DNA of 64,000 nt, taken from contig NZ_NTGB01000001.1 in assembly GCF_003072505.1 (NCBI RefSeq), positions 2,281,955-2,345,954 of the forward strand. The letters are read 5' to 3'. The position numbers and the translations under genes are program-made. This DNA comes from Polynucleobacter rarus. Lineage in GTDB: Bacteria > Pseudomonadota > Gammaproteobacteria > Burkholderiales > Burkholderiaceae. Shown piece by piece: positions 1 through 64,000 of the stretch (position 1 is its first letter; every line of letters begins with the position of its first letter). The notes beneath the pieces were generated by a model that was not told the DNA's origin, made no database searches, and saw only the letters and a list, made by a program, of their open reading frames with translations.

Positions 1-1
1 T

Positions 2-1165
2 GTCCAACTCATTTTTTTCTCAACTGATTACAGCCTAGCATTTCGGAATTTCAAATCTGAATGGTTGAAGTTCATTTTGTTTGCCATCACTGGCATAGGG
101 TGTGGCTATATACTTTCCACTAAACAGATGCCGCGCATCCATCTTTACTTAGGAATACTCTTTTTCATCCCACTGTTTATCCACTTGTGTGTTAGCTTGA
201 TCAAGGGAATTTCAACCGGTCAAATTCCAGTTAGCTACTGGGGAATCAATAATTCACATGGCGACTTAGGTTACACCTCAATTCATGTCGCTGTATTTTT
301 AAGCGTGTATTTATTTTTTCAAGCAAAATCTTCTTTGACGAAGATATTGATTTCCTTTCTTTTAATTGCAAGCATCGTTTCGCTTCTTATCGCCAGCAGT
401 AGAGGTGGCATTCTCTTTTTCCTTGCTTCATTTATTTTAATTTTATTGATAAAGATATTTAAATTACAAAGAACTCACTTTTCCTTTAAATCAATTGTCT
501 TATCAATTTTAGGGGTCTTCATATTGATAGGTAGTATTTTTCAAATCGGGACTTATCTAGATCCTATTCGTTGGCGTGGTCCGCTCTCTAATATGGAAAT
601 TGCCTTTAAGGGAGATGCCTTAAAAATCAATTGCGAAGGTATCGATGTACTAAAACGCACTCTTGAGCAAGATGGCATGGTAATAACACCAGCTATTCAA
701 AAGACCTTGGATGCCATTAATGGTTTTGATGGCGCTCGAATCCTAGCATTACGGTCATTACCCACCATGTTCATTAATCACCCCATGGGAATGAATCAAT
801 CTCGTTTTGCGTATGCTACTGCGTTAGAGGAAATTTGTGGTGCAAAACCTCAAATTGGACTCATGAACTCACATAACGGATGGGCTGATACAGCACTCTC
901 CATCGGCATCATCGGCGCTTTACTTTATTTTTTAGTGTTATGTAAATTTATTTACGAAGGATTGTCAGCTCTCAAGCACAAAGATCCTCTAGTTTCAGCA
1001 ACTGGCGTTGCTTTATTTGCGCTTGGATTGATTTGGGTGTTGCGTTCGATGTTTGATTCTGCCCAAAGGGATCAAATGTTAGAAATGCAAATATTTACTC
1101 TCTGCGTGCTTAGTGCATTCATTTTCTTTCAGCAACAACGCTCAACTAAAGTGGTTCTAGATTAA
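2..1165 (+). CDS. O-antigen polymerase/ligase (Wzy_C family), 5' end cut by window
   Basis: Polytopic inner-membrane protein of the O-antigen ligase/polymerase superfamily, which either joins O-units on undecaprenyl diphosphate (Wzy) or moves them to lipid A-core (WaaL). The frame is open from base 2 with no stop, so the true start is outside the window; a TTG at 65 is only an internal codon or a weak start. Visible signs are repeated hydrophobic segments, the SSRGG motif, a large periplasmic loop of about 130 residues and, after it, SHNGWADTALSIG, which is the His-Asn plus late-helix signature of this superfamily. It is convergent with the minus-strand cluster and overlaps its last gene by 20 nt. 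Wzy versus WaaL cannot be decided by sequence alone; next to an O-unit cluster with a Wzx, Wzy is a fair guess. Confidence 0.8.
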   Translation, partial: VQLIFFSTDYSLAFRNFKSEWLKFILFAITGIGCGYILSTKQMPRIHLYLGILFFIPLFIHLCVSLIKGISTGQIPVSYWGINNSHGDLGYTSIHVAVFLSVYLFFQAKSSLTKILISFLLIASIVSLLIASSRGGILFFLASFILILLIKIFKLQRTHFSFKSIVLSILGVFILIGSIFQIGTYLDPIRWRGPLSNMEIAFKGDALKINCEGIDVLKRTLEQDGMVITPAIQKTLDAINGFDGARILALRSLPTMFINHPMGMNQSRFAYATALEEICGAKPQIGLMNSHNGWADTALSIGIIGALLYFLVLCKFIYEGLSALKHKDPLVSATGVALFALGLIWVLRSMFDSAQRDQMLEMQIFTLCVLSAFIFFQQQRSTKVVLD

Positions 1166-1955
1166 ACCAGTGCTTGAACTCAGAGTTTAATTGAACCAGC
1201 TTCAGACGTATTCGGTCTTTATTACGTCGAATGAAATTTGATTTGTAGTACTTGCCAGAACCGCCTCCAACACCTCGAACCAAGGGAAATTTTTTGAAGA
1301 AGCATCCAAATAAATTCTCTTGCAAAATTTTTTCTTTATAAACATCCTCAATACTAGATTGAAAATGGCCGCCCACTTGATGATGTAACTCTGCGAAATG
1401 ACGCTGATAAAATTGAATATCAGAAATATAAAACCTCGTATCTACATACTCAAGTCGGGTCTTTTTAAAAGAAAACACATTTGAGAAATAAGCTTGGCAT
1501 AAGAATTTCCCATTAAACTCCGCAAGACATTCTAAGAAATTATCAACCCATAGTTTTCCGGTGCACTTACAGAATACGGTTTCTTCTTTGAGTATTTGAG
1601 AATGAGTGAGAGCAAATTGAATAATTTCTCCCTCACCATAACCCTTGCCAAATATTGCAACCTTCTCTGAGTTATTCATAAAAGATAAACACTCAATGCG
1701 GTCTTCTGCCATTGCTTGTGGATATTTTTCTAATAGGACAGGTGAAAAGTCAAAAGCCGATCCATCACAAATCACTAAACGAATTTTGGGGGAGATCTTT
1801 AACCAATGGTCAATCGACTCAAGGGTATATTGCAAGCGCTCAGTAGGATTTTTTAAAACGACTGACTGATCCATGATGTTGACGCTAGAACTTAAGATAA
1901 TTGGTGCTAGGGTACTAGAGTCCATTTTTTCTGAAATCATCAAAGATAGGTTCAC
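1146..1955 (-). CDS. Putative polysaccharide glycosyltransferase-like protein
   Basis: A 269-residue soluble protein that I do not recognise with certainty. It has no signal peptide or membrane segment. The arrangement of an early hydrophobic strand, a KGYGEGEII stretch and the FCKCTGKLWVDNF block resembles GT-A-like proteins of LPS and capsule loci in which a Lys-x-x-Gly-Lys motif follows the donor site. The start is GTG at 1955, overlapping the rfbC stop in a GTGA junction, so it is translationally coupled to rfbC and is the last gene of the rhamnose operon. Its 3' end overlaps the convergent polymerase/ligase gene by 20 nt. A rhamnosyl or other sugar transfer role is an inference from position only. 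Confidence 0.45.
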   Translation of the reverse strand: MNLSLMISEKMDSSTLAPIILSSSVNIMDQSVVLKNPTERLQYTLESIDHWLKISPKIRLVICDGSAFDFSPVLLEKYPQAMAEDRIECLSFMNNSEKVAIFGKGYGEGEIIQFALTHSQILKEETVFCKCTGKLWVDNFLECLAEFNGKFLCQAYFSNVFSFKKTRLEYVDTRFYISDIQFYQRHFAELHHQVGGHFQSSIEDVYKEKILQENLFGCFFKKFPLVRGVGGGSGKYYKSNFIRRNKDRIRLKLVQLNSEFKHWFNLEPL

Positions 1956-2515
1956 GATTCGAAATGTGGCGCATTTTTAAATAGTAAGCCATTTGCATCT
2001 TTCTCATTTTGAAGAGGCGTGACACCACTTGGCATGTGCCAATCAATATTTAAGTCGGGATCATTCCAAATAATGCGTTGTTCACTTTTTGGATCCCAGT
2101 AATTAGTAACCTTATAAAGAAAGTGAGCACTTGGTGACAACACAAAAAAGCCATGCGCACAGCCCGCGGGCACCCAAAGCTGTTTGTGATTTTCTGCGGA
2201 GAGTTCAACAGCAGTCCACTTCCCAAAAGTAGGGGAACTTTTACGGATATCCACCGCAACATCGAGTACAGTTCCACCCGTCACGCGCACGAGTTTGCCC
2301 TGAGGGTTATCCATTTGATAATGTAGTCCTCGCAGAATATGCTGTGCTGAAAAGGAGTGATTATCCTGAATAAAAGGATCAGTGATACCGGTTTTCTCAG
2401 CAAACTCTGCTTGATTAAAAGACTCATAAAACCACCCTCTTTCATCGCCAAACACCTTCGGTTCAATGATTAAAACATCCGGAATTTCTTTGGTTGGAGT
2501 AACAGTTATCGGCAT
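1952..2515 (-). CDS. rfbC: dTDP-4-dehydrorhamnose 3,5-epimerase
   Basis: Converts dTDP-4-keto-6-deoxy-D-glucose to dTDP-4-keto-L-rhamnose, the third step of dTDP-L-rhamnose synthesis. The 187-residue length is normal for the cupin-fold RmlC family. Diagnostic stretches are DNHSFSAQHILRGLHYQ (with the catalytic His), the PAGCAHGFFVLS block and YKVTNYWDPKSE near the C-terminus. It is last in the classic order rfbB-rfbD-rfbA-rfbC on the minus strand and overlaps the following gene by 4 nt. ATG start. Confidence 0.96.
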   Translation of the reverse strand: MPITVTPTKEIPDVLIIEPKVFGDERGWFYESFNQAEFAEKTGITDPFIQDNHSFSAQHILRGLHYQMDNPQGKLVRVTGGTVLDVAVDIRKSSPTFGKWTAVELSAENHKQLWVPAGCAHGFFVLSPSAHFLYKVTNYWDPKSEQRIIWNDPDLNIDWHMPSGVTPLQNEKDANGLLFKNAPHFES

Positions 2516-2580
2516 TGGGCTATTTTATTGAATTAGTTATCAGATCGTTGACTTGAATTTTACTGCTTTATCAATCCTTT

Positions 2581-3468
2581 TTAGCGCACTTTTTCAGTGA
2601 GCATATTGAGTAGATATTTACCGTAGTCATTTTTCTTGAGTGGCTCTGCTAATTTCTCGATATCCTGCGCACTAATCCAATTGCTGCGATAGGCAATTTC
2701 TTCGGGACAAGCGACCATTAATCCTTGGCGTTTTTGTAAGGTCGAGATAAATCCTGCAGCCTCTAATAACGAGTCGTGTGTACCAGTATCTAACCAAGCA
2801 TAACCACGGCCCATGATTTCAACTCTGAGTTGCTGATTGTTTAAATAAGCGGCATTTACATCGGTAATTTCTAACTCGCCACGATGGCTCGGTTTGATTG
2901 ATTTGGCAATATCGCACACTTGGTTATCGTAAAAATAAAGTCCTGTTACGGCGTAATTACTCTTGGGTTTGAGGGGTTTTTCTTCGATGGATAGCGCATT
3001 AAACTGTTCATCAAAATCTACAACACCATATCTTTCTGGATCCCTAACGTGATAAGCAAATACCGTAGCACCAATTTCTTGTTGATTGGTTTTATGTAAC
3101 TGGGCAGCAAAATCATGCCCATAATAAATATTGTCCCCAAGTACTAAAGTACTTGGATGATTACCGACAAAATCCCGGCCTAATATAAAAGCTTGTGCCA
3201 AGCCATCGGGACTCGGTTGCACTTGATACTGAATGTTGAGTCCCCACTGGGAGCCGTCGCCTAGTAAATGTTCAAACAGGGGTGTGTCATGCGGAGTTGA
3301 AATGAGTAAAATATCCCGAATTCCCGCTAACATTAAAGTGGTTAATGGATAGTAAATCATTGGTTTGTCATACACCGGCATTAGCTGTTTGGAAACGGCT
3401 TGGGTCACTGGATAAAGTCTCGTCCCTGAGCCTCCAGCCAGAATAATACCTTTACGCTTATTGATCAT
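2581..3468 (-). CDS. rfbA: Glucose-1-phosphate thymidylyltransferase
   Basis: Makes dTDP-glucose from dTTP and glucose-1-phosphate, the first committed step to dTDP-L-rhamnose. The N-terminal nucleotide-binding signature [14 protein letters not shown] is intact, followed by [17 protein letters not shown], the [11 protein letters not shown] sugar-site segment and GDNIYYGH with the metal-binding Asp. At 295 residues it matches the RmlA family length. It lies between rfbD and rfbC with short gaps and no visible terminator, consistent with one operon. Feedback inhibition by dTDP-rhamnose is a family property. Confidence 0.96.
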
Positions 3469-3554
3469 GTTTGCACCTTTAGTAAATTCTTACTCATCAT
3501 ATTTCTGTAATATTGGACGGTTTCAAGCTTGATTTGATCGTCATCGATCAAATT

Positions 3555-4562
3555 TTAACTTTTTAATTTTTCGGTAACATAATTCATGACATAGCGCTCA
3601 ACCTGCGCCTCCCAATGCGGGTAATCTGCACTAAATGGCATCTCTTTTAAAGCCTCTTTCAGTTTTTGGTTATTCATGCGAGAGTTTTGCGGTCTAGGGG
3701 CTGGCAGTGGATATGCGGTCGTTGGAATCGGTATGATATTTTCAGACTTCACTAGAATGCCCTCGCCTGCCAACCTAGCTGTTTCAATGGCAAATAAGGC
3801 TAAGCCATGCCAAGAAGTTGCACCGTCAACAACAGCGTGATAAATTCCTGAAGAAGTATTTGAAAAAATGAGTTGCGTGGCAATTTGCGCCAACCAATCA
3901 CTAGAAGTTGGGCATCCCCGTTGATCTTGAATCACTCTCAGTTCTTCTCTTAGATTAGCTAAACCGAGCATCGTACGGATAAAGTTTTTGCCGTCCCCGT
4001 AAACCCAACTCGTTCTGAGTAGGTAATATCTAGCATTAAGGCTCACATTTTCAGTACTAACAGGACTATTTTCGAATACTTGCTGGATTGCCTGCTCACC
4101 TACAAGCTTACTTTTGCCATAAACGCTCAAAGGGTTGGTCTTATCCTCTTCTCGGTAGGGAGCATCTTGTTGACCGTCAAAAACGTAATCGGTCGAGTAG
4201 TGAACCAGTACTCCTTTAGAGACAGTGGCTATATATTTGGCCATGAGTTCAACCGCTGTTGCATTAATCTGAAAAGCCTTGGCTTGTTCCGTCTCGGCTA
4301 AATCGACGGCAGTATAGGCAGAAGCATTGATGATGATTTTGGGTTGATAGTGATTCAGGGTTTGAATGATGGCGGTATCATCTGCTAAATCACATTCAGC
4401 TCTCCCGACAAAAACAACTGGCAGATGAAATTCTTTGAATAATTGCTGCAAAGACCTGCCCACCTGACCATCTTTACCAAAAACTAAAATTGGCTGGCTT
4501 TGAAGGTCTAGATGATCTTTTAACTGATTCTTTAGACTTCCCGCGACGGCTGAAAATGACAT
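3555..4562 (-). CDS. rfbD: dTDP-4-dehydrorhamnose reductase
   Basis: NAD(P)H-dependent reductase producing dTDP-L-rhamnose, the last step of the pathway. It is an SDR enzyme with the nucleotide motif GKDGQVG near residue 30, the NASAYTAVDLAE stretch typical of RmlD, STDYVFDG, and the catalytic YGKSKLVGE Tyr-x-x-x-Lys. At 335 residues it is about 30 longer than usual; the excess is an N-terminal leader of some 25 residues before the first beta strand. There is no internal ATG that restores the usual length, so the extension may be real. Second gene of the rfbBDAC set. Confidence 0.95.
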   Translation of the reverse strand: MSFSAVAGSLKNQLKDHLDLQSQPILVFGKDGQVGRSLQQLFKEFHLPVVFVGRAECDLADDTAIIQTLNHYQPKIIINASAYTAVDLAETEQAKAFQINATAVELMAKYIATVSKGVLVHYSTDYVFDGQQDAPYREEDKTNPLSVYGKSKLVGEQAIQQVFENSPVSTENVSLNARYYLLRTSWVYGDGKNFIRTMLGLANLREELRVIQDQRGCPTSSDWLAQIATQLIFSNTSSGIYHAVVDGATSWHGLALFAIETARLAGEGILVKSENIIPIPTTAYPLPAPRPQNSRMNNQKLKEALKEMPFSADYPHWEAQVERYVMNYVTEKLKS

Positions 4563-4614
4563 GGTTTAGATCCAATTCATTGAAGTAAAGAAGTGCTTAC
4601 TATAAAAATAGACT

Positions 4615-5682
4615 TTATTTTGCATTACTAGAGTATTGCAGATCAATCCAATTCTGATAATTACCACTCAGAACACTTTGTGTCCAATCTGTATTCGCTA
4701 AATACCACTCTACTGTTTTACGAATACCCGTGTCAAAAGTTTCTTTAGGCTTCCAGCCTAGTTCACGTTCAATTTTAGAAGCATCAATGGCGTAGCGTCG
4801 ATCGTGACCAGGTCGGTCTTTGACATAAGTAATTTGATCAGCATAACTGCCATTTTGCTTAGGTTTGATCGTATCTAATATTTGGCAAATAGTACGAACT
4901 ACTTCTAAATTGGTTTTTTCATTCCAACCACCAATGTTATAGGTTTGTCCAAGCTGACCTAATTCTAGGACGCGGCGGATTGCACTACAGTGGTCCTTCA
5001 CATAGAGCCAATCTCTAATTTGTTGACCATCCCCATAAATAGGTAGGCTTTTTCCATTGATAGCGTTCAGAATCACGAGCGGAATCAATTTTTCTGGGAA
5101 ATGATAAGGTCCATAATTATTTGAGCAATTCGTGGTCACTACCGGTAGGCCATAAGTATGATGCCATGCTCTCACCAAATGATCGGACGCCGCTTTTGAG
5201 GCTGAGTAAGGGCTATTAGGCTCATAAGGGTTGGTTTCATTAAAGGCAGGATCACTTAAAGATAGTGTGCCATATACTTCATCGGTGGAGACGTGTAAAA
5301 AACGGAAGGACTCTTTAGAGCCTGTTGACAATTTTTCCCAATAAATTCGCACAGCCTCGAGTAGATGAAAGGTACCAACAATATTCGTTTGAATGAACTC
5401 GCTAGGCCCTAGGATCGAGCGATCAACATGAGACTCCGCTGCAAAATTCACAACCGCGGTAATAGCGTATTTTTCCAGTAAATCACTCACGAGAGAAACA
5501 TTACCTATATCCCCTTGAATAAAGTGATAACGAGGATCATGTTCTACAGTTTTTAAGGTTTCAGGATTACCAGCATAGGTTAACTTATCAAGATTAACGA
5601 GCCCTGCGACCTTTGGATTTGCCAAATAATCTAATACAAAATTACCGCCAATAAAACCTGCGCCACCAGTTACAAGAATCAT
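4615..5682 (-). CDS. rfbB: dTDP-glucose 4,6-dehydratase
   Basis: Dehydrates dTDP-glucose to dTDP-4-keto-6-deoxyglucose with tightly bound NAD. It is an extended SDR enzyme with [11 protein letters not shown] at the N-terminus, STDEVYG (catalytic Thr-Asp-Glu), and [12 protein letters not shown] (catalytic Tyr-x-x-x-Lys), and 355 residues is the usual RmlB length. The [11 protein letters not shown] and YNIGG segments of the sugar-nucleotide pocket are present. It is the first gene of rfbBDAC; about 100 nt separate it from the upstream glycosyltransferase gene, enough for its own ribosome-binding region or a weak promoter. Confidence 0.97.
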
Positions 5683-5785
5683 TTTTTCGCCTTACTGATC
5701 ATTTATCAACATATTCATTTTTAACTTTTTTATTGATCTAAATAACATGCCTAAAGTATCACCAACCGAGAACCTACAGGAAATT

Positions 5786-6535
5786 TTATGACTGAATAAG
5801 TTCTAAAAGCTTAAGTGGATATTTAGAAAGGATTTTAAAAATATTAGTAGGTACGCCATTCTCTCGACAAGCGCGAAGTACTTCCTGATTTAACAATATC
5901 CTTGAACGCCAATCTTTAGAACTGATGCCACCAATTTGCATATGAACTAACACTTCAGGCAAGTGTTGATATTTCAGATTGCCATGGTAAAAAGCCCGCA
6001 CGACGTATTCATAATCTCCAGCAATTCGGTAGTCCGTTTTGAAATACCCCACTTTAGTCATCACATTGCGCTTCATAAATAAAGCTGGATGGGATGGCAT
6101 CCAACCCCATGCTAAACGCTGTGGACTAAACCGATCGGAACGATAACGACGGATACTTTTTTGAGGATCCTTGGGATTAAAAAAAGCTACATCGCCAATG
6201 ACTGCGTCTAGCTCTTGTTGTTGAAATTGATTGACAACATGCGATAAAACAGACTTTGAAGCATATTGATCATCTGCATTTAAATAACAGATGATATCAC
6301 CGCGGGCCAAATCTAAGCCCTTATTCATGGCATCATAAATCCCTTGATCAGGCTCACTAATCACATGGGAAATGCTTGCAAGATATTGATTGATAATAGT
6401 GAGAGTCCCATCCGTTGAGGCACCATCAATGATAATATGCTCAACAGACAACCAATCTTGCTCTGCAACGGATTGTAAAGTCCGAGCTAATGTAGCTGCA
6501 CTGTTGTAGCAAACAGTTATTATGGAGACCTTCAT
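5786..6535 (-). CDS. Glycosyltransferase family 2
   Basis: GT-A fold glycosyltransferase, 249 residues, cytoplasmic or membrane-associated, expected to add one sugar to the lipid-linked O-unit. It begins MKVSIITVCYNSAATLARTL and contains HIIIDGASTDGT and YLNADDQ, the nucleotide-sugar and metal (DxD-like) signatures of family GT2. The later GWMPSHPALFMKR block is typical of the WcaA/WcaE-like subgroup. Its ATG overlaps the stop of the upstream GT2 gene as ATGA. Donor and acceptor cannot be predicted. Confidence 0.88.
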   Translation of the reverse strand: MKVSIITVCYNSAATLARTLQSVAEQDWLSVEHIIIDGASTDGTLTIINQYLASISHVISEPDQGIYDAMNKGLDLARGDIICYLNADDQYASKSVLSHVVNQFQQQELDAVIGDVAFFNPKDPQKSIRRYRSDRFSPQRLAWGWMPSHPALFMKRNVMTKVGYFKTDYRIAGDYEYVVRAFYHGNLKYQHLPEVLVHMQIGGISSKDWRSRILLNQEVLRACRENGVPTNIFKILSKYPLKLLELIQS

Positions 6536-7353
6536 AAACTTGAGCCTGAACGACGGAAAATCCCACGCAAAATATATGCAAAATGCCCATATCGCAAAGT
6601 TAGAAAAAGACGACGCGCTTTATAAAAACGTTTTACCCAAGGAGATAATTCTCGCCCCTGCAGAATGAATTGAAATTCCTCGTCAAATTTAGCTTGGCTG
6701 CTTGTCGTTTTGGTAGCATCGTGGTAACGAAGTGCCCCCCAAAAATTTGGTACATGTCGAGCATGATTAATTTCACGAAGTATACGTAAAAACCAATCAT
6801 AATCGAATCCGTAGTGCAGATTTTCATTTAAATAGCCGAGCTTTTCGTGCAAAGTGCGTCGCCAAAATGCTGCTTGATTAGACAAAACCATCCCTTCCGC
6901 AATTAGTGCTGAATAAGTTGGTGTTACATATCTAAGATCACGAATCAGTTTGTCTTCCTGATCGATTAATTGCATGTCGCCAATTATTAGATTCGACAGC
7001 GGCCAACGATTAGCGGCTGCTGCTAATTGGAAAAAAGTTTCAGGGAAATATACGTCGTCAGAATTTTGCCAACCAACCCAGTCTCCAGTTGCTCGTTGTA
7101 ATCCTTTATTAATAGCGTGCGACTGACCCCGATCTAGCTCACTTACCCAATAAGCCAAGCGATTTTCATATTTACGAATGATATCAACACTACCATCCGT
7201 TGATCCTCCGTCAACGATAATATATTCAAGATTTGGATAGTTTTGATCAAGTACAGAACGAATAGTTCGATCAAGGAACTCCGCTTGATTAAAACTTGGA
7301 GTAATAACGGTAATTCGTGGTAACTCAGGCGTGGAGGAATTCATTGGCTTCAT
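6532..7353 (-). CDS. Glycosyltransferase family 2
   Basis: Second GT2 enzyme of the O-unit cluster. Motifs are ITVITPSFNQAEFLDRTI, YIIVDGGSTDGS and WQNSDDVYFPE (DxD-like). An upstream in-frame GTG at 7377 would add eight residues, but the ATG at 7353 is preferred: it forms an ATGA overlap with the preceding FkbM gene and leaves a normal short leader before the first beta strand. Its own stop overlaps the next GT2 start, so three genes here are translationally coupled. The C-terminal arm-rich segment (residues 240-273) is basic and may contact the membrane. Sugar specificity unknown. Confidence 0.87.
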   Translation of the reverse strand: MKPMNSSTPELPRITVITPSFNQAEFLDRTIRSVLDQNYPNLEYIIVDGGSTDGSVDIIRKYENRLAYWVSELDRGQSHAINKGLQRATGDWVGWQNSDDVYFPETFFQLAAAANRWPLSNLIIGDMQLIDQEDKLIRDLRYVTPTYSALIAEGMVLSNQAAFWRRTLHEKLGYLNENLHYGFDYDWFLRILREINHARHVPNFWGALRYHDATKTTSSQAKFDEEFQFILQGRELSPWVKRFYKARRLFLTLRYGHFAYILRGIFRRSGSSL

Positions 7354-8081
7354 TGACGAAAGAATAAACCGTCCCACTGCAGTGTTCGTCCCGTTAAAGG
7401 ATCAATAAACGCAGGCTCCAAGGACCATAAAGTAAATCCCTCTGCATTAAGTCGAGCTATACACTCAAGCCATAAATGCTGACCTTCATAAAGTGGAACT
7501 AGAGACAACTCCATCAAAATACCTTTTACTTTTGGCAGAGTCAAAGTTGCTCCATTCAGAACATGCCACTCATAACCTTGCGTATCAATCTTTAAAAGTG
7601 GTGCATTTTTTTCTAAAAGGTAGGGTAAAACTGCTTTGTCTACAGTCGTTATCTCTACTTTTTCACTACCTAAATAGATGGATTGAGGAGCCGCATTACT
7701 ATGTTCTGACAACATTGGTAATATAGAACTACTAACTGAGTTACTAGCAATATTGATTTCAATCTCACCAATTTGATCACCGATGGCACAACGAGAATGA
7801 ATTTCCCAGTCAGGATCATACTTGCTAGCTTCTATTAATTTTGCATGGGCAGAAGTTAGAGGTTCAAAGGAAATAATTTGGTGTTTAAATCCTCCTGCTC
7901 GCAATTCCTTCGCAAATTGGCCATTGTTAGCACCAATGTCAACGACTACATCAATTTCAAATTTACGAAGAGCACTTAATAGGCGAGCTGAAGAGGAGTT
8001 CTCAGGAACAAAACGATGTACCTCGATTCCAACGGTATTAAAGGTTTTCCTTATTGTCTGTTTTAATAAATTTAATATCAT
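7350..8081 (-). CDS. FkbM family methyltransferase
   Basis: SAM-dependent O-methyltransferase of the FkbM family, which in polysaccharide loci usually methylates sugar hydroxyls. The core is FEIDVVVDIGANNGQFAKEL (SAM motif I), then IISFEPLTSAHAKL (acidic loop), TVDKAV and PLLKIDTQGYEWHVLNGA, the family signature. ATG at 8081 is preferred over a TTG at 8090 because AAAGG sits at the right distance upstream of the ATG. About 243 residues, the usual size. It is coupled downstream to a GT2 gene by ATGA. Confidence 0.9.
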   Translation of the reverse strand: MILNLLKQTIRKTFNTVGIEVHRFVPENSSSARLLSALRKFEIDVVVDIGANNGQFAKELRAGGFKHQIISFEPLTSAHAKLIEASKYDPDWEIHSRCAIGDQIGEIEINIASNSVSSSILPMLSEHSNAAPQSIYLGSEKVEITTVDKAVLPYLLEKNAPLLKIDTQGYEWHVLNGATLTLPKVKGILMELSLVPLYEGQHLWLECIARLNAEGFTLWSLEPAFIDPLTGRTLQWDGLFFRQ

Positions 8082-8099
8082 TTGTGCCAACCTTTAAAA

Positions 8100-9071
8100 T
8101 TATTTATTGAGTTCGAGTACTTGGAGCTCAAATTGGATCATCTCTCTAATGACATCCTGCATTCTTTTTTTTGCTTCCCAATCTAAGATTTGTTTTGCTT
8201 TACTTGCATTCCCGCAGTTATAACGAATCTCAGATGGACGGAAAAGTAACGGATCTTGAATGACATGTTGGTGCCAGTCCAAATCTAATTGATCGAAGAC
8301 CGATGCGACAAAAGCCTCCAAAGAATTTGATTCACCCGTTGCGATCACAAAATCCTCCGCCTTATCAATTTGTAACATCCGCCACATTGCATCAACATAT
8401 TCTGGACTCCAGCCCCAGTCACGTTGTATTGCCATGTTGCCGAGAGTAAGCTTTTCTCCAGATCCTTTCGCAATGTTAACAGCTGTGCGAATAATTTTAC
8501 GAGTAACAAAACGTAGCGGACGTAAAGGTGATTCGTGATTAAAAAGAATCCCAGTACATGCATAGAGTCCGTAAGATGCTCTGTAATTATCGATTAACCA
8601 GTGTGCCGTAGATTTAGCTATTGCATAGGGACTGAGCGGGTGAAACGGCGTATTTTCATCCGCAGTATCCTCCCCGATATCCCCAAAACATTCGCTTGAA
8701 CCGGCGTTATAGAAGCGAACCGGCTTCCCCAGAAATCGTATCACCTCTAAAAGGTTTAGCGTTCCAGTGGCAATACTTTCTAGGGTTTCCGAGGGTTGCT
8801 CAAAAGAAAGACCAACTGAGCTTTGGCCAGATAAATTATAAATTTCATCTGGCTGGCTTTGAGTGATTGCCTGCAAAACACTTCGGAAATCATTTGTTGC
8901 CATCGAAATCGTCTTAATTTGTTGCCTGATTCCAAGAAAGGTTAAGTTTGAAAAGGGTGACGTCTGTGCATCTCGCGATGTACCCCATACCTCATAACCC
9001 TTTTCAAGCAAAAACTTTGCGAGATAGGCTCCATCTTGTCCGGATACTCCGCATATCAATGCGCGTTTCAT
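8100..9071 (-). CDS. GDP-mannose 4,6-dehydratase-like SDR enzyme (second Gmd paralogue)
   Basis: Extended SDR enzyme closely resembling Gmd/RMD proteins that act on GDP-mannose or GDP-4-keto-6-deoxymannose. Visible parts are ALICGVSGQDGAYLAKFLL, the IYNLSGQSSVGLSFEQP motif, AGSSECFG, SPYAIAKSTAHW (catalytic Tyr-x-x-x-Lys) and ILFNHESPLRP followed by FVTRKI, all hallmarks of the Gmd branch. At 323 residues it is about 50 shorter than the true gmd at 16.5-17.7 kb, and Thr of the usual STSE motif is Ser here. It could be a second dehydratase or a GDP-6-deoxy-D-mannose (rhamnose) reductase. It sits between an FkbM gene and a GT4 gene. Confidence 0.8.
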   Translation of the reverse strand: MKRALICGVSGQDGAYLAKFLLEKGYEVWGTSRDAQTSPFSNLTFLGIRQQIKTISMATNDFRSVLQAITQSQPDEIYNLSGQSSVGLSFEQPSETLESIATGTLNLLEVIRFLGKPVRFYNAGSSECFGDIGEDTADENTPFHPLSPYAIAKSTAHWLIDNYRASYGLYACTGILFNHESPLRPLRFVTRKIIRTAVNIAKGSGEKLTLGNMAIQRDWGWSPEYVDAMWRMLQIDKAEDFVIATGESNSLEAFVASVFDQLDLDWHQHVIQDPLLFRPSEIRYNCGNASKAKQILDWEAKKRMQDVIREMIQFELQVLELNK

Positions 9072-9080
9072 CTTTTTTCC

Positions 9081-10202
9081 TTAAAGCAAATTTTCATATA
9101 CAGCACGCGTTTCATTCGCACATCGATCCCACGAGAAATACGTGAGGCGTTCTCGCCCTTTTTCAATCAAGATCTTGCGCTGGGGCTCCGACTGAACGGT
9201 TCGTTCGATTGTTTCGCGAATAGAGTCTAAGTTGGTAGACTCAAAATAAACCCCTGCATCACCAACCACTTCTGGGATTGAACTATTATGACCGCAAATC
9301 ACTGGGCAATCATGTGACATTGCTTCCAAAGGAGGGATTCCAAAACCTTCATATAAGGACGGATATATAAACGCCGTAGCCTTGGAGTAAAGTTGAGATA
9401 GTTGCGTATCACTACCACCTAATTGAATCACTTGATTCGTGTTCAAGCCAAGTTCACTGATTCGCTCTAGTTCTAATGAATTAAATGGCCCACCACCAAA
9501 ACATACCAATTTAAAATTTGCTCGTAAATATGGTGAAGTTGCATGCGCTTCAAGAAGTCGTAAAAAATTCTTGTATCCACCACGAAGACCAACAAAAAGC
9601 AAATAAGAGCCATCGACTTGAAATGAATCCTCATACTCAAAATGGTTGTGATCCTTTAATAATTCAAAGCCAAGATAAATGACGGAAGTCTTTTCAGGTG
9701 GGATACCTAAAATTTCAATTACATCTCGTCGAGTCGATTCTGAAATACAGATTACATGGTCTGCGCGTCTTGTGGCTAGGGCTTTGTATTTACTCGTATT
9801 GTCCGTCTCTGGAAAATCGCCAGGAAATTTCTCATGAATCATATCGTAGATAGTTAATACTCGACGCGCACGACGAGGGCCGATAGGGAAAGGTGAAAAA
9901 TACGTCTCGTGCACGACATCTGGAAACTGACTACGAAGAATAAAATCTCCCACTAATAGACTTAGTAACCTGTGTATTAAACGAGGATAGAGAGACTTAA
10001 AGCCATTTTTTTTTGGACAAGCAAATCCCTTAACCACTCCTGAAGGTATACTTTTTACATATCTATTAACATAAAAGGGCGCTGCAATCGAAATGTCCAT
10101 ATCGGGTTGTTGGGCCAGTCGAGAGGCAAGCTCACAAAAATAACGGGATACGCCACCATAGATTTGAGCACAGAAAATTTGGGGATCGTAAGCTATTTTC
10201 AT
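9081..10202 (-). CDS. Glycosyltransferase family 4 (mannosyltransferase-like)
   Basis: GT-B fold retaining glycosyltransferase of 373 residues. The N-terminal MKIAYDPQIFCAQIYGGVSR with the Gly-Gly-Val-Ser-Arg loop, ICISESTRRDV in the middle and the C-terminal FIYPSLYEGFGIPPLEAMSHD (the EX7E donor motif) are standard for family 4 enzymes such as WbdA/WbpY-like mannosyl or rhamnosyl transferases. Neighbouring GDP-sugar genes make a GDP-linked donor plausible, but that is an inference. It is 9 nt upstream of the Gmd-like gene in the same direction. Confidence 0.88.
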   Translation of the reverse strand: MKIAYDPQIFCAQIYGGVSRYFCELASRLAQQPDMDISIAAPFYVNRYVKSIPSGVVKGFACPKKNGFKSLYPRLIHRLLSLLVGDFILRSQFPDVVHETYFSPFPIGPRRARRVLTIYDMIHEKFPGDFPETDNTSKYKALATRRADHVICISESTRRDVIEILGIPPEKTSVIYLGFELLKDHNHFEYEDSFQVDGSYLLFVGLRGGYKNFLRLLEAHATSPYLRANFKLVCFGGGPFNSLELERISELGLNTNQVIQLGGSDTQLSQLYSKATAFIYPSLYEGFGIPPLEAMSHDCPVICGHNSSIPEVVGDAGVYFESTNLDSIRETIERTVQSEPQRKILIEKGRERLTYFSWDRCANETRAVYENLL

Positions 10203-10223
10203 TTTTTTATAGTGCTAGTAGAG

Positions 10224-11045
10224 TTAAACAATTTTGTTTAACATCAACTCATGATCTGTAAGTGTCTTGGATCCTAAACGCCTTCGAACCCACCAAGGTG
10301 CAATTCTTGAAAACCAACGTCCAGTAACTAAATTTAGCAACTTGGGATTAATAGACTGATTACTGAAAAAATGAATCCCATTTGCACTTGCGAATTGCAG
10401 TCCAACTTTTTCCGAGAGTATTTTCAAGGTTTTTTCCTGAAAAAATCCAATATGCTGACCAGTAGCAAATGCGTAATACCACCAAGATTCTGGTGCAGGT
10501 GGTTTACCTGAATAGAGCTCTGTTGTAAAAATTATTGTTTGAGCCCCCGAAAACGCTAATGTTTCTTGAATAAAGGTAATTGGATCGGTCAAGTGTTCGA
10601 AAACTTCGATCGCTGTAACAGCTTTGCAGGGCCTCTGCTCTGGCTTAAATTCAAATCCTGGAACCAAATGATTCTGACAGTATTTATCAGACCAATAAAA
10701 TTCGATGCCAAAGTCTCGCATCAAACGCGTTAACATCCCGTAACCGCCGGCAGCGTCGAGGTAAATGCCTTTTCCACGCTCACCTAAAATCCAATAAAGT
10801 ACTCCAGCCAATTTGCTTGAAATGGCAAAATTCCTCATGACTAAACCCGTATCTGCATCGGCAATTGCACTGGAGTAAGCTTCATCTAACCAATGGGGGT
10901 TATGTGCACGCAAATATCCACAATGATTACAGACCTCAAACTTTGCGTTGTACTTTCGTAAAACTTGTGCATAAAACGCCTCTGTCATTTTTCCAGAACA
11001 GATAGGGCATTCATGCTCTTCATTCATCATATGTAAATTCGTCAT
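10224..11045 (-). CDS. Class I SAM methyltransferase with N-terminal zinc ribbon
   Basis: A 273-residue methyltransferase. It begins with a CPICSGK...CNHCGY zinc-ribbon pair within the first 45 residues, common in sugar C/O-methyltransferases of surface-glycan loci. The Rossmann part shows YLDAAGGYGMLTRLM (SAM motif I) and AVTAIEVFEHLTDP, the usual post-I and motif IV region. It overlaps the upstream glycosyltransferase stop as ATGA. Target is probably a sugar or sugar nucleotide, an inference from the neighbourhood. Confidence 0.8.
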   Translation of the reverse strand: MTNLHMMNEEHECPICSGKMTEAFYAQVLRKYNAKFEVCNHCGYLRAHNPHWLDEAYSSAIADADTGLVMRNFAISSKLAGVLYWILGERGKGIYLDAAGGYGMLTRLMRDFGIEFYWSDKYCQNHLVPGFEFKPEQRPCKAVTAIEVFEHLTDPITFIQETLAFSGAQTIIFTTELYSGKPPAPESWWYYAFATGQHIGFFQEKTLKILSEKVGLQFASANGIHFFSNQSINPKLLNLVTGRWFSRIAPWWVRRRLGSKTLTDHELMLNKIV

Positions 11046-11959
11046 TTCAATTTACTCAATACTTTATTAAGAATGCGCTTTGTCAAAGGAACCTGAAAGC
11101 ATTTTTCTGCACTATAGGCATCTGCTTGTAAATTATTGAACACTCCAACTGGATGTTGGAGAGGGAACATCATCGGTGAAGAGGGAATGTTTGCCAACTC
11201 ACTAACGCCCGTAGTGTGGGTAGCATTTTGATCAAACCCAATATTTGAAATCAGATTTACGTTCGGTATGACTGTACGTCGTCCCTCTACCCAGTTTGCA
11301 AAAACCCATTGATAATCCCATGTATCAATCTCACCCCGATACACACAATCAAAAATCTTCGCCCAAAAAACTGCCTCTTGTTTATTGCCAACTAAATCTT
11401 CTAAAAATTTTTCATCACGAATCTGTGGCCACTTCGTCATAGCAACATCGTAACTACCTTGCCAACGGTCTCGCCATGAGGCCCAACCCCAAATATGTAC
11501 GTACTTAGAAAAGTAATAACTATCGTCATTGCGACGTTGGCCAAATTGAAAATTATCGCCAGTAATCATCCCAATGCGCTGATCATGCCGATAACGTTCC
11601 AGAAGTTCCTGGCAAAAAGGAAAGAAACTAGGATCTGGTAAGCAGTCATCCTCTAAAATAATAGCTTCTTCAACCTGCTCAAAGACCCAATCAATCCCGG
11701 ATGATACTCGGCGTTTACATCCAAGGTTTTTATCCGAATAGTTTGTTATTACTTCGCATTCCCAATTCACGCCATCAATAATTGATCTTGTTAGGGCACA
11801 CTTTTCTGCTTCACCTTTTCGATTATGCCTGGGACCATCTGCAACCACCAATAATTTTGATGGGCGAACTTTGGCAATCAGATCAAAAACTCGTTGAGTT
11901 GAGTCTGGTCTATTGAAGATGATGAATGCAACAGGAGTTTTAAAAAGTGTATTAAGCAT
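11042..11959 (-). CDS. GT-A fold glycosyltransferase (often annotated HlpA-like)
   Basis: Soluble 305-residue GT-A nucleotide-diphospho-sugar transferase. The [19 protein letters not shown] start, LLVVADGPR and [17 protein letters not shown] segments mark a subgroup often labelled hemolytic protein HlpA-like in databases; the EDDC acidic run is the likely metal-binding DxD equivalent. [10 protein letters not shown] is another subgroup hallmark. The older HlpA name does not imply haemolysis. It overlaps the upstream UDP-glucuronate decarboxylase gene by 8 nt and the downstream methyltransferase gene by 4 nt. Confidence 0.75.
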
Positions 11960-12908
11960 TAAGAATCTTTCGAAAATAATTCACTGTTTCCCTAAGTCCG
12001 TCATCAAGAGTAACTTTCGGTTCCCATGCCAATTTTTCTTTCGCTAAGCGAATATCTGGTTGTCGTTGCTTTGGATCATCTGATGGTAAAGGATGAAAAA
12101 CTAGTTTAGACTTACCACCCACTAAATTGATCACTTTCTCTGCTAGGACTAACATTGTCATTTCAATTGGATTACCCATATTTAAGGGGCCAGTAAATCC
12201 ACTCTCAGTCTCCATAAAACGAATAAAGCCTTCAATCAAATCATCTACATAGCAAAAAGATCGTGTTTGCTGTCCATCACCATAGATAGTAATGTCCTCA
12301 CCTTTAAGGGCTTGCACAATAAAATTACTAACGACACGCCCATCATTGGGATGCATACGTGGTCCATAAGTATTAAATATTCTGGCTACCTTTATGTCTA
12401 GATTATGCTGCCGATAGTAATCAAAAAAGAGGGTTTCTGCACAACGTTTGCCTTCATCATAGCAAGAGCGAATGCCAATTGGGTTCACTTTACCCCAGTA
12501 ACTCTCTGGTTGAGGATGAACTTCTGGATCGCCATACACTTCACTTGTAGATGCTTGAAAAATTCTAGCCTTCGTTCGCTTAGCCAAACCCAACATATTA
12601 ATTGCACCGTGCACACTCGTTTTAGTCGTTTGTACCGGATCGTATTGATAATGAATTGGAGAAGCGGGACAGGCTAAATTATAAATTTGATCTACCTCAA
12701 CATAAAGAGGGAAAGTGACATCATGACGCATCAACTCAAAGTGGGGATTATTGATTAAATGAGCAACATTACCTTTACTCCCAGTAAAGAAATTGTCTAA
12801 ACAAATAACATCATGGCCTTCGGATAAAAGCCGTTCACAAAGATGTGATCCTAGAAACCCTGCCCCTCCGGTCACTAAAGTTCGGGTTTTTTGTGGATTT
12901 ATGATCAT
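11952..12908 (-). CDS. UDP-glucuronic acid decarboxylase (UDP-xylose synthase)
   Basis: Extended SDR enzyme that oxidises, decarboxylates and reduces UDP-glucuronate to UDP-xylose. Signature pieces are [31 protein letters not shown], the [16 protein letters not shown] block and [13 protein letters not shown] (catalytic Tyr-x-x-x-Lys), and [18 protein letters not shown], all characteristic of bacterial UXS. Length 318 is normal. The O-unit is therefore predicted to contain xylose or a 4-keto-pentose derivative. A UDP-glucose 6-dehydrogenase is not visible in this window, so UDP-glucuronate must come from elsewhere. Its start overlaps the upstream FkbM stop by 1 nt. Confidence 0.92.
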
Positions 12909-13621
12909 TATTTTTCAACCTTTCGAAACAGAACAGTATGAACGCACTTGCCGTATACTATATAGCCAATCTCTGACATGAAACGCCCAATGTCAGATTG
13001 CTCAATTTCATGCATACTGCTATCAAGAATTTCTACAAGAACAATAGTTGGGCGGTATTTAGACCAGTCATTGGATTTAATCACTGACAAATCATAGCCC
13101 TCAACATCAATGCTTAAAAAATCAATATTATTAGGAACATTATATCGATCTAAAATTTCACTCAATGGAGCTACTTTCACTTGAATTACTTCTTTAATAT
13201 AGTAATTACTCTCTACGAGATCACGTTGCTCTGAAACCTCTTTTGAAAAACTATTAAGCGCTGTTTCATTGAAAACGTAATAATTTAGTATGCCTGTTTC
13301 TTCTGCGACGCCCATCTCTAGGTTTATATCTTTGGGTCGCCATTTGTTAAATAATTTCATACTACCAGGCATTGCATCAATATTTACACCCTTCCAACCA
13401 TGGCGATAGAAAAAATAAGTGTTTGAAAATCGCTTTGGATGGTGTGCGCCAATATCAACGTAAAAACCGTTTTTCTTACCGTAGAAAATACGATTAAGAA
13501 TCATATCTTCTCCTTCTTGTGACCAACAACGAACAAGCCATGGATCCCAACTCAAAAAATCGAATAGCCTTTTTAATGCGTACTTTACTTGAATAGGTAT
13601 TAATTTTTTAATCACAAACAC
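12908..13621 (-). CDS. FkbM family methyltransferase
   Basis: Second FkbM-type SAM methyltransferase of the cluster, about 237 residues. [13 protein letters not shown] and [17 protein letters not shown] form the SAM-binding motif, and [21 protein letters not shown] is the C-terminal family signature. Two GTG starts are possible, 13621 and 13615; the latter overlaps the wzx stop as GTGA and would be coupled to it. This subgroup, with DIGAHHP, is common in O-antigen loci and is not close to the FkbM protein at 7.4-8.1 kb. Substrate unknown. Confidence 0.88.
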
Positions 13622-15024
13622 CTCTTAAGAGCAGAAACTAGGTTCATTGAACTCAACTTCATAAAAAATATACCCCTAGTTTCCTTTTGAATCGCATCAT
13701 AAAAAAAGACTGCTATTGCATAAGAAATAACTGTTGCGATTGCAGCACCAACCACACCGTAAATTGGAATTAATAATAAGTTTAACCCCACATTAACAAT
13801 GGCCCCTATTAAAGTACGTTGCATAATCAGTGTCTGACGGTTCATCATCAAATACCATTGATTACTTGCAACTCCTAGAAAAACAAAGATTGAAGCCCAT
13901 ATATGAATTGCTAAAACCATTCCTGCCTCAGAATAGGCGCTACCAAAAAGAAGTGTTATCAAAGGTGTCGCTAAAAAGGTCATTGGTAAGGCAATGGCAA
14001 TGGATATCCATACCATCAAGTCATACAAGCGTTGCATATGTTTTTTGTATAAAGTTTCACTTTTCATTTTCACATTCAGAATGGATGGAAAAACCGACGC
14101 AACCAAAGTTGTTGGAAGGAAATATAAGACCTCACTAATGCGCGTTGCTGCAGTATAAATCCCAACCGCTTGGTCTCCAATCATTTGTCCAATCATGATT
14201 TGATCTATTTTCATATAAATCATAATCGCCATGCTAGAGAGCATGAGTGGCCAACTATCTTTGAGTAATTCGTAGGATTTCTTCCTCGTCACTTTAAGTT
14301 CAATTAGCTTCAGACCACGCCAAGATAAAGCTGCTAACATCAACAAAGCAACCATCATAGCTTCAGCGAGTATTGCCCAAGCAAAAGCCGAGAGCGGTGC
14401 ATTTTTGAAAATCAAAGCCCCTTTAATGACTGAAAAAAGTAAAAAACTAATGTTTTGTACCCATACGATGTACTTCGACATCACTTGAGCTTCAAACCAA
14501 TATATCGCTATTTCACTAAATTTAAACAGCATCATCGCCCCAATAATGGCCACAATCATCTTAGAAATCAGATCGTCTGGTCTCAATATGAAGATACCAA
14601 TCAAAATCATTATGTAGGTGACCGCACCAGCAAATAATTGCAAGCAAGCTGCTGATCCTAAGATTTCTTCTTTACCTGAAGAGTTTTGCAATATATTTCT
14701 AACTACAATTCCTTGAAGGCCTAAGGTTGCAACTGCACCAAATAAACCAACAAAAGCAGTTGCAAAACTCAACAATCCAAACTGTTCTGGTCCCAAGTAT
14801 CTTGCAATCCAGACACCGACAAGTACTCCAACCCCCATTCGAAGTATCTTGTCAAAAAACAACCATCCTATATTGTTGATTATCTTGAGTAAATTATGTC
14901 TATGCTCAATACGCTGATAAATAAAATTGGGTATCAAGCGCATACTGTCAGAAATTGAAATTTTAGGTTGATGAATGAGGCCATTGATCTTGGTATCAAT
15001 ATCTGCCAAAGGGTAGACTTGCAT
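13612..15024 (-). CDS. wzx: Wzx-type O-antigen flippase
   Basis: Polytopic MOP-superfamily exporter of 470 residues, expected to flip undecaprenyl-PP-linked O-units across the inner membrane. About 12 hydrophobic helices are visible, with the early GVWIARYLGPEQFGLLSFATAF segment that is diagnostic of polysaccharide_synt/Wzx proteins. ATG at 15024 gives a leader of about 40 polar residues before the first helix; a second ATG at MRLIPNFIYQ would shorten it, but neither has a good Shine-Dalgarno. It is the first gene downstream of a 481-nt gap. Confidence 0.9.
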   Translation of the reverse strand: MQVYPLADIDTKINGLIHQPKISISDSMRLIPNFIYQRIEHRHNLLKIINNIGWLFFDKILRMGVGVLVGVWIARYLGPEQFGLLSFATAFVGLFGAVATLGLQGIVVRNILQNSSGKEEILGSAACLQLFAGAVTYIMILIGIFILRPDDLISKMIVAIIGAMMLFKFSEIAIYWFEAQVMSKYIVWVQNISFLLFSVIKGALIFKNAPLSAFAWAILAEAMMVALLMLAALSWRGLKLIELKVTRKKSYELLKDSWPLMLSSMAIMIYMKIDQIMIGQMIGDQAVGIYTAATRISEVLYFLPTTLVASVFPSILNVKMKSETLYKKHMQRLYDLMVWISIAIALPMTFLATPLITLLFGSAYSEAGMVLAIHIWASIFVFLGVASNQWYLMMNRQTLIMQRTLIGAIVNVGLNLLLIPIYGVVGAAIATVISYAIAVFFYDAIQKETRGIFFMKLSSMNLVSALKRCL

Positions 15025-15505
15025 TTAACTTTACATTTATCTTTGAATTTACCTACCACGACACCAATTAAGTGATTGAGCTTTTGAGCTGGCAAGTTAG
15101 GTGCAAAATCTGAGACCTCCATTAGTTTAGTCATAGCAGGCTTCGCGACAATGCGGTAAATGTATGCCACAAGAGATATTAACTGTAGTCTTAAATCGTT
15201 TATCAAAATTACTTTTTTCTTTGGATGGTAAATTTGCCACAACGTGTTCATAGTTACTAGACTTCATAGTGAAGAATAACTTTGGGTTTACTAGCATTGA
15301 AAACGGATTTAATTATTGATGTTTGAAACTTTAGTGCTAACAAAAACTGATAGTAACAATTAAAGTAATTATTTTGATTATAAATCTATCATTTCATAAC
15401 TGCATTATTAAAAGGGAAGCTAATTTACATATTTAAGACTCTTTGAAGGACAAAAATAATTTATCACATCAAAGCAGAGTTATTTTTGGCAATAAAGAAT
15501 GGCTT
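15025..15505. other. 481-nt intergenic stretch before wzx
   Basis: AT-rich gap between the fcl and wzx genes, both on the minus strand. A minus-strand open frame from 15251 runs into the wzx start region and could encode about 105 residues, but its translation matches nothing I recognise, it overlaps wzx by 91 nt and it lacks a convincing ribosome site. I read the stretch as an untranslated leader or decayed sequence that may hold a promoter for the wzx-to-rfb part of the cluster. Confidence 0.4.
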
Positions 15506-16477
15506 TTATTTACTCTTGAATAAAAAGTCTTCGTAAGCAATTTTTAAACCCTCTTTTAAAGAGACCTTGGCATTCCACCCCATGTTTTGCAGTCGACTAC
15601 TATCCATGAGCTTACGGGGAGTTCCATCTGGCTTGGAAGTATCAAAAGTGATCTGACCTTGGTATCCAACTGTTTGCCCTACTTCAAGCGCTAATTCCTT
15701 GATGGTGACGTCAGAGCCAAATCCGACATTAATGTGGGACTGCATTGGCGTCGTATTTTGTTCATAGGTATCTTTATCCAGATCCATCACAAAGACACTA
15801 GCCGAGGCCATATCTTCGACATACAAGAACTCTCGCATTGGGGTTCCAGTCCCCCAAATAGCGACCTCTGGTAGATTGGCAACTTTGGCTTCATGAAAGC
15901 GCCGAATTAATGCGGGAATCACATGACTATTTTCTGGATGGTAATTATCTCCTGGACCATACAGATTGGTAGGCATCACGGACCGGTAATCAATGCCGTG
16001 TGACTTGCCATACTGTCTGTTATAACTCTCGCATAATTTGATGCCAGCAATCTTAGCGATGGCATACGGCTCATTCGTGGACTCGAGCTTACCGGTGAGT
16101 AAATCACTCTCCGACATCGGTTGGGGAGCTAAGCGCGGATAGATACAACTGGACCCCAGGAAGAGGAGTTTTTGTACGCCATTTAAGAAGGCTTGATGAA
16201 TAATATTCGCTTCCATCATCAAGTTTTCATAGATAAACTCCGCTGGATAGGTATTGTTCGCATGAATCCCTCCCACCTTTGCTGCTGCCAAATAGACCTG
16301 AGTAGGTTTTTCTTCCTGAAAAAAGGTAGCAACAGCGGCTTGATTCGTCAGATCTAATTCTTGGTGGGTTCTTGTCAGAAAATTCGTATAACCTTGTTGT
16401 TGAAGGTTTCTAATGATGGCAGAGCCAACCATTCCTCGGTGCCCTGCAACATAAATTTTTTCTGATAAGTTTTTCAT
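15506..16477 (-). CDS. fcl: GDP-L-fucose synthase
   Basis: Epimerises and reduces GDP-4-keto-6-deoxy-D-mannose to GDP-L-fucose using [18 protein letters not shown] (nucleotide motif), [27 protein letters not shown] and [15 protein letters not shown] (catalytic Ser, Tyr, Lys) are the full GMER/WcaG signature, and 323 residues is the expected length. It follows gmd with a 53-nt gap on the same strand, so the two form the GDP-fucose module and predict L-fucose or a derivative in the O-unit. Confidence 0.97.
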
Positions 16478-16530
16478 AAGCTTCGACTATTTGATGAACC
16501 AATGTAACTACACTTTTGGAATGAGTATTT

Positions 16531-17652
16531 TTAGTGTTCTAGACCAACGGAGACCTTGTAACCGTGCTCCTTTAATAAAGCACTTTGACGGGCTTGATCC
16601 AAATCATGGGCGACCATTTCTTCAACCATTTGGTCTAAAGTAATTTCTGGCGTCCAACCTAATTTTGCTTTGGCTTTTGCTGGATCACCAAGCAAAGTCT
16701 CTACTTCGGTTGGGCGATAGTATCTTGGATCAATCCGCACGATGACATCGCCCACCTTTAAGGCAGGGGCTTTATCCCCTTCAATACGAGTGACCTTTGC
16801 ATATTCAGACTCAGCCTGACCGATGAACTCTAAGGTAAGACCTAATTGAGCGGCACTTTTTTGAATAAATTCACGCACGCTGTACTGAACACCGGTAGCA
16901 ATCACAAAATCTTCAGGCTGCTCTTGCTGTAACATCATCCACTGCATTCTGACGTAATCTTTCGCATGACCCCAATCTCTAAGCGCATCAATGTTACCCA
17001 TGTAGAGACACTGATCTAAACCTTGGGCAATATTGGATAAACCTCTAGTAATTTTTCTAGTCACGAAGGTTTCTCCGCGACGCTCAGACTCATGGTTAAA
17101 CAAAATACCATTACAGGCATAGATACCGTAAGCTTCACGATAGTTCACTGTAATCCAATAAGCATACATTTTTGCCACTGCATAAGGACTTCTTGGATAA
17201 AAAGGCGTTGTTTCTTTTTGTGGAATTTCTTGTACTAAACCATATAGCTCGGAAGTGGAAGCTTGATAAAAGCGAGTTTTTTTCTCGAGTCCTAAAATCC
17301 GAATCGCTTCTAAAATACGCAGGGTTCCGAGTGCATCAACATCAGCTGTATACTCAGGAGACTCGAAGGAGACAGCAACGTGACTTTGTGCGCCAAGGTT
17401 GTAAATTTCATCGGGTTGAGTTTGTTGCACAATGCGAATCAGATTACTGGAATCAGACAAATCGCCATAATGTAGTACAAAGTTACGATTATCAATATGC
17501 GGATCTTGGTAAATATGATCAATTCGATCAGTATTTAAGGATGAAGCGCGGCGCTTGAGACCATGCACAATGTACCCTTTTTCCAACAGGAATTCGGCTA
17601 GATAAGAGCCATCCTGCCCAGTTACACCAGTTATTAGAGCGATTTTATGCAT
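16531..17652 (-). CDS. gmd: GDP-mannose 4,6-dehydratase
   Basis: Converts GDP-mannose to GDP-4-keto-6-deoxymannose with bound NADP. Motifs are [56 protein letters not shown] and [29 protein letters not shown] is the family hallmark. The 373-residue length is normal. The C-terminal third carries [19 protein letters not shown]. Supplies Fcl directly downstream and perhaps the Gmd-like paralogue at 8-9 kb. Confidence 0.98.
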
Positions 17653-17739
17653 ATTAATTTATTAAATTATTATTTAAAGTTAAATAGATTTTACTTTACC
17701 TATACTCCAGAGTAATCGAGTTTAGGCAACTTCCGTACT

Positions 17740-19662
17740 TTAAACAGCGTCTTGCGCATACACCCAATCGACAATTTCATCCATTGGTGAGTACTCTGGC
17801 ACTAATTCAGCGATGAAAGCTCGCAGTTCTTGCATATCGTTCGTATGGTTTAGATTATGTTCTAGTCGACTTAACTTTAAGGTTAAATCCTCTAAAGCGA
17901 TAAACTGTTCGCTTGCTTTAATAATTCTTGGGTGGCTAGTTTTTTCTGGGTTATCGCCAATTAAGAGCTCTTCATATAATTTTTCACCGGGCCGCAATCC
18001 CATTATTTCAATTTCAATATCACCATTGGGTTGGTCCTCAGTTTTGATGGTGAGTCCAGATAGCTCTACCATCCGCTTAGCTAGATCCATGATTTTGACG
18101 GAGTCGCCCATATCTAATACAAAGACTTCACCTCCATTAGCAAGTGCACCCGCCTGAATGACTAACTGAACCGCCTCTGGAATGGTCATAAAGTAACGCG
18201 TCATTTCAGGGTGCGTAACGGATATCGGGCCACCGACGCGAATCTGCTCTCGAAATTTTGGCACGACCGAGCCTGAGGATCCAAGAACATTCCCAAAACG
18301 TACCATCGTAAAAATTGTCTTTGACTGATGCTGTGCATAAGCCTGCAGAATCATTTCAGCAAGTCGCTTACTTGCCCCCATCATATTCGTAGGTCTAACG
18401 GCTTTATCAGTACTAATTAAGATAAAGTCCCGCACTCCTGTTGCAATCGCTACAGTGGCGATTGTGAGCGTACCAAAAACATTGTTACGAATTCCCTCAG
18501 CGGGATTATGTTCCACTAAAGGAACGTGTTTATAAGCAGCCGCGTGATAAACAGTCTCTGGTTGCCATTTATTTAAAATTTCAGATATTCTTTTTTTATC
18601 TTGGACTGAAGCAATTAAAGGAATAACCGAGGTCTGTTGAGTATTCCATTTCAGTTCAATTTCTTGATGAATGGTATACAGCGCGGCTTCACTATGATCA
18701 ATTAAAAGGAGTGTTTTGGGTTCAAGCAACATGATTTGTCGGCACAACTCACTACCTATCGACCCCCCAGCACCAGTGACTACGACGACTTTACCCGTAA
18801 TTTTTGCAGCCATTAACTCAGTCTTTGGGGCAATAGGCTCTCTTCCCAATAAATCTTCGATTTCTAATTCGCGTAAATCGGTAATGCTAACCTTCCCTTG
18901 AATCAACTCTCCCATACTTGGCAGTGTTCTAACCGCCACATGCGCTTCGCTAATGAGCGAGAGTACTTCATTTCTTCTTTCACGACTGAGGTTGGGGGTT
19001 GCTAGCAACACATAACTAAGCTCTTCAGAGTCGGCTATTTTTTTCAACCACTCAGGTTTATAAATGGGTAAACCATTAATATTGCTACCATGTAACTTTT
19101 GATCATCTTCTAAAAAGCCAATGACTTGCATATCCGGACTATTGACTAAGGCATCGGCTAACTCACGTCCGGTATTACCAGTGCCAAATATCAAGGCTTT
19201 CGGACGATTCATTTTTTTTAATATCTGATCGTAATCCTCACCCAACCAATACCGAACCAGCAAGCGAGATGCGCTAATACAGACCAAAAGTAAGACAGGT
19301 TGAATAATACCAATGGTTCTCGGCACTCCAGGAAAGCCCGCCACAAGGATAATAAAAGAAAAAATCAAACCATATAAGACGGCTGATCGCGCAATGGAAA
19401 TAATGGCATTTAATCCACTGTACCTAAAAATCGCTCGGTAGAATCCGGTTTTAATAAAAATCGGGATTGCAATCCCAATAGATAAGAAGACAGCTAGCAG
19501 TCGATAAGGGGTGATGTCAATGAACTCACTATATCGAAGCACCATCGATAACCAAACTGTCCATGCGCACAAGCAAACATCGACTAAAACTGCAATAAGT
19601 CGCTTGGTTACTCTGGGCAATCCTAATAAAGGGACAGCATATTGGCCGAAGGTTTTTTTCAT
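17740..19662 (-). CDS. Membrane UDP-GlcNAc 4,6-dehydratase (WbpM/PglF/CapD type)
   Basis: A 640-residue inner-membrane dehydratase giving UDP-4-keto-6-deoxy-HexNAc, the precursor of QuiNAc, FucNAc or bacillosamine. Four N-terminal hydrophobic helices (about residues 15-125) precede a CoA-binding-like domain (ALIFGTGNTGREL) and a C-terminal SDR domain starting at VVVTGAGGSIGSELCRQI. The catalytic segment reads STDKAVRPTNMMGASKRLAE: Met replaces the usual Tyr, the SMK triad known for this family. First or second gene of the initiation set, with the phosphoglycosyl transferase and reductase genes just upstream. Confidence 0.94.
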   Translation of the reverse strand: MKKTFGQYAVPLLGLPRVTKRLIAVLVDVCLCAWTVWLSMVLRYSEFIDITPYRLLAVFLSIGIAIPIFIKTGFYRAIFRYSGLNAIISIARSAVLYGLIFSFIILVAGFPGVPRTIGIIQPVLLLVCISASRLLVRYWLGEDYDQILKKMNRPKALIFGTGNTGRELADALVNSPDMQVIGFLEDDQKLHGSNINGLPIYKPEWLKKIADSEELSYVLLATPNLSRERRNEVLSLISEAHVAVRTLPSMGELIQGKVSITDLRELEIEDLLGREPIAPKTELMAAKITGKVVVVTGAGGSIGSELCRQIMLLEPKTLLLIDHSEAALYTIHQEIELKWNTQQTSVIPLIASVQDKKRISEILNKWQPETVYHAAAYKHVPLVEHNPAEGIRNNVFGTLTIATVAIATGVRDFILISTDKAVRPTNMMGASKRLAEMILQAYAQHQSKTIFTMVRFGNVLGSSGSVVPKFREQIRVGGPISVTHPEMTRYFMTIPEAVQLVIQAGALANGGEVFVLDMGDSVKIMDLAKRMVELSGLTIKTEDQPNGDIEIEIMGLRPGEKLYEELLIGDNPEKTSHPRIIKASEQFIALEDLTLKLSRLEHNLNHTNDMQELRAFIAELVPEYSPMDEIVDWVYAQDAV

Positions 19663-19850
19663 GGAGTAATTGAGTTAATCATTAACTATTTTTTCTTTCA
19701 AGCGAGTTTTCAAATTATATTGTTCTTAGTAAGGTAAATGTTTTCTTAAATTTGCGTTGTTCAAGCCTAATCAGGATAAATCTTCCTTTTGATTGAAATC
19801 TGATGAAAAAAATAGTCGAATTAAAACTACTGATCCTCATTAGCGATTTG

Positions 19851-20411
19851 CTAATGCTTTACTCCTTGATGTTTGAGCACTTTTAAAAAGGTTCTCATCA
19901 TAATTTCTATATCAAACCAGAAGGATTGTCTTTCTAAATACTCAAAATCAAATGCCACCTTTTGTGGAATCGGTAATTCGTCTCGCCCGTTAATTTGTGC
20001 CCAGCCAGTCAGACCCGGGGTTAGGATGTGAACTCCCTGTTGCGTTCTCAGCTCAATCAAGTCTTGTTGATTAAAAAGCGCAGGTCTTGGTCCGACAAAA
20101 CTCATATGACCCATGAGGATAGACCAAAGTTGTGGTAATTCATCTAAGCTGGTTTTACGCAACATTGGCCCGATGGGTGTAAGCCACTGCGCTGGATTGT
20201 CAAGGAGGTGGGTGGCAACAGTTGGAGTATTGATTCGCATGGTACGAAACTTTGGCATCCAGAAAAGTTGATTGTTTTTACCAACCCTTTGGGACCAATA
20301 GAAAATTGGACCGGTTGAGGTCATCGCTACTGCCATGGAAATGAGCAATAGAGGGAGCAAGAATATGACTAAGCAAATTAGCGCTACAGTGCAATCAAAA
20401 AGTCTTTTCAT
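19851..20411 (-). CDS. Undecaprenyl-phosphate phosphoglycosyl transferase (PglC/WbpL-like sugar transferase)
   Basis: Initiates glycan assembly by moving a sugar-1-phosphate from UDP-sugar to undecaprenyl phosphate at the inner membrane. It is the minimal monotopic type: one hydrophobic re-entrant helix (residues 8-30), QRVGKNNQLFWMPKFRTM, the catalytic TSLDELPQLWSILMG with the Asp-Glu pair, FVGPRPAL and LTPGLTGWAQINGRDEL. I choose ATG 20411; an in-frame TTG at 20429 would add six residues and neither has a clear Shine-Dalgarno. With the WbpM-like and WbpV-like neighbours, the first sugar is probably QuiNAc or FucNAc. Confidence 0.92.
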   Translation of the reverse strand: MKRLFDCTVALICLVIFLLPLLLISMAVAMTSTGPIFYWSQRVGKNNQLFWMPKFRTMRINTPTVATHLLDNPAQWLTPIGPMLRKTSLDELPQLWSILMGHMSFVGPRPALFNQQDLIELRTQQGVHILTPGLTGWAQINGRDELPIPQKVAFDFEYLERQSFWFDIEIMMRTFLKVLKHQGVKH

Positions 20412-20506
20412 GCACTTATTGTATTTCAAAGCAGTTTTTACTCGGATGAATTGTTATTGAATCGCAATGACTTTAGCCTTGATTCAATGATTTATTAACT
20501 ATTTTG

Positions 20507-21520
20507 TTAACTACTTTTTATAAAAGCATCAATGGTGTACCGCAGTTCCTCATCTACTGTATAAGGAGCCTGCCAAGACAAATCCTCTTGAATCGATCGA
20601 CTATCCACGGTTAAATCACCCAATAAGCGATCCGCTAAAGCTTTTTTACCCATTAAAACAAAGCTTAACTTTAGTAAAGAGGTTGGTGCAAAAAATAGAT
20701 GAATAGGCTTTGCTTGATTAGCAGCGGCCAAAGCCTTGGCAATTTTTTGCATTAATTCGGGGGTGGAAATGGGTACTCCATCGGAGGGTAAATACATCAT
20801 TCCGGTTGCATTTGAATGATTGATACAACAAGTGATGCAGTCCACAAGATTGCGCAGTCCCATCATACATCTTACGTTTTTGACTCCTTTAAATGGGATT
20901 GGAATCCGTTTAAGAGAACAAAGCTGCACTAGCTGAATTAATTTTCTGAAATTGGCTTTAACGCCTGGTCCATAAATGAGTGGCAATCTGAGGATTACGA
21001 GCTCCATACCCGTCTGTTTAGAAATTTCGGTTAATTTTTGTTCGGCATCTAGTTTGGACTTGCCGTACTCATCTTGTGGCTGACAAATGGTGATGGATTT
21101 AAAATGACCTCGTTCACCGATTGCTTTAATGGAACTTAAAAAAATAAATCTTTTAACACCCGTCTGAGCTGCTTGTTTTGCGAGTTGCTCCGTACCTAAA
21201 TGATTGACAATGTCATAATCTTTTGAGCCTTGCATTTGGTGCACACAGGCAGCGGTGTGGATCACTACATCCACGTTCTTCAAAGCTGTCGACCAATCGG
21301 TTCTCTGGTTAATCTCTCCGACGACTATGTGCTTTAGATGATTTTTATCTTTTAATTCTGCTTCATCTGAAACTAAAGTAGATGTCCTTAATGCTCCAAA
21401 AACTTCAAATCCTTGAGTGGGTAAATAGTTCATCAGAGCTGACCCAATCATTCCATTACTACCTGTAATTAAAACCCTCTTGATTGATTGGTTAGATTGT
21501 TCATTGCCTACGTCATTCAT
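20507..21520 (-). CDS. NAD-dependent epimerase/reductase (WbpV-like)
   Basis: Extended SDR enzyme of 337 residues with VLITGSNGMIGSALMNYL, HTAACVHQM, FIFLSSIKAIGE and DEYGKSKLDAEQKL (catalytic Ser and Tyr-x-x-x-Lys). This subgroup (WbpV, WbiG and similar) reduces UDP-4-keto-6-deoxy-GlcNAc to UDP-QuiNAc or UDP-FucNAc and regularly sits between WbpL-like and VanZ-like genes, as here. Its direct partner is the membrane dehydratase two genes downstream. The exact product is not predictable from motifs alone. Confidence 0.82.
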   Translation of the reverse strand: MNDVGNEQSNQSIKRVLITGSNGMIGSALMNYLPTQGFEVFGALRTSTLVSDEAELKDKNHLKHIVVGEINQRTDWSTALKNVDVVIHTAACVHQMQGSKDYDIVNHLGTEQLAKQAAQTGVKRFIFLSSIKAIGERGHFKSITICQPQDEYGKSKLDAEQKLTEISKQTGMELVILRLPLIYGPGVKANFRKLIQLVQLCSLKRIPIPFKGVKNVRCMMGLRNLVDCITCCINHSNATGMMYLPSDGVPISTPELMQKIAKALAAANQAKPIHLFFAPTSLLKLSFVLMGKKALADRLLGDLTVDSRSIQEDLSWQAPYTVDEELRYTIDAFIKSS

Positions 21521-21606
21521 GAAGATTTTCCAAAGTGTAATTTATTTGGTTATTGCTGGATACAAGTAAGAATCTAGTAGGTAAAATTTAAGATTGAATT
21601 TTCTAT

Positions 21607-22023
21607 TCAATCATCTTCATAAGAAGGATCATCGGCTCTTTCAAAAAAGAATACATCGAAGATTGACATTACTATAACAAAAGTAACAGTTCCCAGACAG
21701 TCCATCAAAAAATAATCTGCGGTACTCATTTCAAAACCTATTAAATCGTTCGAAAATATATTCCTAACTAACTCATGAAAAAGGCTCAAGACAATTGCAA
21801 TAAATAAAGTAAGGCCGATCCTTACTAATCTATCTAAACTCAAGCCTAGATAGATAAAAATAGTGAGTATGCCGTAGGAAAAAAAGTGAATCAAACTTGA
21901 ATTTAATATCGCCTCATCACCCAATCTTGGGTTATCGTGAGATAAAAAAAGAAGAATCACAATAAAAATACAGCCCGCAAGGATTGAGTAATGATGCGGT
22001 TTAAGAATAGTTTGTGTCATCAA
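21607..22023 (-). CDS. VanZ-like membrane protein
   Basis: A 138-residue protein with four hydrophobic segments. The pattern of a short acidic stretch before helix 2 (DNPRLGDEAILNSSLIHFFSYG) and a helix-3 acidic turn (ALFHELVRNIF-like) fits VanZ/phosphotransbutyrylase-like small membrane proteins often found at the head of O-antigen clusters. Function is unknown in these loci. It is the first gene of the minus-strand O-unit cluster; upstream is AT-rich DNA and then the IS element, so its promoter lies within 22024-22267. Confidence 0.7.
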   Translation of the reverse strand: MMTQTILKPHHYSILAGCIFIVILLFLSHDNPRLGDEAILNSSLIHFFSYGILTIFIYLGLSLDRLVRIGLTLFIAIVLSLFHELVRNIFSNDLIGFEMSTADYFLMDCLGTVTFVIVMSIFDVFFFERADDPSYEDD

Positions 22024-22131
22024 TTTACCAAACTAAAAGATCATTCGGCGCCAGAAAACATATGGCGAACTTATTTCAAGGAAAACGGATTCTTTTAAAT
22101 TCAGATGAATAAATTTTGAAATAAATTTTTA

Positions 22132-22146
22132 GTAGTATTATACTAC
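22132..22146. promoter_or_regulatory. 15-nt perfect palindrome upstream of VanZ-like gene
   Basis: GTAGTAT-T-ATACTAC, two 7-nt arms around one base, lies about 110 nt upstream of the first gene of the minus-strand cluster in AT-rich DNA. It could be an operator in the cluster's promoter region; in such AT-rich sequence a chance palindrome is also possible. Confidence 0.3.
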
Positions 22147-22326
22147 CAATAATTATTTATATCTACCATGTAAAAAAATAGGTCTTTATGTATTAAGATT
22201 AATAAATACATATTAATTGATTATTACAAATTTATTATTGACATTACTTCAACTTTTGCTGTAAGTGTGAAGTGGACCCGGTTTTCTGTACAGTAGTTTA
22301 AGCTATGCTCTATCTAAAGGAAAGAT

Positions 22327-22626
22327 ATGAGCGAAAGAAAAAAACGGGTTAGCCATACGTCTGATTTCAAAGCGAAAGTTGGGCTTGAGGCGATACGGTC
22401 TGATAAGACAATTAATGAGATTGCGCAGCTGTATGAGGTACATCCAGTCCAAGTTGCACAATGGAAAAAAGCCATCTTAGATCAGTGTAAAGTCATCTTT
22501 GAGGGTAAGCGTGGTCCAAAGCCTATCTCTGAGCACAGTGAGCCTGATCAGCTCTATAGCCAAATTGGCAAATTAAAGGTAGAACTGGATTGGCTTAAAA
22601 AAAAGTCCGGGATCAGCCTACCTTGA
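22327..22626 (+). CDS. IS3-family transposase OrfA
   Basis: A 99-residue helix-turn-helix DNA-binding protein: HTSDFKAKVGLEAIRSDKTI and AQLYEVHPVQVAQWKK form the HTH_Tnp-1 domain, followed by a leucine-zipper-like helix. ATG follows an AAAGGAAAG ribosome site. Near its 3' end is A8G (22597-22605), giving the slippery heptamer A-AAA-AAG at 22599-22605. A -1 shift there joins OrfA in frame to OrfB, as known for IS3 elements. Confidence 0.93.
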   Translation: MSERKKRVSHTSDFKAKVGLEAIRSDKTINEIAQLYEVHPVQVAQWKKAILDQCKVIFEGKRGPKPISEHSEPDQLYSQIGKLKVELDWLKKKSGISLP

Positions 22627-23549
22627 TCCGTATGTCATGGATTGGCAAAGTTCAAGGGGTCTCAGTGAGTCGCCAATGTGCCTTAGTTAGCGTTGCCCGA
22701 TCCAGTTTCCATGCTCAGCAAGTTCCAGCCTTGGGGGGTGAAGATGATCTGCGGATCAGTCAGCTGATTGATGAGCAGTACACTAGCCGACCATTTTTTG
22801 GTAGTCGACGGATGAAGACTTTTTTGAGGCGGCGTGGCGAGTCAATTGGGCGTAAAAGAGTACAACGATTGATGCGTTTGATGGGACTTGCTGGTATGTC
22901 CCCAGGACCAAATACGAGCAAACCACAGCCCGGTCATCGAATCTATCCCTATTTACTGCGAGGAGTCTTGGTGATCAGACCGAATCAAGTCTGGAGTACC
23001 GATATCACCTATATTCGATTGACTCAAGGATTTGTCTATTTGGTGGCAGTTATTGATTGGTACTCACGGCAGGTCCTCAGTTGGCGAATTAGCAATACGA
23101 TGGAGGCCAGTTTTTGTATCGCCTGCTTAGAGGATGCTCTCATCCGGCATGGCAAACCAGAAGTCTTCAATAGTGATCAAGGGGCTCAATTTACCAGCGA
23201 TGCTTTTACTTCTGTCCTCAAGCGGGAAGAAATTAGTATTAGTATGGACGGAAGAGGCCGAGTCTTTGACAATATTTTTGTCGAACGACTTTGGCGAAGT
23301 GTGAAATATGAGGACATTTATTTGCAAAGCTACTCGAATACGAAAGAGTTAAAGCTTGGATTAAAAAGATATTTTGATTTTTATAATGAAGAACGACCTC
23401 ACCAAGCATTATCCGATAGGACTCCTCAAGAAGTTTATGAATCAGGTCAAGGTGGGGGTGCTTTGATTCTTCAGAAATATCCTGTAGGATTGAAACAAGA
23501 AGTGGATTACGGGGCAACGCTGCACAGTTGCAATGCAGTAAAAGTATAG
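22623..23549 (+). CDS. IS3-family transposase OrfB (DDE integrase domain)
   Basis: A 308-residue catalytic subunit. HTH_21-like PFFGSRRMKTFLRRRGE lies near residue 60, then the rve domain with the DDE residues in WSTDITYIRL, VFNSDQGAQFTSD and FVERLWRSVKYEDIY. A TTG start at 22623 overlaps the OrfA stop, but the real product is more likely the OrfAB fusion made by -1 frameshifting at 22599-22605; the -1 frame is open from 22599 onwards. No inactivating change seen. Confidence 0.93.
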   Translation: MIRMSWIGKVQGVSVSRQCALVSVARSSFHAQQVPALGGEDDLRISQLIDEQYTSRPFFGSRRMKTFLRRRGESIGRKRVQRLMRLMGLAGMSPGPNTSKPQPGHRIYPYLLRGVLVIRPNQVWSTDITYIRLTQGFVYLVAVIDWYSRQVLSWRISNTMEASFCIACLEDALIRHGKPEVFNSDQGAQFTSDAFTSVLKREEISISMDGRGRVFDNIFVERLWRSVKYEDIYLQSYSNTKELKLGLKRYFDFYNEERPHQALSDRTPQEVYESGQGGGALILQKYPVGLKQEVDYGATLHSCNAVKV

Positions 23550-23677
23550 CTTAAACCCAGTTAAAAACTGTCCAGCCTATCGGGTCCACTCTAGTGTTCT
23601 TTTTAATTTTTATTATTATCTTATGATTTAACTTTGATCCAGATCCTAAATTACATTTAATCTAAAGAAACACATTA

Positions 23678-24523
23678 ATGACAGACAACTTGAAAAATGA
23701 AAATGTTGATATAAATGTTGTCGAAGATTTTGGTAGGGAATGGCAAACCTTTAATCAAAAAGATATTCATCATGATGATTTATTGGCAGCGTTTAATCAA
23801 TACTTTCATCTTTTTCCTTTACATCAACTGAATACAGAATCGATTGGTTTTGATATGGGTTGTGGCAGTGGTAGATGGTCTAAGTTTATTGCCCCTAAAG
23901 TCAAGCAACTGAACTGTATCGACCCTAGTCCCTTGGCGCTTGAGCAAGCAAAAAATAATTTAAAAAACTTCTCCAACTGCGTGTTTGAATGTAATTCAGT
24001 TTCTGAGACCCAACTCAAAGACAACTCCCAAGACTTTGGATATTGTTTAGGCGTATTACATCACATACCCCGAACTGAAGAAGGTCTAAAGTCTTGTGCC
24101 TCTAAATTAAAGAATGGTGCCCCTTTTTTACTTTATCTCTATTACCGTTTTGACAATAAACCAGCGTGGTTTAAGTTGATTTGGAATTTATCAGATATTG
24201 TGCGTAAATTCGTGTCCATTCTCCCTTTTAAAATTAAATTATTTGTTTCCCAACTCATCGCATTTTTTGTTTATTACCCCTTCTCAAGATTATCTTTAGT
24301 CTTTGAACAACTCGGCTTTAATGTTTCAAACATCCCCTTATCTGACTACAGAAATAAACCCTTTTATTTTTTAAGAACTGATGCGCTAGATCGATTTGGT
24401 ACAAAACTAGAACAACGCTTTACTAAGGTTGAAATTCAGCAAATGATGGAAAACGCAGGTTTTGTAGACATTACTTTTAGTGATAAAACTCCCTATTGGG
24501 TAGTTCTTGGGAGAAAGTCTTAA
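23678..24523 (+). CDS. Class I SAM-dependent methyltransferase
   Basis: A 281-residue methyltransferase. IGFDMGCGSGRWSKFIAP is SAM motif I, LNCIDPSPLALEQAKNNL the acidic loop, and LGVLHHIPRTEEGL motif IV of the Methyltransf_11 group. A hydrophobic stretch (residues 175-215) follows, which is common in family members acting on lipids or lipid-linked sugars. It is the first gene on the plus strand right of the IS element and separated by 240 nt from the yjbE-like gene. Substrate unknown; a glycan role is inferred only from position. Confidence 0.78.
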   Translation: MTDNLKNENVDINVVEDFGREWQTFNQKDIHHDDLLAAFNQYFHLFPLHQLNTESIGFDMGCGSGRWSKFIAPKVKQLNCIDPSPLALEQAKNNLKNFSNCVFECNSVSETQLKDNSQDFGYCLGVLHHIPRTEEGLKSCASKLKNGAPFLLYLYYRFDNKPAWFKLIWNLSDIVRKFVSILPFKIKLFVSQLIAFFVYYPFSRLSLVFEQLGFNVSNIPLSDYRNKPFYFLRTDALDRFGTKLEQRFTKVEIQQMMENAGFVDITFSDKTPYWVVLGRKS

Positions 24524-24783
24524 TCAAGCTTATGACTAAGGCCGCGACCTGTAGAGATCAATACCAAGACCTAATCGAGCCCATTTAAGCTCAACCTAGC
24601 CGCATGAATATCTTCTAGGTTTAATAGCCTTGTTTATTAGTTTTTTGTTAGCTGATGTTTTTTTAAAAGCAATATCAAATGTTACGCATAAAACAAGGAA
24701 ATAAGGTTAGAAATAAGAGCAATACTTTGCTAGAATGAATTTAATTAAAAATTGTTTAATAATTGCTTAAAAAAGGAATAAAA

Positions 24784-25116
24784 ATGAAGAAAATCGTTAC
24801 TGCTTTAATATTTTGTGCTTTTAGTTCTTATTCATTTGCTCAGTTAGAAGGGGCAGCAGCGGCTGGATCTGCAGGTGCAGGTGGTGGAGCGGCAGGTGCA
24901 GGTGCAGCAGCAGGAGGTGCTGCTGGTGCCGCTGGAGCTGGTGCCGCAGGCGCAGCGGCAGGTGCTGGTGCGGCGGCAGGTGGATTTGCAGCCGCTGCTG
25001 GTGCATTGGGAGTTTCTACTGCGGCTTTAGCCGTTGGTGCAACGGTTGCTGTAGCTGGAGCGGCGGCCGCAGCTGCTTCTGCAAACAATAACAACAATAC
25101 TACTGGTACTAAATAA
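24784..25116 (+). CDS. Exported Ala/Gly-rich small protein (YjbE/GfcA-like)
   Basis: A 110-residue secreted protein. ATG 24784 is chosen because AAAAGGA lies just upstream; an earlier TTG would put that site inside the gene. MKKIVTALIFCAFSSYSFA is a clear signal peptide with cleavage after Ala19. The mature part is almost only Ala and Gly in GAAGAGAA-like repeats, then a hydrophobic Ala/Val segment and an Asn/Thr tail. It is followed by a terminator and then yjbF- and yjbGH-like genes, which is the place of YjbE/GfcA in the E. coli yjbEFGH and gfcABCD operons; those are also small exported Ala/Gly/Thr-rich proteins. Homology is suggested by position and composition, not by alignment. Confidence 0.72.
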   Translation: MKKIVTALIFCAFSSYSFAQLEGAAAAGSAGAGGGAAGAGAAAGGAAGAAGAGAAGAAAGAGAAAGGFAAAAGALGVSTAALAVGATVAVAGAAAAAASANNNNNTTGTK

Positions 25117-25136
25117 TTTTTTCTAAATGATAGAGA

Positions 25137-25161
25137 AACGCTCCTATTCGGAGCGTTTTTT
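25137..25161 (+). terminator. Intrinsic terminator after yjbE-like gene
   Basis: AACGCTCC, loop TATTC, GGAGCGTT, then six T. Eight base pairs with a GC-rich core and a U-tract. It lies 20 nt after the small gene and about 100 nt before yjbF, so most transcripts should end here and the small protein would be made in excess over YjbF and YjbGH unless a second promoter is used. Confidence 0.9.
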
Positions 25162-25264
25162 GCACTTTTCGATTTTCTTTAATAAAAAATATCAGCTTCA
25201 TATTGGTTGGCTTAACGTTAAGTAATAAGTTAAGTTAATACTCAATATGTCTTCGAATAAATAG

Positions 25265-26095
25265 ATGAATGAATCCCCTTTCCAACGTTATTTTTTAAAG
25301 CAAATTGATTTTCTTGTTCTTATTGGTTTCGCCACATTCTTTTTAGGGTTTCTGCAAGGCTGCTCTTCACAATCCGATGCAGCTTGGAAAACGATGCAAT
25401 TGGGGTTTAGGAATGAGGCAGCTCAAATTGAAAAAGCGCCTTTAAAAAATAATTTGACTTACTTTCGGGCAAATATAAATGGCTTTGACGTACTATTGGT
25501 GAAAGGTTACGTGGATTCTAATCCTAACGGCCCCATAGATGTTTGGTACAGTAGCGATCGATCTGTTCTGCGTATTCAACAGGGGCGATATTTAGGAAGT
25601 ATTGGATTTGATCAAAACTGGTATGAGGTTTCTCGTAGCAATGCCCCAAGTTTTGACTTCCTTTTAAATACTGAAATGAGCTCTTCCTCTAAAACATCTA
25701 CTTCTGCGATCAGAAACACTAAGAAATACTTTTCTTCACAATCCTATGTTGTAATGCCTAGTTATCAAGTAATGCGTGAGGAGCGTATTTCTTCAGTTGT
25801 ATTCGCCTTTAATCCCCCCTCTAACCTAAGCCTTACGGCACCTTTAACTTCAGTCTTAGCAACTCCGTCAATCCCTGAAACGATCCCTAGCTCTTTTAAA
25901 AAATATCTGCTGAATAAAGAATTGATTTGGGTATCAGAGACACCGCAACCGAATGATATTTTTAAGAAAAAAGGTGCTAGTTTTGCTTGGTATGGTTTTG
26001 TAAAAAGTAACGCTGGCTTTACGCAAGTAATCGGGCAACAGTGTTTATCTAAAGAGTTTTGTATCACTTGGACGCCTTGGCCGGTTCAACCATGA
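25265..26095 (+). CDS. yjbF: YjbF/GfcB family capsule lipoprotein
   Basis: A 276-residue outer-membrane-type lipoprotein. The N-terminus has a hydrophobic run and lipobox FLQGCSS with Cys33 as the likely lipidated residue, a rather late position. After it come AAWKTMQLGF and VWYSSDRSVLRIQQGRYLGSIG, matching the YjbF/GfcB pattern of a lipoprotein needed for group 4 capsule or Yjb exopolysaccharide. Its TGA overlaps the next gene's ATG (ATGA at 26092-26095), so the two are coupled. Exact biochemical role is unknown in the family. Confidence 0.85.
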   Translation: MNESPFQRYFLKQIDFLVLIGFATFFLGFLQGCSSQSDAAWKTMQLGFRNEAAQIEKAPLKNNLTYFRANINGFDVLLVKGYVDSNPNGPIDVWYSSDRSVLRIQQGRYLGSIGFDQNWYEVSRSNAPSFDFLLNTEMSSSSKTSTSAIRNTKKYFSSQSYVVMPSYQVMREERISSVVFAFNPPSNLSLTAPLTSVLATPSIPETIPSSFKKYLLNKELIWVSETPQPNDIFKKKGASFAWYGFVKSNAGFTQVIGQQCLSKEFCITWTPWPVQP

Positions 26096-29000
26096 AATCT
26101 CGTCTACACAACTCTTCCCAGAAAGTCCTTTCAGAAAAGGATTTCTCATTAAAAGCTATTTCTGTTAAAACTTTCTTAGTAAAAGCTAACTTAATAAATA
26201 GCTACCCTACGAAATCTGGCTTGATTGATTCCAAGTCTGTTGTTTGGGTATCGTTCTGCTCTGTTTTTTGTATTTCTCTATCCATGCTACCCACCTCTGG
26301 ATTTGCCCAAGAGAAGACTAGCGATTTAACTCTCAAGAGCGCTCAACGCTTAAGTACCGTTATTGGCTCTGAAAATGCGACGGCTCTACCTCAAAATCTT
26401 CCAAATCCTAATACAGCTTCTCAAAATACTACCAATCAAGTGGTTAGCCTACAAGGGATGATGTGGAATACTCCCAGTGAAATTGCTGCCCAACAAAAAC
26501 AAAAAGATCATTTACTCCGTTATTTATCAAGTTTACAAAAGTCTTCTTCTAAAGAATTGAATAGCTCATCTCAAGCGAATAATCCATCTAGTCTTAGTTC
26601 TGTGAAAACCTCGGCTATCGATACTTTAAGTGGCTTGATTCAAAGCCTACCAGTTACTGGCAGAGTTTTATTACCCGCTACAGATCCGCGTTGGTTAGAG
26701 ACGCATCCTCAGTTAGATCCGATTATCAGCTCGCAAGATAGCTTAAAGAATCCTGAGAGAAAAAATACCGTAACTCTGATACAAGGAGACGGTCGGGTTT
26801 GTGTGATTCCTTTTAAACGTAGTGTGTATGCCAAGCACTATGCAAAGCTTTGCGCCAATACGAATTCTATTTCTGATTGGGCGTGGGTGATTCAGGCAGA
26901 TGGAGTCATTCAAAAAGTAAGTCTTTCTACTTGGAACGCAGGTACCCAAAACTATCCTGCAGCTGGCAGTTGGATTTGGGTGCCTAAATCTCCTAAAGGG
27001 ATTGATCAAATTACCCAGCAACTGCCCTGGAACACCTATGGATCAGAGAAGGGGTATTTTTCAGAAGCATTTTCTGAAGAGTTTGCGGTGTTTTTAGCTA
27101 CTCAAGGACCTTCAGATCAAGTAGCTCTGTCTGAATTTCTTAAGGCTGACCGTACCTTTGTTGAAGATATCGTATTTGACCTTAAGCTAGATCAAAGTGA
27201 GAAATATCAGCCAAAAGATTCTGCATTGATTGCCAGCGATTGGGGAAGTATTGGCTTATTACAAACTCCTACATCTCGGATGATGCCTGCTGGTAGTGCT
27301 TTGTTTAGTTATTCTCACATTACGCCGTATTCTCATTACAACTTTGTCTTACAACCCTTACCTTGGTTAGAAACTTCTTTCCGTTATTCCTCAGATACAA
27401 ATAATGCCTATGGTTCCTATGAGTTATCTGGTAATCAGTCCTACGTTGATAAAAGTATTGATCTGAAAATTCGTCTTTTACAAGAAACCGCAACTTTTCC
27501 TGATGTTGCTGTTGGGTTGCGTGATTTAACCGGAACGGGTTTATTCTCAGGTGAATATGTGGTCGCGAATAAGCGCTTTGGTGATTTTGATTTTAGTGCT
27601 GGCCTTGCTTGGGGTTATTTGGGTAATCGGGGGAATGTTAAGAATCCATTTTCCCTCTTTGGCTCAAGCTTTAGTTCACGCCCTACCGCAGATGTTGGAT
27701 CGGGAGGAAACTTCTCCTTTGGCACCTATTTTCATGGGCAAACGGCTTTATTTGGCGGGGTTCAGTATCAAACCTCCATCCCTAATCTGAGTTTAAAACT
27801 AGAGCTGGATGGGAATAATTATCAGACTGAGCCTTTTTCAACGACGCTTGAACAACGCAGTCCGATTAACTTTGGGGCAGTCTATCGTTGGAATAATGCC
27901 AATTTAACGGTTGGGGTAGAGCGTGGTAATACAGCGATGATTTCTATATCGGTTTTCGATAACTTATCTAAACTTTCTGTGCCGAAGTTAATGGAAGCAC
28001 CAGCAATTCCTATTTCTTATAAGTCTATTAGTCCACCAACGAATGAGAGGATCAATGTTCCGAGTATTGATCCTTGGCAACCCTCAGCTAATTCTGCTAA
28101 TGATGGTTTGGTGATGAATAGCCTAGCTAATCAACGTTTAATTAAAGTAGATCAATCAAAGATAGATCAAAATGCGGCCAATCTTAATCAGCCTTCTGAA
28201 ATTAGCGCTTTGCAGAATAATGGCAAAGAGGTAAGAAGTCTCTCAACTTTGAGTAGCACTCTTATAAAAACTGAAGAGTCCCCTTCTATTTTGACGAATG
28301 GGTCAAATGTCACTTTGGTTAATAAGAAGTTAGATATTGTAAAAACATCGAATGATATTCGTGAACAAAGTGGTTGGCATTTAGTGCGTATTGAGCAGAA
28401 GAATAAACGTTGGATGGTAACGCTAGATGAAGTAACTGGGGTTCATCTTAAAGAAAGAATCAATCGGGTGATTGCAGTTTTACATCGAGATGCACCGCAA
28501 GATGTGACTCAATTTGTGATTCAGTATCAACAACGACAATTACCTTTAATTAAGCAATCATACAATCGTCAAGCTTGGATGATGAAGAACATTTCTTTAT
28601 TAGGGCCAACGAAGACAGTACTAGCTGAGGGGCTTGTATCGGAATATCCTTCCGAAACTCTCTTGTCTTCTTCTGCTGGTTCATCCTTTGTTAATTCTAC
28701 TTTGGGTACTTCTAATTTGGTTAATCCGACTTCAACTACCCAGGCAGTAGTTGCGCCTTCTTCCACCAATTCCACTAGCATTGCCGACACAAATACTGGT
28801 GATGATTATTTAATAAATGGTCCTAAAGCTCAACGATTAACTGGTGGTTTTGATGTTGGTTACCAGCAGACGATTGGTGGGCCTAATGGTTATTTATTTG
28901 CTTTAAGTGCTTTAGGTACTGCTGAATTACTTTTATGGGATGGGGCCTGGATTAAAGGTATTACAAGTCTGCGTGTATTAGATAACTACGATAAATTTAC

Positions 29001-29664
29001 CTACGATGCGCCTAGTAATTTACCAAGGGTGCGTACTTACATGCGAGAGTATTTAACTTCTAATCGTTTAACAATTCCAACATTACAAGCTACTCAGGTT
29101 GCTAAAGTTGGAGATAGTCATTATTTCAGTGCTTATGGCGGGATGCTGGAGATGATGTATGGTGGTGTTGGCGGTGAGTGGTTATATCGTCCGTTGAATA
29201 GCTCTTTAGCTGTAGGGGTTGATGTGAATCAAGTGCGTCAACGAGACTTTGATCAACGCTTTAACTTTTTAGATTATCAAGTTACAACAGGGCATATTAC
29301 TGCTTATTGGCAAACAGGTTGGGAAGATGTTTTAGCGAAGCTTAGTTACGGTCAGTATTTAGCTGGGGACCGTGGATACACCGTGGATGTTTCGAAAGCA
29401 TTTTCGAATGGTGTAAAGATGGGCGCTTACTTTACGAGAACAAATGTCTCAGCAGAACAATTTGGAGAGGGAAGTTTTGACAAGGGGATTTATGTTTCAA
29501 TCCCATTCGATGCATTCTTTACGAAGTACAGTAATGATACTGCAACGATTTTATGGAATCCGCTGGTTAGGGATGGTGGGGCTAAACTGAATCGGATGTA
29601 TCAGTTATATAACATGACTGGTATGAGGGATGAGCGGATTTTACGATTTGGGCTAGAGAGGTAG
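26092..29664 (+). CDS. YjbG-YjbH (GfcC-GfcD) fusion, capsule export outer-membrane protein
   Basis: A 1190-residue exported protein. ATG 26092 forms an ATGA overlap with yjbF and is preferred to an upstream TTG at 26059. The signal peptide is unusual: about 48 polar residues, then a hydrophobic core and a cut after SGFA at residue 72. Residues about 185-300 (LPVTGRVLLPATDPRWLE to SWIWVPK) resemble YjbG/GfcC, and from about 382 (DWGSIGLLQTPTSRMMPAG) to the end is a long YjbH/GfcD beta-barrel-like region. The Ser/Asn-rich segment 650-720 looks like a linker, and a second barrel-like part follows. The predicted role is secretion or assembly of polysaccharide at the outer membrane with Wza. E. 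coli encodes G and H separately. Confidence 0.82.
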   Translation: MKSRLHNSSQKVLSEKDFSLKAISVKTFLVKANLINSYPTKSGLIDSKSVVWVSFCSVFCISLSMLPTSGFAQEKTSDLTLKSAQRLSTVIGSENATALPQNLPNPNTASQNTTNQVVSLQGMMWNTPSEIAAQQKQKDHLLRYLSSLQKSSSKELNSSSQANNPSSLSSVKTSAIDTLSGLIQSLPVTGRVLLPATDPRWLETHPQLDPIISSQDSLKNPERKNTVTLIQGDGRVCVIPFKRSVYAKHYAKLCANTNSISDWAWVIQADGVIQKVSLSTWNAGTQNYPAAGSWIWVPKSPKGIDQITQQLPWNTYGSEKGYFSEAFSEEFAVFLATQGPSDQVALSEFLKADRTFVEDIVFDLKLDQSEKYQPKDSALIASDWGSIGLLQTPTSRMMPAGSALFSYSHITPYSHYNFVLQPLPWLETSFRYSSDTNNAYGSYELSGNQSYVDKSIDLKIRLLQETATFPDVAVGLRDLTGTGLFSGEYVVANKRFGDFDFSAGLAWGYLGNRGNVKNPFSLFGSSFSSRPTADVGSGGNFSFGTYFHGQTALFGGVQYQTSIPNLSLKLELDGNNYQTEPFSTTLEQRSPINFGAVYRWNNANLTVGVERGNTAMISISVFDNLSKLSVPKLMEAPAIPISYKSISPPTNERINVPSIDPWQPSANSANDGLVMNSLANQRLIKVDQSKIDQNAANLNQPSEISALQNNGKEVRSLSTLSSTLIKTEESPSILTNGSNVTLVNKKLDIVKTSNDIREQSGWHLVRIEQKNKRWMVTLDEVTGVHLKERINRVIAVLHRDAPQDVTQFVIQYQQRQLPLIKQSYNRQAWMMKNISLLGPTKTVLAEGLVSEYPSETLLSSSAGSSFVNSTLGTSNLVNPTSTTQAVVAPSSTNSTSIADTNTGDDYLINGPKAQRLTGGFDVGYQQTIGGPNGYLFALSALGTAELLLWDGAWIKGITSLRVLDNYDKFTYDAPSNLPRVRTYMREYLTSNRLTIPTLQATQVAKVGDSHYFSAYGGMLEMMYGGVGGEWLYRPLNSSLAVGVDVNQVRQRDFDQRFNFLDYQVTTGHITAYWQTGWEDVLAKLSYGQYLAGDRGYTVDVSKAFSNGVKMGAYFTRTNVSAEQFGEGSFDKGIYVSIPFDAFFTKYSNDTATILWNPLVRDGGAKLNRMYQLYNMTGMRDERILRFGLER

Positions 29665-29693
29665 AAGGAGTAATTGGTAGATTTATAATATTA

Positions 29694-30827
29694 CTAGTCA
29701 GTTCGCATCAACTCTTGAATTGTTTCTAAATACTTATTGATGACAATATTGTGATCAAATTTTTCTTCAACTAACTTTCTTGCATTAAGTCCGATTTCTT
29801 TTTTTTGCGTATCACTAAGTTTTATAAAGCGAATCATTGCATTAGCTAAATCCTCGGCATCTTTAGGGTTACATAAAAAACCCGTTTCACCCTCAATTAC
29901 AAGATCTTTACAACCTGGCACATTAGTAGCAATTAATGGCCTACCAATTGCGCAAGCTTCAAGTAACGATCTTGGTAATCCTTCGCGATAGCTGGGCAGC
30001 ACTACAACATCTGCGGCTTCAATCTGTGGAATAACATTGTCAAGTTGCCCCATGTATTCAACAATACCTTTTGCTTCCCAATCCTTTAGAGTTGCTAATG
30101 TTATTGCTGAGGCATTATCGTAATCGCTTGGTCCAATTAAAATAAATTTCGTTTGTGGATATTTTATTTTGACAATTTTCGCTGCTTCAACAAACTCTCC
30201 GACTCCTTTATCCCATAGCATTCTTCCAATCAATAAAAATTCGGTTTTATCAAAAGGGCGCGGTGAGTAATGACTTGAAGAAAATCTATTTAGATCAATT
30301 CCTGAACCAGGGACAGGAATTGCCTGATTGTTTTTTAAGAGAGAGAGCTGCTGAAAGACATGAAGGTCATCTAAATTCTGAAAAAAAACCTTAGGCGCTC
30401 TTGTTAACGTAACTTTATATAGTGCTCTGACCACATGACTTAACCAGCTTTTTTTTATGAATGCTCTACCTAATCCAGAGATGTTGGGAACGCAGGGAGT
30501 GTTAGAAAATATTCCTGCAAAAATACTGTACAGATTTGCTTTGTGGGTAAAACTTAGTACTAGCTCTACTTTGTAAAGATGAAATGCTTTTGAAAAGTTG
30601 TAAACGGACTTTAGTTCCTCAAAGGGATTAATGCCACCGCCATTGATTTTTACTTCATGGTAAACAAATCCAACTTCTTTAAGCTTTAATGAATATTCAT
30701 CATAGGGAGCGATTGCTATGACTTGGAAACCTTTTTGTCTTAATGCGTTCATTAAACTGAGTCGGAAATTCCATAAATTCCAACTCGTATTAGAAACAAT
30801 CGCAATCGTTTTTATTTTAATAGACAA
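29694..30827 (-). CDS. Glycosyltransferase family 4
   Basis: A 377-residue GT-B enzyme. TIAIVSNTSWNLWNFRLSL at the N-terminus, FLLIGRMLWDKGVGEFVEAA in the C-terminal domain and VVVLPSYREGLPRSLLEACAIGRP (EX7E motif) place it with the WbpH/PelF-like or CapM-like GT4 group. The predicted start is TTG 30827; no ATG or better start exists nearby and no strong Shine-Dalgarno is visible. It is the last gene of the minus-strand capsule block and is convergent with yjbGH, with only 29 nt between their stops and no hairpin in the gap. Confidence 0.86.
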   Translation of the reverse strand: MSIKIKTIAIVSNTSWNLWNFRLSLMNALRQKGFQVIAIAPYDEYSLKLKEVGFVYHEVKINGGGINPFEELKSVYNFSKAFHLYKVELVLSFTHKANLYSIFAGIFSNTPCVPNISGLGRAFIKKSWLSHVVRALYKVTLTRAPKVFFQNLDDLHVFQQLSLLKNNQAIPVPGSGIDLNRFSSSHYSPRPFDKTEFLLIGRMLWDKGVGEFVEAAKIVKIKYPQTKFILIGPSDYDNASAITLATLKDWEAKGIVEYMGQLDNVIPQIEAADVVVLPSYREGLPRSLLEACAIGRPLIATNVPGCKDLVIEGETGFLCNPKDAEDLANAMIRFIKLSDTQKKEIGLNARKLVEEKFDHNIVINKYLETIQELMRTD

Positions 30828-30858
30828 GTTATAAGTATTTGTAATGACCCAAAAAGCT

Positions 30859-31836
30859 CTATGCTTTAATTGGTAAAGCTTGTCTAGGATATTTCATATA
30901 AATGACAATTATCGAAATTAGATACAAGTTAACTAAAGAATAGATTGCTATTAATAAATAGATGGCTGCCTTTAATATTCGTAAATAGCTTGCCAAACTA
31001 TCATTTGTTAACATTAGCCAACCTGGTGAAACTCCAGTGATTATTAAAATTAATTGGCGAATAGGTTTAGGTAACATGAAATTTCGTAATCTACTATCCC
31101 ATTCTTCTACCTCAATAAAATTGATGCCTTTTTTCCAAAGTAAGGTAGATAACTGAGATGTGTTGTATCCTTCGTAATTCTCTAAGTCAATATTTAATCT
31201 TTTTTCATTCAAATTAATAATATTTAATTGTTCAAACAAGGTGGTTTTTCTTGCTTCATATTGATTCAATAATTCATTATTCAATGAAAATTGTGCTCTG
31301 TTAAACGGATCTAACCAAACCCATTTTTTAAGTTTTCCGTCATAAAATTCTACTGTTGTGTGATTTAAAGAATTTACTTCTCGAACCTTAAGTTCAAAAA
31401 AAACTGCATAAAAAATCCACGCCTTTGAGTAATCGGAACAACATCCTATTCCTTTCTCTACATCAAAAACTACTTTACCTAAAGATGGCACCCCACAAAT
31501 TTGTCCCGATGGATTGTCACCTAAATATTTCAAAATACTAACCGCTAAGAATTTATCTGAATCATTTCCTTTATATTGATTTTTTATAAGACTTAGATCA
31601 TCCATAGCCTTAGGATTCATATATTTGATAAAGTTTTCTTTATTTTCAGTTTTAAAGTTTTTAGTAATTAAGGAATTTAGGTCGTTTTCATTAGATATTG
31701 TTGAATCTGCAATGATTTCTGAAAACATTAAGTTTCTTAAATAAATTTGATGTTTATTTTTTAAATTAACTATAAGTAATAAAGTAATTGAATTTAATAA
31801 AATTATTATTAAAAAATAAATATTGATTTTTTTCAT
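30859..31836 (-). CDS. Membrane-anchored transglutaminase-like protein
   Basis: A 325-residue protein with an N-terminal membrane anchor (residues 4-24), a soluble central part and one or two C-terminal hydrophobic segments (about 260-315). The middle shows a transglutaminase-like papain-fold triad: Cys132/133 in GIGCCSDYSKAW, His159 in SLNHTTVEF and Asp176 in WVWLDPF. Such domains act as cysteine proteases, amidases or acyl transferases. The topology puts the catalytic part probably on the periplasmic side. It lies 16 nt after the EpsG-type polymerase gene and before a GT4 gene, so a role in capsule maturation or attachment is possible but not established. Lipid, peptide or aminosugar amide could be the substrate. 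Confidence 0.7.
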   Translation of the reverse strand: MKKINIYFLIIILLNSITLLLIVNLKNKHQIYLRNLMFSEIIADSTISNENDLNSLITKNFKTENKENFIKYMNPKAMDDLSLIKNQYKGNDSDKFLAVSILKYLGDNPSGQICGVPSLGKVVFDVEKGIGCCSDYSKAWIFYAVFFELKVREVNSLNHTTVEFYDGKLKKWVWLDPFNRAQFSLNNELLNQYEARKTTLFEQLNIINLNEKRLNIDLENYEGYNTSQLSTLLWKKGINFIEVEEWDSRLRNFMLPKPIRQLILIITGVSPGWLMLTNDSLASYLRILKAAIYLLIAIYSLVNLYLISIIVIYMKYPRQALPIKA

Positions 31837-31851
31837 TTCAACTTTTTTAAG

Positions 31852-32916
31852 TTACCAAACGCCAAAAAAGTAAAACTGATAAGGAAGCCAAGCGAAAGCT
31901 GTATCTGCATAGAAAAGCCAAACAAATTGAATAATCGCATAATAAATAACAATAAAGTAAGTGGTTATTTTAGGATCTAAATTTTTTCGTAATACTAAAG
32001 GTAACCAAGAAAAAACATACAACTGTATCGGAATCCAATATAAGGCAACACGATCAACTGCTGTACTGGATGTTGAAACTTGCAATACAAAAATTGTTAA
32101 GATTCCACCTAAAGCCATTAATGTCCAAAATTGCTTTTCTGAATTGCTAATTGGAAATTTATTTCTGAATATTAAAAATAAAATACTTGGTACTGCATTC
32201 ATCCAAACGCGTATTTTTGCACCCGATGAACTGTAAAAACTGTATAAATAACCTTCGGTAAAACTATCAACTTTTGAGGCGATTAGAAATTGATAAATTA
32301 ATAGTCCTAAAACTGCAAGTATAGGTAACAGAATCCATCGTTTAGTTTTGATTGATAGCGCATAAAATGGCAACATAATTATTGCTGATGAGTGAAACAA
32401 TACAGCTATACTAGAGTAAATAATATTTTGTTGCAGTTTTCTCTGATTTAATGAAGCTAGTGCCATCATAGAAATACCGATTGCTACAGCCTGTCTAGAA
32501 TAGCCCATTGAAACCACAATAACTAAATACGGTATTGCTACTGTAATAGCTAACCATGGAAAGGGTAAAGTCCTACAGAACAAAACTAATCCTAGTGTAA
32601 AAATCAATCCACAAACAAAGTTAACAACGAATATTCCCCCAAAAAATAGGCTTAGCCAATTTATCAAGTTGTATCCGGGATCTCCTGATTCGAGAAGAGC
32701 TTCTTTAAAACCAAAAGAAACGCTTTCCAACTTATCTAGGTATGAGTCCCAGTCCCCTCCCACCTGATATCTGAAACCAACCATTAAAGAAATAACTGTT
32801 ATTATGAAATACCAGTTTATATCCCAACTCGTAACCTTTCTTAATTGAAAATTTTTCTTTACATCACCTAAAGCATATAAAGCTGGAATCATAAATAACA
32901 CCCAATAAGGCAACAT
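31852..32916 (-). CDS. EpsG-family polysaccharide polymerase (Wzy-like)
   Basis: A 354-residue inner-membrane protein with about ten hydrophobic helices. FRYQVGGDWDSYLDKLE, including the Gly-Gly-Asp-Trp-x-x-Tyr loop, is the EpsG signature, and GYSRQAVAIGISMMAL with the Arg-Gln pair is a second one. EpsG proteins polymerise repeat units in Wzx/Wzy-type pathways. It is separate from the Wzy_C protein at the left edge, so the locus has two candidate polymerases. Directly downstream of asnB with a 3-nt gap. Confidence 0.85.
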   Translation of the reverse strand: MLPYWVLFMIPALYALGDVKKNFQLRKVTSWDINWYFIITVISLMVGFRYQVGGDWDSYLDKLESVSFGFKEALLESGDPGYNLINWLSLFFGGIFVVNFVCGLIFTLGLVLFCRTLPFPWLAITVAIPYLVIVVSMGYSRQAVAIGISMMALASLNQRKLQQNIIYSSIAVLFHSSAIIMLPFYALSIKTKRWILLPILAVLGLLIYQFLIASKVDSFTEGYLYSFYSSSGAKIRVWMNAVPSILFLIFRNKFPISNSEKQFWTLMALGGILTIFVLQVSTSSTAVDRVALYWIPIQLYVFSWLPLVLRKNLDPKITTYFIVIYYAIIQFVWLFYADTAFAWLPYQFYFFGVW

Positions 32917-32919
32917 TTT

Positions 32920-34998
32920 CTAATTTTTCCCTTTGAGAGACCCTTGATGAGTTATCCAAGACTGAAACATTAGGATAGACCATAACGAGGTAGTATTGTC
33001 TCTATCTCCACGGATATGTTCTTGCCATTTTTTTTGAATAATTTCTACTTTAAAATAACCTTGGCTTCTTATTACTCTTTCATCCAGCAAGCTATTAGCC
33101 CAATCTTTCAGTGGTCCTCTTAACCACTGGCCAATGGGAATACCAAATCCAGCTTTAGGTCTTTCTATTAATTCTTTTGGAACATACTTATATAAAACTT
33201 GTCTTAAAGCCCATTTACCTTTATTGTCTCGAATTTTCATATTGAGTGGTAATTGCCATGCAAGCTCGACGACTCTATGATCTAAAAAAGGGACCCTTGT
33301 TTCTAAACTCGTAGCCATTGCAGCACGATCGACCTTACATAAGATATCGTCAGGTAGATAGGTCATACTATCAAAATACATCATACGTTGTTGAGATTCT
33401 TCAAGACCGACAGTTGGGAAGTTGATATTTAACGGATTAAAGAGTTCTTGGGATATGTTTTCCGTTGATAAAATTTGAGAATCTCTGATTAGTAAAGAGT
33501 TAGCTGGATCCTCCCACTCGGATACTAAACTCCAATACAATCCATCTAAATCTTGAATCGTACTTAAACGATGCGCTAATTTATGTGCCTTATCTCCAAG
33601 TCGACTTACTTTGCTCGAATTAGGCAACATTGCATTTATTGGTTTACTCAGACTATCCCAAATATTTATAGGTAGTCCTGCAATCATTGAACCTAAGATT
33701 TGTCTTGTTGAATAGGGTAGCCAAGATATCCTATTCCAGATACGTGGGCCCCAAAAATAACGGTTATATCCTCCAAACAATTCATCTCCAGCATCTCCTG
33801 ATAAAGCAACAGTTACATGTTGACGAGCAGCTTTACATACCAGATGGGTGGGAATTTGGGATGAATCTGCAAATGGCTCATCGTACATGGATGCGAGTAG
33901 TGGAATCACTGCCATTGCTTCACTAGCAGTAACAAATAATTCACTATGATCTGTACCTAAGTGTTTTGCAACCTCTTTAGCAAAGGGGGATTCATCAAAT
34001 CCTGATTCTTCAAATCCTACGGTGAAAGTTTTTACAGGATTCATACATTGCTCTTGCATTAGAGCAACAATAGTGGATGAATCAACCCCTCCAGAGAGAA
34101 ATGCACCTAATGGAACATCTGATAATGACTGTAAACTTACTGAATCTTTTAAACGAAGTTCGAGTTGTTCCAATGCATCAGTTTCATTTGTTATTAAATT
34201 AGTTAATCCGGATTCAACCTTGTTTGCTAATGACCACCACCGGGTCAGACTTAAACCATTTAAATTTAATGGTGCCCTTAACATTTCATTTGGAGATGCA
34301 GGAAAAACTTCACTAATACTTAAAATACAGCCAGGCTCTAACTTGTAAATATCTTGATAAATACTTTGAGGGGCTGGAACATACATAAATCGTAAATAAT
34401 TTGCTAATGCAGAACGGCTAATTTGATTATAGAATTTTGGATGTTCAGTTAAGGCTTTTAACTCTGACCCAAAAATAAAATCCTGCCCTAATTGACCTTT
34501 TACATTATCATGACCATTGTTTGTCCAACCATAGTAGAGAGGTTTTTCACCAATTCGGTCTCTGATTAGATGAAGTTTTTTAGTTTCTTTATCCCATAAT
34601 GCAATAGCAAACATTCCAACTGTTCGATTTAGAGTTGGAATAATTCCCCATTTCTCAAATGCAGCAAGTAAAGTTTCTGTATCAGAATGCCCACTCCAGA
34701 TAATATTGGGTTCAATATTTTGTAATTCAGCTCTAATTTCTAAATGGTTATAAATTTCACCATTAAACGCAATAACATACCGATGACTATTTGAATGCAT
34801 TGGCTGATGACCAGCTGCTGATAAGTCTAAAATCGATAATCTACGATGACCAAGTGCTATTCCATGTTCAATATCACTCCAAACACCCATATCATCTGGG
34901 CCTCGATAAGATATTGCTAATGCCATTTTCTCAGTAATTTTATTTAAATCTTCATGATTAGTTGAAGAGTTGCTTAATATACCTACTATTCCACACAT
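32920..34998 (-). CDS. asnB: Glutamine-dependent asparagine synthase-type amidotransferase
   Basis: A 692-residue enzyme with an N-terminal class II glutaminase domain, catalytic Cys2 after Met removal (MCGIVGIL), RGPDDMG and FNGEIYNH, and a C-terminal synthetase domain with SGGVDSSTIVALM (PP-loop) and LSGDAGDELFGGYNRYFW. All catalytic parts appear intact, and length exceeds the usual 600-650. In surface-glycan loci such proteins (WbpS-like) amidate hexuronic acids. UDP-HexNAcA genes at 49.3-51.6 kb in the same block would supply such a uronic acid, so a sugar amidation role is plausible. Plain asparagine synthesis cannot be excluded. Confidence 0.88.
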   Translation of the reverse strand: MCGIVGILSNSSTNHEDLNKITEKMALAISYRGPDDMGVWSDIEHGIALGHRRLSILDLSAAGHQPMHSNSHRYVIAFNGEIYNHLEIRAELQNIEPNIIWSGHSDTETLLAAFEKWGIIPTLNRTVGMFAIALWDKETKKLHLIRDRIGEKPLYYGWTNNGHDNVKGQLGQDFIFGSELKALTEHPKFYNQISRSALANYLRFMYVPAPQSIYQDIYKLEPGCILSISEVFPASPNEMLRAPLNLNGLSLTRWWSLANKVESGLTNLITNETDALEQLELRLKDSVSLQSLSDVPLGAFLSGGVDSSTIVALMQEQCMNPVKTFTVGFEESGFDESPFAKEVAKHLGTDHSELFVTASEAMAVIPLLASMYDEPFADSSQIPTHLVCKAARQHVTVALSGDAGDELFGGYNRYFWGPRIWNRISWLPYSTRQILGSMIAGLPINIWDSLSKPINAMLPNSSKVSRLGDKAHKLAHRLSTIQDLDGLYWSLVSEWEDPANSLLIRDSQILSTENISQELFNPLNINFPTVGLEESQQRMMYFDSMTYLPDDILCKVDRAAMATSLETRVPFLDHRVVELAWQLPLNMKIRDNKGKWALRQVLYKYVPKELIERPKAGFGIPIGQWLRGPLKDWANSLLDERVIRSQGYFKVEIIQKKWQEHIRGDRDNTTSLWSILMFQSWITHQGSLKGKN

Positions 34999-35001
34999 TT
35001 A

Positions 35002-35966
35002 CTATTGATTCCTAATTTTTTTATGTAAAAATCTAAGCATTGGCACTTCATACAATCGATGATATAAAAATCCAATAAATATCGATATAACGACGCCAAA
35101 ACATAGGGAATAATACCAAGTTAGACCAATATCTCTCGCCAATCGTTGTGTCATAGACAAAAGTGGATTATGGATTAAATATATTGAAAAACTTGCGTTC
35201 CCTAATAAAATTAATGGCAAGGTTAATCCATTTATTTTAATCTCATTTTGCAGTACTAATCCAAGTAAAACTAAGGCTATCCCAAAACCAAATATCAACC
35301 GTGTAAATATAGTATCATTATATCCTAAACTATAAAATGTTAAAATACTTATTAGGGTTCCCAAGATAAGGATTAGCTGATTATTCGATTTTAATCTTTT
35401 TTTATCTTTATACAACTCTGCAACACATACTCCCATTATAAACTCAATATTTAATATACTTAATGGGTATTTTGGTAATCCCCCCACAGGTTAACTGAAT
35501 TTAGAAGTAGAATTTTCTCATTGAGAGGAGTTCTACATGAAGCGTCCAACCTACAGATAATGCCGTCGGTAAATTAGAAGGTATTAAAAAAATTGAGCTA
35601 ATGATACTATAATCTCTTCCACCATTAACTGCAGATAAATTAGGGAATAAAATGTACAAAATAATCATTCCTACTCCGATCGGCCAGTAGATCGGATAAA
35701 TCCTTAAAAATCTCTTTTTAATATATAAACTCATTATTTTAGGATTGTTATTATTTTGATTAATATGCATAATAATAAAGCCAGATATAACAAAAAATAA
35801 ATCAACTCCTAGATATCCTAGATTTTACCACTTTGCCAAATAAAGTGGTATTTGTTCCACAAACGCGTTAGTTCGAAGGAAAGCATGATGAATAAGAACC
35901 GCTAATGCAGCTAAGCCTCTTAATACTTGAAGAATATTTATTTGATTATTTATATTTTTTTACCGC
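35002..35966 (-). pseudogene. Acyltransferase-3 (OafA-like) family, decayed
   Basis: Parts of one membrane O-acyltransferase can be read in order. An N-terminal piece (35830-35960) reads ILQVLRGLAALAVLIHH, with the expected catalytic His region, but has no ATG. A TAA at 35825-35827 interrupts it right after LAKW; the same frame then continues GVDLFFVISGFIIM and RFLRIYPIYW. At 35501 it ends again after GWTLHVELL, with sequence missing and a frame change, before the last third resumes (35487-35002, IEFIMGVCVAELY, NASFSIYLIHNPLL). So at least one nonsense mutation, one deletion with frameshift and a lost start are visible. The intact gene would O-acetylate glycan. Expression of fragments is unlikely to be functional. 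Confidence 0.85.
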
Positions 35967-36005
35967 TAAATAAGTCAACAATTTTATTTTATTTTTTATT
36001 AACAT

Positions 36006-37067
36006 TTATTTTTTATATGATACTTTTTTTATAATCTCTGAAAAAATTGGTAAGTTCATCTCAAGAGAATAATTCCTAATAATTATTTCTCTTCCAGCTG
36101 AGCCCATTTCATATCTAAGATTTTGATTATCTCTCAAAATTCTAAAAGCCTCTAACCACTCATTTGAGTTGCTTGCAAATAAACCACAGCTTTCGTTAAC
36201 TACATCTTTATTAGCTCCTACTGGCGATGCAATAACCGGTACAGAACATGCTAAGTATTGAATAAGCTTAAAAGCACATTTCCCTCTTTCCCACTCTGTA
36301 TCAATTAGTGGCATAACTCCAACATCAAATGTATTAATTAAATCAACTTCTGTAGCTTCGCTCCATTTAATTTCTACAACTTCAATATTTGGAATAATAG
36401 GTGCTTTAGCTCCTATTATTATTAGTCTTACTGAACATTCCATTGCCAATTTCGAGAGTGGCTCAATTAATTCGTTTAAATAGATTGAAGTGGATGGTGA
36501 TCCAATCCATCCGACATTAAATACGCTAGAGTTACGACTTTTAATATTGGGAATATATTTTTCAGTATCAACTACTGTTGGTAAATAATTCGTATCAATA
36601 TTTAATTTGGATGCGTATTCAACTAATTGGTGATTTCCGGCTGTTATGGACGTTGAACCAGAAATTACACGATCAAATTTATTCCCCAATAATTTTTTTG
36701 CTGATGCATATCTTCCAGTACGATATTTTAAATAGAAAGCATCATCAAAATCATAGATATAGGGCTTACGAATAAAAGCTTTCTCTAAAAAACCTGGCGC
36801 AAAAGGAAATAATTCACATTGTAGTATTGCCAAATCATATTTATAAATTTGAGATAATTCTATAAACCGGTTTAAGCCTGATAGTAGCAAATTAGATATT
36901 GGAATCTTACCACCAGAAAAGCGCCACTTTAAATACTCATCTCCTAATAGACTGTATATTTCAAGTTGTATACCAACTTTTTCAAGCCCAATAACGTATT
37001 GACTTAGTCTATATCTGTGACTAGCAGCTAATGGACCGTAAAGAGCTAAACCCAAAACTTTAATCAT
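36006..37067 (-). CDS. Glycosyltransferase family 4-like
   Basis: A 353-residue GT-B protein. MIKVLGLALYGPLAASHRYR at the N-terminus with YIYDFDDAFYLKYR in the middle is typical of a GT4-like subgroup found in capsule loci. The C-terminal half has VGWIGSPSTSIYLNEL and KCAFKLIQYLACSVPVIASPVGAN, the donor-binding region. It overlaps the upstream GT4 gene as ATGA. Specificity unknown. The decayed acyltransferase lies directly downstream. Confidence 0.82.
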   Translation of the reverse strand: MIKVLGLALYGPLAASHRYRLSQYVIGLEKVGIQLEIYSLLGDEYLKWRFSGGKIPISNLLLSGLNRFIELSQIYKYDLAILQCELFPFAPGFLEKAFIRKPYIYDFDDAFYLKYRTGRYASAKKLLGNKFDRVISGSTSITAGNHQLVEYASKLNIDTNYLPTVVDTEKYIPNIKSRNSSVFNVGWIGSPSTSIYLNELIEPLSKLAMECSVRLIIIGAKAPIIPNIEVVEIKWSEATEVDLINTFDVGVMPLIDTEWERGKCAFKLIQYLACSVPVIASPVGANKDVVNESCGLFASNSNEWLEAFRILRDNQNLRYEMGSAGREIIIRNYSLEMNLPIFSEIIKKVSYKK

Positions 37068-38257
37068 TTTATTTTTAACAGCCCATCATATATTTTTTTA
37101 TAAGCTTTGGTACCATCTTTCAATGAAAAATTGGTTAAAGCAACGTTTCTACAACGCTCTTGAATATCTGACTGTTTCTTTAACTCTAATAAACATTCGA
37201 GTCCATTTTTTATGGTCTCATTTTCAAAACTTTTAATTGCAACGCCGACTCGATTTGTTTCTAAAATCAGAGCCATATCCCCCACCCCGGAGTTACTTAA
37301 ACAGGGTATTCCACACCCTAAAAATTCTGCTAATTTTGTTGGAGCAGATGCTTGCTTGGAAAATGTTGGCTTTATAAAAAATATTCCAGCGTCCATTTGT
37401 GACATTAGTTGGGGAATTTCAGAATGCTTCGCAGAAATTAATTTTATAGATTCTTTTGGTAAAGATTCTTTTCTAAGTAATTCTTGAATATATTCGTGCT
37501 CACCTTTATTTACTATCAAAAATTTAGCATTGGGGTTAATTTCTAGTAATTGCTTAAATGCTGAAATAACTTCTTTAAAAAGATACCATGTACCCACTGA
37601 CCCCACATAACCTAATGTGAAGCTATCATTGAGCTGTTTCACATCTTGAGGTTTAAATAAGTCAAGATTTGCACAAGTCGGTATAACAGTCATCGGTGGT
37701 AAATTGTTCTTCAAATATTGGAATTTCTCCACTTCTCGCACAGCTGCATATGTGAGTGAAACAACATGATCAGCTGATAACAAAAATAAGCGTTCAAAAT
37801 GTTTAGCAACTCGAAATAATTTACTTTCTCGTTTCCACAATCCTCCATCTAAGCGTTCATCAGCCCAAAAGCCACGCATATCAAATATATACTTTACTCT
37901 TGAAATTTTTTTTAAAATAAGAGCCATTACAGATGGTACATAACTTCTTGCATGTACAATTTTTAATTGGTATCGAATAATCAGATAAAGCCCAAGGAGA
38001 CTACCACAAAAAATATCCCAAAAAGTTGCGAATGCAGATGGCCTTTTGTGATATTTGAGTGGGTGCCAAACTATGTTGTGGTCTTGAATATCTCGTAATA
38101 TTTCACTTCTTTCAATATTTTTTTTCCAATCCTCAGTTTTTTCAAAACTTATTAGATGGATGATATGTTCTTTTGACAAACCTTTTAAATATGACATGAC
38201 CTGGGATTGTCCAAGTGGTTCAAGCATTCCATCGTAAGATATATATAGTATCCCCAC
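37064..38257 (-). CDS. Glycosyltransferase family 4-like
   Basis: A 397-residue GT-B enzyme. GILYISYDGMLEPLGQSQV is the diagnostic N-terminus of a GT4 group common in O-antigen and capsule clusters, followed by YIFDMRGFWADERLDGG and a C-terminal SAPTKLAEFLGCGIPCLSNSGVGD (EX7E-like). Start is GTG 38257 with AAGG six nt upstream. Coupled by ATGA to the next glycosyltransferase, suggesting the two act on the same repeat unit. Confidence 0.85.
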   Translation of the reverse strand: MGILYISYDGMLEPLGQSQVMSYLKGLSKEHIIHLISFEKTEDWKKNIERSEILRDIQDHNIVWHPLKYHKRPSAFATFWDIFCGSLLGLYLIIRYQLKIVHARSYVPSVMALILKKISRVKYIFDMRGFWADERLDGGLWKRESKLFRVAKHFERLFLLSADHVVSLTYAAVREVEKFQYLKNNLPPMTVIPTCANLDLFKPQDVKQLNDSFTLGYVGSVGTWYLFKEVISAFKQLLEINPNAKFLIVNKGEHEYIQELLRKESLPKESIKLISAKHSEIPQLMSQMDAGIFFIKPTFSKQASAPTKLAEFLGCGIPCLSNSGVGDMALILETNRVGVAIKSFENETIKNGLECLLELKKQSDIQERCRNVALTNFSLKDGTKAYKKIYDGLLKIK

Positions 38258-38346
38258 TCAAACCTTAATCTTAAGTAAATTTAAGTAGTATTTTGGTGAT
38301 TTCAAAATTGACAGAGCCTTAGTTTACGTAAGTTCTAAAATAATCA

Positions 38347-39453
38347 TTAATTATGAAAAAAATATTCCAAATATTCTTCAGATATTTTCTCAACAGAAAA
38401 GTCTTTCGCTCGATTCTTTAAATCTTCATGAGAATGGGTTTCTTTTAAACTTTCAAGCATTGCATTTGCTAAGGCATGTGTATCCTTCACAGGAACTAAT
38501 TTGCCATAACGTCCATTTTCAAGTATTTCAGCAGGTCCACTTGGGCAGTTTGTTGAAACTATCGGTACTCCGTGCTCTAAAGCTTCAACAATAACATTAC
38601 CAAATCCTTCTCTTATTGAGCTCAAAACAAATAAATCAGCACTTTTATACCATGGGTTAGGATCTAATTGATAACCAGGTAAAAAGACTCTATCTGATAA
38701 ATTATTACTAATAATTAACTCTTCTAATAAAGGCCTCATCGATCCTTCTCCTAAAATCACTAGATTTATATTTAATTCTTTTGGCATTTGCGAAAAAGCT
38801 TTTATTAATGTTAAATGATCTTTTTCTGGGGTTAGTCTACCTACTGAAAGTATTTTAAAAGCACTGTTTGGATTCCAACTTGGTTCCCTAGGCATGACTT
38901 CTAAAGTATTTTTTAATTTTATATTAGATGTTGGGTTAAATATGACTCTAATTAATTTATTTGATATATTTCCTAAATCTGATAAATCTTTTTTCAACCC
39001 TTCAGAAACTGTAATAATTCCATTAGATTTTGGATATGTAAATTGAATTAATTTTTTTAGTAAGGTATATTTAAATTTACTAATATTTGAATAAGCTAAA
39101 CTAAGGCTTTCATGCTCACTTAGGAAAAGTTTTCCTTTTTTTCCAGAAAGTATCCAAGAAATAACTACTATTGAAGTTAATGGCCACATAGCAGTAATAA
39201 GTATATCTGATTCAGACATACTTATTTTATTTACCAATGGAAGAATTGAGTCTCTCATTCGAAGAGTATTTAAATTCACAACCTTAATATTAGAAGATAG
39301 CAACGGAATTAATACCCCATTTTCAGCATCACCTCTTAGTAAAATAATTTCTAATAAATATTTTTTCGAAGACCAATAATTTGCGAGATTAACATGTAAT
39401 TTTTCAGCTCCTCCTCCACCTAATGTGGGAAGAATGATTGTGATTTTTTTCAT
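38347..39453 (-). CDS. Glycosyltransferase family 4
   Basis: A 368-residue GT-B enzyme. ITIILPTLGGGGAEKLHVNLA is the Gly-rich N-terminal loop, ILSVGRLTPEKDHLTLIKAF the linker strand and LFVLSSIREGFGNVIVEALEHGVPIV the EX7E donor motif, all textbook for WbpX/PglA-type GT4 enzymes. Located 7 nt after the unknown gene at 39.5-40.4 kb. Three GT4 genes in this part of the block fit a repeat of about four sugars, but this is an estimate. Confidence 0.9.
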   Translation of the reverse strand: MKKITIILPTLGGGGAEKLHVNLANYWSSKKYLLEIILLRGDAENGVLIPLLSSNIKVVNLNTLRMRDSILPLVNKISMSESDILITAMWPLTSIVVISWILSGKKGKLFLSEHESLSLAYSNISKFKYTLLKKLIQFTYPKSNGIITVSEGLKKDLSDLGNISNKLIRVIFNPTSNIKLKNTLEVMPREPSWNPNSAFKILSVGRLTPEKDHLTLIKAFSQMPKELNINLVILGEGSMRPLLEELIISNNLSDRVFLPGYQLDPNPWYKSADLFVLSSIREGFGNVIVEALEHGVPIVSTNCPSGPAEILENGRYGKLVPVKDTHALANAMLESLKETHSHEDLKNRAKDFSVEKISEEYLEYFFHN

Positions 39454-39459
39454 TGAATC

Positions 39460-40422
39460 TTATAATTTAAATGACGGTAATAAACGCTTACTTCTTCTAA
39501 TAATTCCTGAAGAGTACCCACTTAATTGTCCATAAACACTCCAACCTAGCGCTTTTTTTATTTCATTAGGATTTAACTTATATTTTTCACCAATTTCTTC
39601 TTTTGCATAATCCAAATTTTGTAAACCGTTTTTGGGGTGATCTTTAAAGAACTGAGGAAATTTGTTTTTTATATAAAGCTCATTGGATACTTTAAGTGAA
39701 TGTTCAATACGGTTTAATGAATGATTATGAAAATTATTATTTGTTAAATAAATTGTCTCTTCGTAAGAATAAAATGGTCCTGAGAACGAAAATGAGCAAC
39801 CGGAATATAACGCATACAACATATGACTTCCCATACAGTTTGAAGTAACATATTTAAATTTATCCAGCATAAAACGAACTCTTAAAAGACTATTTGCATC
39901 TGCGGGGTTAGCTCCCTGAATTACATTTAATCCCATTTTTAGAGCTAAGTGATAAATAGGTTTATTAATATCTAAATAATGAATACTTACATAGATACTT
40001 TCGAAATCTTTTTTTAAAGAAAGTAAGTAGTCAAAGTATTTCTCCTGATTGTTTGTTAAAATTTCTGATTCAGCTGAATGAGGTGGGTATGCTAATAACG
40101 AATTATTATTTCTTAGGTCGTGCTGTTGAGGTACGTAAGAAAAAGGCAATCCGCCTGCTGTCACATTTGTAAACCCCTCTTGAATAAGTAAATTTTTATG
40201 CACTTCATTTTGAACAACGATTGATAGATCTCTCCTATATTTTTCAAACCCCATGATTTCTGAATTAACTGAGTCCCACCAAAACCAACCATGAACCCAG
40301 TCAGCGAATGATCTTGGTGCATATCTTAATCCAAGTCTAGAGGCTAGTACATTAGAAAATCCATATCTGTCAATACCACTTCTATTTTTTATAAATTTGT
40401 ATTTAGGTAAACAATTATTCAT
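39460..40422 (-). CDS. Unrecognised protein of pseudaminate/capsule locus
   Basis: A 320-residue soluble protein that I cannot assign. No signal peptide or membrane helix. It contains FADWVHGWFWWDS, LAYPPHSAESE, VIQGANPADANSLLR and a SNCMGSHMLYALYSGCSFSFSGP stretch in which a Ser/Gly-rich segment follows a His, a pattern resembling GT-B glycan-processing enzymes (polysialyltransferase-like or capsular transferases). It lies directly downstream of pseI (28 nt) and upstream of a GT4 gene. A role as the transferase that uses CMP-pseudaminate is a reasonable guess because no other candidate is near, yet it is only an inference. Confidence 0.5.
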   Translation of the reverse strand: MNNCLPKYKFIKNRSGIDRYGFSNVLASRLGLRYAPRSFADWVHGWFWWDSVNSEIMGFEKYRRDLSIVVQNEVHKNLLIQEGFTNVTAGGLPFSYVPQQHDLRNNNSLLAYPPHSAESEILTNNQEKYFDYLLSLKKDFESIYVSIHYLDINKPIYHLALKMGLNVIQGANPADANSLLRVRFMLDKFKYVTSNCMGSHMLYALYSGCSFSFSGPFYSYEETIYLTNNNFHNHSLNRIEHSLKVSNELYIKNKFPQFFKDHPKNGLQNLDYAKEEIGEKYKLNPNEIKKALGWSVYGQLSGYSSGIIRRSKRLLPSFKL

Positions 40423-40449
40423 TATTAGAAATTATAAAATTCGAGTTTT

Positions 40450-41496
40450 TTAAAACAGGTTCCAACTAACTGGTGTACCAATTTTAATGTCTTGATTGAT
40501 TTTTCTACCCATAATCAAATTAATGTATTTAGTAGGTAACCCTAGACCAGGTCTTATGGCTTTGGTATTTTCTTGATTTAAAATATCTCCGGCTTTTAAA
40601 TCTTTAACGATATAAAGTGATCTTCTATACATCAGAGATTTATTTTCAGCCTCAGTAGGTCCGTATGTGACTTTGCCCAAGGATTTCCAGGCTCGTTCAA
40701 TTTCAATTACGAGTTGTGCCATTTCTAATGGTTCCATGGAGAAAGCACTATCTACACCCCCATCCTTTCGATTAAGTGTGAAATGTTTTTCAATTACTGA
40801 TGCTCCCATAGCAATACTTGCTACTGATACACCTACACCCATAGTATGATCAGAAAGTCCAACCTCACAATTGAACATGTTTCTAAGGTGTGGAATTGTT
40901 AAAATATTGGTATTTTCAGGAGTAGCTGGATATGTACTAGTACACTTTAATAATATCAAATCTTTGCAACCCGCACTTCTCGCTGTTCGAACAGTTTCGT
41001 CCAACTCTGCGATAGTTGCCATTCCAGTTGAAATGATTAATGGCTTCCCTGTTGCAGCTACTCGTTTAATTAAGGGTAGATCTGTGTTTTCAAAAGACGC
41101 AATTTTATAACATGGAACGTCAAGTTGTTCGAGAAACTCTACTGAGGTATCATCAAATGGTGTGCTAAAAGCTAATATTCCAAGTCTTTTTGCCTTGTCA
41201 AAAATTTCCTTATGCCACTCCCATGGTGTATAAGCCTCCGCATATAACTTATATAGAGATTTACCTTGCCATAAGCTACTTTGATCCCCGATATGAAACT
41301 CTCTTTCATCCAAATCTAAGGTCATAGTATCAGGGGTATATGTTTGAATTTTTAATGCATGAGCACCACTTCGAGCAACGGCTTCAACGATTTCTAATGC
41401 TCTTTCAAGAGATTGATTATGATTGCCAGACATTTCAGCAATTACAAATGGTTTTTCATTTAAACCAATATTTATATTTCCTATCTTTAATGCCAT
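40450..41496 (-). CDS. pseI: Pseudaminic acid synthase
   Basis: Condenses 2,4-diacetamido-2,4,6-trideoxy-altrose with phosphoenolpyruvate to pseudaminate. A TIM barrel (FVIAEMSGNHNQSLERALE, HALKIQTYTPDTMTL, FSTPFDDTSVEFLE, ISTGMA, LLKCTSTYP, GLSDHTMG) is followed by a C-terminal SAF domain starting at RRSLYIVKDLKAGD. The HNQSL and EREFHI features favour PseI over NeuB or LegI. 348 residues. ATG with a strong AAGGAG site. Confidence 0.93.
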   Translation of the reverse strand: MALKIGNINIGLNEKPFVIAEMSGNHNQSLERALEIVEAVARSGAHALKIQTYTPDTMTLDLDEREFHIGDQSSLWQGKSLYKLYAEAYTPWEWHKEIFDKAKRLGILAFSTPFDDTSVEFLEQLDVPCYKIASFENTDLPLIKRVAATGKPLIISTGMATIAELDETVRTARSAGCKDLILLKCTSTYPATPENTNILTIPHLRNMFNCEVGLSDHTMGVGVSVASIAMGASVIEKHFTLNRKDGGVDSAFSMEPLEMAQLVIEIERAWKSLGKVTYGPTEAENKSLMYRRSLYIVKDLKAGDILNQENTKAIRPGLGLPTKYINLIMGRKINQDIKIGTPVSWNLF

Positions 41497-41522
41497 TTAT
41501 TTCTCCTTAATTGATGTTTTAT

Positions 41523-42221
41523 TCAATTATCAACAATATAATTTCTTGCTCCTAACCAACCTAAATTAGATACTATATCTAAAATGGAAAGATGGGATAT
41601 AAACTCCATAGAACCTTTTTGTAAATAAGGGATAGGATTATAATTTTGATAAATTAATTTAATATTTGTATTTTCTTCGAAACCATCTAATTCTAAGTAA
41701 TTCTTTGAACCAATTGGTGATAAATATGAAGTTGCTTTTAAAGATTCACAAATAGCAATAAGTTTATCAGTTCTAACGCCTTCAATATTTAAGCAAGAAG
41801 ATAAATAAATATTTGATTTAATATTCAATTTTTTTAAGGAAAAAAGGATAATTTCTTGATTTAAATTAGATAGTAAATTTTCATCTGAATTCATTAATAG
41901 ATTAACTATTTCAAGCCCATTTTCAAAGTATGGGTGCTTTGAATAGTTAATTATAAAACTTTTTAGAAATTTCTTTTTCCAATACACTAAATTAGTTAAC
42001 TTTGTTTCATTTATTTTTTGAGATTTATTTTCATGCTTTATTGGTAAACTAATCCAATTTACGACTCCATTCATCAAAATTCTATTTCTGGTTTGCCAGC
42101 TTTGATTTTCAAGTTGTACATCATCTAAAAAAATAAATTTATCAGAATTATGAATTAAATTGAAATAGCCTGCCCAAGGTAAAAATGTTGGTTGCATAAT
42201 AGAAACAGTAATATTTATCAC
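41523..42221 (-). CDS. WbqC-like family protein
   Basis: A 232-residue protein of the WbqC family, whose function is not established. The MQPTFLPWAGYFNLIHNSD and FIFLDDVQLENQSWQTRNRI segments are the family signature, and SYLSPIGSKNYL with a later NYNPIPY are also present. GTG start at 42221. WbqC-like genes recur next to amino-sugar or sialic-acid-like genes, as here between pseI and the acetyltransferase. Whether it replaces a missing step of pseudaminate synthesis is open. Confidence 0.85.
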   Translation of the reverse strand: MINITVSIMQPTFLPWAGYFNLIHNSDKFIFLDDVQLENQSWQTRNRILMNGVVNWISLPIKHENKSQKINETKLTNLVYWKKKFLKSFIINYSKHPYFENGLEIVNLLMNSDENLLSNLNQEIILFSLKKLNIKSNIYLSSCLNIEGVRTDKLIAICESLKATSYLSPIGSKNYLELDGFEENTNIKLIYQNYNPIPYLQKGSMEFISHLSILDIVSNLGWLGARNYIVDN

Positions 42222-42269
42222 TTTGTGCCCCTAATTTCTTTACTTTATAATTTTAATTACACTTAATTT

Positions 42270-42719
42270 TTATATAGTATAAGTAACTTGTGATAACTCT
42301 GCTCCAAGATTTTCCAGAATCGAAATAAAATCTTTATTACTTGGGGACAGATTAAAGTCAAATGATTCAGTTCTTATAGAAGGGATTGCCTTCAATGGTT
42401 TATACTTTTTTAATATTTGAGTTATTATTAATGGGATTACAATTTTTTGGTTCTCTAACACATTAATTCCAATTGAATTATTTTTCAACAGGTATGCTGT
42501 ACCAATTATTTTTTCATTATATTTGACAATAAACCAAATTCGATAAGGGTGATTTAAAACAAAATTAATATGCTGTTCGTAATTTGGCATCGAGATATGG
42601 CTTATATTTTTTCTTCTTTTTAATAATATTTCGTAAAGGATTTGAACATAATCGTAATTTTTTTTAATTCTAATTAATGAAATATTATTTTTGCTAATAT
42701 GTGTTTTACTTTTGCTCAT
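42270..42719 (-). CDS. GNAT-like N-acetyltransferase (PseH-like)
   Basis: A 149-residue protein with a GNAT-type layout: IWFIVKYNEKIIGTAYLLK then SIGINVLENQKIVIPLIITQIL, where the acetyl-CoA pyrophosphate loop is expected. It is weakly conserved and shorter than typical PseH (about 160-180). In the pseudaminate pathway PseH adds the N4 acetyl group to UDP-4-amino-4,6-dideoxy-AltNAc after PseC. Position between pseF and pseI makes PseH the natural candidate. The usual Q/RxxGxG/A loop is poorly preserved, so confidence is moderate. Confidence 0.6.
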   Translation of the reverse strand: MSKSKTHISKNNISLIRIKKNYDYVQILYEILLKRRKNISHISMPNYEQHINFVLNHPYRIWFIVKYNEKIIGTAYLLKNNSIGINVLENQKIVIPLIITQILKKYKPLKAIPSIRTESFDFNLSPSNKDFISILENLGAELSQVTYTI

Positions 42720-42756
42720 TTTGCAGATCTATATTTCACTATTTTAAATAATTTAA

Positions 42757-43440
42757 TTAAATCTGATTTTTATAGGTTATTGTATTTAAATTTCCATGAA
42801 AACCCTTGTGTTCGAATATCTTTGAAAACCCATATTTCAAAACAAATTCATGATGTACTGGATTAGTATAAATAATTATAGTTTCATATTCCTTAAATTT
42901 AATTAATAATTTATTTAGTATAAATTGATCAAAAGGATTATATAAATATAAAATAAATTTTTGACCATATTCTTTTGGATTTATCTCTGTAACATCTTTT
43001 ATATAATAATTACCTTTTGTACCATAAATTTTCAAATGATTTTGTTGCGCAATTTCTATCAATTCAGGAACTATATCTAGTCCAAATATGTCTTGTTTTA
43101 TATTTTTATTTGAGCATAATTTAGTCCAAATAATTCCTACTTTACCTTTGCCACATCCAATATCTATAAATTTATAGTTTATAAATGTATCTCCTAATAT
43201 TTTTTCTACCCTTTTAAATATTCTTTTTACTTCATTTGTCCATGATGCCATATAAATTTCAGCATACTTTAAATTTTCATTATTTTGCTTAATATAATCT
43301 TTGGGTAACCATAAATGGGTATCCACACCATAATATAAGTCAAAAAAATGTGCCTGAAAAAAGTAATAAAACGGAAGTCTAATTCCTTTTGCTTTAAACA
43401 TTCTGTAATAGTTTTTAAACGTAAATGATGGTCTAGTCAT
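42757..43440 (-). CDS. Class I SAM methyltransferase
   Basis: A 227-residue methyltransferase-like protein. YKFIDIGCGKGKVGIIW is SAM motif I and IFGLDIVPELIEIAQQN the acidic loop; the rest contains FILYLYNPFDQFILNKLL, typical of a small group beside sugar genes. Very AT-rich coding sequence, like the genes around it. It lies between pseF and the PseH-like gene. It could methylate pseudaminate or its precursors, or a nearby sugar; this is an inference from position. Confidence 0.75.
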   Translation of the reverse strand: MTRPSFTFKNYYRMFKAKGIRLPFYYFFQAHFFDLYYGVDTHLWLPKDYIKQNNENLKYAEIYMASWTNEVKRIFKRVEKILGDTFINYKFIDIGCGKGKVGIIWTKLCSNKNIKQDIFGLDIVPELIEIAQQNHLKIYGTKGNYYIKDVTEINPKEYGQKFILYLYNPFDQFILNKLLIKFKEYETIIIYTNPVHHEFVLKYGFSKIFEHKGFHGNLNTITYKNQI

Positions 43441-43511
43441 ATTATTTATTAACTGAAATATTAATTTACTTTTATTGTATAAAAGGTTTTGTTAAGTTAA
43501 AAGTTTGATGA

Positions 43512-44201
43512 TTATATATTTTTTATATTTTTGAATATTTTTTCTGCTCTTATCCAATCATCAGGAGTATCAATATCTTGGACTCTCCATCTAGGCAATG
43601 TTATTGCGCCTGAATTTTTAGAAAACATTTTTTTTTCTTCAATCCAAGATTTCGTATCTCCCCAATAAAATTGAGCAGCGTCATGAAATGCAGAAGGTAA
43701 ATCCTGTGATCTTGTATCGAAGTGCTCTGGAAAAAACATTTCTAATCCCCCATTCGAGTCCAACTGAAATGATCTAAAAATTGATGTTCCAAAGTCTGTT
43801 ATTGAAAATACATAATCTTTTTTTTCTGATTTTAGTTTCTTAAATGCAACAACTAAATCCTGTACTTGAATAAAAGGAGCTGTGGCATATATGCAGCAAA
43901 CAGCTTCCAAATTCGAATATTTATTTAAAGCCCAATTAGTCGAATGTGCAATTACTTTTGTAGTACCTACAAAATCATTTGACAATTCTTCGGGACGTAC
44001 AAAGGGAACCTCAGCTCCAAATTCTTTCGAAATTTGGGCAATTTCATCGTCATCTGTTGAGACTATTACATTACTAAACAACCCTGATTCTCTAGCAACC
44101 TCAATTGACCAAGCGATTATTGGCTTACCACAAAAATCCTTAATATTTTTCCTAGGAATTCTTTTACTGCCTCCTCTGGCAGGTATAACGGCTATATTCA
44201 T
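43512..44201 (-). CDS. pseF: Pseudaminic acid cytidylyltransferase
   Basis: Activates pseudaminate with CTP to CMP-pseudaminate. MNIAVIPARGGSKRIPRKNIK is the CMP-NeuAc synthetase-type nucleotide loop, followed by PIIAWSIEVARESGLF, VSTDDDEIA and EVPFVRPEELSNDF. RWRVQDIDTPDDW at the C-terminus is the PseF/NeuA metal-site region. 229 residues. It is separated from pseC by the decayed sugar O-methyltransferase. Confidence 0.94.
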   Translation of the reverse strand: MNIAVIPARGGSKRIPRKNIKDFCGKPIIAWSIEVARESGLFSNVIVSTDDDEIAQISKEFGAEVPFVRPEELSNDFVGTTKVIAHSTNWALNKYSNLEAVCCIYATAPFIQVQDLVVAFKKLKSEKKDYVFSITDFGTSIFRSFQLDSNGGLEMFFPEHFDTRSQDLPSAFHDAAQFYWGDTKSWIEEKKMFSKNSGAITLPRWRVQDIDTPDDWIRAEKIFKNIKNI

Positions 44202-44284
44202 TTTCTTTTATGTTTTAAATGCATGAGTTCAGTATTGAAATTGTCTATTGTTTCTAAACCAAATGGTATTACATTTCTTTCGAC

Positions 44285-45253
44285 TTAATCATATTTAGGT
44301 AACATATTAAGATAATCATCACCTAGAATTGGCTTAATAACTCCCACATCATTTTCTTTTGAGATATTCTTACCTTCCTTATTATTCCTTAACATATTCC
44401 AAGTAAATTCTAACCTTCTTACTTGTTCAAGATAATTTCTCACAACTTTTGGTTCCATCTCCTGAAAAGATATAAAGTTTACAAATAAATCAACTTTATC
44501 TTGTAAGTTTTTTATTTGCCATGAACAAAGTGCCGATACTTTTGGTAAATTTAAATAAAAATATCTTGCTTATTGGCGGTCTCTTCGTAGATCCGGACAT
44601 TTTCCACTCGAAATACATTACTTAAATAATTTTGAGCGATATAACTGAGATGTTGAATATCCACATCAATATACTTAAAATTTGTTAAACCAGAAGTTTT
44701 TAGAACTTCACCTAAAGTTCCAAATCCCCTACCAATTTCAAGCACTGTTTGAAAAGTTTCATCTTGTTTCAAAGTTTTTTTCAGAATGCTAGTCCTAATA
44801 AGTAATTTAATGAACTTCTAATAAATTTTCTATTATTAAATTTGAATTTCTCAACCGTATTACCAAAATTTCTTTCTGTAAAGTTGTTAAGATAAGGTAC
44901 TTTATTTTGATTATCTGGTGCTTATTAAATTTTAAAGTCAAATAAAGCCTATGTAAATTCATTCAAGAATTGGTTAAGTGTAATTTGGTTTTTTTATTAT
45001 TTAATTCATCAAGTTGAAATTCATCTATTAATCTCTTAATGGTACTTAACTCAAAAGAATTCCCTAGATATCCATATGTTGGCACAAAATAATTCAGCTC
45101 AATGTCTATATTTCTAAAGTTATCAATTCCTTTATCTTTAAGTTCAGATTCAATTATTTTAAATGCTTCTTGCTAAAACAATTTTGGGCGAAATATAAAA
45201 TCTTGATTTTGCATATCAGTGAAAGCTAAATCCAGGGATGAATAACTATTCAT
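44285..45253 (-). pseudogene. Sugar O-methyltransferase, heavily decayed
   Basis: Translation in pieces follows a putative sugar O-methyltransferase from an ATG at 45253 to a stop at 44285, about 320 codons. Lesions are a TAG at 45173-45175 (FWQ expected), a TGA at 44963-44965, frame changes near 44925, 44780 (in an A-run, GLAF to KKTLKQ) and 44570 (in a T-run), and Gly to Arg in the SAM motif (LEIGRGFGTLGE instead of GGG). The readable parts include YVPTYG-like FVPTYGYLGNS, VPYLNNFTERNFG, FVNFISFQEMEP and a C-terminal GVIKPILGDDYLNMLP. Both substitutions and indels are present, so this looks like true decay rather than only homopolymer errors. Confidence 0.85.
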
Positions 45254-45267
45254 ATCTTTTCTTTCTT

Positions 45268-46446
45268 CTAAAAATTAATCATTAAAGATTTAATTGCATT
45301 AATTGTTTGACCCATTTGAATGTTTGTCAACTTTGCAAAAATAGGTATGCTCATAGCTTCAGTAAAGTACTTTTCGGCTTCTTTACAATACCCTTTGTCG
45401 AAACCCATTTTTTCAAAATATGGCTGCCTATAAACAGGAATGTAATGCAAATTTACTAAAACTCCTTGATTGCGCATTTCTTCGTAAACTTCTTTTTGAG
45501 TTTTATTTATTTGAGATAGATTTAAACGAATAACATACAAATGAAAACTCGACATCCCATTAGGGTCTTGCCATGGAGTGACTAAAGGTAAACCCTTTAA
45601 TAGTTCATCATAATTTTTTGCTATTACGTTACGTTTGGCTACAAACTCATCTAATCTCTGTAATTGACTTAATCCCAGTGCAGCTTGGATATCTGTCATG
45701 CGATAGTTATACCCCAATTCAATCTGTTGATAATTCCAGATTTCTTCTGTTGGTCTCTCTTCCATGTCAACCTTAGAATTTGAAATGCCATGGCTTCTTA
45801 AAAGTCTTAATTTTTTTGCCAAGTATTCATCATTTGTAAGTGCCATTCCACCCTCACCTGATGTGATGATTTTTACAGGATGAAAGCTAAAAACTGTAAT
45901 GTCACTAAATTTACAATTTCCAATCGGTTGATTTTTGTACTTACCTCCTATTGCATGCGATGCATCTTCAATAATCTTAAAGCCATAAACTTTACTAAGC
46001 TCATGGATTGCTTCCATATCACAAGATTGCCCGCAAAGGTGCACTGGGATTACTACTTTTGGTAATATCCCCCCTTTCTTAGCAATAGATAGCTTTTCAG
46101 CTAATCGATCAACACTTAAGTTGTATGTTTTAGAATCGATATCTACAAAATCAACACTTGCACCACAATATAATGCACAGTTTGCACTAGCAACAAAGGT
46201 ATTAGGAGATGTCCAAACGATATCCCCCTGACCAACATCTAATGCTAGGCATGCTATGTGTAATGCAGCAGTTGCATTACTTACAGCAATTCCATACTTT
46301 ACTTTGCAATAAGTCGATACCGCTTCCTCAAATGCAGGAACTACTGGTCCTTGAGTAAGAAAATCAGAACGTAAAACCTGTATTACGGCATCAATATCAT
46401 CCTGATTTATATCTTGTTTTCCATATGGGATCATTTCAATTTTCAC
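45268..46446 (-). CDS. pseC: UDP-4-amino-4,6-dideoxy-N-acetyl-beta-L-altrosamine transaminase
   Basis: PLP-dependent DegT/DnrJ/EryC1 aminotransferase of 392 residues, converting the 4-keto product of PseB to the 4-amino sugar. IPYGKQDINQDDIDAVIQVL and FLTQGP start the protein, HLCGQSCDMEAI and IEDASHAIGGKY follow, and the Schiff-base lysine is in FSFHPVKIITSGEGGM. The QDI and TQGP features and location next to pseB favour PseC. Two nt separate it from pseB. Confidence 0.95.
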   Translation of the reverse strand: MKIEMIPYGKQDINQDDIDAVIQVLRSDFLTQGPVVPAFEEAVSTYCKVKYGIAVSNATAALHIACLALDVGQGDIVWTSPNTFVASANCALYCGASVDFVDIDSKTYNLSVDRLAEKLSIAKKGGILPKVVIPVHLCGQSCDMEAIHELSKVYGFKIIEDASHAIGGKYKNQPIGNCKFSDITVFSFHPVKIITSGEGGMALTNDEYLAKKLRLLRSHGISNSKVDMEERPTEEIWNYQQIELGYNYRMTDIQAALGLSQLQRLDEFVAKRNVIAKNYDELLKGLPLVTPWQDPNGMSSFHLYVIRLNLSQINKTQKEVYEEMRNQGVLVNLHYIPVYRQPYFEKMGFDKGYCKEAEKYFTEAMSIPIFAKLTNIQMGQTINAIKSLMINF

Positions 46447-46448
46447 TA

Positions 46449-47447
46449 TTAAATTTTTCCAATTTTTTCTTTATTTTTCTCTATCCAACTTGTAAGTTTA
46501 TCAACACTCAACCAATCATTATTGTTATCAGAACAATATGTGAATTCAGAGTTTACAAGTTTGCCACCATTAATTCTTTTGGGATCTTGGCTCCAATTAT
46601 GGATGGCGGGCAAAATTTTATAATGCTCTTGATATTCATAAGTATAAGGAGCATCTTCTGGGCCAATCATTTGCTCATGTAATTTTTCACCAGGTCTTAT
46701 GCCAACTATTTTCTGTATTGCATTTACTGCAATAGTTTTTGCGATATCTGTAACTTTCATAGAAGGAATTTTTTTAACATAAATTTCTCCGCCAACCATA
46801 TCATCAAAAGCATGCCAAACTAAGTCAACCCCTTGCTCTAAAGTAATCATAAATCTTGTCATTCGTTCATCAGTGATTGGAAGTTCTCCCTTATCTCTTA
46901 AGCTCATAAAAAATGGTATTACGGAACCTCTAGATCCCATAACATTTCCATATCTAACGACTGCAAATCTTGTTTCATTTCCACCAGCATAGGAATTACC
47001 AGCAATAAATAACTTATCTGAGGTAAGCTTAGTAGCTCCATATAAATTAGCAGGACTACTTGCTTTATCTGTTGACAATGCAACGACTCTTTTTATACCC
47101 TGGTCGATACAAGTATCAATTAAATTCATTGCTCCGATTACATTTGTTTTGACGCATTCGAAAGGATTGTATTCAGCTGTTGGAACAATTTTTGTAGCAG
47201 CGGCATGAACAACGTAGTCTATTCCATTAAGAGCTCTAGCAAGACGATCTTTATCTCTCACATCTCCAATGAAGAACCGGACTCTATCATCGTTACCATA
47301 TAATTTTGCCATTTCCCACTGTTTCATTTCATCACGGGAGTAAATTACCAGTCTCTTTGGATTGTATTTTGCTAAAGTGAGTGGAACAAATGTGTGACCG
47401 AAAGAACCAGTTCCACCTGTTATGAGGATATTTGAATTTTTTAACAT
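46449..47447 (-). CDS. pseB: UDP-N-acetylglucosamine 4,6-dehydratase (inverting)
   Basis: First step of pseudaminate synthesis: inverting dehydration of UDP-GlcNAc to UDP-2-acetamido-2,6-dideoxy-L-arabino-hexos-4-ulose. SDR motifs are ILITGGTGSFGHTFVPLTL, SRDEMKQWEM, AAATKIVPTAEYNPFE, STDKASSPANLYGATKLTSDKLF and RYGNVMGSRGSVIPFF. 332 residues is the normal PseB length, and the soluble form (no membrane domain) separates it from the membrane WbpM-like protein at 17.7-19.7 kb. Confidence 0.96.
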   Translation of the reverse strand: MLKNSNILITGGTGSFGHTFVPLTLAKYNPKRLVIYSRDEMKQWEMAKLYGNDDRVRFFIGDVRDKDRLARALNGIDYVVHAAATKIVPTAEYNPFECVKTNVIGAMNLIDTCIDQGIKRVVALSTDKASSPANLYGATKLTSDKLFIAGNSYAGGNETRFAVVRYGNVMGSRGSVIPFFMSLRDKGELPITDERMTRFMITLEQGVDLVWHAFDDMVGGEIYVKKIPSMKVTDIAKTIAVNAIQKIVGIRPGEKLHEQMIGPEDAPYTYEYQEHYKILPAIHNWSQDPKRINGGKLVNSEFTYCSDNNNDWLSVDKLTSWIEKNKEKIGKI

Positions 47448-47483
47448 ATAAATTGTTTGATTAAACTGCTCTTATTTTAAAAA

Positions 47484-49268
47484 TTAATTTTCTAACTCTG
47501 CTATTTCTTGGTAAATTCCCATACGCTGAATACTATTATTTCCAAGCTCTATAACTTTAGTACAGTTTTTAAGCGTTGTGATTCTATGAGCTATGATAAG
47601 TATTGTAAGATTTTTGTTTAAATTTTCTATAGCTTGCATTACCGCTTCTTCAGTTTCAGTATCTAAGGCACTTGTTGCTTCATCAAAGATGATTACATCA
47701 GCACCCTTATAAAGTGCACGTGCAATACCAATTCTTTGTCGTTGACCACCCGACAAACGTATCCCTCGCTCCCCAACAATCGTTTTGTATTGTTCGGGCA
47801 TTGCTTCTATCACTGCGCTAATTTGAGCTTGCTCTGCAACTTTTTTAACTTTTTGGTAGTCAATATTTTCAATTGGAATCCCAAATGCGATATTTTCAGC
47901 TATCGAACTGTCAGCCAAAAATATCGATTGGGGGACATTCGCAATGTTTGATTGCCATGCAGAGCTATTGGAAGAATTGATTGTTTTACCATCTATTTCC
48001 AATGTGCCCTCTGTTGCTTCCAATAAAGCCATCAATAGGTCTAAGAGAGTGCTTTTTCCACTACCTGTTTTACCAATAAAACCTACCCTACTGCCCTTCT
48101 CTATCGTTAAATTTACGTTTTTTAAAACCCAAGGTAGGTTAGTACCATATTGAAAAGACACATTATTAAACTTTATACTGCTATTGAATTCCATTTTTTT
48201 AATAAAAGTTCTATCTTGTATTTGTGGTAGCGGTTGCTCTAACAAAATTAACGTGTCTGCCAATGATGATTGCGCACCACGTATAGTTGTCCAAGATTGA
48301 TAAGCTTGTTGTAAAACAGGAAGAAGTCTTTGAGCACCTAATGCTAATGTACCTAATATTGGAATAGCTTTTGCTATACCATCCGTTTGTTGCGTCAGGA
48401 AATAAGCGATGATTGCTATCAAAAACATTCCTAAAGCCTCAGCTCCATAACGTGGGCTTTGTCCAATGAATAGGTTATTTCCCTGAGCACGTCGAAGATT
48501 AAGGTCTGCTTTTTGATAAATATTACAAAAAGTAAGCTGGGTTCCATCAATTAAAACCTCTCTTATCCCACCTAAACTTTCCTGTAATACTTGAATCAAC
48601 TTACTCGCATCGTCAGAGATTTCTTTACTATTTTTAACAAGCTTTTTACGTGTTGTACCTATTAAGAGGATATAAATTAAACCAAAACCCACAAATGTAC
48701 TTAATGCAACAATTGGATCAATTAATATTAGAGTAAGAAATATTGCACTTAAGATTACACTCGAACTTAATAAAATTAAAACCCCGTTGAGTATAGTAAT
48801 TAAAGAGCTCACTTGTTGAGTAATCGCATTTATAACAACACTACTGTTACGAGAAACTTGAATTTCGTATTTTTGAAAAATGGTTCGTTTAAAAATACTA
48901 AAACTTAAATCCGTTCCAATTGCATAGGATAACTTTGTACTAGCCCATAAAAGGATTAATCTTAAAGCACCCGCAAAAATTACGGCCAATGAAAATAAGA
49001 TAGTTATTGGTAAAACCAAATCCTGGGCTTTGGAAAAATTAAAATACTGAATTAATGGAGCTAAAATTTTTGCTTCATAAATTCTTTGGGGAGATGTCAA
49101 TACTCCGAGAAATGGCAATACTGCGCCAATACTTATAATTTCAGCAAAAGAAGCTAAGATCATTAAACTCAACAACAACCCTAATTGTTTTCTTCTCTTT
49201 TGACTAATTTGAACCCACAAAGCTTTTAAAAGACTAACTATTGTGGGTTGTTCAATTTTATTTAGCAT
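47484..49268 (-). CDS. ABC transporter, PglK/MsbA-like (lipid-linked oligosaccharide flippase candidate)
   Basis: A 594-residue half-transporter with an N-terminal six-helix membrane domain and a C-terminal ATPase. Walker A is GKTGSGKSTLLDLL, the signature motif is LSGGQRQRIGIARALY and Walker B is VIIFDEATSALD. PglK-type proteins flip undecaprenyl-PP-oligosaccharides with ATP hydrolysis, instead of Wzx. It is the only flippase candidate in the capsule block; a Wzx-like protein belongs to the left block. Substrate is inferred from context. Confidence 0.85.
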   Translation of the reverse strand: MLNKIEQPTIVSLLKALWVQISQKRRKQLGLLLSLMILASFAEIISIGAVLPFLGVLTSPQRIYEAKILAPLIQYFNFSKAQDLVLPITILFSLAVIFAGALRLILLWASTKLSYAIGTDLSFSIFKRTIFQKYEIQVSRNSSVVINAITQQVSSLITILNGVLILLSSSVILSAIFLTLILIDPIVALSTFVGFGLIYILLIGTTRKKLVKNSKEISDDASKLIQVLQESLGGIREVLIDGTQLTFCNIYQKADLNLRRAQGNNLFIGQSPRYGAEALGMFLIAIIAYFLTQQTDGIAKAIPILGTLALGAQRLLPVLQQAYQSWTTIRGAQSSLADTLILLEQPLPQIQDRTFIKKMEFNSSIKFNNVSFQYGTNLPWVLKNVNLTIEKGSRVGFIGKTGSGKSTLLDLLMALLEATEGTLEIDGKTINSSNSSAWQSNIANVPQSIFLADSSIAENIAFGIPIENIDYQKVKKVAEQAQISAVIEAMPEQYKTIVGERGIRLSGGQRQRIGIARALYKGADVIIFDEATSALDTETEEAVMQAIENLNKNLTILIIAHRITTLKNCTKVIELGNNSIQRMGIYQEIAELEN

Positions 49269-49319
49269 CTAATTCGATTAAAGTGTCTTTGATGATTAAG
49301 TGGTTTTCAGAAACATCAA

Positions 49320-50360
49320 CTAATCAACTGATATTGAGCCCAAATACCATGTCATTGCCTCTTTCAGCCCTTCGCGGATTCTGTAATTCGGGGCATATCC
49401 TAATAAGTTTTTTGCTTTACTAACATCAGCCAATGAATGTCTAACATCTCCGGCTCTAAAATCTCTGTAAACTGGCTTTGATTCATTCACATGTGAATAA
49501 TTTCTACTCAGATTTTCTTGAATAGCTTGATAAAGAATATTTAAAGTAGTTTGATCTCCAACAGCAACGTTGTAGATCTGATTAATCGCCTCTGGATTCT
49601 GTGTTGTCGCTGCAAGAATATTCGCTTGAATCGCATTAGCGATGTAGCAAAAATCTCGACTCGTTTCACCATCTCCATTAATATACACAGGCTCATTTTT
49701 AATCATTGCTGCAATCCACTTCGGAATTACTGCAGCATAGGCACCATTCGGATTTTGCCTTTTACCAAACACATTGAAGTATCTAAGTCCAATTGAATTA
49801 AATCCGTAAGTTCTATTAAAGACCTTGGCATACAACTCATTTACAAGTTTAGTTACTGCATAAGGACTTAACGGTTGTCCAATATTTTCTTCTATCTTCG
49901 GTAATGCTGGATGATCGCCGTAAGTACTGCTACTGGCTGCGTAAGTAAAACTTTTTACTTTTGCATTCTTTCCTGCTACCAACATATTCAAAAAACCATC
50001 GATATTACTTTGATTCGTTGCAATCGGATTTTCGATACTTCTTGGCACAGATCCAAGTGCTGCCTGATGTAGTACATAGTCAATGTCTTGACAAGCTTTT
50101 TTGCAAGTAGCTAAGTCCCGAATATCACCTTCAATCATCGTAAATCTTTGCCACTGTTCTGCCGTGACTAATGATTTCACTTCTTCTAAATTATGCGCAA
50201 AGCCTGTACTGAAGTTATCCAGCCCAACAATCGTTTGATCTAGTTTAAGTAAGTCTTCTAACAAGTTACTGCCAATAAACCCCGCACACCCAGTAATTAA
50301 CCATTTTTTCGGCTCTTTAATGAGCTGTTGTTTTACCTCTTCAAATACTGTTTGGGTCAT
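49320..50360 (-). CDS. UDP-N-acetylglucosamine 4-epimerase (WbpP/TviC-like)
   Basis: Extended SDR enzyme of 346 residues that interconverts UDP-GlcNAc/GalNAc or their uronic acids. The [19 protein letters not shown] motif with Cys, [30 protein letters not shown] and [15 protein letters not shown] (Tyr-x-x-x-Lys) are the WbpP/TviC/Gne signature. It overlaps the dehydrogenase gene as ATGA, so both enzymes are made together and predict UDP-GalNAcA as product. Confidence 0.93.
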
Positions 50361-51634
50361 AGTCTAATGTCAGTTAACTCTTTAGGAAAGAGGTATTTCA
50401 AGTCGTAAATAACGGTTTGCGATTTACCTTTATTGCGTATTTTTTCAATGCCCATTTCTTTAAATTCATGATGGGCAACTGCCAAAATAATCGCATCGTA
50501 ATGGTTATCTTGCAGAGTTTCAATTGGCGTAATACTGTATTCATGCTCTGCCTCTATGGGATTAATCCATGGATCAAAGACATCTACATCACAGTTAAAC
50601 TCTTTGAGTTCTTGCACAATATCAACCACTTTTGTGTTTCTTAAGTCTGGGCAATTCTCTTTAAAGGTCAGTCCCATCACAAGGATTTTTGCACCTTCAA
50701 TAGGTATATGTTTCTTAGTTAAGGCCTTCATTAGAGTATTTGCCACATAACTACCCATATGATCGTTTAATCTTCTACCAGCAAGAATTACTTCAGGGGT
50801 ATATCCAATCGATTGCGCTTTATGAGTTAAATAGTATGGATCAACCCCAATACAATGGCCACCCACTAAACCTGGTCGAAAGGGAATGAAATTCCACTTA
50901 CTACCCGCGGCTTGTAATACCGCCTCAGTATCAATCCCCATCTTATTAAAGATGAGTGCTAGTTCATTAATAAGGGCAATGTTGACATCACGTTGTGTAT
51001 TTTCAATCACCTTTGCGGCCTCGGCAACCCTAATGCTTGAGGCTCTATGTGTTCCAGCGGTAATAATTTGCAGATAGAGCTCATCTACGATTTGTGCAAT
51101 TTCAGGGGTAGAGCCTGAAGTCACTTTTTTGATCGAGGGTAATCGATGTTCCTTATCTCCAGGATTAATCCGTTCTGGACTATACCCACAATAAAAATCT
51201 TGGTTGAATTTTAGACCTGAATACTTCTCTAAAACAGGCACACAGTCCTCTTCAGTACATCCTGGATAGACAGTCGATTCATAGATCACAATATCACCTG
51301 ACTTGAGAACTTTACCAACTGTAGTTGACGCCTTGATCAGTGGGGTCAAGTCAGGATGTTTAAATTCATCGATTGGTGTTGGTACTGTAACAATAAAACA
51401 ATTACAAGAACGAAGCTCTTCGATATCTGTTGAAAATGTTAGGTACTTGGCTTCGCCTAGTTCTTCCAAGGATGTTTCTAAAGTCTTATCTTGGCCTAAT
51501 CTGAGTTCATCAATGCGTTGTTGATTAATATCAAAGCCAACGACCTTGCGTTGCTTACCAAACTCTACAGCAAGAGGAAGTCCAACGTATCCCAGACCGA
51601 TGACTGCTAGACGTAATTCATTTACATTATTCAT
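50357..51634 (-). CDS. UDP-N-acetyl-D-hexosamine 6-dehydrogenase (WbpO/TviB-like)
   Basis: Oxidises UDP-GlcNAc or UDP-GalNAc twice at C6 to the uronic acid using NAD. 425 residues in three regions: Rossmann domain [18 protein letters not shown], central dimer helix, and the C-terminal NAD/sugar domain with [17 protein letters not shown] holding the catalytic Cys and [16 protein letters not shown]. The [10 protein letters not shown] stretch is typical of WbpO/TviB rather than of UDP-glucose dehydrogenase. First gene after wzc on the strand. Confidence 0.94.
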
Positions 51635-51756
51635 GAGTATGTTAACTTAAAACCTTGACTTGACGTATTGATTAAATTGATTAAATTACTATTGGAATAT
51701 TTAGAAAAAACTGAATGGTTGAAACTTTATAAGTTGAATTTTAAAATTTTCGTCAT

Positions 51757-54102
51757 TTAGCTCTTGGTAGAGTCTTCATTATCGCTATAGTCTTTGTAGC
51801 GATATCGGCCATAGGAACCATAAGTTCTTCCGTATTTATTTCCGTACTTAGCATATTTGCCATAACGACTATATCCACTATAGCCATATCCGTAGCTATA
51901 ACTGTAACGAATTTGTGAGGGTACAAAACCATTAAACACAATGCCATCGATCTTACTGCCACCTTTTTCAAGGATATCAATCGCTTCACGAACCTCTGAA
52001 ATACTCGACATTTCTTGGCGAACGATAAATAAGGTAACGTCTGAACATAGAGCTAGAGATCTCGCATCGTTCACAGGTAATAAAGGAGGGGAGTCAATCA
52101 CGACATAATCATATTCCTCGGCTAATTGATTCACTAAATTAATCATTGCATCTGAGGATAAAATATCTCCTGGGTTTTTAATCGTTTGTCCAGCAGGTAA
52201 AAAGTCTAGGTTGGGATAAGCCTCTTTCATAATTAAAGGCTTAATATCGCCACCGTTCAGTAAATAATTAGTAAGCCCCGGTGTTCCCTTTTGAAAATTA
52301 ACATATCTTTTAATCGTTGGTTTACGAACGTCTGCTTCAATCAATAAAACTCGCTTATTGGTACTAGCAAATAAATAGGCTAAGTTCGATGAAATAAACG
52401 ATTTACCCTGTGAAGGAACTGCTGAAGTAATCAAGATCACCTTTGATCTTGGTTTTTCCGACAAAGCAAATAAAGTAGTCGTTCGTAGGGATCGAATCGC
52501 TTCAACAGAAGTACTCGTTGGTTTATCGTGGGCAATCATAAATGCTTTGTCAGCATTCTTTTCAATTTGGTCAATTTGGTCAACAGCAAGTGGCAAAATA
52601 GCCAATATATTGATGCCGAGGGTTTGTTCTAGTTTTTTTGGATCATGAATGATCTGAGTCAGCAAGGCCAAAATCTGAGTTACCGCTACACCGAGTAAAA
52701 ATCCGAGTAATGCTCCACCAGCAACAATGTAAGGTTTTTTCGGCTTTGAAGGATATTGCGGAACTACTGGTGCATCAACGATATAGACGTTACCAACTGT
52801 ACCTGCTTTAGTCACTCTTAATTGTTGAGCGTTGTTTAAGAGGGAGAGGTACAACTGATTTTGAACCTGTAAATTTCTTTCTTTGGTGATGAATTCTTGT
52901 TGTAACTGCGGTAATCCATCAATTTTTTGATTAATTTGCTTTTTAAAACCTGACAACTGACTCATCTGAATATCAATGGCTTTAATAATAGGATGCTCTG
53001 GTTGGTACCTAGTTAAGTACTCTTTTCTTTTCAAATCTAACTCAAGGAGCTTCGTCTCAGTTAAAGAAGCTTTGTCTAAAACCTCTTTAATGTCCGAACT
53101 GATATCAAGGGATTTATTTACTCTTCGATAATCATTTAAATCTTTGAGTTTATTGTCCAACTCCATTCGCAGCCGAGGTAACTCTTTTTCTAAGAAGATT
53201 AAACTTTTTTCTGCTTCTTCTGATCTTCGGCTAATATTTCGGCCAACATAAGAGTTCACAATGGCATTTAAAATTTCAGCTGCCCGGTAAGGATTAGTAT
53301 CAGCGTAAGTCAACTTGATAATGGTTGATCCCCGCTTACTCTCGGCAAGCGTTAAACCTGAATTGATTTGTCCTACTCTTGTTACAGGAGAAAACACACG
53401 AATCAAAAAGGTTGTGCCAGGTTTTGCTTTGAGAGCGTCTAAAGAGAGAGCATAATTTTGAGTTGGATTTTCAGAGATAACCCCTACTCCTTTACCCTTC
53501 AAACAAACTTCCTGATTACTATCGAGCATTTCCCAGGCTTGATTTTGGCCAATTTTTAAGTAATAGTTGTAACCATAAAATTGGGAAGGAATATTAATCT
53601 GTCCGATTTTAAGATTCTCTCCACCCCATGCCCATTTACTTCCTTCCCATAGTGGTTGAACTAATCCATCAGGACCTTTTGTTAAAGTTCTTGCTAAAAA
53701 GTTACCGACAATTGGCAGACGATTTTGTACTTGAAACGTCACGTTAGCATTGAGGGCCTCAACTGCTTCACTGATTACAGTGCGTGAGCTGATGATTTCC
53801 ATCTCACCGATGAGTGAGGAAGCAGTTGAAGGCAACTGACCGACTTGTAATCCAGTTAAATTACCACTCTTTTTGTCTTCGACTTGTACCAATGCATCCG
53901 AAATATAGATGGGACTTGCAAGTAAAGCATAGAGAATCGAGACCAGCAAAATAGAAACAAAAATAAGTAAAAAAGCCCAGCGAAAAAAGTAAATATTTTC
54001 AACGATATCTACAATCGAAAACTTGGCAGTTGACTCCTCTTGAATCTGCGGATTATTGGCTCCGTTACCATTGCCATTAAATGATGAGACTTCGGTATTC
54101 AT
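51757..54102 (-). CDS. wzc: Polysaccharide co-polymerase and tyrosine autokinase
   Basis: A 781-residue inner-membrane protein controlling chain length and export. Two membrane helices (about 35-60 and 445-470) bracket a periplasmic Wzz domain with coiled-coil helices. The cytoplasmic BY-kinase has Walker A VPSQGKSFISSN (residue about 560), Walker A' VLLIEADVRKP and Walker B YDYVVIDSPP (about 664). The C-terminal tail (about 732-775) has 15 Tyr in Gly/Tyr/Lys-rich sequence, the autophosphorylation cluster. The Wzb phosphatase and Wza channel genes lie directly upstream, giving the wzb-wza-wzc order. Confidence 0.97.
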   Translation of the reverse strand: MNTEVSSFNGNGNGANNPQIQEESTAKFSIVDIVENIYFFRWAFLLIFVSILLVSILYALLASPIYISDALVQVEDKKSGNLTGLQVGQLPSTASSLIGEMEIISSRTVISEAVEALNANVTFQVQNRLPIVGNFLARTLTKGPDGLVQPLWEGSKWAWGGENLKIGQINIPSQFYGYNYYLKIGQNQAWEMLDSNQEVCLKGKGVGVISENPTQNYALSLDALKAKPGTTFLIRVFSPVTRVGQINSGLTLAESKRGSTIIKLTYADTNPYRAAEILNAIVNSYVGRNISRRSEEAEKSLIFLEKELPRLRMELDNKLKDLNDYRRVNKSLDISSDIKEVLDKASLTETKLLELDLKRKEYLTRYQPEHPIIKAIDIQMSQLSGFKKQINQKIDGLPQLQQEFITKERNLQVQNQLYLSLLNNAQQLRVTKAGTVGNVYIVDAPVVPQYPSKPKKPYIVAGGALLGFLLGVAVTQILALLTQIIHDPKKLEQTLGINILAILPLAVDQIDQIEKNADKAFMIAHDKPTSTSVEAIRSLRTTTLFALSEKPRSKVILITSAVPSQGKSFISSNLAYLFASTNKRVLLIEADVRKPTIKRYVNFQKGTPGLTNYLLNGGDIKPLIMKEAYPNLDFLPAGQTIKNPGDILSSDAMINLVNQLAEEYDYVVIDSPPLLPVNDARSLALCSDVTLFIVRQEMSSISEVREAIDILEKGGSKIDGIVFNGFVPSQIRYSYSYGYGYSGYSRYGKYAKYGNKYGRTYGSYGRYRYKDYSDNEDSTKS

Positions 54103-54121
54103 AAATGAGGTCTAACTTTCG

Positions 54122-55246
54122 TTAAAAGGGCGTTGCTTTTACCGTTTGAACGGCGGAGGTAAATGGGAAGAATTGTGCGATGAAGCGACCAAACTCTGTC
54201 AAATCGGTTGGCGTGGCAAATACAACATCACGCGGTCTTACTGTAAATTTATCTGCCATTACCAGTGATGCAGGATCTCTAGTCGCTAAACGGTAAATCA
54301 CCGGATCACCATTTTCATCAGCCCGCATCACGTAGATTTTGTTCGCATCAGATGAAAAAGGATTAGGACCACCTGCATCGGATATCACTTCGGCTAAACT
54401 TGTTTTACCACGGCGCATTACATAAGAACGCGCTTGGTTCACTCCGCTGGCATTACCAAATTCGCCCAGAATAAATACTTTTCGAGACTGCCTGTCAGGA
54501 ATGGTGAGTACATCACCATTTTGCAGTAATAAATTTCCTGAAGTATTGCCACTGAAGTACATTTTCTCTAAATCAATCGAGATATTGTCTTTACCCCTAG
54601 TTAATTGCAGATTATTAATATCTGCCTCAGGAGTGTAGCCCCCTACTTGACCAAGAACATCCATAATGCGCAGTGGCATATCTGTGATGGCGACCAAACC
54701 TGGGGTTTTTACTTCACCCGCTACAAATATTTTTTGACTACGAAAAGCTGCTACATCCACATCAATTTGTGGATCAACGATATAACGATTTAATTTTTGA
54801 GTGAGTAATTTTCTAAACTCGGTAATTGTCAATCCAGCAACGTGAACTGAACCCACTAAAGGGAAAAATAAGTCCCCTTTTTCATCAATGACACGCCCTG
54901 AAGGAGTACTAGCAAGACCTGCTGTACTGGCTGTCGTAATGACTGGAGACAACTCTGGATTACCATACACAAAAATACGCAAGACATCATGTGCAGCTAA
55001 ACGATAAGGGGCAGTTGGTGGATTAACTATTGGTCCGATTTCAACCACTTTCTTTCTGGCATCCTCCTCAGCCCTACTCATTTTATCGATTAAAGAAGGC
55101 GTAATCCTTACTAAAGTAAATGGTACATCGGTTGGTCCATCTACGATTTCGTCTTGTAAAGCATAATGAGCTGACATACCTGGCAAGACAGAACAACCAG
55201 ACAGTGCTAACACGACTAAAGATATTATTAAGTTCAACAACTTCAT
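54122..55246 (-). CDS. wza: Outer-membrane polysaccharide export lipoprotein
   Basis: Octameric outer-membrane channel for capsule export. Lipobox LALSGCS with lipidated Cys18, then a poly_export domain (PYRLAAHDVLRIFVYG) and two SLBB domains (KIFVAGEVKTPGLVAITDMP and VFILGEFGNASG). The C-terminal hydrophobic part would form the alpha-helical barrel ring. Length 374 matches Wza. It overlaps wzb by 4 nt and is 19 nt ahead of wzc. Confidence 0.96.
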   Translation of the reverse strand: MKLLNLIISLVVLALSGCSVLPGMSAHYALQDEIVDGPTDVPFTLVRITPSLIDKMSRAEEDARKKVVEIGPIVNPPTAPYRLAAHDVLRIFVYGNPELSPVITTASTAGLASTPSGRVIDEKGDLFFPLVGSVHVAGLTITEFRKLLTQKLNRYIVDPQIDVDVAAFRSQKIFVAGEVKTPGLVAITDMPLRIMDVLGQVGGYTPEADINNLQLTRGKDNISIDLEKMYFSGNTSGNLLLQNGDVLTIPDRQSRKVFILGEFGNASGVNQARSYVMRRGKTSLAEVISDAGGPNPFSSDANKIYVMRADENGDPVIYRLATRDPASLVMADKFTVRPRDVVFATPTDLTEFGRFIAQFFPFTSAVQTVKATPF

Positions 55247-55698
55247 GAAATCATTCCTAAATCGATTAATTTTTTAGCCCATTGTTGAGTAAGAAAGTCT
55301 ATTTGCTCAACAGATTCACGGTAAGCATACTCAGGCCCACCAAATGGATCTTGTACTTCGACACGTTGACTCCATTGTCCAAGTAATTTTGCTTTTGCGG
55401 TAGCAAATGGATTCATCTTTTGCACCATTTCTAAATGTTCACTCTCCATACATAAAAGCAAATCATAATCGTTAATCACAGATGGTAATAATGGTTTCGA
55501 GCGGTGTTCTTCAATCTCAATGAAACCTTTTTCTTTCATGATTTGTTGCATCATGACATCTGCAGGATTACCATTCATTGCCAATGTGCCAGCTGAATGA
55601 ACAATGACATTACTATTTAATAGTTTTTGAAGCATCACTTGGGCTACTGGACTTCTGCAAATATTTGCTGTGCAGACGGTCAAAATTCTAAAACTCAT
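55243..55698 (-). CDS. wzb: Low-molecular-weight protein tyrosine phosphatase
   Basis: Dephosphorylates the Wzc tail. A 151-residue cytoplasmic enzyme; the P-loop is TVCTANICRSPVA, with nucleophile Cys9, Arg15 and Ser16 in the C-x5-R-S signature. The general-acid loop DPFGGPEYAYRES is near the C-terminus. Overlaps both neighbours by 4 nt, giving a tight operon with wza. Confidence 0.96.
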   Translation of the reverse strand: MSFRILTVCTANICRSPVAQVMLQKLLNSNVIVHSAGTLAMNGNPADVMMQQIMKEKGFIEIEEHRSKPLLPSVINDYDLLLCMESEHLEMVQKMNPFATAKAKLLGQWSQRVEVQDPFGGPEYAYRESVEQIDFLTQQWAKKLIDLGMIS

Positions 55699-56090
55699 TC
55701 GGCTGATTTATTTGGTTTACGATTAGATTCAGATTCAGATTGTTTTTTCATCAAACTATTCTGCGATTTTTGTAGTTTTTTTCTACGCCCAGAGGATGTC
55801 CAACCTTCTACATAGTCTGAAAATCTTGGCGCTAAGTATGCGCCAAATGCGGCAACAATCGTGGCTCCCAATAAAAGTTTAAATATTCCTGAATTGTCTT
55901 CTGATCCAGCCTCAGAGCTCATCATGGTGTAATAAATAAATCCAAAATACATAAACAACAGTATTCCAGCCCATAAGATTCTTTGAAAACCACTACGGTA
56001 GCCACCTTTTTTTCTACGGCCAGAAGAACTTGACTCTGAGCCTAGCTCCTTGATCCCTCTCCAAAGACTACGAAATAGTGTTTTAAACAT
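55695..56090 (-). CDS. Small two-helix membrane protein with repeated SSGRRKK
   Basis: A 131-residue protein that I do not recognise. Two hydrophobic helices, about 38-58 and 70-90, separate basic tails. The motif SSGRRKK occurs both in the N-terminal tail (near residue 22) and in the C-terminal tail (near 100). Two helices with both ends basic suggests both tails are cytoplasmic by the positive-inside rule. The tight overlap with wzb suggests a capsule export or regulation role, an inference from position. Confidence 0.55.
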   Translation of the reverse strand: MFKTLFRSLWRGIKELGSESSSSGRRKKGGYRSGFQRILWAGILLFMYFGFIYYTMMSSEAGSEDNSGIFKLLLGATIVAAFGAYLAPRFSDYVEGWTSSGRRKKLQKSQNSLMKKQSESESNRKPNKSAE

Positions 56091-56374
56091 TGATATTGAT
56101 CAAAAAACGTCCAGAATTACGTTAAAAATAGCCAAAAATGAACAAAATAAATGATTTTGAAGTTCCTCATTTTTTCAAATTAATCTAGTAAAACTATATA
56201 CGAAGTCACTAACTTACTAGATTTTGTCATTTGATACTAATTATTATTGAGCTTCTCATCGCTCTATCGGCTGCAAGTTATTGCAACTGAGTCATCAACA
56301 ACCTAAACATTAGGTATTGCAATGATTAATCATGTTTCTAATGAATTTTTTAAGTTATTTCATCAAAACTCGTT

Positions 56375-57190
56375 TTAGGTTGTTGATTTTTTAAAACCAC
56401 CTAAAACCCATCCTAATAGTTCATGCCAAACTTGTTGCGTTCTTAAGAGACCTGAAGCTCCCGGCAAATAATCAAGGGGAGTAAATTTTTCTTTATTATC
56501 GAAGCCAAGTGGAACTGGTATGACTTCAAAGCCAGCTTGGGTAAACTCTCGCATTGCTCTAGGTATATGCCAAAAATGGGTCACTAGGTAAATTTTTTGT
56601 ATATCGTCGTTCTTCAATATTTTTGCAGAAAACAAGGCATTTTCATGGGTAGTATTGGAATCTTTTTCTATCCATTTAACTGACGTACCTAGTTCTTTTT
56701 CCAGAACTATCGCCATTAAAGTCCCTTCTGCTAACTCATTAACATTTGTTTTGTCTGGTAAACCGCCTGCAACTAGAACTGGTAGGTGCGTACTTTTGGC
56801 AAGTCTGGCACCCATTCTGAGCCGTTCCATGCCTTCTTTAGAAATGTCTTGAGTTTGATAATCCGGTAATTCTTGAGCTCCACGCCTAACCCCACCGCCC
56901 AAGATAACGATTGCTTGAGGTTTTGGAAGAGTCGAGATTTCATCAAACATCAATGGTTTAGGCCAGTTTACTAAGTAGCCAACCCAACCGGTGAATGCTT
57001 GACTAAACACCACTGTACTAGTTACCCACAATAAAATGATCGATAAAACTAAAGTAGAGTACTGAAGTTTTCGTCTTTTATTTAAAAATAAGAGAGCAAA
57101 AATTGCTAACAACAACCATAACAGTGGCGGCATTAGGGCGTTAGCAAGAATGTTTCTAGCAGCCCATGCAATCGTCCAACTTTCATTCAT
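56375..57190 (-). CDS. YdcF/ElyC-like DUF218 membrane protein
   Basis: A 271-residue protein with two N-terminal membrane helices and a DUF218 domain: AIVILGGGVRRG, LPVLVAGGLPDKTN, WIEKDSNTTHENALFSAKIL (with the conserved Thr-x-x-Asn) and YLVTHFWHIPRAMREF. ElyC-type proteins affect undecaprenyl-phosphate and envelope-polysaccharide metabolism. It is the first gene downstream of the ops element, about 300 nt away, and 284 nt upstream of the small membrane gene, so it heads the RfaH-controlled block. Confidence 0.85.
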   Translation of the reverse strand: MNESWTIAWAARNILANALMPPLLWLLLAIFALLFLNKRRKLQYSTLVLSIILLWVTSTVVFSQAFTGWVGYLVNWPKPLMFDEISTLPKPQAIVILGGGVRRGAQELPDYQTQDISKEGMERLRMGARLAKSTHLPVLVAGGLPDKTNVNELAEGTLMAIVLEKELGTSVKWIEKDSNTTHENALFSAKILKNDDIQKIYLVTHFWHIPRAMREFTQAGFEVIPVPLGFDNKEKFTPLDYLPGASGLLRTQQVWHELLGWVLGGFKKSTT

Positions 57191-57485
57191 GATTTGAGAT
57201 TAAACTCTCGCGCAATTGATTTCTTTCAGTATTTATTTATTTAAATTCGATTGCGTTTTTTAACATCTTATTAATTTAGTTATCTAATATTGAGACAAGA
57301 GTATTGTCAATAAAGTAACAGAGACCTTGTTAAAGATAATTTACAAATACCAGCAATCCATCTGTTTTCATCTCTTTTTTGGATAAATTTCAAGATTACT
57401 CATTACAAGGCCCATCTGATCAAGGTATGTAATGGCTGATTTAAACAATATTGAATTATCTAAACGGTAAATTTTAGTTTTTTAG

Positions 57486-57497
57486 CACGCTACCGCC
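57486..57497 (-). promoter_or_regulatory. ops element for RfaH recruitment
   Basis: The minus strand reads GGCGGTAGCGTG, identical to the core ops sequence of E. coli JUMPstart leaders, followed by CTAAAAAACT. It lies about 128 nt after the end of the rfaH-type gene and about 296 nt before the YdcF-like gene at the head of the long minus-strand capsule block. In E. coli, polymerase pauses here, the non-template strand forms a hairpin and RfaH binds. Confidence 0.88.
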
Positions 57498-57528
57498 ATT
57501 CCGCCTAGGATTTAAGGAAGATGGGAAT

Positions 57529-57557
57529 TTACTATTTCAGCACTTTACAAATGACAA
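57529..57557 (-). promoter_or_regulatory. Candidate promoter of capsule operon
   Basis: Minus-strand TTGTCA (-35, 57557-57552), 17-nt spacer and TAGTAA (-10, 57534-57529). The start site would be near 57522, about 25 nt before the ops element. The -35 is good, the -10 weak, so this is only a candidate. Confidence 0.35.
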
Positions 57558-57624
57558 ATCAATTAAATGTCATTTATTTATTTAAGATAATCATCGACTT
57601 TTAAAAATAGACATTAAATACACC

Positions 57625-58137
57625 TTATTCAATCCCCTTAATGAGGGAAGAAACAGGGATTTGTATCTTTTGTAACTTACCCAGCAGCTCTATCAAAACC
57701 ATTGCCCTGATTTCACCATTTGACTGCTGTTGGATTTCTTGAAAACTACCACTTAGGCCTTTCATCGGCCCTTCTTGAATCATTACTTTTTCATTCGTCT
57801 CAAAGATCTTTTTTGTGACTTGTCCAAAACTTTCTGCTTGTTCTTTAATCATCATGAGCAACTCATCCGGCACCTTTACCGGTTCCGTATTCATCCCAAA
57901 CCGTAATATTTGATGCACACCTCTAGTTGATCGAATCGGAAACCAATTACTATGCACTTGATCTAACTTGATAAACAAATATCTTGCGAACAAAGGTTCG
58001 CTTTTAGTATCTAATGACTTACTTCGAATAATTTCCTTGGAGATAGTGGGTAAATACACTTCAAAGCCTTGGTTTAGCAGATTTTCTTGAGCCCTAAATT
58101 CTTGCCTAGGTTTTGTGTGTATGACATACCAACTCAT
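57625..58137 (-). CDS. rfaH: RfaH-type transcription antiterminator (NusG paralogue)
   Basis: A 170-residue NusG-like protein. The NGN domain has SWYVIHTKPRQEFRAQENL, then the KSEPLFARYLFIKLD and TRGVHQILRFG segments, which parallel RfaH (SEPLFPNYLFVEFD, TRGVSHFVRFG in E. coli). The C-terminal KOW-like part begins at EKVMIQEGPMKGLSG. RfaH-class proteins load at ops, suppress termination and recruit ribosomes for long operons for LPS, capsule or adhesins. A perfect ops lies downstream of this gene and ahead of the capsule block, so the target is in this window. Confidence 0.87.
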   Translation of the reverse strand: MSWYVIHTKPRQEFRAQENLLNQGFEVYLPTISKEIIRSKSLDTKSEPLFARYLFIKLDQVHSNWFPIRSTRGVHQILRFGMNTEPVKVPDELLMMIKEQAESFGQVTKKIFETNEKVMIQEGPMKGLSGSFQEIQQQSNGEIRAMVLIELLGKLQKIQIPVSSLIKGIE

Positions 58138-58646
58138 GATTCAACCATAACCCTTCCATGTTTTGCCGCATTTTTTTTATTCAGAATCTTAGTAAAAAAG
58201 CTCCATAAGCTGTTGGGATTATAAGTTACTCAAATGAAATTAATTACACTTGCACTACTTTGATGCATAAAAATACCTCCTTTTGGAGGTGAACTAGCAA
58301 CCCTTACATTATCTGCTTAAGCCTTCAAAGTACTGCCTCAAACTTAGCATTTCAACAGCAACTCTTGGTCTAATCTCCAACAATTAAGCGAGGTATCTCA
58401 TCGATACCAAATACTCCAATAGCATCATACGAAACTTTGCGCCTTTCTTACAAACTAAATGAAGGAGCTAAAAAATCCAAGTTATTGAATCACATGGATA
58501 TTTTTACCGCGAGTCACGTCATGAACTGATGTTGCGAACTTCAAATACGCATAGACTAAAGTTAATACAAGCTTTTACTAATTGATTATTAGTAAATGAG
58601 CCCTTCATTCGTCTTTGATTCCTCTTGCTTTCTATTTAATTCCTAG
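58138..58646. other. 509-nt gap between pyrB and rfaH
   Basis: No gene or RNA was recognised. It contains a minus-strand hairpin at 58267-58290, likely the pyrB terminator, and should contain the rfaH promoter between that hairpin and 58138; no strong consensus promoter was visible to me. Confidence 0.5.
58267..58290 (-). terminator. Weak intrinsic terminator downstream of pyrB
   Basis: Minus strand: ACCTCC, loop AAAA, GGAGGT, followed by ATTTTTAT. Only six base pairs, but with a U-rich tract; it lies about 360 nt past the pyrB stop and would separate pyrB from rfaH. Confidence 0.45.
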
Positions 58647-59705
58647 TTAATTCCCAGCAACAATCGACATCACAGCCATTCTTACTGCAATCCCAAACGT
58701 CACCTGTTTCAGGATCACCGACTGAGGACCATCAGCCACTTCACTTGCAATCTCCACTCCACGATTCATTGGTCCAGGATGCATCACAATTGCCTCTTTA
58801 TCGGCGAGTACCAATCTTTCTGGTGTCAGTCCCCACTGCCGGAAGAACTCTTCACCTTCAGGAACTTGACCTACTTCCATTCTCTCTTTTTGGATTCGAA
58901 GGGTCATCACCACATCCACCCCTTTTAAGCCTTCTTCTAAACTATGGAAGACTCTGACCCCCTGTAAATCAAGATCACTTGGAATTAAGCTTTCTGGACC
59001 AATGACACGTATATCTTGACAGCCTAAAGTAGCTAGGCCATAAATATTCGATTTAGCAACCCGGCTATGAATTACATCCCCTACAATTGCGACTTTTAGT
59101 TTAGTGAAGTCTTTCTTAAAGTGACGCATGGTAAACAGATCTAGCAGTCCTTGCGTAGGATGTTGATTCGTGCCGTCTCCAGCATTAATGACATGTACAT
59201 AGTTCGGCAAATGCCGAGCTATTTGCTCTGAAGCACCCGTGGTTTTATGTCGAACCACAAAAATATCTGCTTGCATTGCAACTAAGTTATCAATCGTATC
59301 GAGTAAGCTTTCTCCCTTAGAAGTCGAGCTGGTTTGAATATCTAAATTAATGACATCCGCTGATAGCCGATTAGCGGCGATTTCAAAGGTGGTTCTAGTA
59401 CGGGTAGAGTTTTCAAAAAAGAGATTGAAAACACTTTTACCTCTTAGTAGTGGCAGCTTCTTTACTTCACGGCTTGGATTATTAAAACTAACGAATTGAT
59501 TTGCCGTATCCAGAATTTGCTCAATCGTTGCTTTAGGCAATCCTTCGAGCGTGATCAAGTGGGTTAGTTGTTTGTTAGCATTGAGTTGAATCTGAGGTGC
59601 TTTTGAGGCAGAAATAGGTGAGGATTCTATCGGGTTTGAGCTGGAACTTTTGGGATTGCTAGTGGGATTTAAAGAAGAATCGTTATTTTTATCAGAAAAG
59701 TCCAT
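58647..59705 (-). CDS. pyrB: Aspartate carbamoyltransferase catalytic subunit
   Basis: Makes N-carbamoylaspartate from carbamoyl phosphate and aspartate, step two of pyrimidine synthesis. The carbamoyl-phosphate site [15 protein letters not shown] and the [11 protein letters not shown] loop are intact, as are [12 protein letters not shown] and the C-terminal [11 protein letters not shown]. At 352 residues it is about 35-40 longer than usual; the extra is an N-terminal Ser/Asn/Pro-rich tract of about 45 residues before [19 protein letters not shown], with an ATG start. No downstream ATG would give the normal length. pyrR lies upstream on the same strand. Confidence 0.96.
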
Positions 59706-60013
59706 GAATTCTTAAAACTCCAATAATCATTATGTAATTGCCTACATTTTACGACTTAACAAAAATAACAGGTATTTTTAGTTAAACATCCCTTAAGGAC
59801 GATTACATTATTAAACTTCAGTAGTTCCGATTCAGTAGTTCCGATTTAGTAGTTATGATTCAGAAGCAGGGTTATCCTATTCCATCGCCTTTAAAATGAA
59901 TTCACCAATTTAATTTTTAACCCTTGAGCATTAATTGGTAAATCCTTAGCCCCAAGTTTCTAGTCACAAACTCCTAACCTAACCTTCATACTAGTACTGA
60001 TCAGCAAATAGGA
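59706..60013. other. 308-nt gap between pyrR and pyrB
   Basis: No gene seen. It contains a 14-nt tandem repeat at 59819-59860 and otherwise AT-rich sequence. Could hold a pyrB promoter or leader; no clear attenuator hairpin was recognised. Confidence 0.5.
59819..59860. repeat. Three tandem copies of a 14-nt unit
   Basis: CAGTAGTTCCGATT occurs twice in a row (59819-59832 and 59833-59846), followed by a degenerate third copy TAGTAGTTATGATT (59847-59860). Lies in the pyrR-pyrB gap. Confidence 0.85.
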
Positions 60014-60565
60014 TTAAGCAGGCACCTTACGCTCTGTATTGAAATCCAACTTCCCATTGGAGAGCATGCTCAAGACTAAGCGTTGATTATCACCAAGATC
60101 CAATACCTTAGCCCCGCGGTAAGACGCCTCTACTGGTAGTTCACGACGATAACGATCGGCAAGAACAGCTAGCTCCACTTTGGCAGGTCTACCAAAATCA
60201 AACAGCTCATTCAGAGCAGCTCGCACCGTTCTACCCGTATCCAAGACATCATCGACTAGGACGACGTGAGCACCCTCTACTGAAAAGGGTAAGTTCGTCG
60301 ACATCCCTTCTGAACTATTAATCGCACTAGTCCCTTTTGCAGAGTAATCATCACGATGAAAACTCACATTCACAACCCCATAACTAGATAATCCTAGATC
60401 CTTCGCTAAACGCTGCGCTACCCAAACTCCGCCACTGGCTAGACCTGCTAGTTGAAGATTAGGATTTTTGATCTGCGCTTCTTTGAGTAAGCCCAATAAA
60501 TGCGTATAGAGCTTTTCAGCATCCGGTAAGGATGATGGGATCTCGTCTGGTATGTTGGCAGTCAT
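60014..60565 (-). CDS. pyrR: PyrR-type uracil phosphoribosyltransferase/regulator
   Basis: A 183-residue type I phosphoribosyltransferase. The PRPP loop is HVVLVDDVLDTGRTVRAALNE, and LAGLASGGVWVAQRLA and a central VNVSFHRDD stretch match PyrR. In Gram-positive bacteria PyrR is an RNA-binding attenuator of pyr genes; in betaproteobacteria the gene commonly sits beside pyrB and may act as uracil phosphoribosyltransferase and regulator. Basic RNA-binding features were not tested. Confidence 0.92.
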   Translation of the reverse strand: MTANIPDEIPSSLPDAEKLYTHLLGLLKEAQIKNPNLQLAGLASGGVWVAQRLAKDLGLSSYGVVNVSFHRDDYSAKGTSAINSSEGMSTNLPFSVEGAHVVLVDDVLDTGRTVRAALNELFDFGRPAKVELAVLADRYRRELPVEASYRGAKVLDLGDNQRLVLSMLSNGKLDFNTERKVPA

Positions 60566-60630
60566 GGTGATGATTTATTTGGTTGGGTATCTTAAAAAAA
60601 CTGCATTTAAAAGCTTAAGGTAATTTCTAA

Positions 60631-60759
60631 TTAAGGTAATTTTTCTTTTGTCCAAGTGGCTGATCGTTCAATATCTTTACCTAAACCTTGTACGGTATTA
60701 CAAGCCACCAGTGAAAAAGCCAAACCGCTGAGGGTCAAAATCATTAGAAGTTTTTTCAT
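60631..60759 (-). CDS. Entericidin-like small lipoprotein
   Basis: A 42-residue lipoprotein. ATG at 60759 follows an AAGGTGA site. The hydrophobic leader MKKLLMILTLSGLAFSLVAC ends in lipobox with Cys20, and the mature NTVQGLGKDIERSATW is the entericidin A/B signature. Entericidins are small outer-envelope lipoproteins linked in E. coli to a toxin-antidote-like role; the betaproteobacterial members are widespread and of unclear role. It stands alone on the minus strand, upstream of pyrR. Confidence 0.88.
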   Translation of the reverse strand: MKKLLMILTLSGLAFSLVACNTVQGLGKDIERSATWTKEKLP

Positions 60760-60916
60760 CGATTCACCTTTTCATTTGTAAAAAATTTGTTTAACAAGAT
60801 CTTATTGTAAATTTAAAAAAAAATTCTAAGTAAATCTAATATTTTTTTCGTAATTTTTGTCATTTTAAAATCCCTTAGACTTTATTTTCCAAGTTAATCT
60901 GACAAATTTCTAAGAT

Positions 60917-61765
60917 TCAACCTTCGAATAAATATCCTAATTTATTTTCCAACCCTTTTACTAGTTCATTTAATTCATATTTTTCTAATTGATTTTTTCT
61001 TAAGAACACATTCCATTGAATATTTTTGTTTTTATCTTGTGAAAACTCACTCGTTAAGCCCGTAGGCAAGCCTTTAGGCATGATGGTTTTTCTTCGACTA
61101 ATTGTCGCTTCTACAGCTTTCCTTAAAGTTTCTTTATCTAAATCAGAGTGATGTAGGATAACCCATAGGTCAAAATAATCTTTCAATCTACTATTAGCAA
61201 TTCCAAGAGAAATAATTGCATCTAATTTTTCAGCTACTACGGTATAACGTGGGTACACTCTTAATTTAGGGCTAGGAAACTCATCCAGCAATACTGGATA
61301 GTCAGCCAACTCAGGTGCTGGCGTAACTGCATCTCCATAACCGACATCTACTTGTACAGCTGATCGGGCACTGTCAAGATTTGCCACTAAGTTAATTCGC
61401 ATACCCGTATAGTTTGCCTCTTTACGAATTTCTTCCGCACGAATACTGTCTCCATCAAAGCTAATACCATCTCTCAACTCTAATTCACAAAGATCTTTAA
61501 AAGCCTGTATTAAATAAGACGCCTCAGGCAATTGAAAGCCAAGCAAATCGATATCTCTTGTTGCCCTTAATGGTACGTCGTACCACACATCAAATAGCAA
61601 CGCTCCCTTTAGCAAAAAATGATCACGATGGGCAGAGATACTTAGCCGATACAAAAATCGTTCCAGTGCATAACGGGTAAGAATTAAATTAAAATCTCTA
61701 CCTTCATCTTTCGCCTTGTTTTTCAACTTTGCTCTAACTGAGGCTGCAATGTTTTTATCAACCAT
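60917..61765 (-). CDS. abiEii: AbiEii-type nucleotidyltransferase toxin
   Basis: A 282-residue nucleotidyltransferase of the AbiEii/AbiGii (DUF1814) family. LTRYALERFLYRLSIS, then FLLKGALLFDVWYDVPLRATRDIDLLG, holds the nucleotidyltransferase core with Asp-Ile-Asp metal ligands; VEKLDAIIS and RLKDYFDLWVILH are further family motifs (the latter with the conserved Asp-Phe-x-Asp/His). In type IV systems AbiEii is the toxin. ATG overlaps the antitoxin stop by 8 nt, so the pair is coupled. Confidence 0.92.
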   Translation of the reverse strand: MVDKNIAASVRAKLKNKAKDEGRDFNLILTRYALERFLYRLSISAHRDHFLLKGALLFDVWYDVPLRATRDIDLLGFQLPEASYLIQAFKDLCELELRDGISFDGDSIRAEEIRKEANYTGMRINLVANLDSARSAVQVDVGYGDAVTPAPELADYPVLLDEFPSPKLRVYPRYTVVAEKLDAIISLGIANSRLKDYFDLWVILHHSDLDKETLRKAVEATISRRKTIMPKGLPTGLTSEFSQDKNKNIQWNVFLRKNQLEKYELNELVKGLENKLGYLFEG

Positions 61766-62363
61766 TTAGACTCTCTAGGTATGGTCTCATTACATTATTT
61801 ACTCGGCAAATTTTGGCATATTCCCAAACTTGATCCATGGACATCCTTTTACTTCGCCAAGCCTCCTGCAGTGCCTCAATGGCAATATCTATACCAATTT
61901 TATTTCGGTATTTAAAACAATCTACGATTGTCTTTTCAATATCAGTCACGCAGATGCTCACCACTTCATCAATCACTTTAGTCTGCACTCCTGACTCTAA
62001 GGCCTCACCTGAGAATCGAACCACCCTCAGTGGCGGGTATTGCATATGTGGTGCACGTGCCTTTACATCCACCGCCAACCAAACTTGATGTGGAGACTGT
62101 GTCGTCAAGCCATGTATCTGTAAAGCAGTAAGTAAACAAAATATACTATGGGGAAATTTAATGGCCACTTCCGCCAAGGTAGACTGTTCAGTGACTACTC
62201 GATCGGGAAGAGTATATAAACCTCGACTGAGCTGCAACAATCGCTCCTCATCTACTAGCTTTGCCAGTTCACCTCTGGGTAAATTTAGGTTAGCCAAATC
62301 CCTTGCTCTTAAAATACCTTTTTGAGCCGCCATAACTAGAATAGTTTCTTTAGAGGATTGCAT
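61758..62363 (-). CDS. abiEi: AbiEi-type antitoxin and autorepressor
   Basis: A 201-residue protein. An N-terminal winged helix (KGILRARDLANLNLPRGELAKLVDEERLLQLSRGLYTLP is the stretch from residue about 15 to 53; the GLYTLP end is diagnostic) is followed by the AbiEi C-terminal domain (HSIFCLLTALQIHGLTT and VTDIEKTIVDCFKYRNKIG). It should repress its own promoter and neutralise AbiEii by a non-contact mechanism. It sits upstream of abiEii, antitoxin first. Confidence 0.92.
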   Translation of the reverse strand: MQSSKETILVMAAQKGILRARDLANLNLPRGELAKLVDEERLLQLSRGLYTLPDRVVTEQSTLAEVAIKFPHSIFCLLTALQIHGLTTQSPHQVWLAVDVKARAPHMQYPPLRVVRFSGEALESGVQTKVIDEVVSICVTDIEKTIVDCFKYRNKIGIDIAIEALQEAWRSKRMSMDQVWEYAKICRVNNVMRPYLESLNG

Positions 62364-62386
62364 ATAAACTATTTTAACATATTGTC

Positions 62387-62406
62387 GGTAAATATTAATA
62401 AATACC
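62387..62406. promoter_or_regulatory. Imperfect palindrome before abiEi (candidate operator)
   Basis: GGTA-AA-TATTAATA-AA-TACC, symmetric except for the AA pairs; it lies about 24 nt upstream of the abiEi start and just before a TAAAAT box (minus strand). AbiEi proteins are known to bind inverted repeats at their own promoter, so this is a natural candidate. Confidence 0.45.
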
Positions 62407-62540
62407 TACATTTTGTATGGTCTAATGATTTCTAAACTATATTTTTCAAATTACCATTCTTAAAGTAAAGAGGAATTCTCACTTAGATCTCGGTTATAGT
62501 TGATCAATTGCAATGGTAATTTTAAATAAACGCTTTTGGA

Positions 62541-62726
62541 TTAAAAGGCGTCTCTTTTATCTGGCTTTTGTTCTGCACGCTCACTCATGAAATCCTCTGA
62601 TACTTCAAACCCATTTAAGAAAAAGTTATTCCAAGCATTTTTATTTTGTCCAATAGCGTGATCAATTTCTATATTTCGAGTGGTTATTTTCTTCTCTTTT
62701 TCTGAGAAGTTTGCTTCATTAGACAT
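62541..62726 (-). CDS. VapB-like antitoxin lacking its DNA-binding domain
   Basis: A 61-residue protein. Its second half, NAWNNFFLNGFEVSEDFMSERAEQ, then KPDKRDAF, follows the C-terminal toxin-binding pattern of VapB/MvpT antitoxins (W-x-x-F/W-F then DFM-x-ER-x-Q-x-x-x-x-R). The N-terminal half is acidic/basic and shows no AbrB/SpoVT swapped-hairpin fold as VapB should have. No VapC PIN gene is near. It may be a remnant that still binds a toxin encoded elsewhere, or a decayed gene. Confidence 0.5.
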   Translation of the reverse strand: MSNEANFSEKEKKITTRNIEIDHAIGQNKNAWNNFFLNGFEVSEDFMSERAEQKPDKRDAF

Positions 62727-62947
62727 TTTTAACTCCTTGAGTACGATTGTTCACAACACTGATGTAATTTTTTATTCTATCTCTTCTTTGAATTGCCACA
62801 TTTAAAGATCTCCAACATTTAGACCTACAGTAATCTCACCATGCCTAGGCTTACTTGCTAGTGGCAAAGCTTTATGATCATCTAGATAAAAGGGCAGTCA
62901 TGTTTCTTAAGCATCTATTGCTTTTAGTAAGGCCTCTTTTTTTTAAT

Positions 62948-63262
62948 TCAAGATTTTCTATTTTTCTTTCTTGGCTGAGATAACTCCAGATCCTGTAGAC
63001 GACGCCCAAGCACATCATCTTTTGCCAATAAATTGAAGTCATCCTGAAGCTGAAGTGCAGCTAAGATTCTGAGATAAGTGCCAATCGCTACTGCTGGAAA
63101 GCCTTTTTCTGCACGGTGTAGCGTCATTCTAGAAATAGATGATCTTTCTGCCAATAATTCAGCCGAAATACCTCTACGTAAACGAGCGAGTTTAATCCGC
63201 TCTCCTAAGTTATTTAAGATCTTCTGCTCGGATGGAAAGATAGGTTGAGGTTTACTTGGCAT
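62948..63262 (-). CDS. XRE-family HTH regulator (HipB-like)
   Basis: A 104-residue DNA-binding protein. GERIKLARLRRGISAELLAERSSISRMTLHRAEKG (about residues 17-51) is the XRE helix-turn-helix, followed by GTYLRILAALQLQDDFNLLA and a basic tail. This layout is that of HipB-like antitoxins that usually precede hipA. No hipA is visible downstream, in the 221 nt to the VapB-like gene. Its start lies within a perfect inverted repeat, suggesting autoregulation. Confidence 0.82.
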   Translation of the reverse strand: MPSKPQPIFPSEQKILNNLGERIKLARLRRGISAELLAERSSISRMTLHRAEKGFPAVAIGTYLRILAALQLQDDFNLLAKDDVLGRRLQDLELSQPRKKNRKS

Positions 63263-63311
63263 GTATCACATTATTTATGATTAACCGAAATTTTGTACAC
63301 AATGTGATACA
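63262..63311. promoter_or_regulatory. 11-nt perfect inverted repeat over XRE start (operator)
   Basis: TGTATCACATT (63262-63272) and AATGTGATACA (63301-63311) are perfect inverted copies separated by 28 nt. The left copy starts within the ATG of the XRE gene; the promoter would lie between the two copies. Binding of a dimer to each arm, or bridging, fits an autorepressor. Confidence 0.7.
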
Positions 63312-63581
63312 TAGTTAATAAATCTCGTTAGTTTTATGTTTTGCAGAATTTGTTTCGGAGAACGAGGGTGTAAATTAATCTTTGTAAGTTGATTTCAGTT
63401 TTTAGTGAAGGATTAACCTTTCACCAAATTCAATCTCAAATCTATTCATCTCAGATCTCCAATTTTGAATCGGCATCGTCTATTTTTAGACGCTTGCATG
63501 ATTTTTTTTGGCTTTCACTAAACATCAAGAGGCTGTAAATAATTTTCTTTAGTCGATTATCTCAAAACATCCTTGTGATTC
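63312..63581. other. 270-nt gap upstream of XRE gene
   Basis: No gene recognised. It contains a short imperfect hairpin (GTGAAGG and CCTTTCAC near 63405-63425) with no convincing T-tract on either strand. Confidence 0.4.
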
Positions 63582-64000
63582 TTATTTAGTCAATTCTTCA
63601 AGTTTATTAGTTACATCATCTATAAATCGTAATGCAGTAGCCATCATCTTTTCAGAAGTTATATTGTAATTTGCTAATAATCCGTCATTACATGTTTTTA
63701 CTGCCTGCTCAAAGTCTTGCTCTTGTTGAATCAACTTCTTTAATCCACTTCCAGCGACCAAGGATAACTCACTCACCTCATTTGGGAATTTTTCCTCTAA
63801 TGCATCTAACCAAAGCCTCGGCCACTCTCTTAAGTCTTTCTTGCTTTCTGTCATGAGGTACGCTAAGGCCAAAACTCGTCCCAAGTCTTTATTTGACCTC
63901 TTAATATTGGTAGTTCCTATTGTTTCATTTCCAATGACTGGGTGGTGTAGCAAATTGGCCAATGCCATCATCTCCGGTCTTGCTATAGCTATTTGGTATT
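63582..64000 (-). CDS. C-terminal part of an unidentified protein, cut by window edge
   Basis: On the minus strand the frame is open from the right edge (IARPEMMALANLLHHP upstream and including the ATG at 63971) down to a stop at 63582, so at least 138 codons belong to a longer gene. Internal features are NIKRSNKDLGRVLALAYLM, EWPRLWLDALEEKFP and a helical C-terminal end. The RSNKDLGRVLALAYL stretch recalls the end of nucleotidyltransferase-like or DUF proteins paired with regulators, but I cannot name it. No signal peptide or membrane segment in the visible part. Confidence 0.5.
   Translation of the reverse strand, partial: YQIAIARPEMMALANLLHHPVIGNETIGTTNIKRSNKDLGRVLALAYLMTESKKDLREWPRLWLDALEEKFPNEVSELSLVAGSGLKKLIQQEQDFEQAVKTCNDGLLANYNITSEKMMATALRFIDDVTNKLEELTK

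Follow-up and report, generated by a model that had tools for sequence, protein, structure and literature searches.

The fused gene and its operon

The window, i.e. the whole 64,000-nucleotide stretch of Polynucleobacter rarus DNA analysed here, contains a polysaccharide locus that encodes Wzc-, Wza- and Wzb-like proteins, an initiating-type sugar transferase, a flippase-like protein and an EpsG-family protein. The Wza-like OPX protein carries Poly_export and SLBB domains, and a domain scan found no GfcC match in it. In this locus, a yjbE-like and a yjbF-like gene lie directly upstream of a single open frame, which begins with the ATG at 26092, ends with the stop codon at 29662-29664 and encodes 1190 amino acids (Table 1). 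The product of this frame is very probably a single-chain GfcC-YjbH (GfcC-GfcD) protein, encoded by an export operon of the yjbEFGH type in which the last two genes have been merged.

Table 1. Features of the operon in the window, and loci of relatives referred to in the text
Feature	Location	Strand	Basis
yjbE-like gene	24784..25116	+	small Gly/Ala-rich ORF with Asn/Thr/Gly tail; signal peptide by eye
yjbF/gfcB lipoprotein gene	25265..26095	+	YjbF/GfcB HMM; ATGA overlap with fused gene
fused yjbG-yjbH gene	26092..29664	+	ORF, Pfam, GfcC HMM; 1190 aa
variable leader with signal peptide, residues 1-73	26092..26310	+	signal peptide by eye only
GfcC module, about residues 74-348	26311..27135	+	HMM 74-311; 3P42 by profile and by fold 85-348
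cysteine pair C237 and C254 of the GfcC module	26800..26853	+	alignment of fused and separate GfcC rows
stretch from GfcC HMM match to YjbH, residues 312-381	27025..27234	+	alignment of relatives; overlaps helix 325-336
YjbH N-terminal barrel region, residues 382-632	27235..27987	+	Pfam YjbH; E. coli YjbH alignment
variable linker 1, residues 633-745	27988..28326	+	low identity, many gaps
YjbH middle domain, residues 746-839	28327..28608	+	alignment of relatives; periplasmic by homology
variable linker 2, residues 840-915	28609..28836	+	low identity, many gaps
YjbH C-terminal barrel region, residues 916-1190	28837..29661	+	Pfam YjbH; E. coli YjbH alignment
nearest split group	L079, L081, L082, L039, L041, L087, L088 (families f210 and f63)		YjbH tree
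PAP2-bearing YjbH protein	L018:232-4626	-	Pfam / PAP2 HMM
PAP2-bearing YjbH protein	L014:391-4665	+	Pfam / PAP2 HMM
further PAP2-bearing YjbH proteins	L013, L019, L035, L027, L025, L030		Pfam / PAP2 HMM
further PAP2-bearing YjbH proteins	L137, L138, L141, L143-L149		PAP2 HMM
long proteins with second middle-domain match	L007-L010, L014, L016-L018, L020, L021, L024, L029

The initial annotation had described an uninterrupted frame with ATGA coupling to yjbF, in which GfcC-like sequence at residues 185-300 and YjbH-like sequence from about residue 382 are joined, while the two proteins are separate in E. coli. The frame is indeed unbroken, its start codon shares the ATGA overlap with the stop codon of the yjbF-like gene, and in E. 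coli K-12, in contrast to the window, both yjbG/yjbH and gfcC/gfcD are separate genes. The YjbH part was also correctly placed: Pfam YjbH (PF06082) matches residues 382-1176 above the cut-off (E 2.2e-211, profile positions 3-656 of 658), with 46.6% identity between residues 382-632 and E. coli YjbH 32-278, and 48.5% between residues 916-1190 and E. coli YjbH 433-693. Pfam Caps_syn_GfcC_C (PF06251) matches residues 263-311 with 27.5 bits against a cut-off of 20, and a genome-wide search of P. rarus returned a single GfcC_C match (27.8 bits), which lies inside the fused frame, with no second one elsewhere in the genome. In NCBIfam, the fused protein had a single match, at chance level, and YjbF had no match.

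The yjbF-like gene is matched by a YjbF/GfcB HMM with E 2e-44 (some seeds of this HMM come from fused loci, none from the window), and by Pfam YjbF with 23.2 bits, under the cut-off of 25.9. Of 22 fused loci, 21 have a yjbF gene upstream and one starts at a contig end. The yjbE-like gene was recognized by composition and layout only, the layout of E. coli YjbE and GfcA being similar to that of the small ORFs of fused loci. By a composition filter and inspection by eye, applied without a chance control, 18 of 19 fused loci have a small Gly/Ala/Ser/Thr-rich ORF directly before yjbF, and the filter found none in the two split loci examined. Six of these 18 YjbE-like ORFs end with TTGT followed by R, K or Q. 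The YjbE-like protein of the window is a possible matrix protein or substrate of a FapF-like barrel.

The GfcC module and the junction

To delimit the GfcC part we used an HMM built from separate proteins only, i.e. 31 separate GfcC ORFs shorter than 350 aa together with E. coli GfcC and YjbG. It matches residues 74-311 (E 9.6e-22, HMM positions 26-236 of 250), the first 25 positions being unmatched in the window protein; GfcC is thus detected by this profile as well as by Pfam. A profile of 29 fused proteins, searched against the PDB, retrieved E. coli GfcC (3P42, E 1.7e-15, chain 27-224 of 236), and the sole other row up to E 1 was a PAP2-family protein with E 0.8. A model of residues 72-385 has a moderate mean pLDDT of 60.7, with the last 39 residues and some other stretches below 50, and four 3P42 chains are its best Foldseek matches (E down to 5.6e-8). 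VIA aligned 196 residues of this model with 3p42_A (Z 14.0, rmsd 5.2), superposing model residues 14-277, i.e. about residues 85-348 of the window protein, on chain 42-256, and its runner-up was an OPX protein with Z 4.3. The whole GfcC fold, comprising two beta-grasp domains and a C-terminal helix, is therefore recognizable in a model of moderate confidence. Since the range aligned with 3P42 reaches the helix at residues 325-336, which occupies the position of the GfcC C-terminal helix, this helix has probably been kept and appears in the model to run into the junction. The module is a nearly complete GfcC of about residues 74-348, so that the extent of residues 185-300 given in the initial annotation was right as to family and too short; unlike the stand-alone GfcC and YjbG of E. 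coli, it forms part of one chain with YjbH.

The expectation that the fusion would provide a structural handle did not hold for the predicted structure: an AlphaFold model of the whole chain, based on a five-sequence alignment (pLDDT 37.8, pTM 0.30), is too poor for any docking of GfcC to the barrels, and the barrels and their docking were taken from homology instead. Within this low-confidence model the YjbH middle domain is a better-predicted stretch, and 3P42 is still the best Foldseek match (E 1.1e-4). Porin matches ranked below it in the same search were set aside.

We compared the regions of the protein with those of its two closest relatives (L034 and L033) and of a more distant one (L099). 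Over residues 312-381 the identity is 83-86% to L034 and L033 (dN 0.09-0.10, dS about 2), and 41% to L099, with 7 gapped positions. The GfcC module is 69-70% identical to the two close relatives, as against 84-88% for the barrels, and the middle domain is 77% identical to either of them. Relative to L034 and L033, dN/dS is low in both modules and in the junction (about 0.13-0.16 for the GfcC module, which has 0.26 relative to L099), the ratios being rough because dS is near saturation, and several dS values for L099 not being computable. Identity to the three relatives is 20-24% in the leader, 33-43% in linker 1 and 23-47% in linker 2, both linkers with many gaps; for L034 and L033 only, the two linkers flanking the middle domain show 34-47% identity, again with many gaps. 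Judged by these alignments, the join between GfcC and YjbH is not accidental and its junction is conserved in close relatives.

Residues G190, R191, C237 and C254 are invariant across all 29 aligned fused proteins. The cysteine pair is present in 32 of 32 fused rows (30 of them distinct) versus 7 of 37 rows of separate GfcC, which all come from the split group nearest to the fused clade; E. coli GfcC and YjbG lack a pair of this type. C237 and C254 may form a disulfide.

Distribution and origin of the fusion, and a C-terminal PAP2 domain in relatives

Since a contig profile scan gave four loci, the breadth of the distribution was taken from whole-genome surveys, whose sets overlap and include the window's own genome. 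For YjbH (PF06082), the order survey gave 54 positive genomes out of 399, the class survey 28 out of 369, the phylum survey 60 out of 398 and the family survey 13 out of 200. With the window protein as the query, matches were found in 13 of 186 genomes of the genus, so the fused system is accessory. Just upstream of the operon, at 22327-23549, there is an IS-like pair comprising a small ORF and an integrase-core transposase (the latter scanned), a hint of mobility that fits this sparse occurrence.

The locus-level analysis covered the better survey matches, with loci reaching about 1.5 kb beyond the match. Among 30 loci of the order, including the window, GfcC lies inside the YjbH frame in 18; two have a separate GfcC gene (L003 and L004), three are cut by a contig end, and seven encode divergent YjbH proteins for which no GfcC was found. 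Of the 12 genomes of the genus that have a locus, 11 show the fused form and one a truncated gene (L102); a thirteenth contains fragments only. The family survey added five strong new loci, all fused, and weaker YjbH-like matches that are unfused. Outside the order, none of 55 loci is fused and 33 have a separate GfcC ORF (E <1e-8); two of these 55 duplicate genes already counted among the others, contig ends truncate a few, and in four (L061-L063 and L065) YjbH is too divergent for the phmmer search. A further candidate from outside the order, a 1002-residue YjbH frame in genome G1109, was rejected as a fusion, as the frame has no GfcC, which brings the count outside Burkholderiales to 0 of 56 sampled loci. 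Beside or near YjbH-family genes in L138, L144, L136, L113, L115, L117 and L124 we also observed separate GfcC-matching proteins of 632-898 residues, which may be OPX proteins that include a GfcC domain.

A tree of 87 YjbH regions unites the 29 fused proteins (including the window's) and the truncated L102 in one clade of Burkholderiales with SH-aLRT 100, which was again fully supported in a more careful tree of 36 rows. The truncated locus (L102/L121, genome G1229) has neither GfcC nor yjbF and is missing the beginning of the first barrel; its frame begins at about residue 472 of its relative, preceded by unrelated DNA. We rejected it as a reversion to split genes and regard it as truncated, rearranged or mis-assembled. 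For the proteins sampled, the tree supports a fusion that arose once, in Burkholderiales. Seven split loci join the fused clade with support 91, under the tool's mark of 95; they possess separate yjbFGH genes and the same cysteine pair, and the fused form would most simply have arisen from this cysteine-bearing split lineage.

Some fused relatives are extended by 250-450 residues after YjbH. Of the 29 fused proteins of the tree, 13 carry a C-terminal PAP2 domain according to a PAP2 HMM built from 19 seeds taken from fused PAP2 domains, most of the matching proteins being seeds themselves, and the HMM also detects it in three further long-type proteins whose start is cut off. Pfam PAP2 (PF01569) scored above its cut-off in all eight long proteins scanned, five fused and three from the divergent group; in one of the five (L019), GfcC_C scores 18.2 against the cut-off of 20 and the GfcC HMM matches. 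The divergent Burkholderiales YjbH group, with frames without GfcC, has PAP2 in 6 of 7 first loci and 10 of 13 further ones. Alignment of 22 PAP2 domains shows no variation at the motif Lys, Arg, Ser, second Arg, second His and Asp; the first His is present in 21 domains and the Pro in 20, and the final motif has a variable Ser. As a PDB sequence search with the L018 extension gave chance matches only, the PAP2 assignment rests on Pfam and the motif residues. In long proteins from 12 genomes of the order, the YjbH middle domain (profile about 250-390) is matched a second time, at a position between the C-terminal barrel and PAP2. On the best tree, PAP2 requires four gains or losses, two of them forced by well-supported branches, and the tree of the PAP2 domains themselves is too weak to tell a single gain from several. 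The window protein has no PAP2 domain and the PAP2 HMM detected no fused-type PAP2 gene within the window; in 24 neighbourhoods of fused genes and the window no separate PAP2 gene was found, save a weak, distant ORF in L120 (E 5.6e-4).

A few searches of open-access literature found no YjbH-PAP2 fusion and no proposal of an exporter combining the two (the YjbH of Staphylococcus is an unrelated protein). One report mentions becM, encoding a PAP2 superfamily protein, in a Burkholderia exopolysaccharide cluster (PMC5507470), which may count against calling the fusion undescribed.

Functional interpretation

A GfcC-GfcD fusion is already in print and the window protein is a further example. In Larson et al. 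2021 (PMC8592465), OtnG of B. thailandensis (995 aa) is likened to a GfcC-GfcD fusion and taken as a sign of coupled function; among open-access papers we found no other on OtnG in Burkholderia. Going by that description, both proteins have a GfcC-like N-terminus and a GfcD-like C-terminus in one chain and come from Burkholderiales, and five fused loci of the window's family (L125-L129, frames of 984-1114 aa) fall in the size range of OtnG, whereas the window protein is longer, with its long variable leader and the two variable linkers around the middle domain. The operon resembles yjbEFGH/gfcABCD of E. coli in gene order, families, overlapping genes and the small YjbE/GfcA gene in the first position. 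A GfcC module joined to another export component is also known from class 2 OPX proteins of the KpsD type, in which, according to PMC9603273, GfcC domains are found inside a Wza-like OPX protein, in contrast to the barrel protein that is its partner here; the same source describes the double barrel of the YjbH/GfcD family.

That the fusion is real and its junction conserved agrees with the initial annotation, and the fixed complex of GfcC and YjbH that it proposed we infer from the fusion. Such a complex is plausible since E. coli GfcB, GfcC and GfcD interact: in PMC8592465, biolayer interferometry on GfcD gives a weak KD of 256.8 uM for GfcC alone, 14.2 uM for GfcB alone and 9.1 uM for GfcBC. 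By analogy we propose a joint mechanism, to which we give nearly, but not quite, an even chance. The YjbH part would be inserted in the outer membrane as two barrels, with the GfcC module held below them on a short tether, where it would recruit the YjbF lipoprotein, as GfcB and GfcC do for GfcD in E. coli. Together, the GfcC module and YjbF may guide the polysaccharide, probably still lipid-anchored, to the C-terminal barrel, which would release it through the lateral gate that has been proposed, in PMC11494523, for the release of lipid-anchored polysaccharide by GfcD. In place of the translational coupling seen in split operons, the fusion would impose a fixed 1:1 ratio, and it would raise the local concentration of a weak partner.

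Other readings would give the polysaccharide or the GfcC module a lesser role. The machine might mainly export the YjbE-like protein, as an amyloid- or silk-like matrix, through a FapF-like N-terminal barrel, the polysaccharide being a partner or missing altogether. The regular presence of a YjbE-like ORF just upstream of fused genes fits this idea, as does the likeness of the N-terminal barrel to FapF noted in PMC9603273, which also raises amyloid secretion; we nevertheless consider it unlikely, as Wza-, Wzc- and Wzb-like genes mark the surroundings of the operon as a polysaccharide locus, and the composition filter behind the ORF count lacked a chance control and gave no hit in either of the two split loci. 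Somewhat less likely still is a GfcC module that has kept its fold as a relic or spacer, serving the barrel as a stalk or plug in the periplasm and devoid of GfcC function: its lower conservation relative to the barrels and its unmatched start would be accounted for, but the low dN/dS, the four invariant residues and the retention of the YjbF partner gene beside the fused gene speak for a functional module. An error of sequencing or assembly, or a frame that reads through by chance, might be brought to mind by the loss of the N-terminal part in L102, but can practically be dismissed: the junction is conserved, and GfcC and YjbH share one frame in 28 relatives of the tree, which represent several families and assemblies, and in five more from the family survey.

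The fused protein of Burkholderiales could form the central part of a one-chain machine that exports lipid-phosphate-linked glycans, with GfcC tethered at one end of the two-barrel YjbH and, in the 13 PAP2-bearing fused proteins, PAP2 at the other; on the domain content we regard this as a speculative suggestion, with the balance clearly against it. The triple fusion would then remove the (pyro)phosphate-lipid, or dephosphorylate the anchor, at the outer membrane during release, and the window protein would be a phosphatase-free form of such a glycan exporter. By their predicted domains, the PAP2 fusions fit a phosphate-lipid-linked substrate.

The outer-membrane family GfcD/YjbH is widespread, and its function is unproven. 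In one lineage of it the pairing of GfcC with YjbH has been fixed and kept, and the natural fusion offers as one polypeptide for structural work what in the split form is a weakly binding complex. The PAP2 triple fusions, if the enzyme is active, would hint, at the level of domains, at the chemistry of the substrate, in line with the lipid-anchored route proposed for GfcD.
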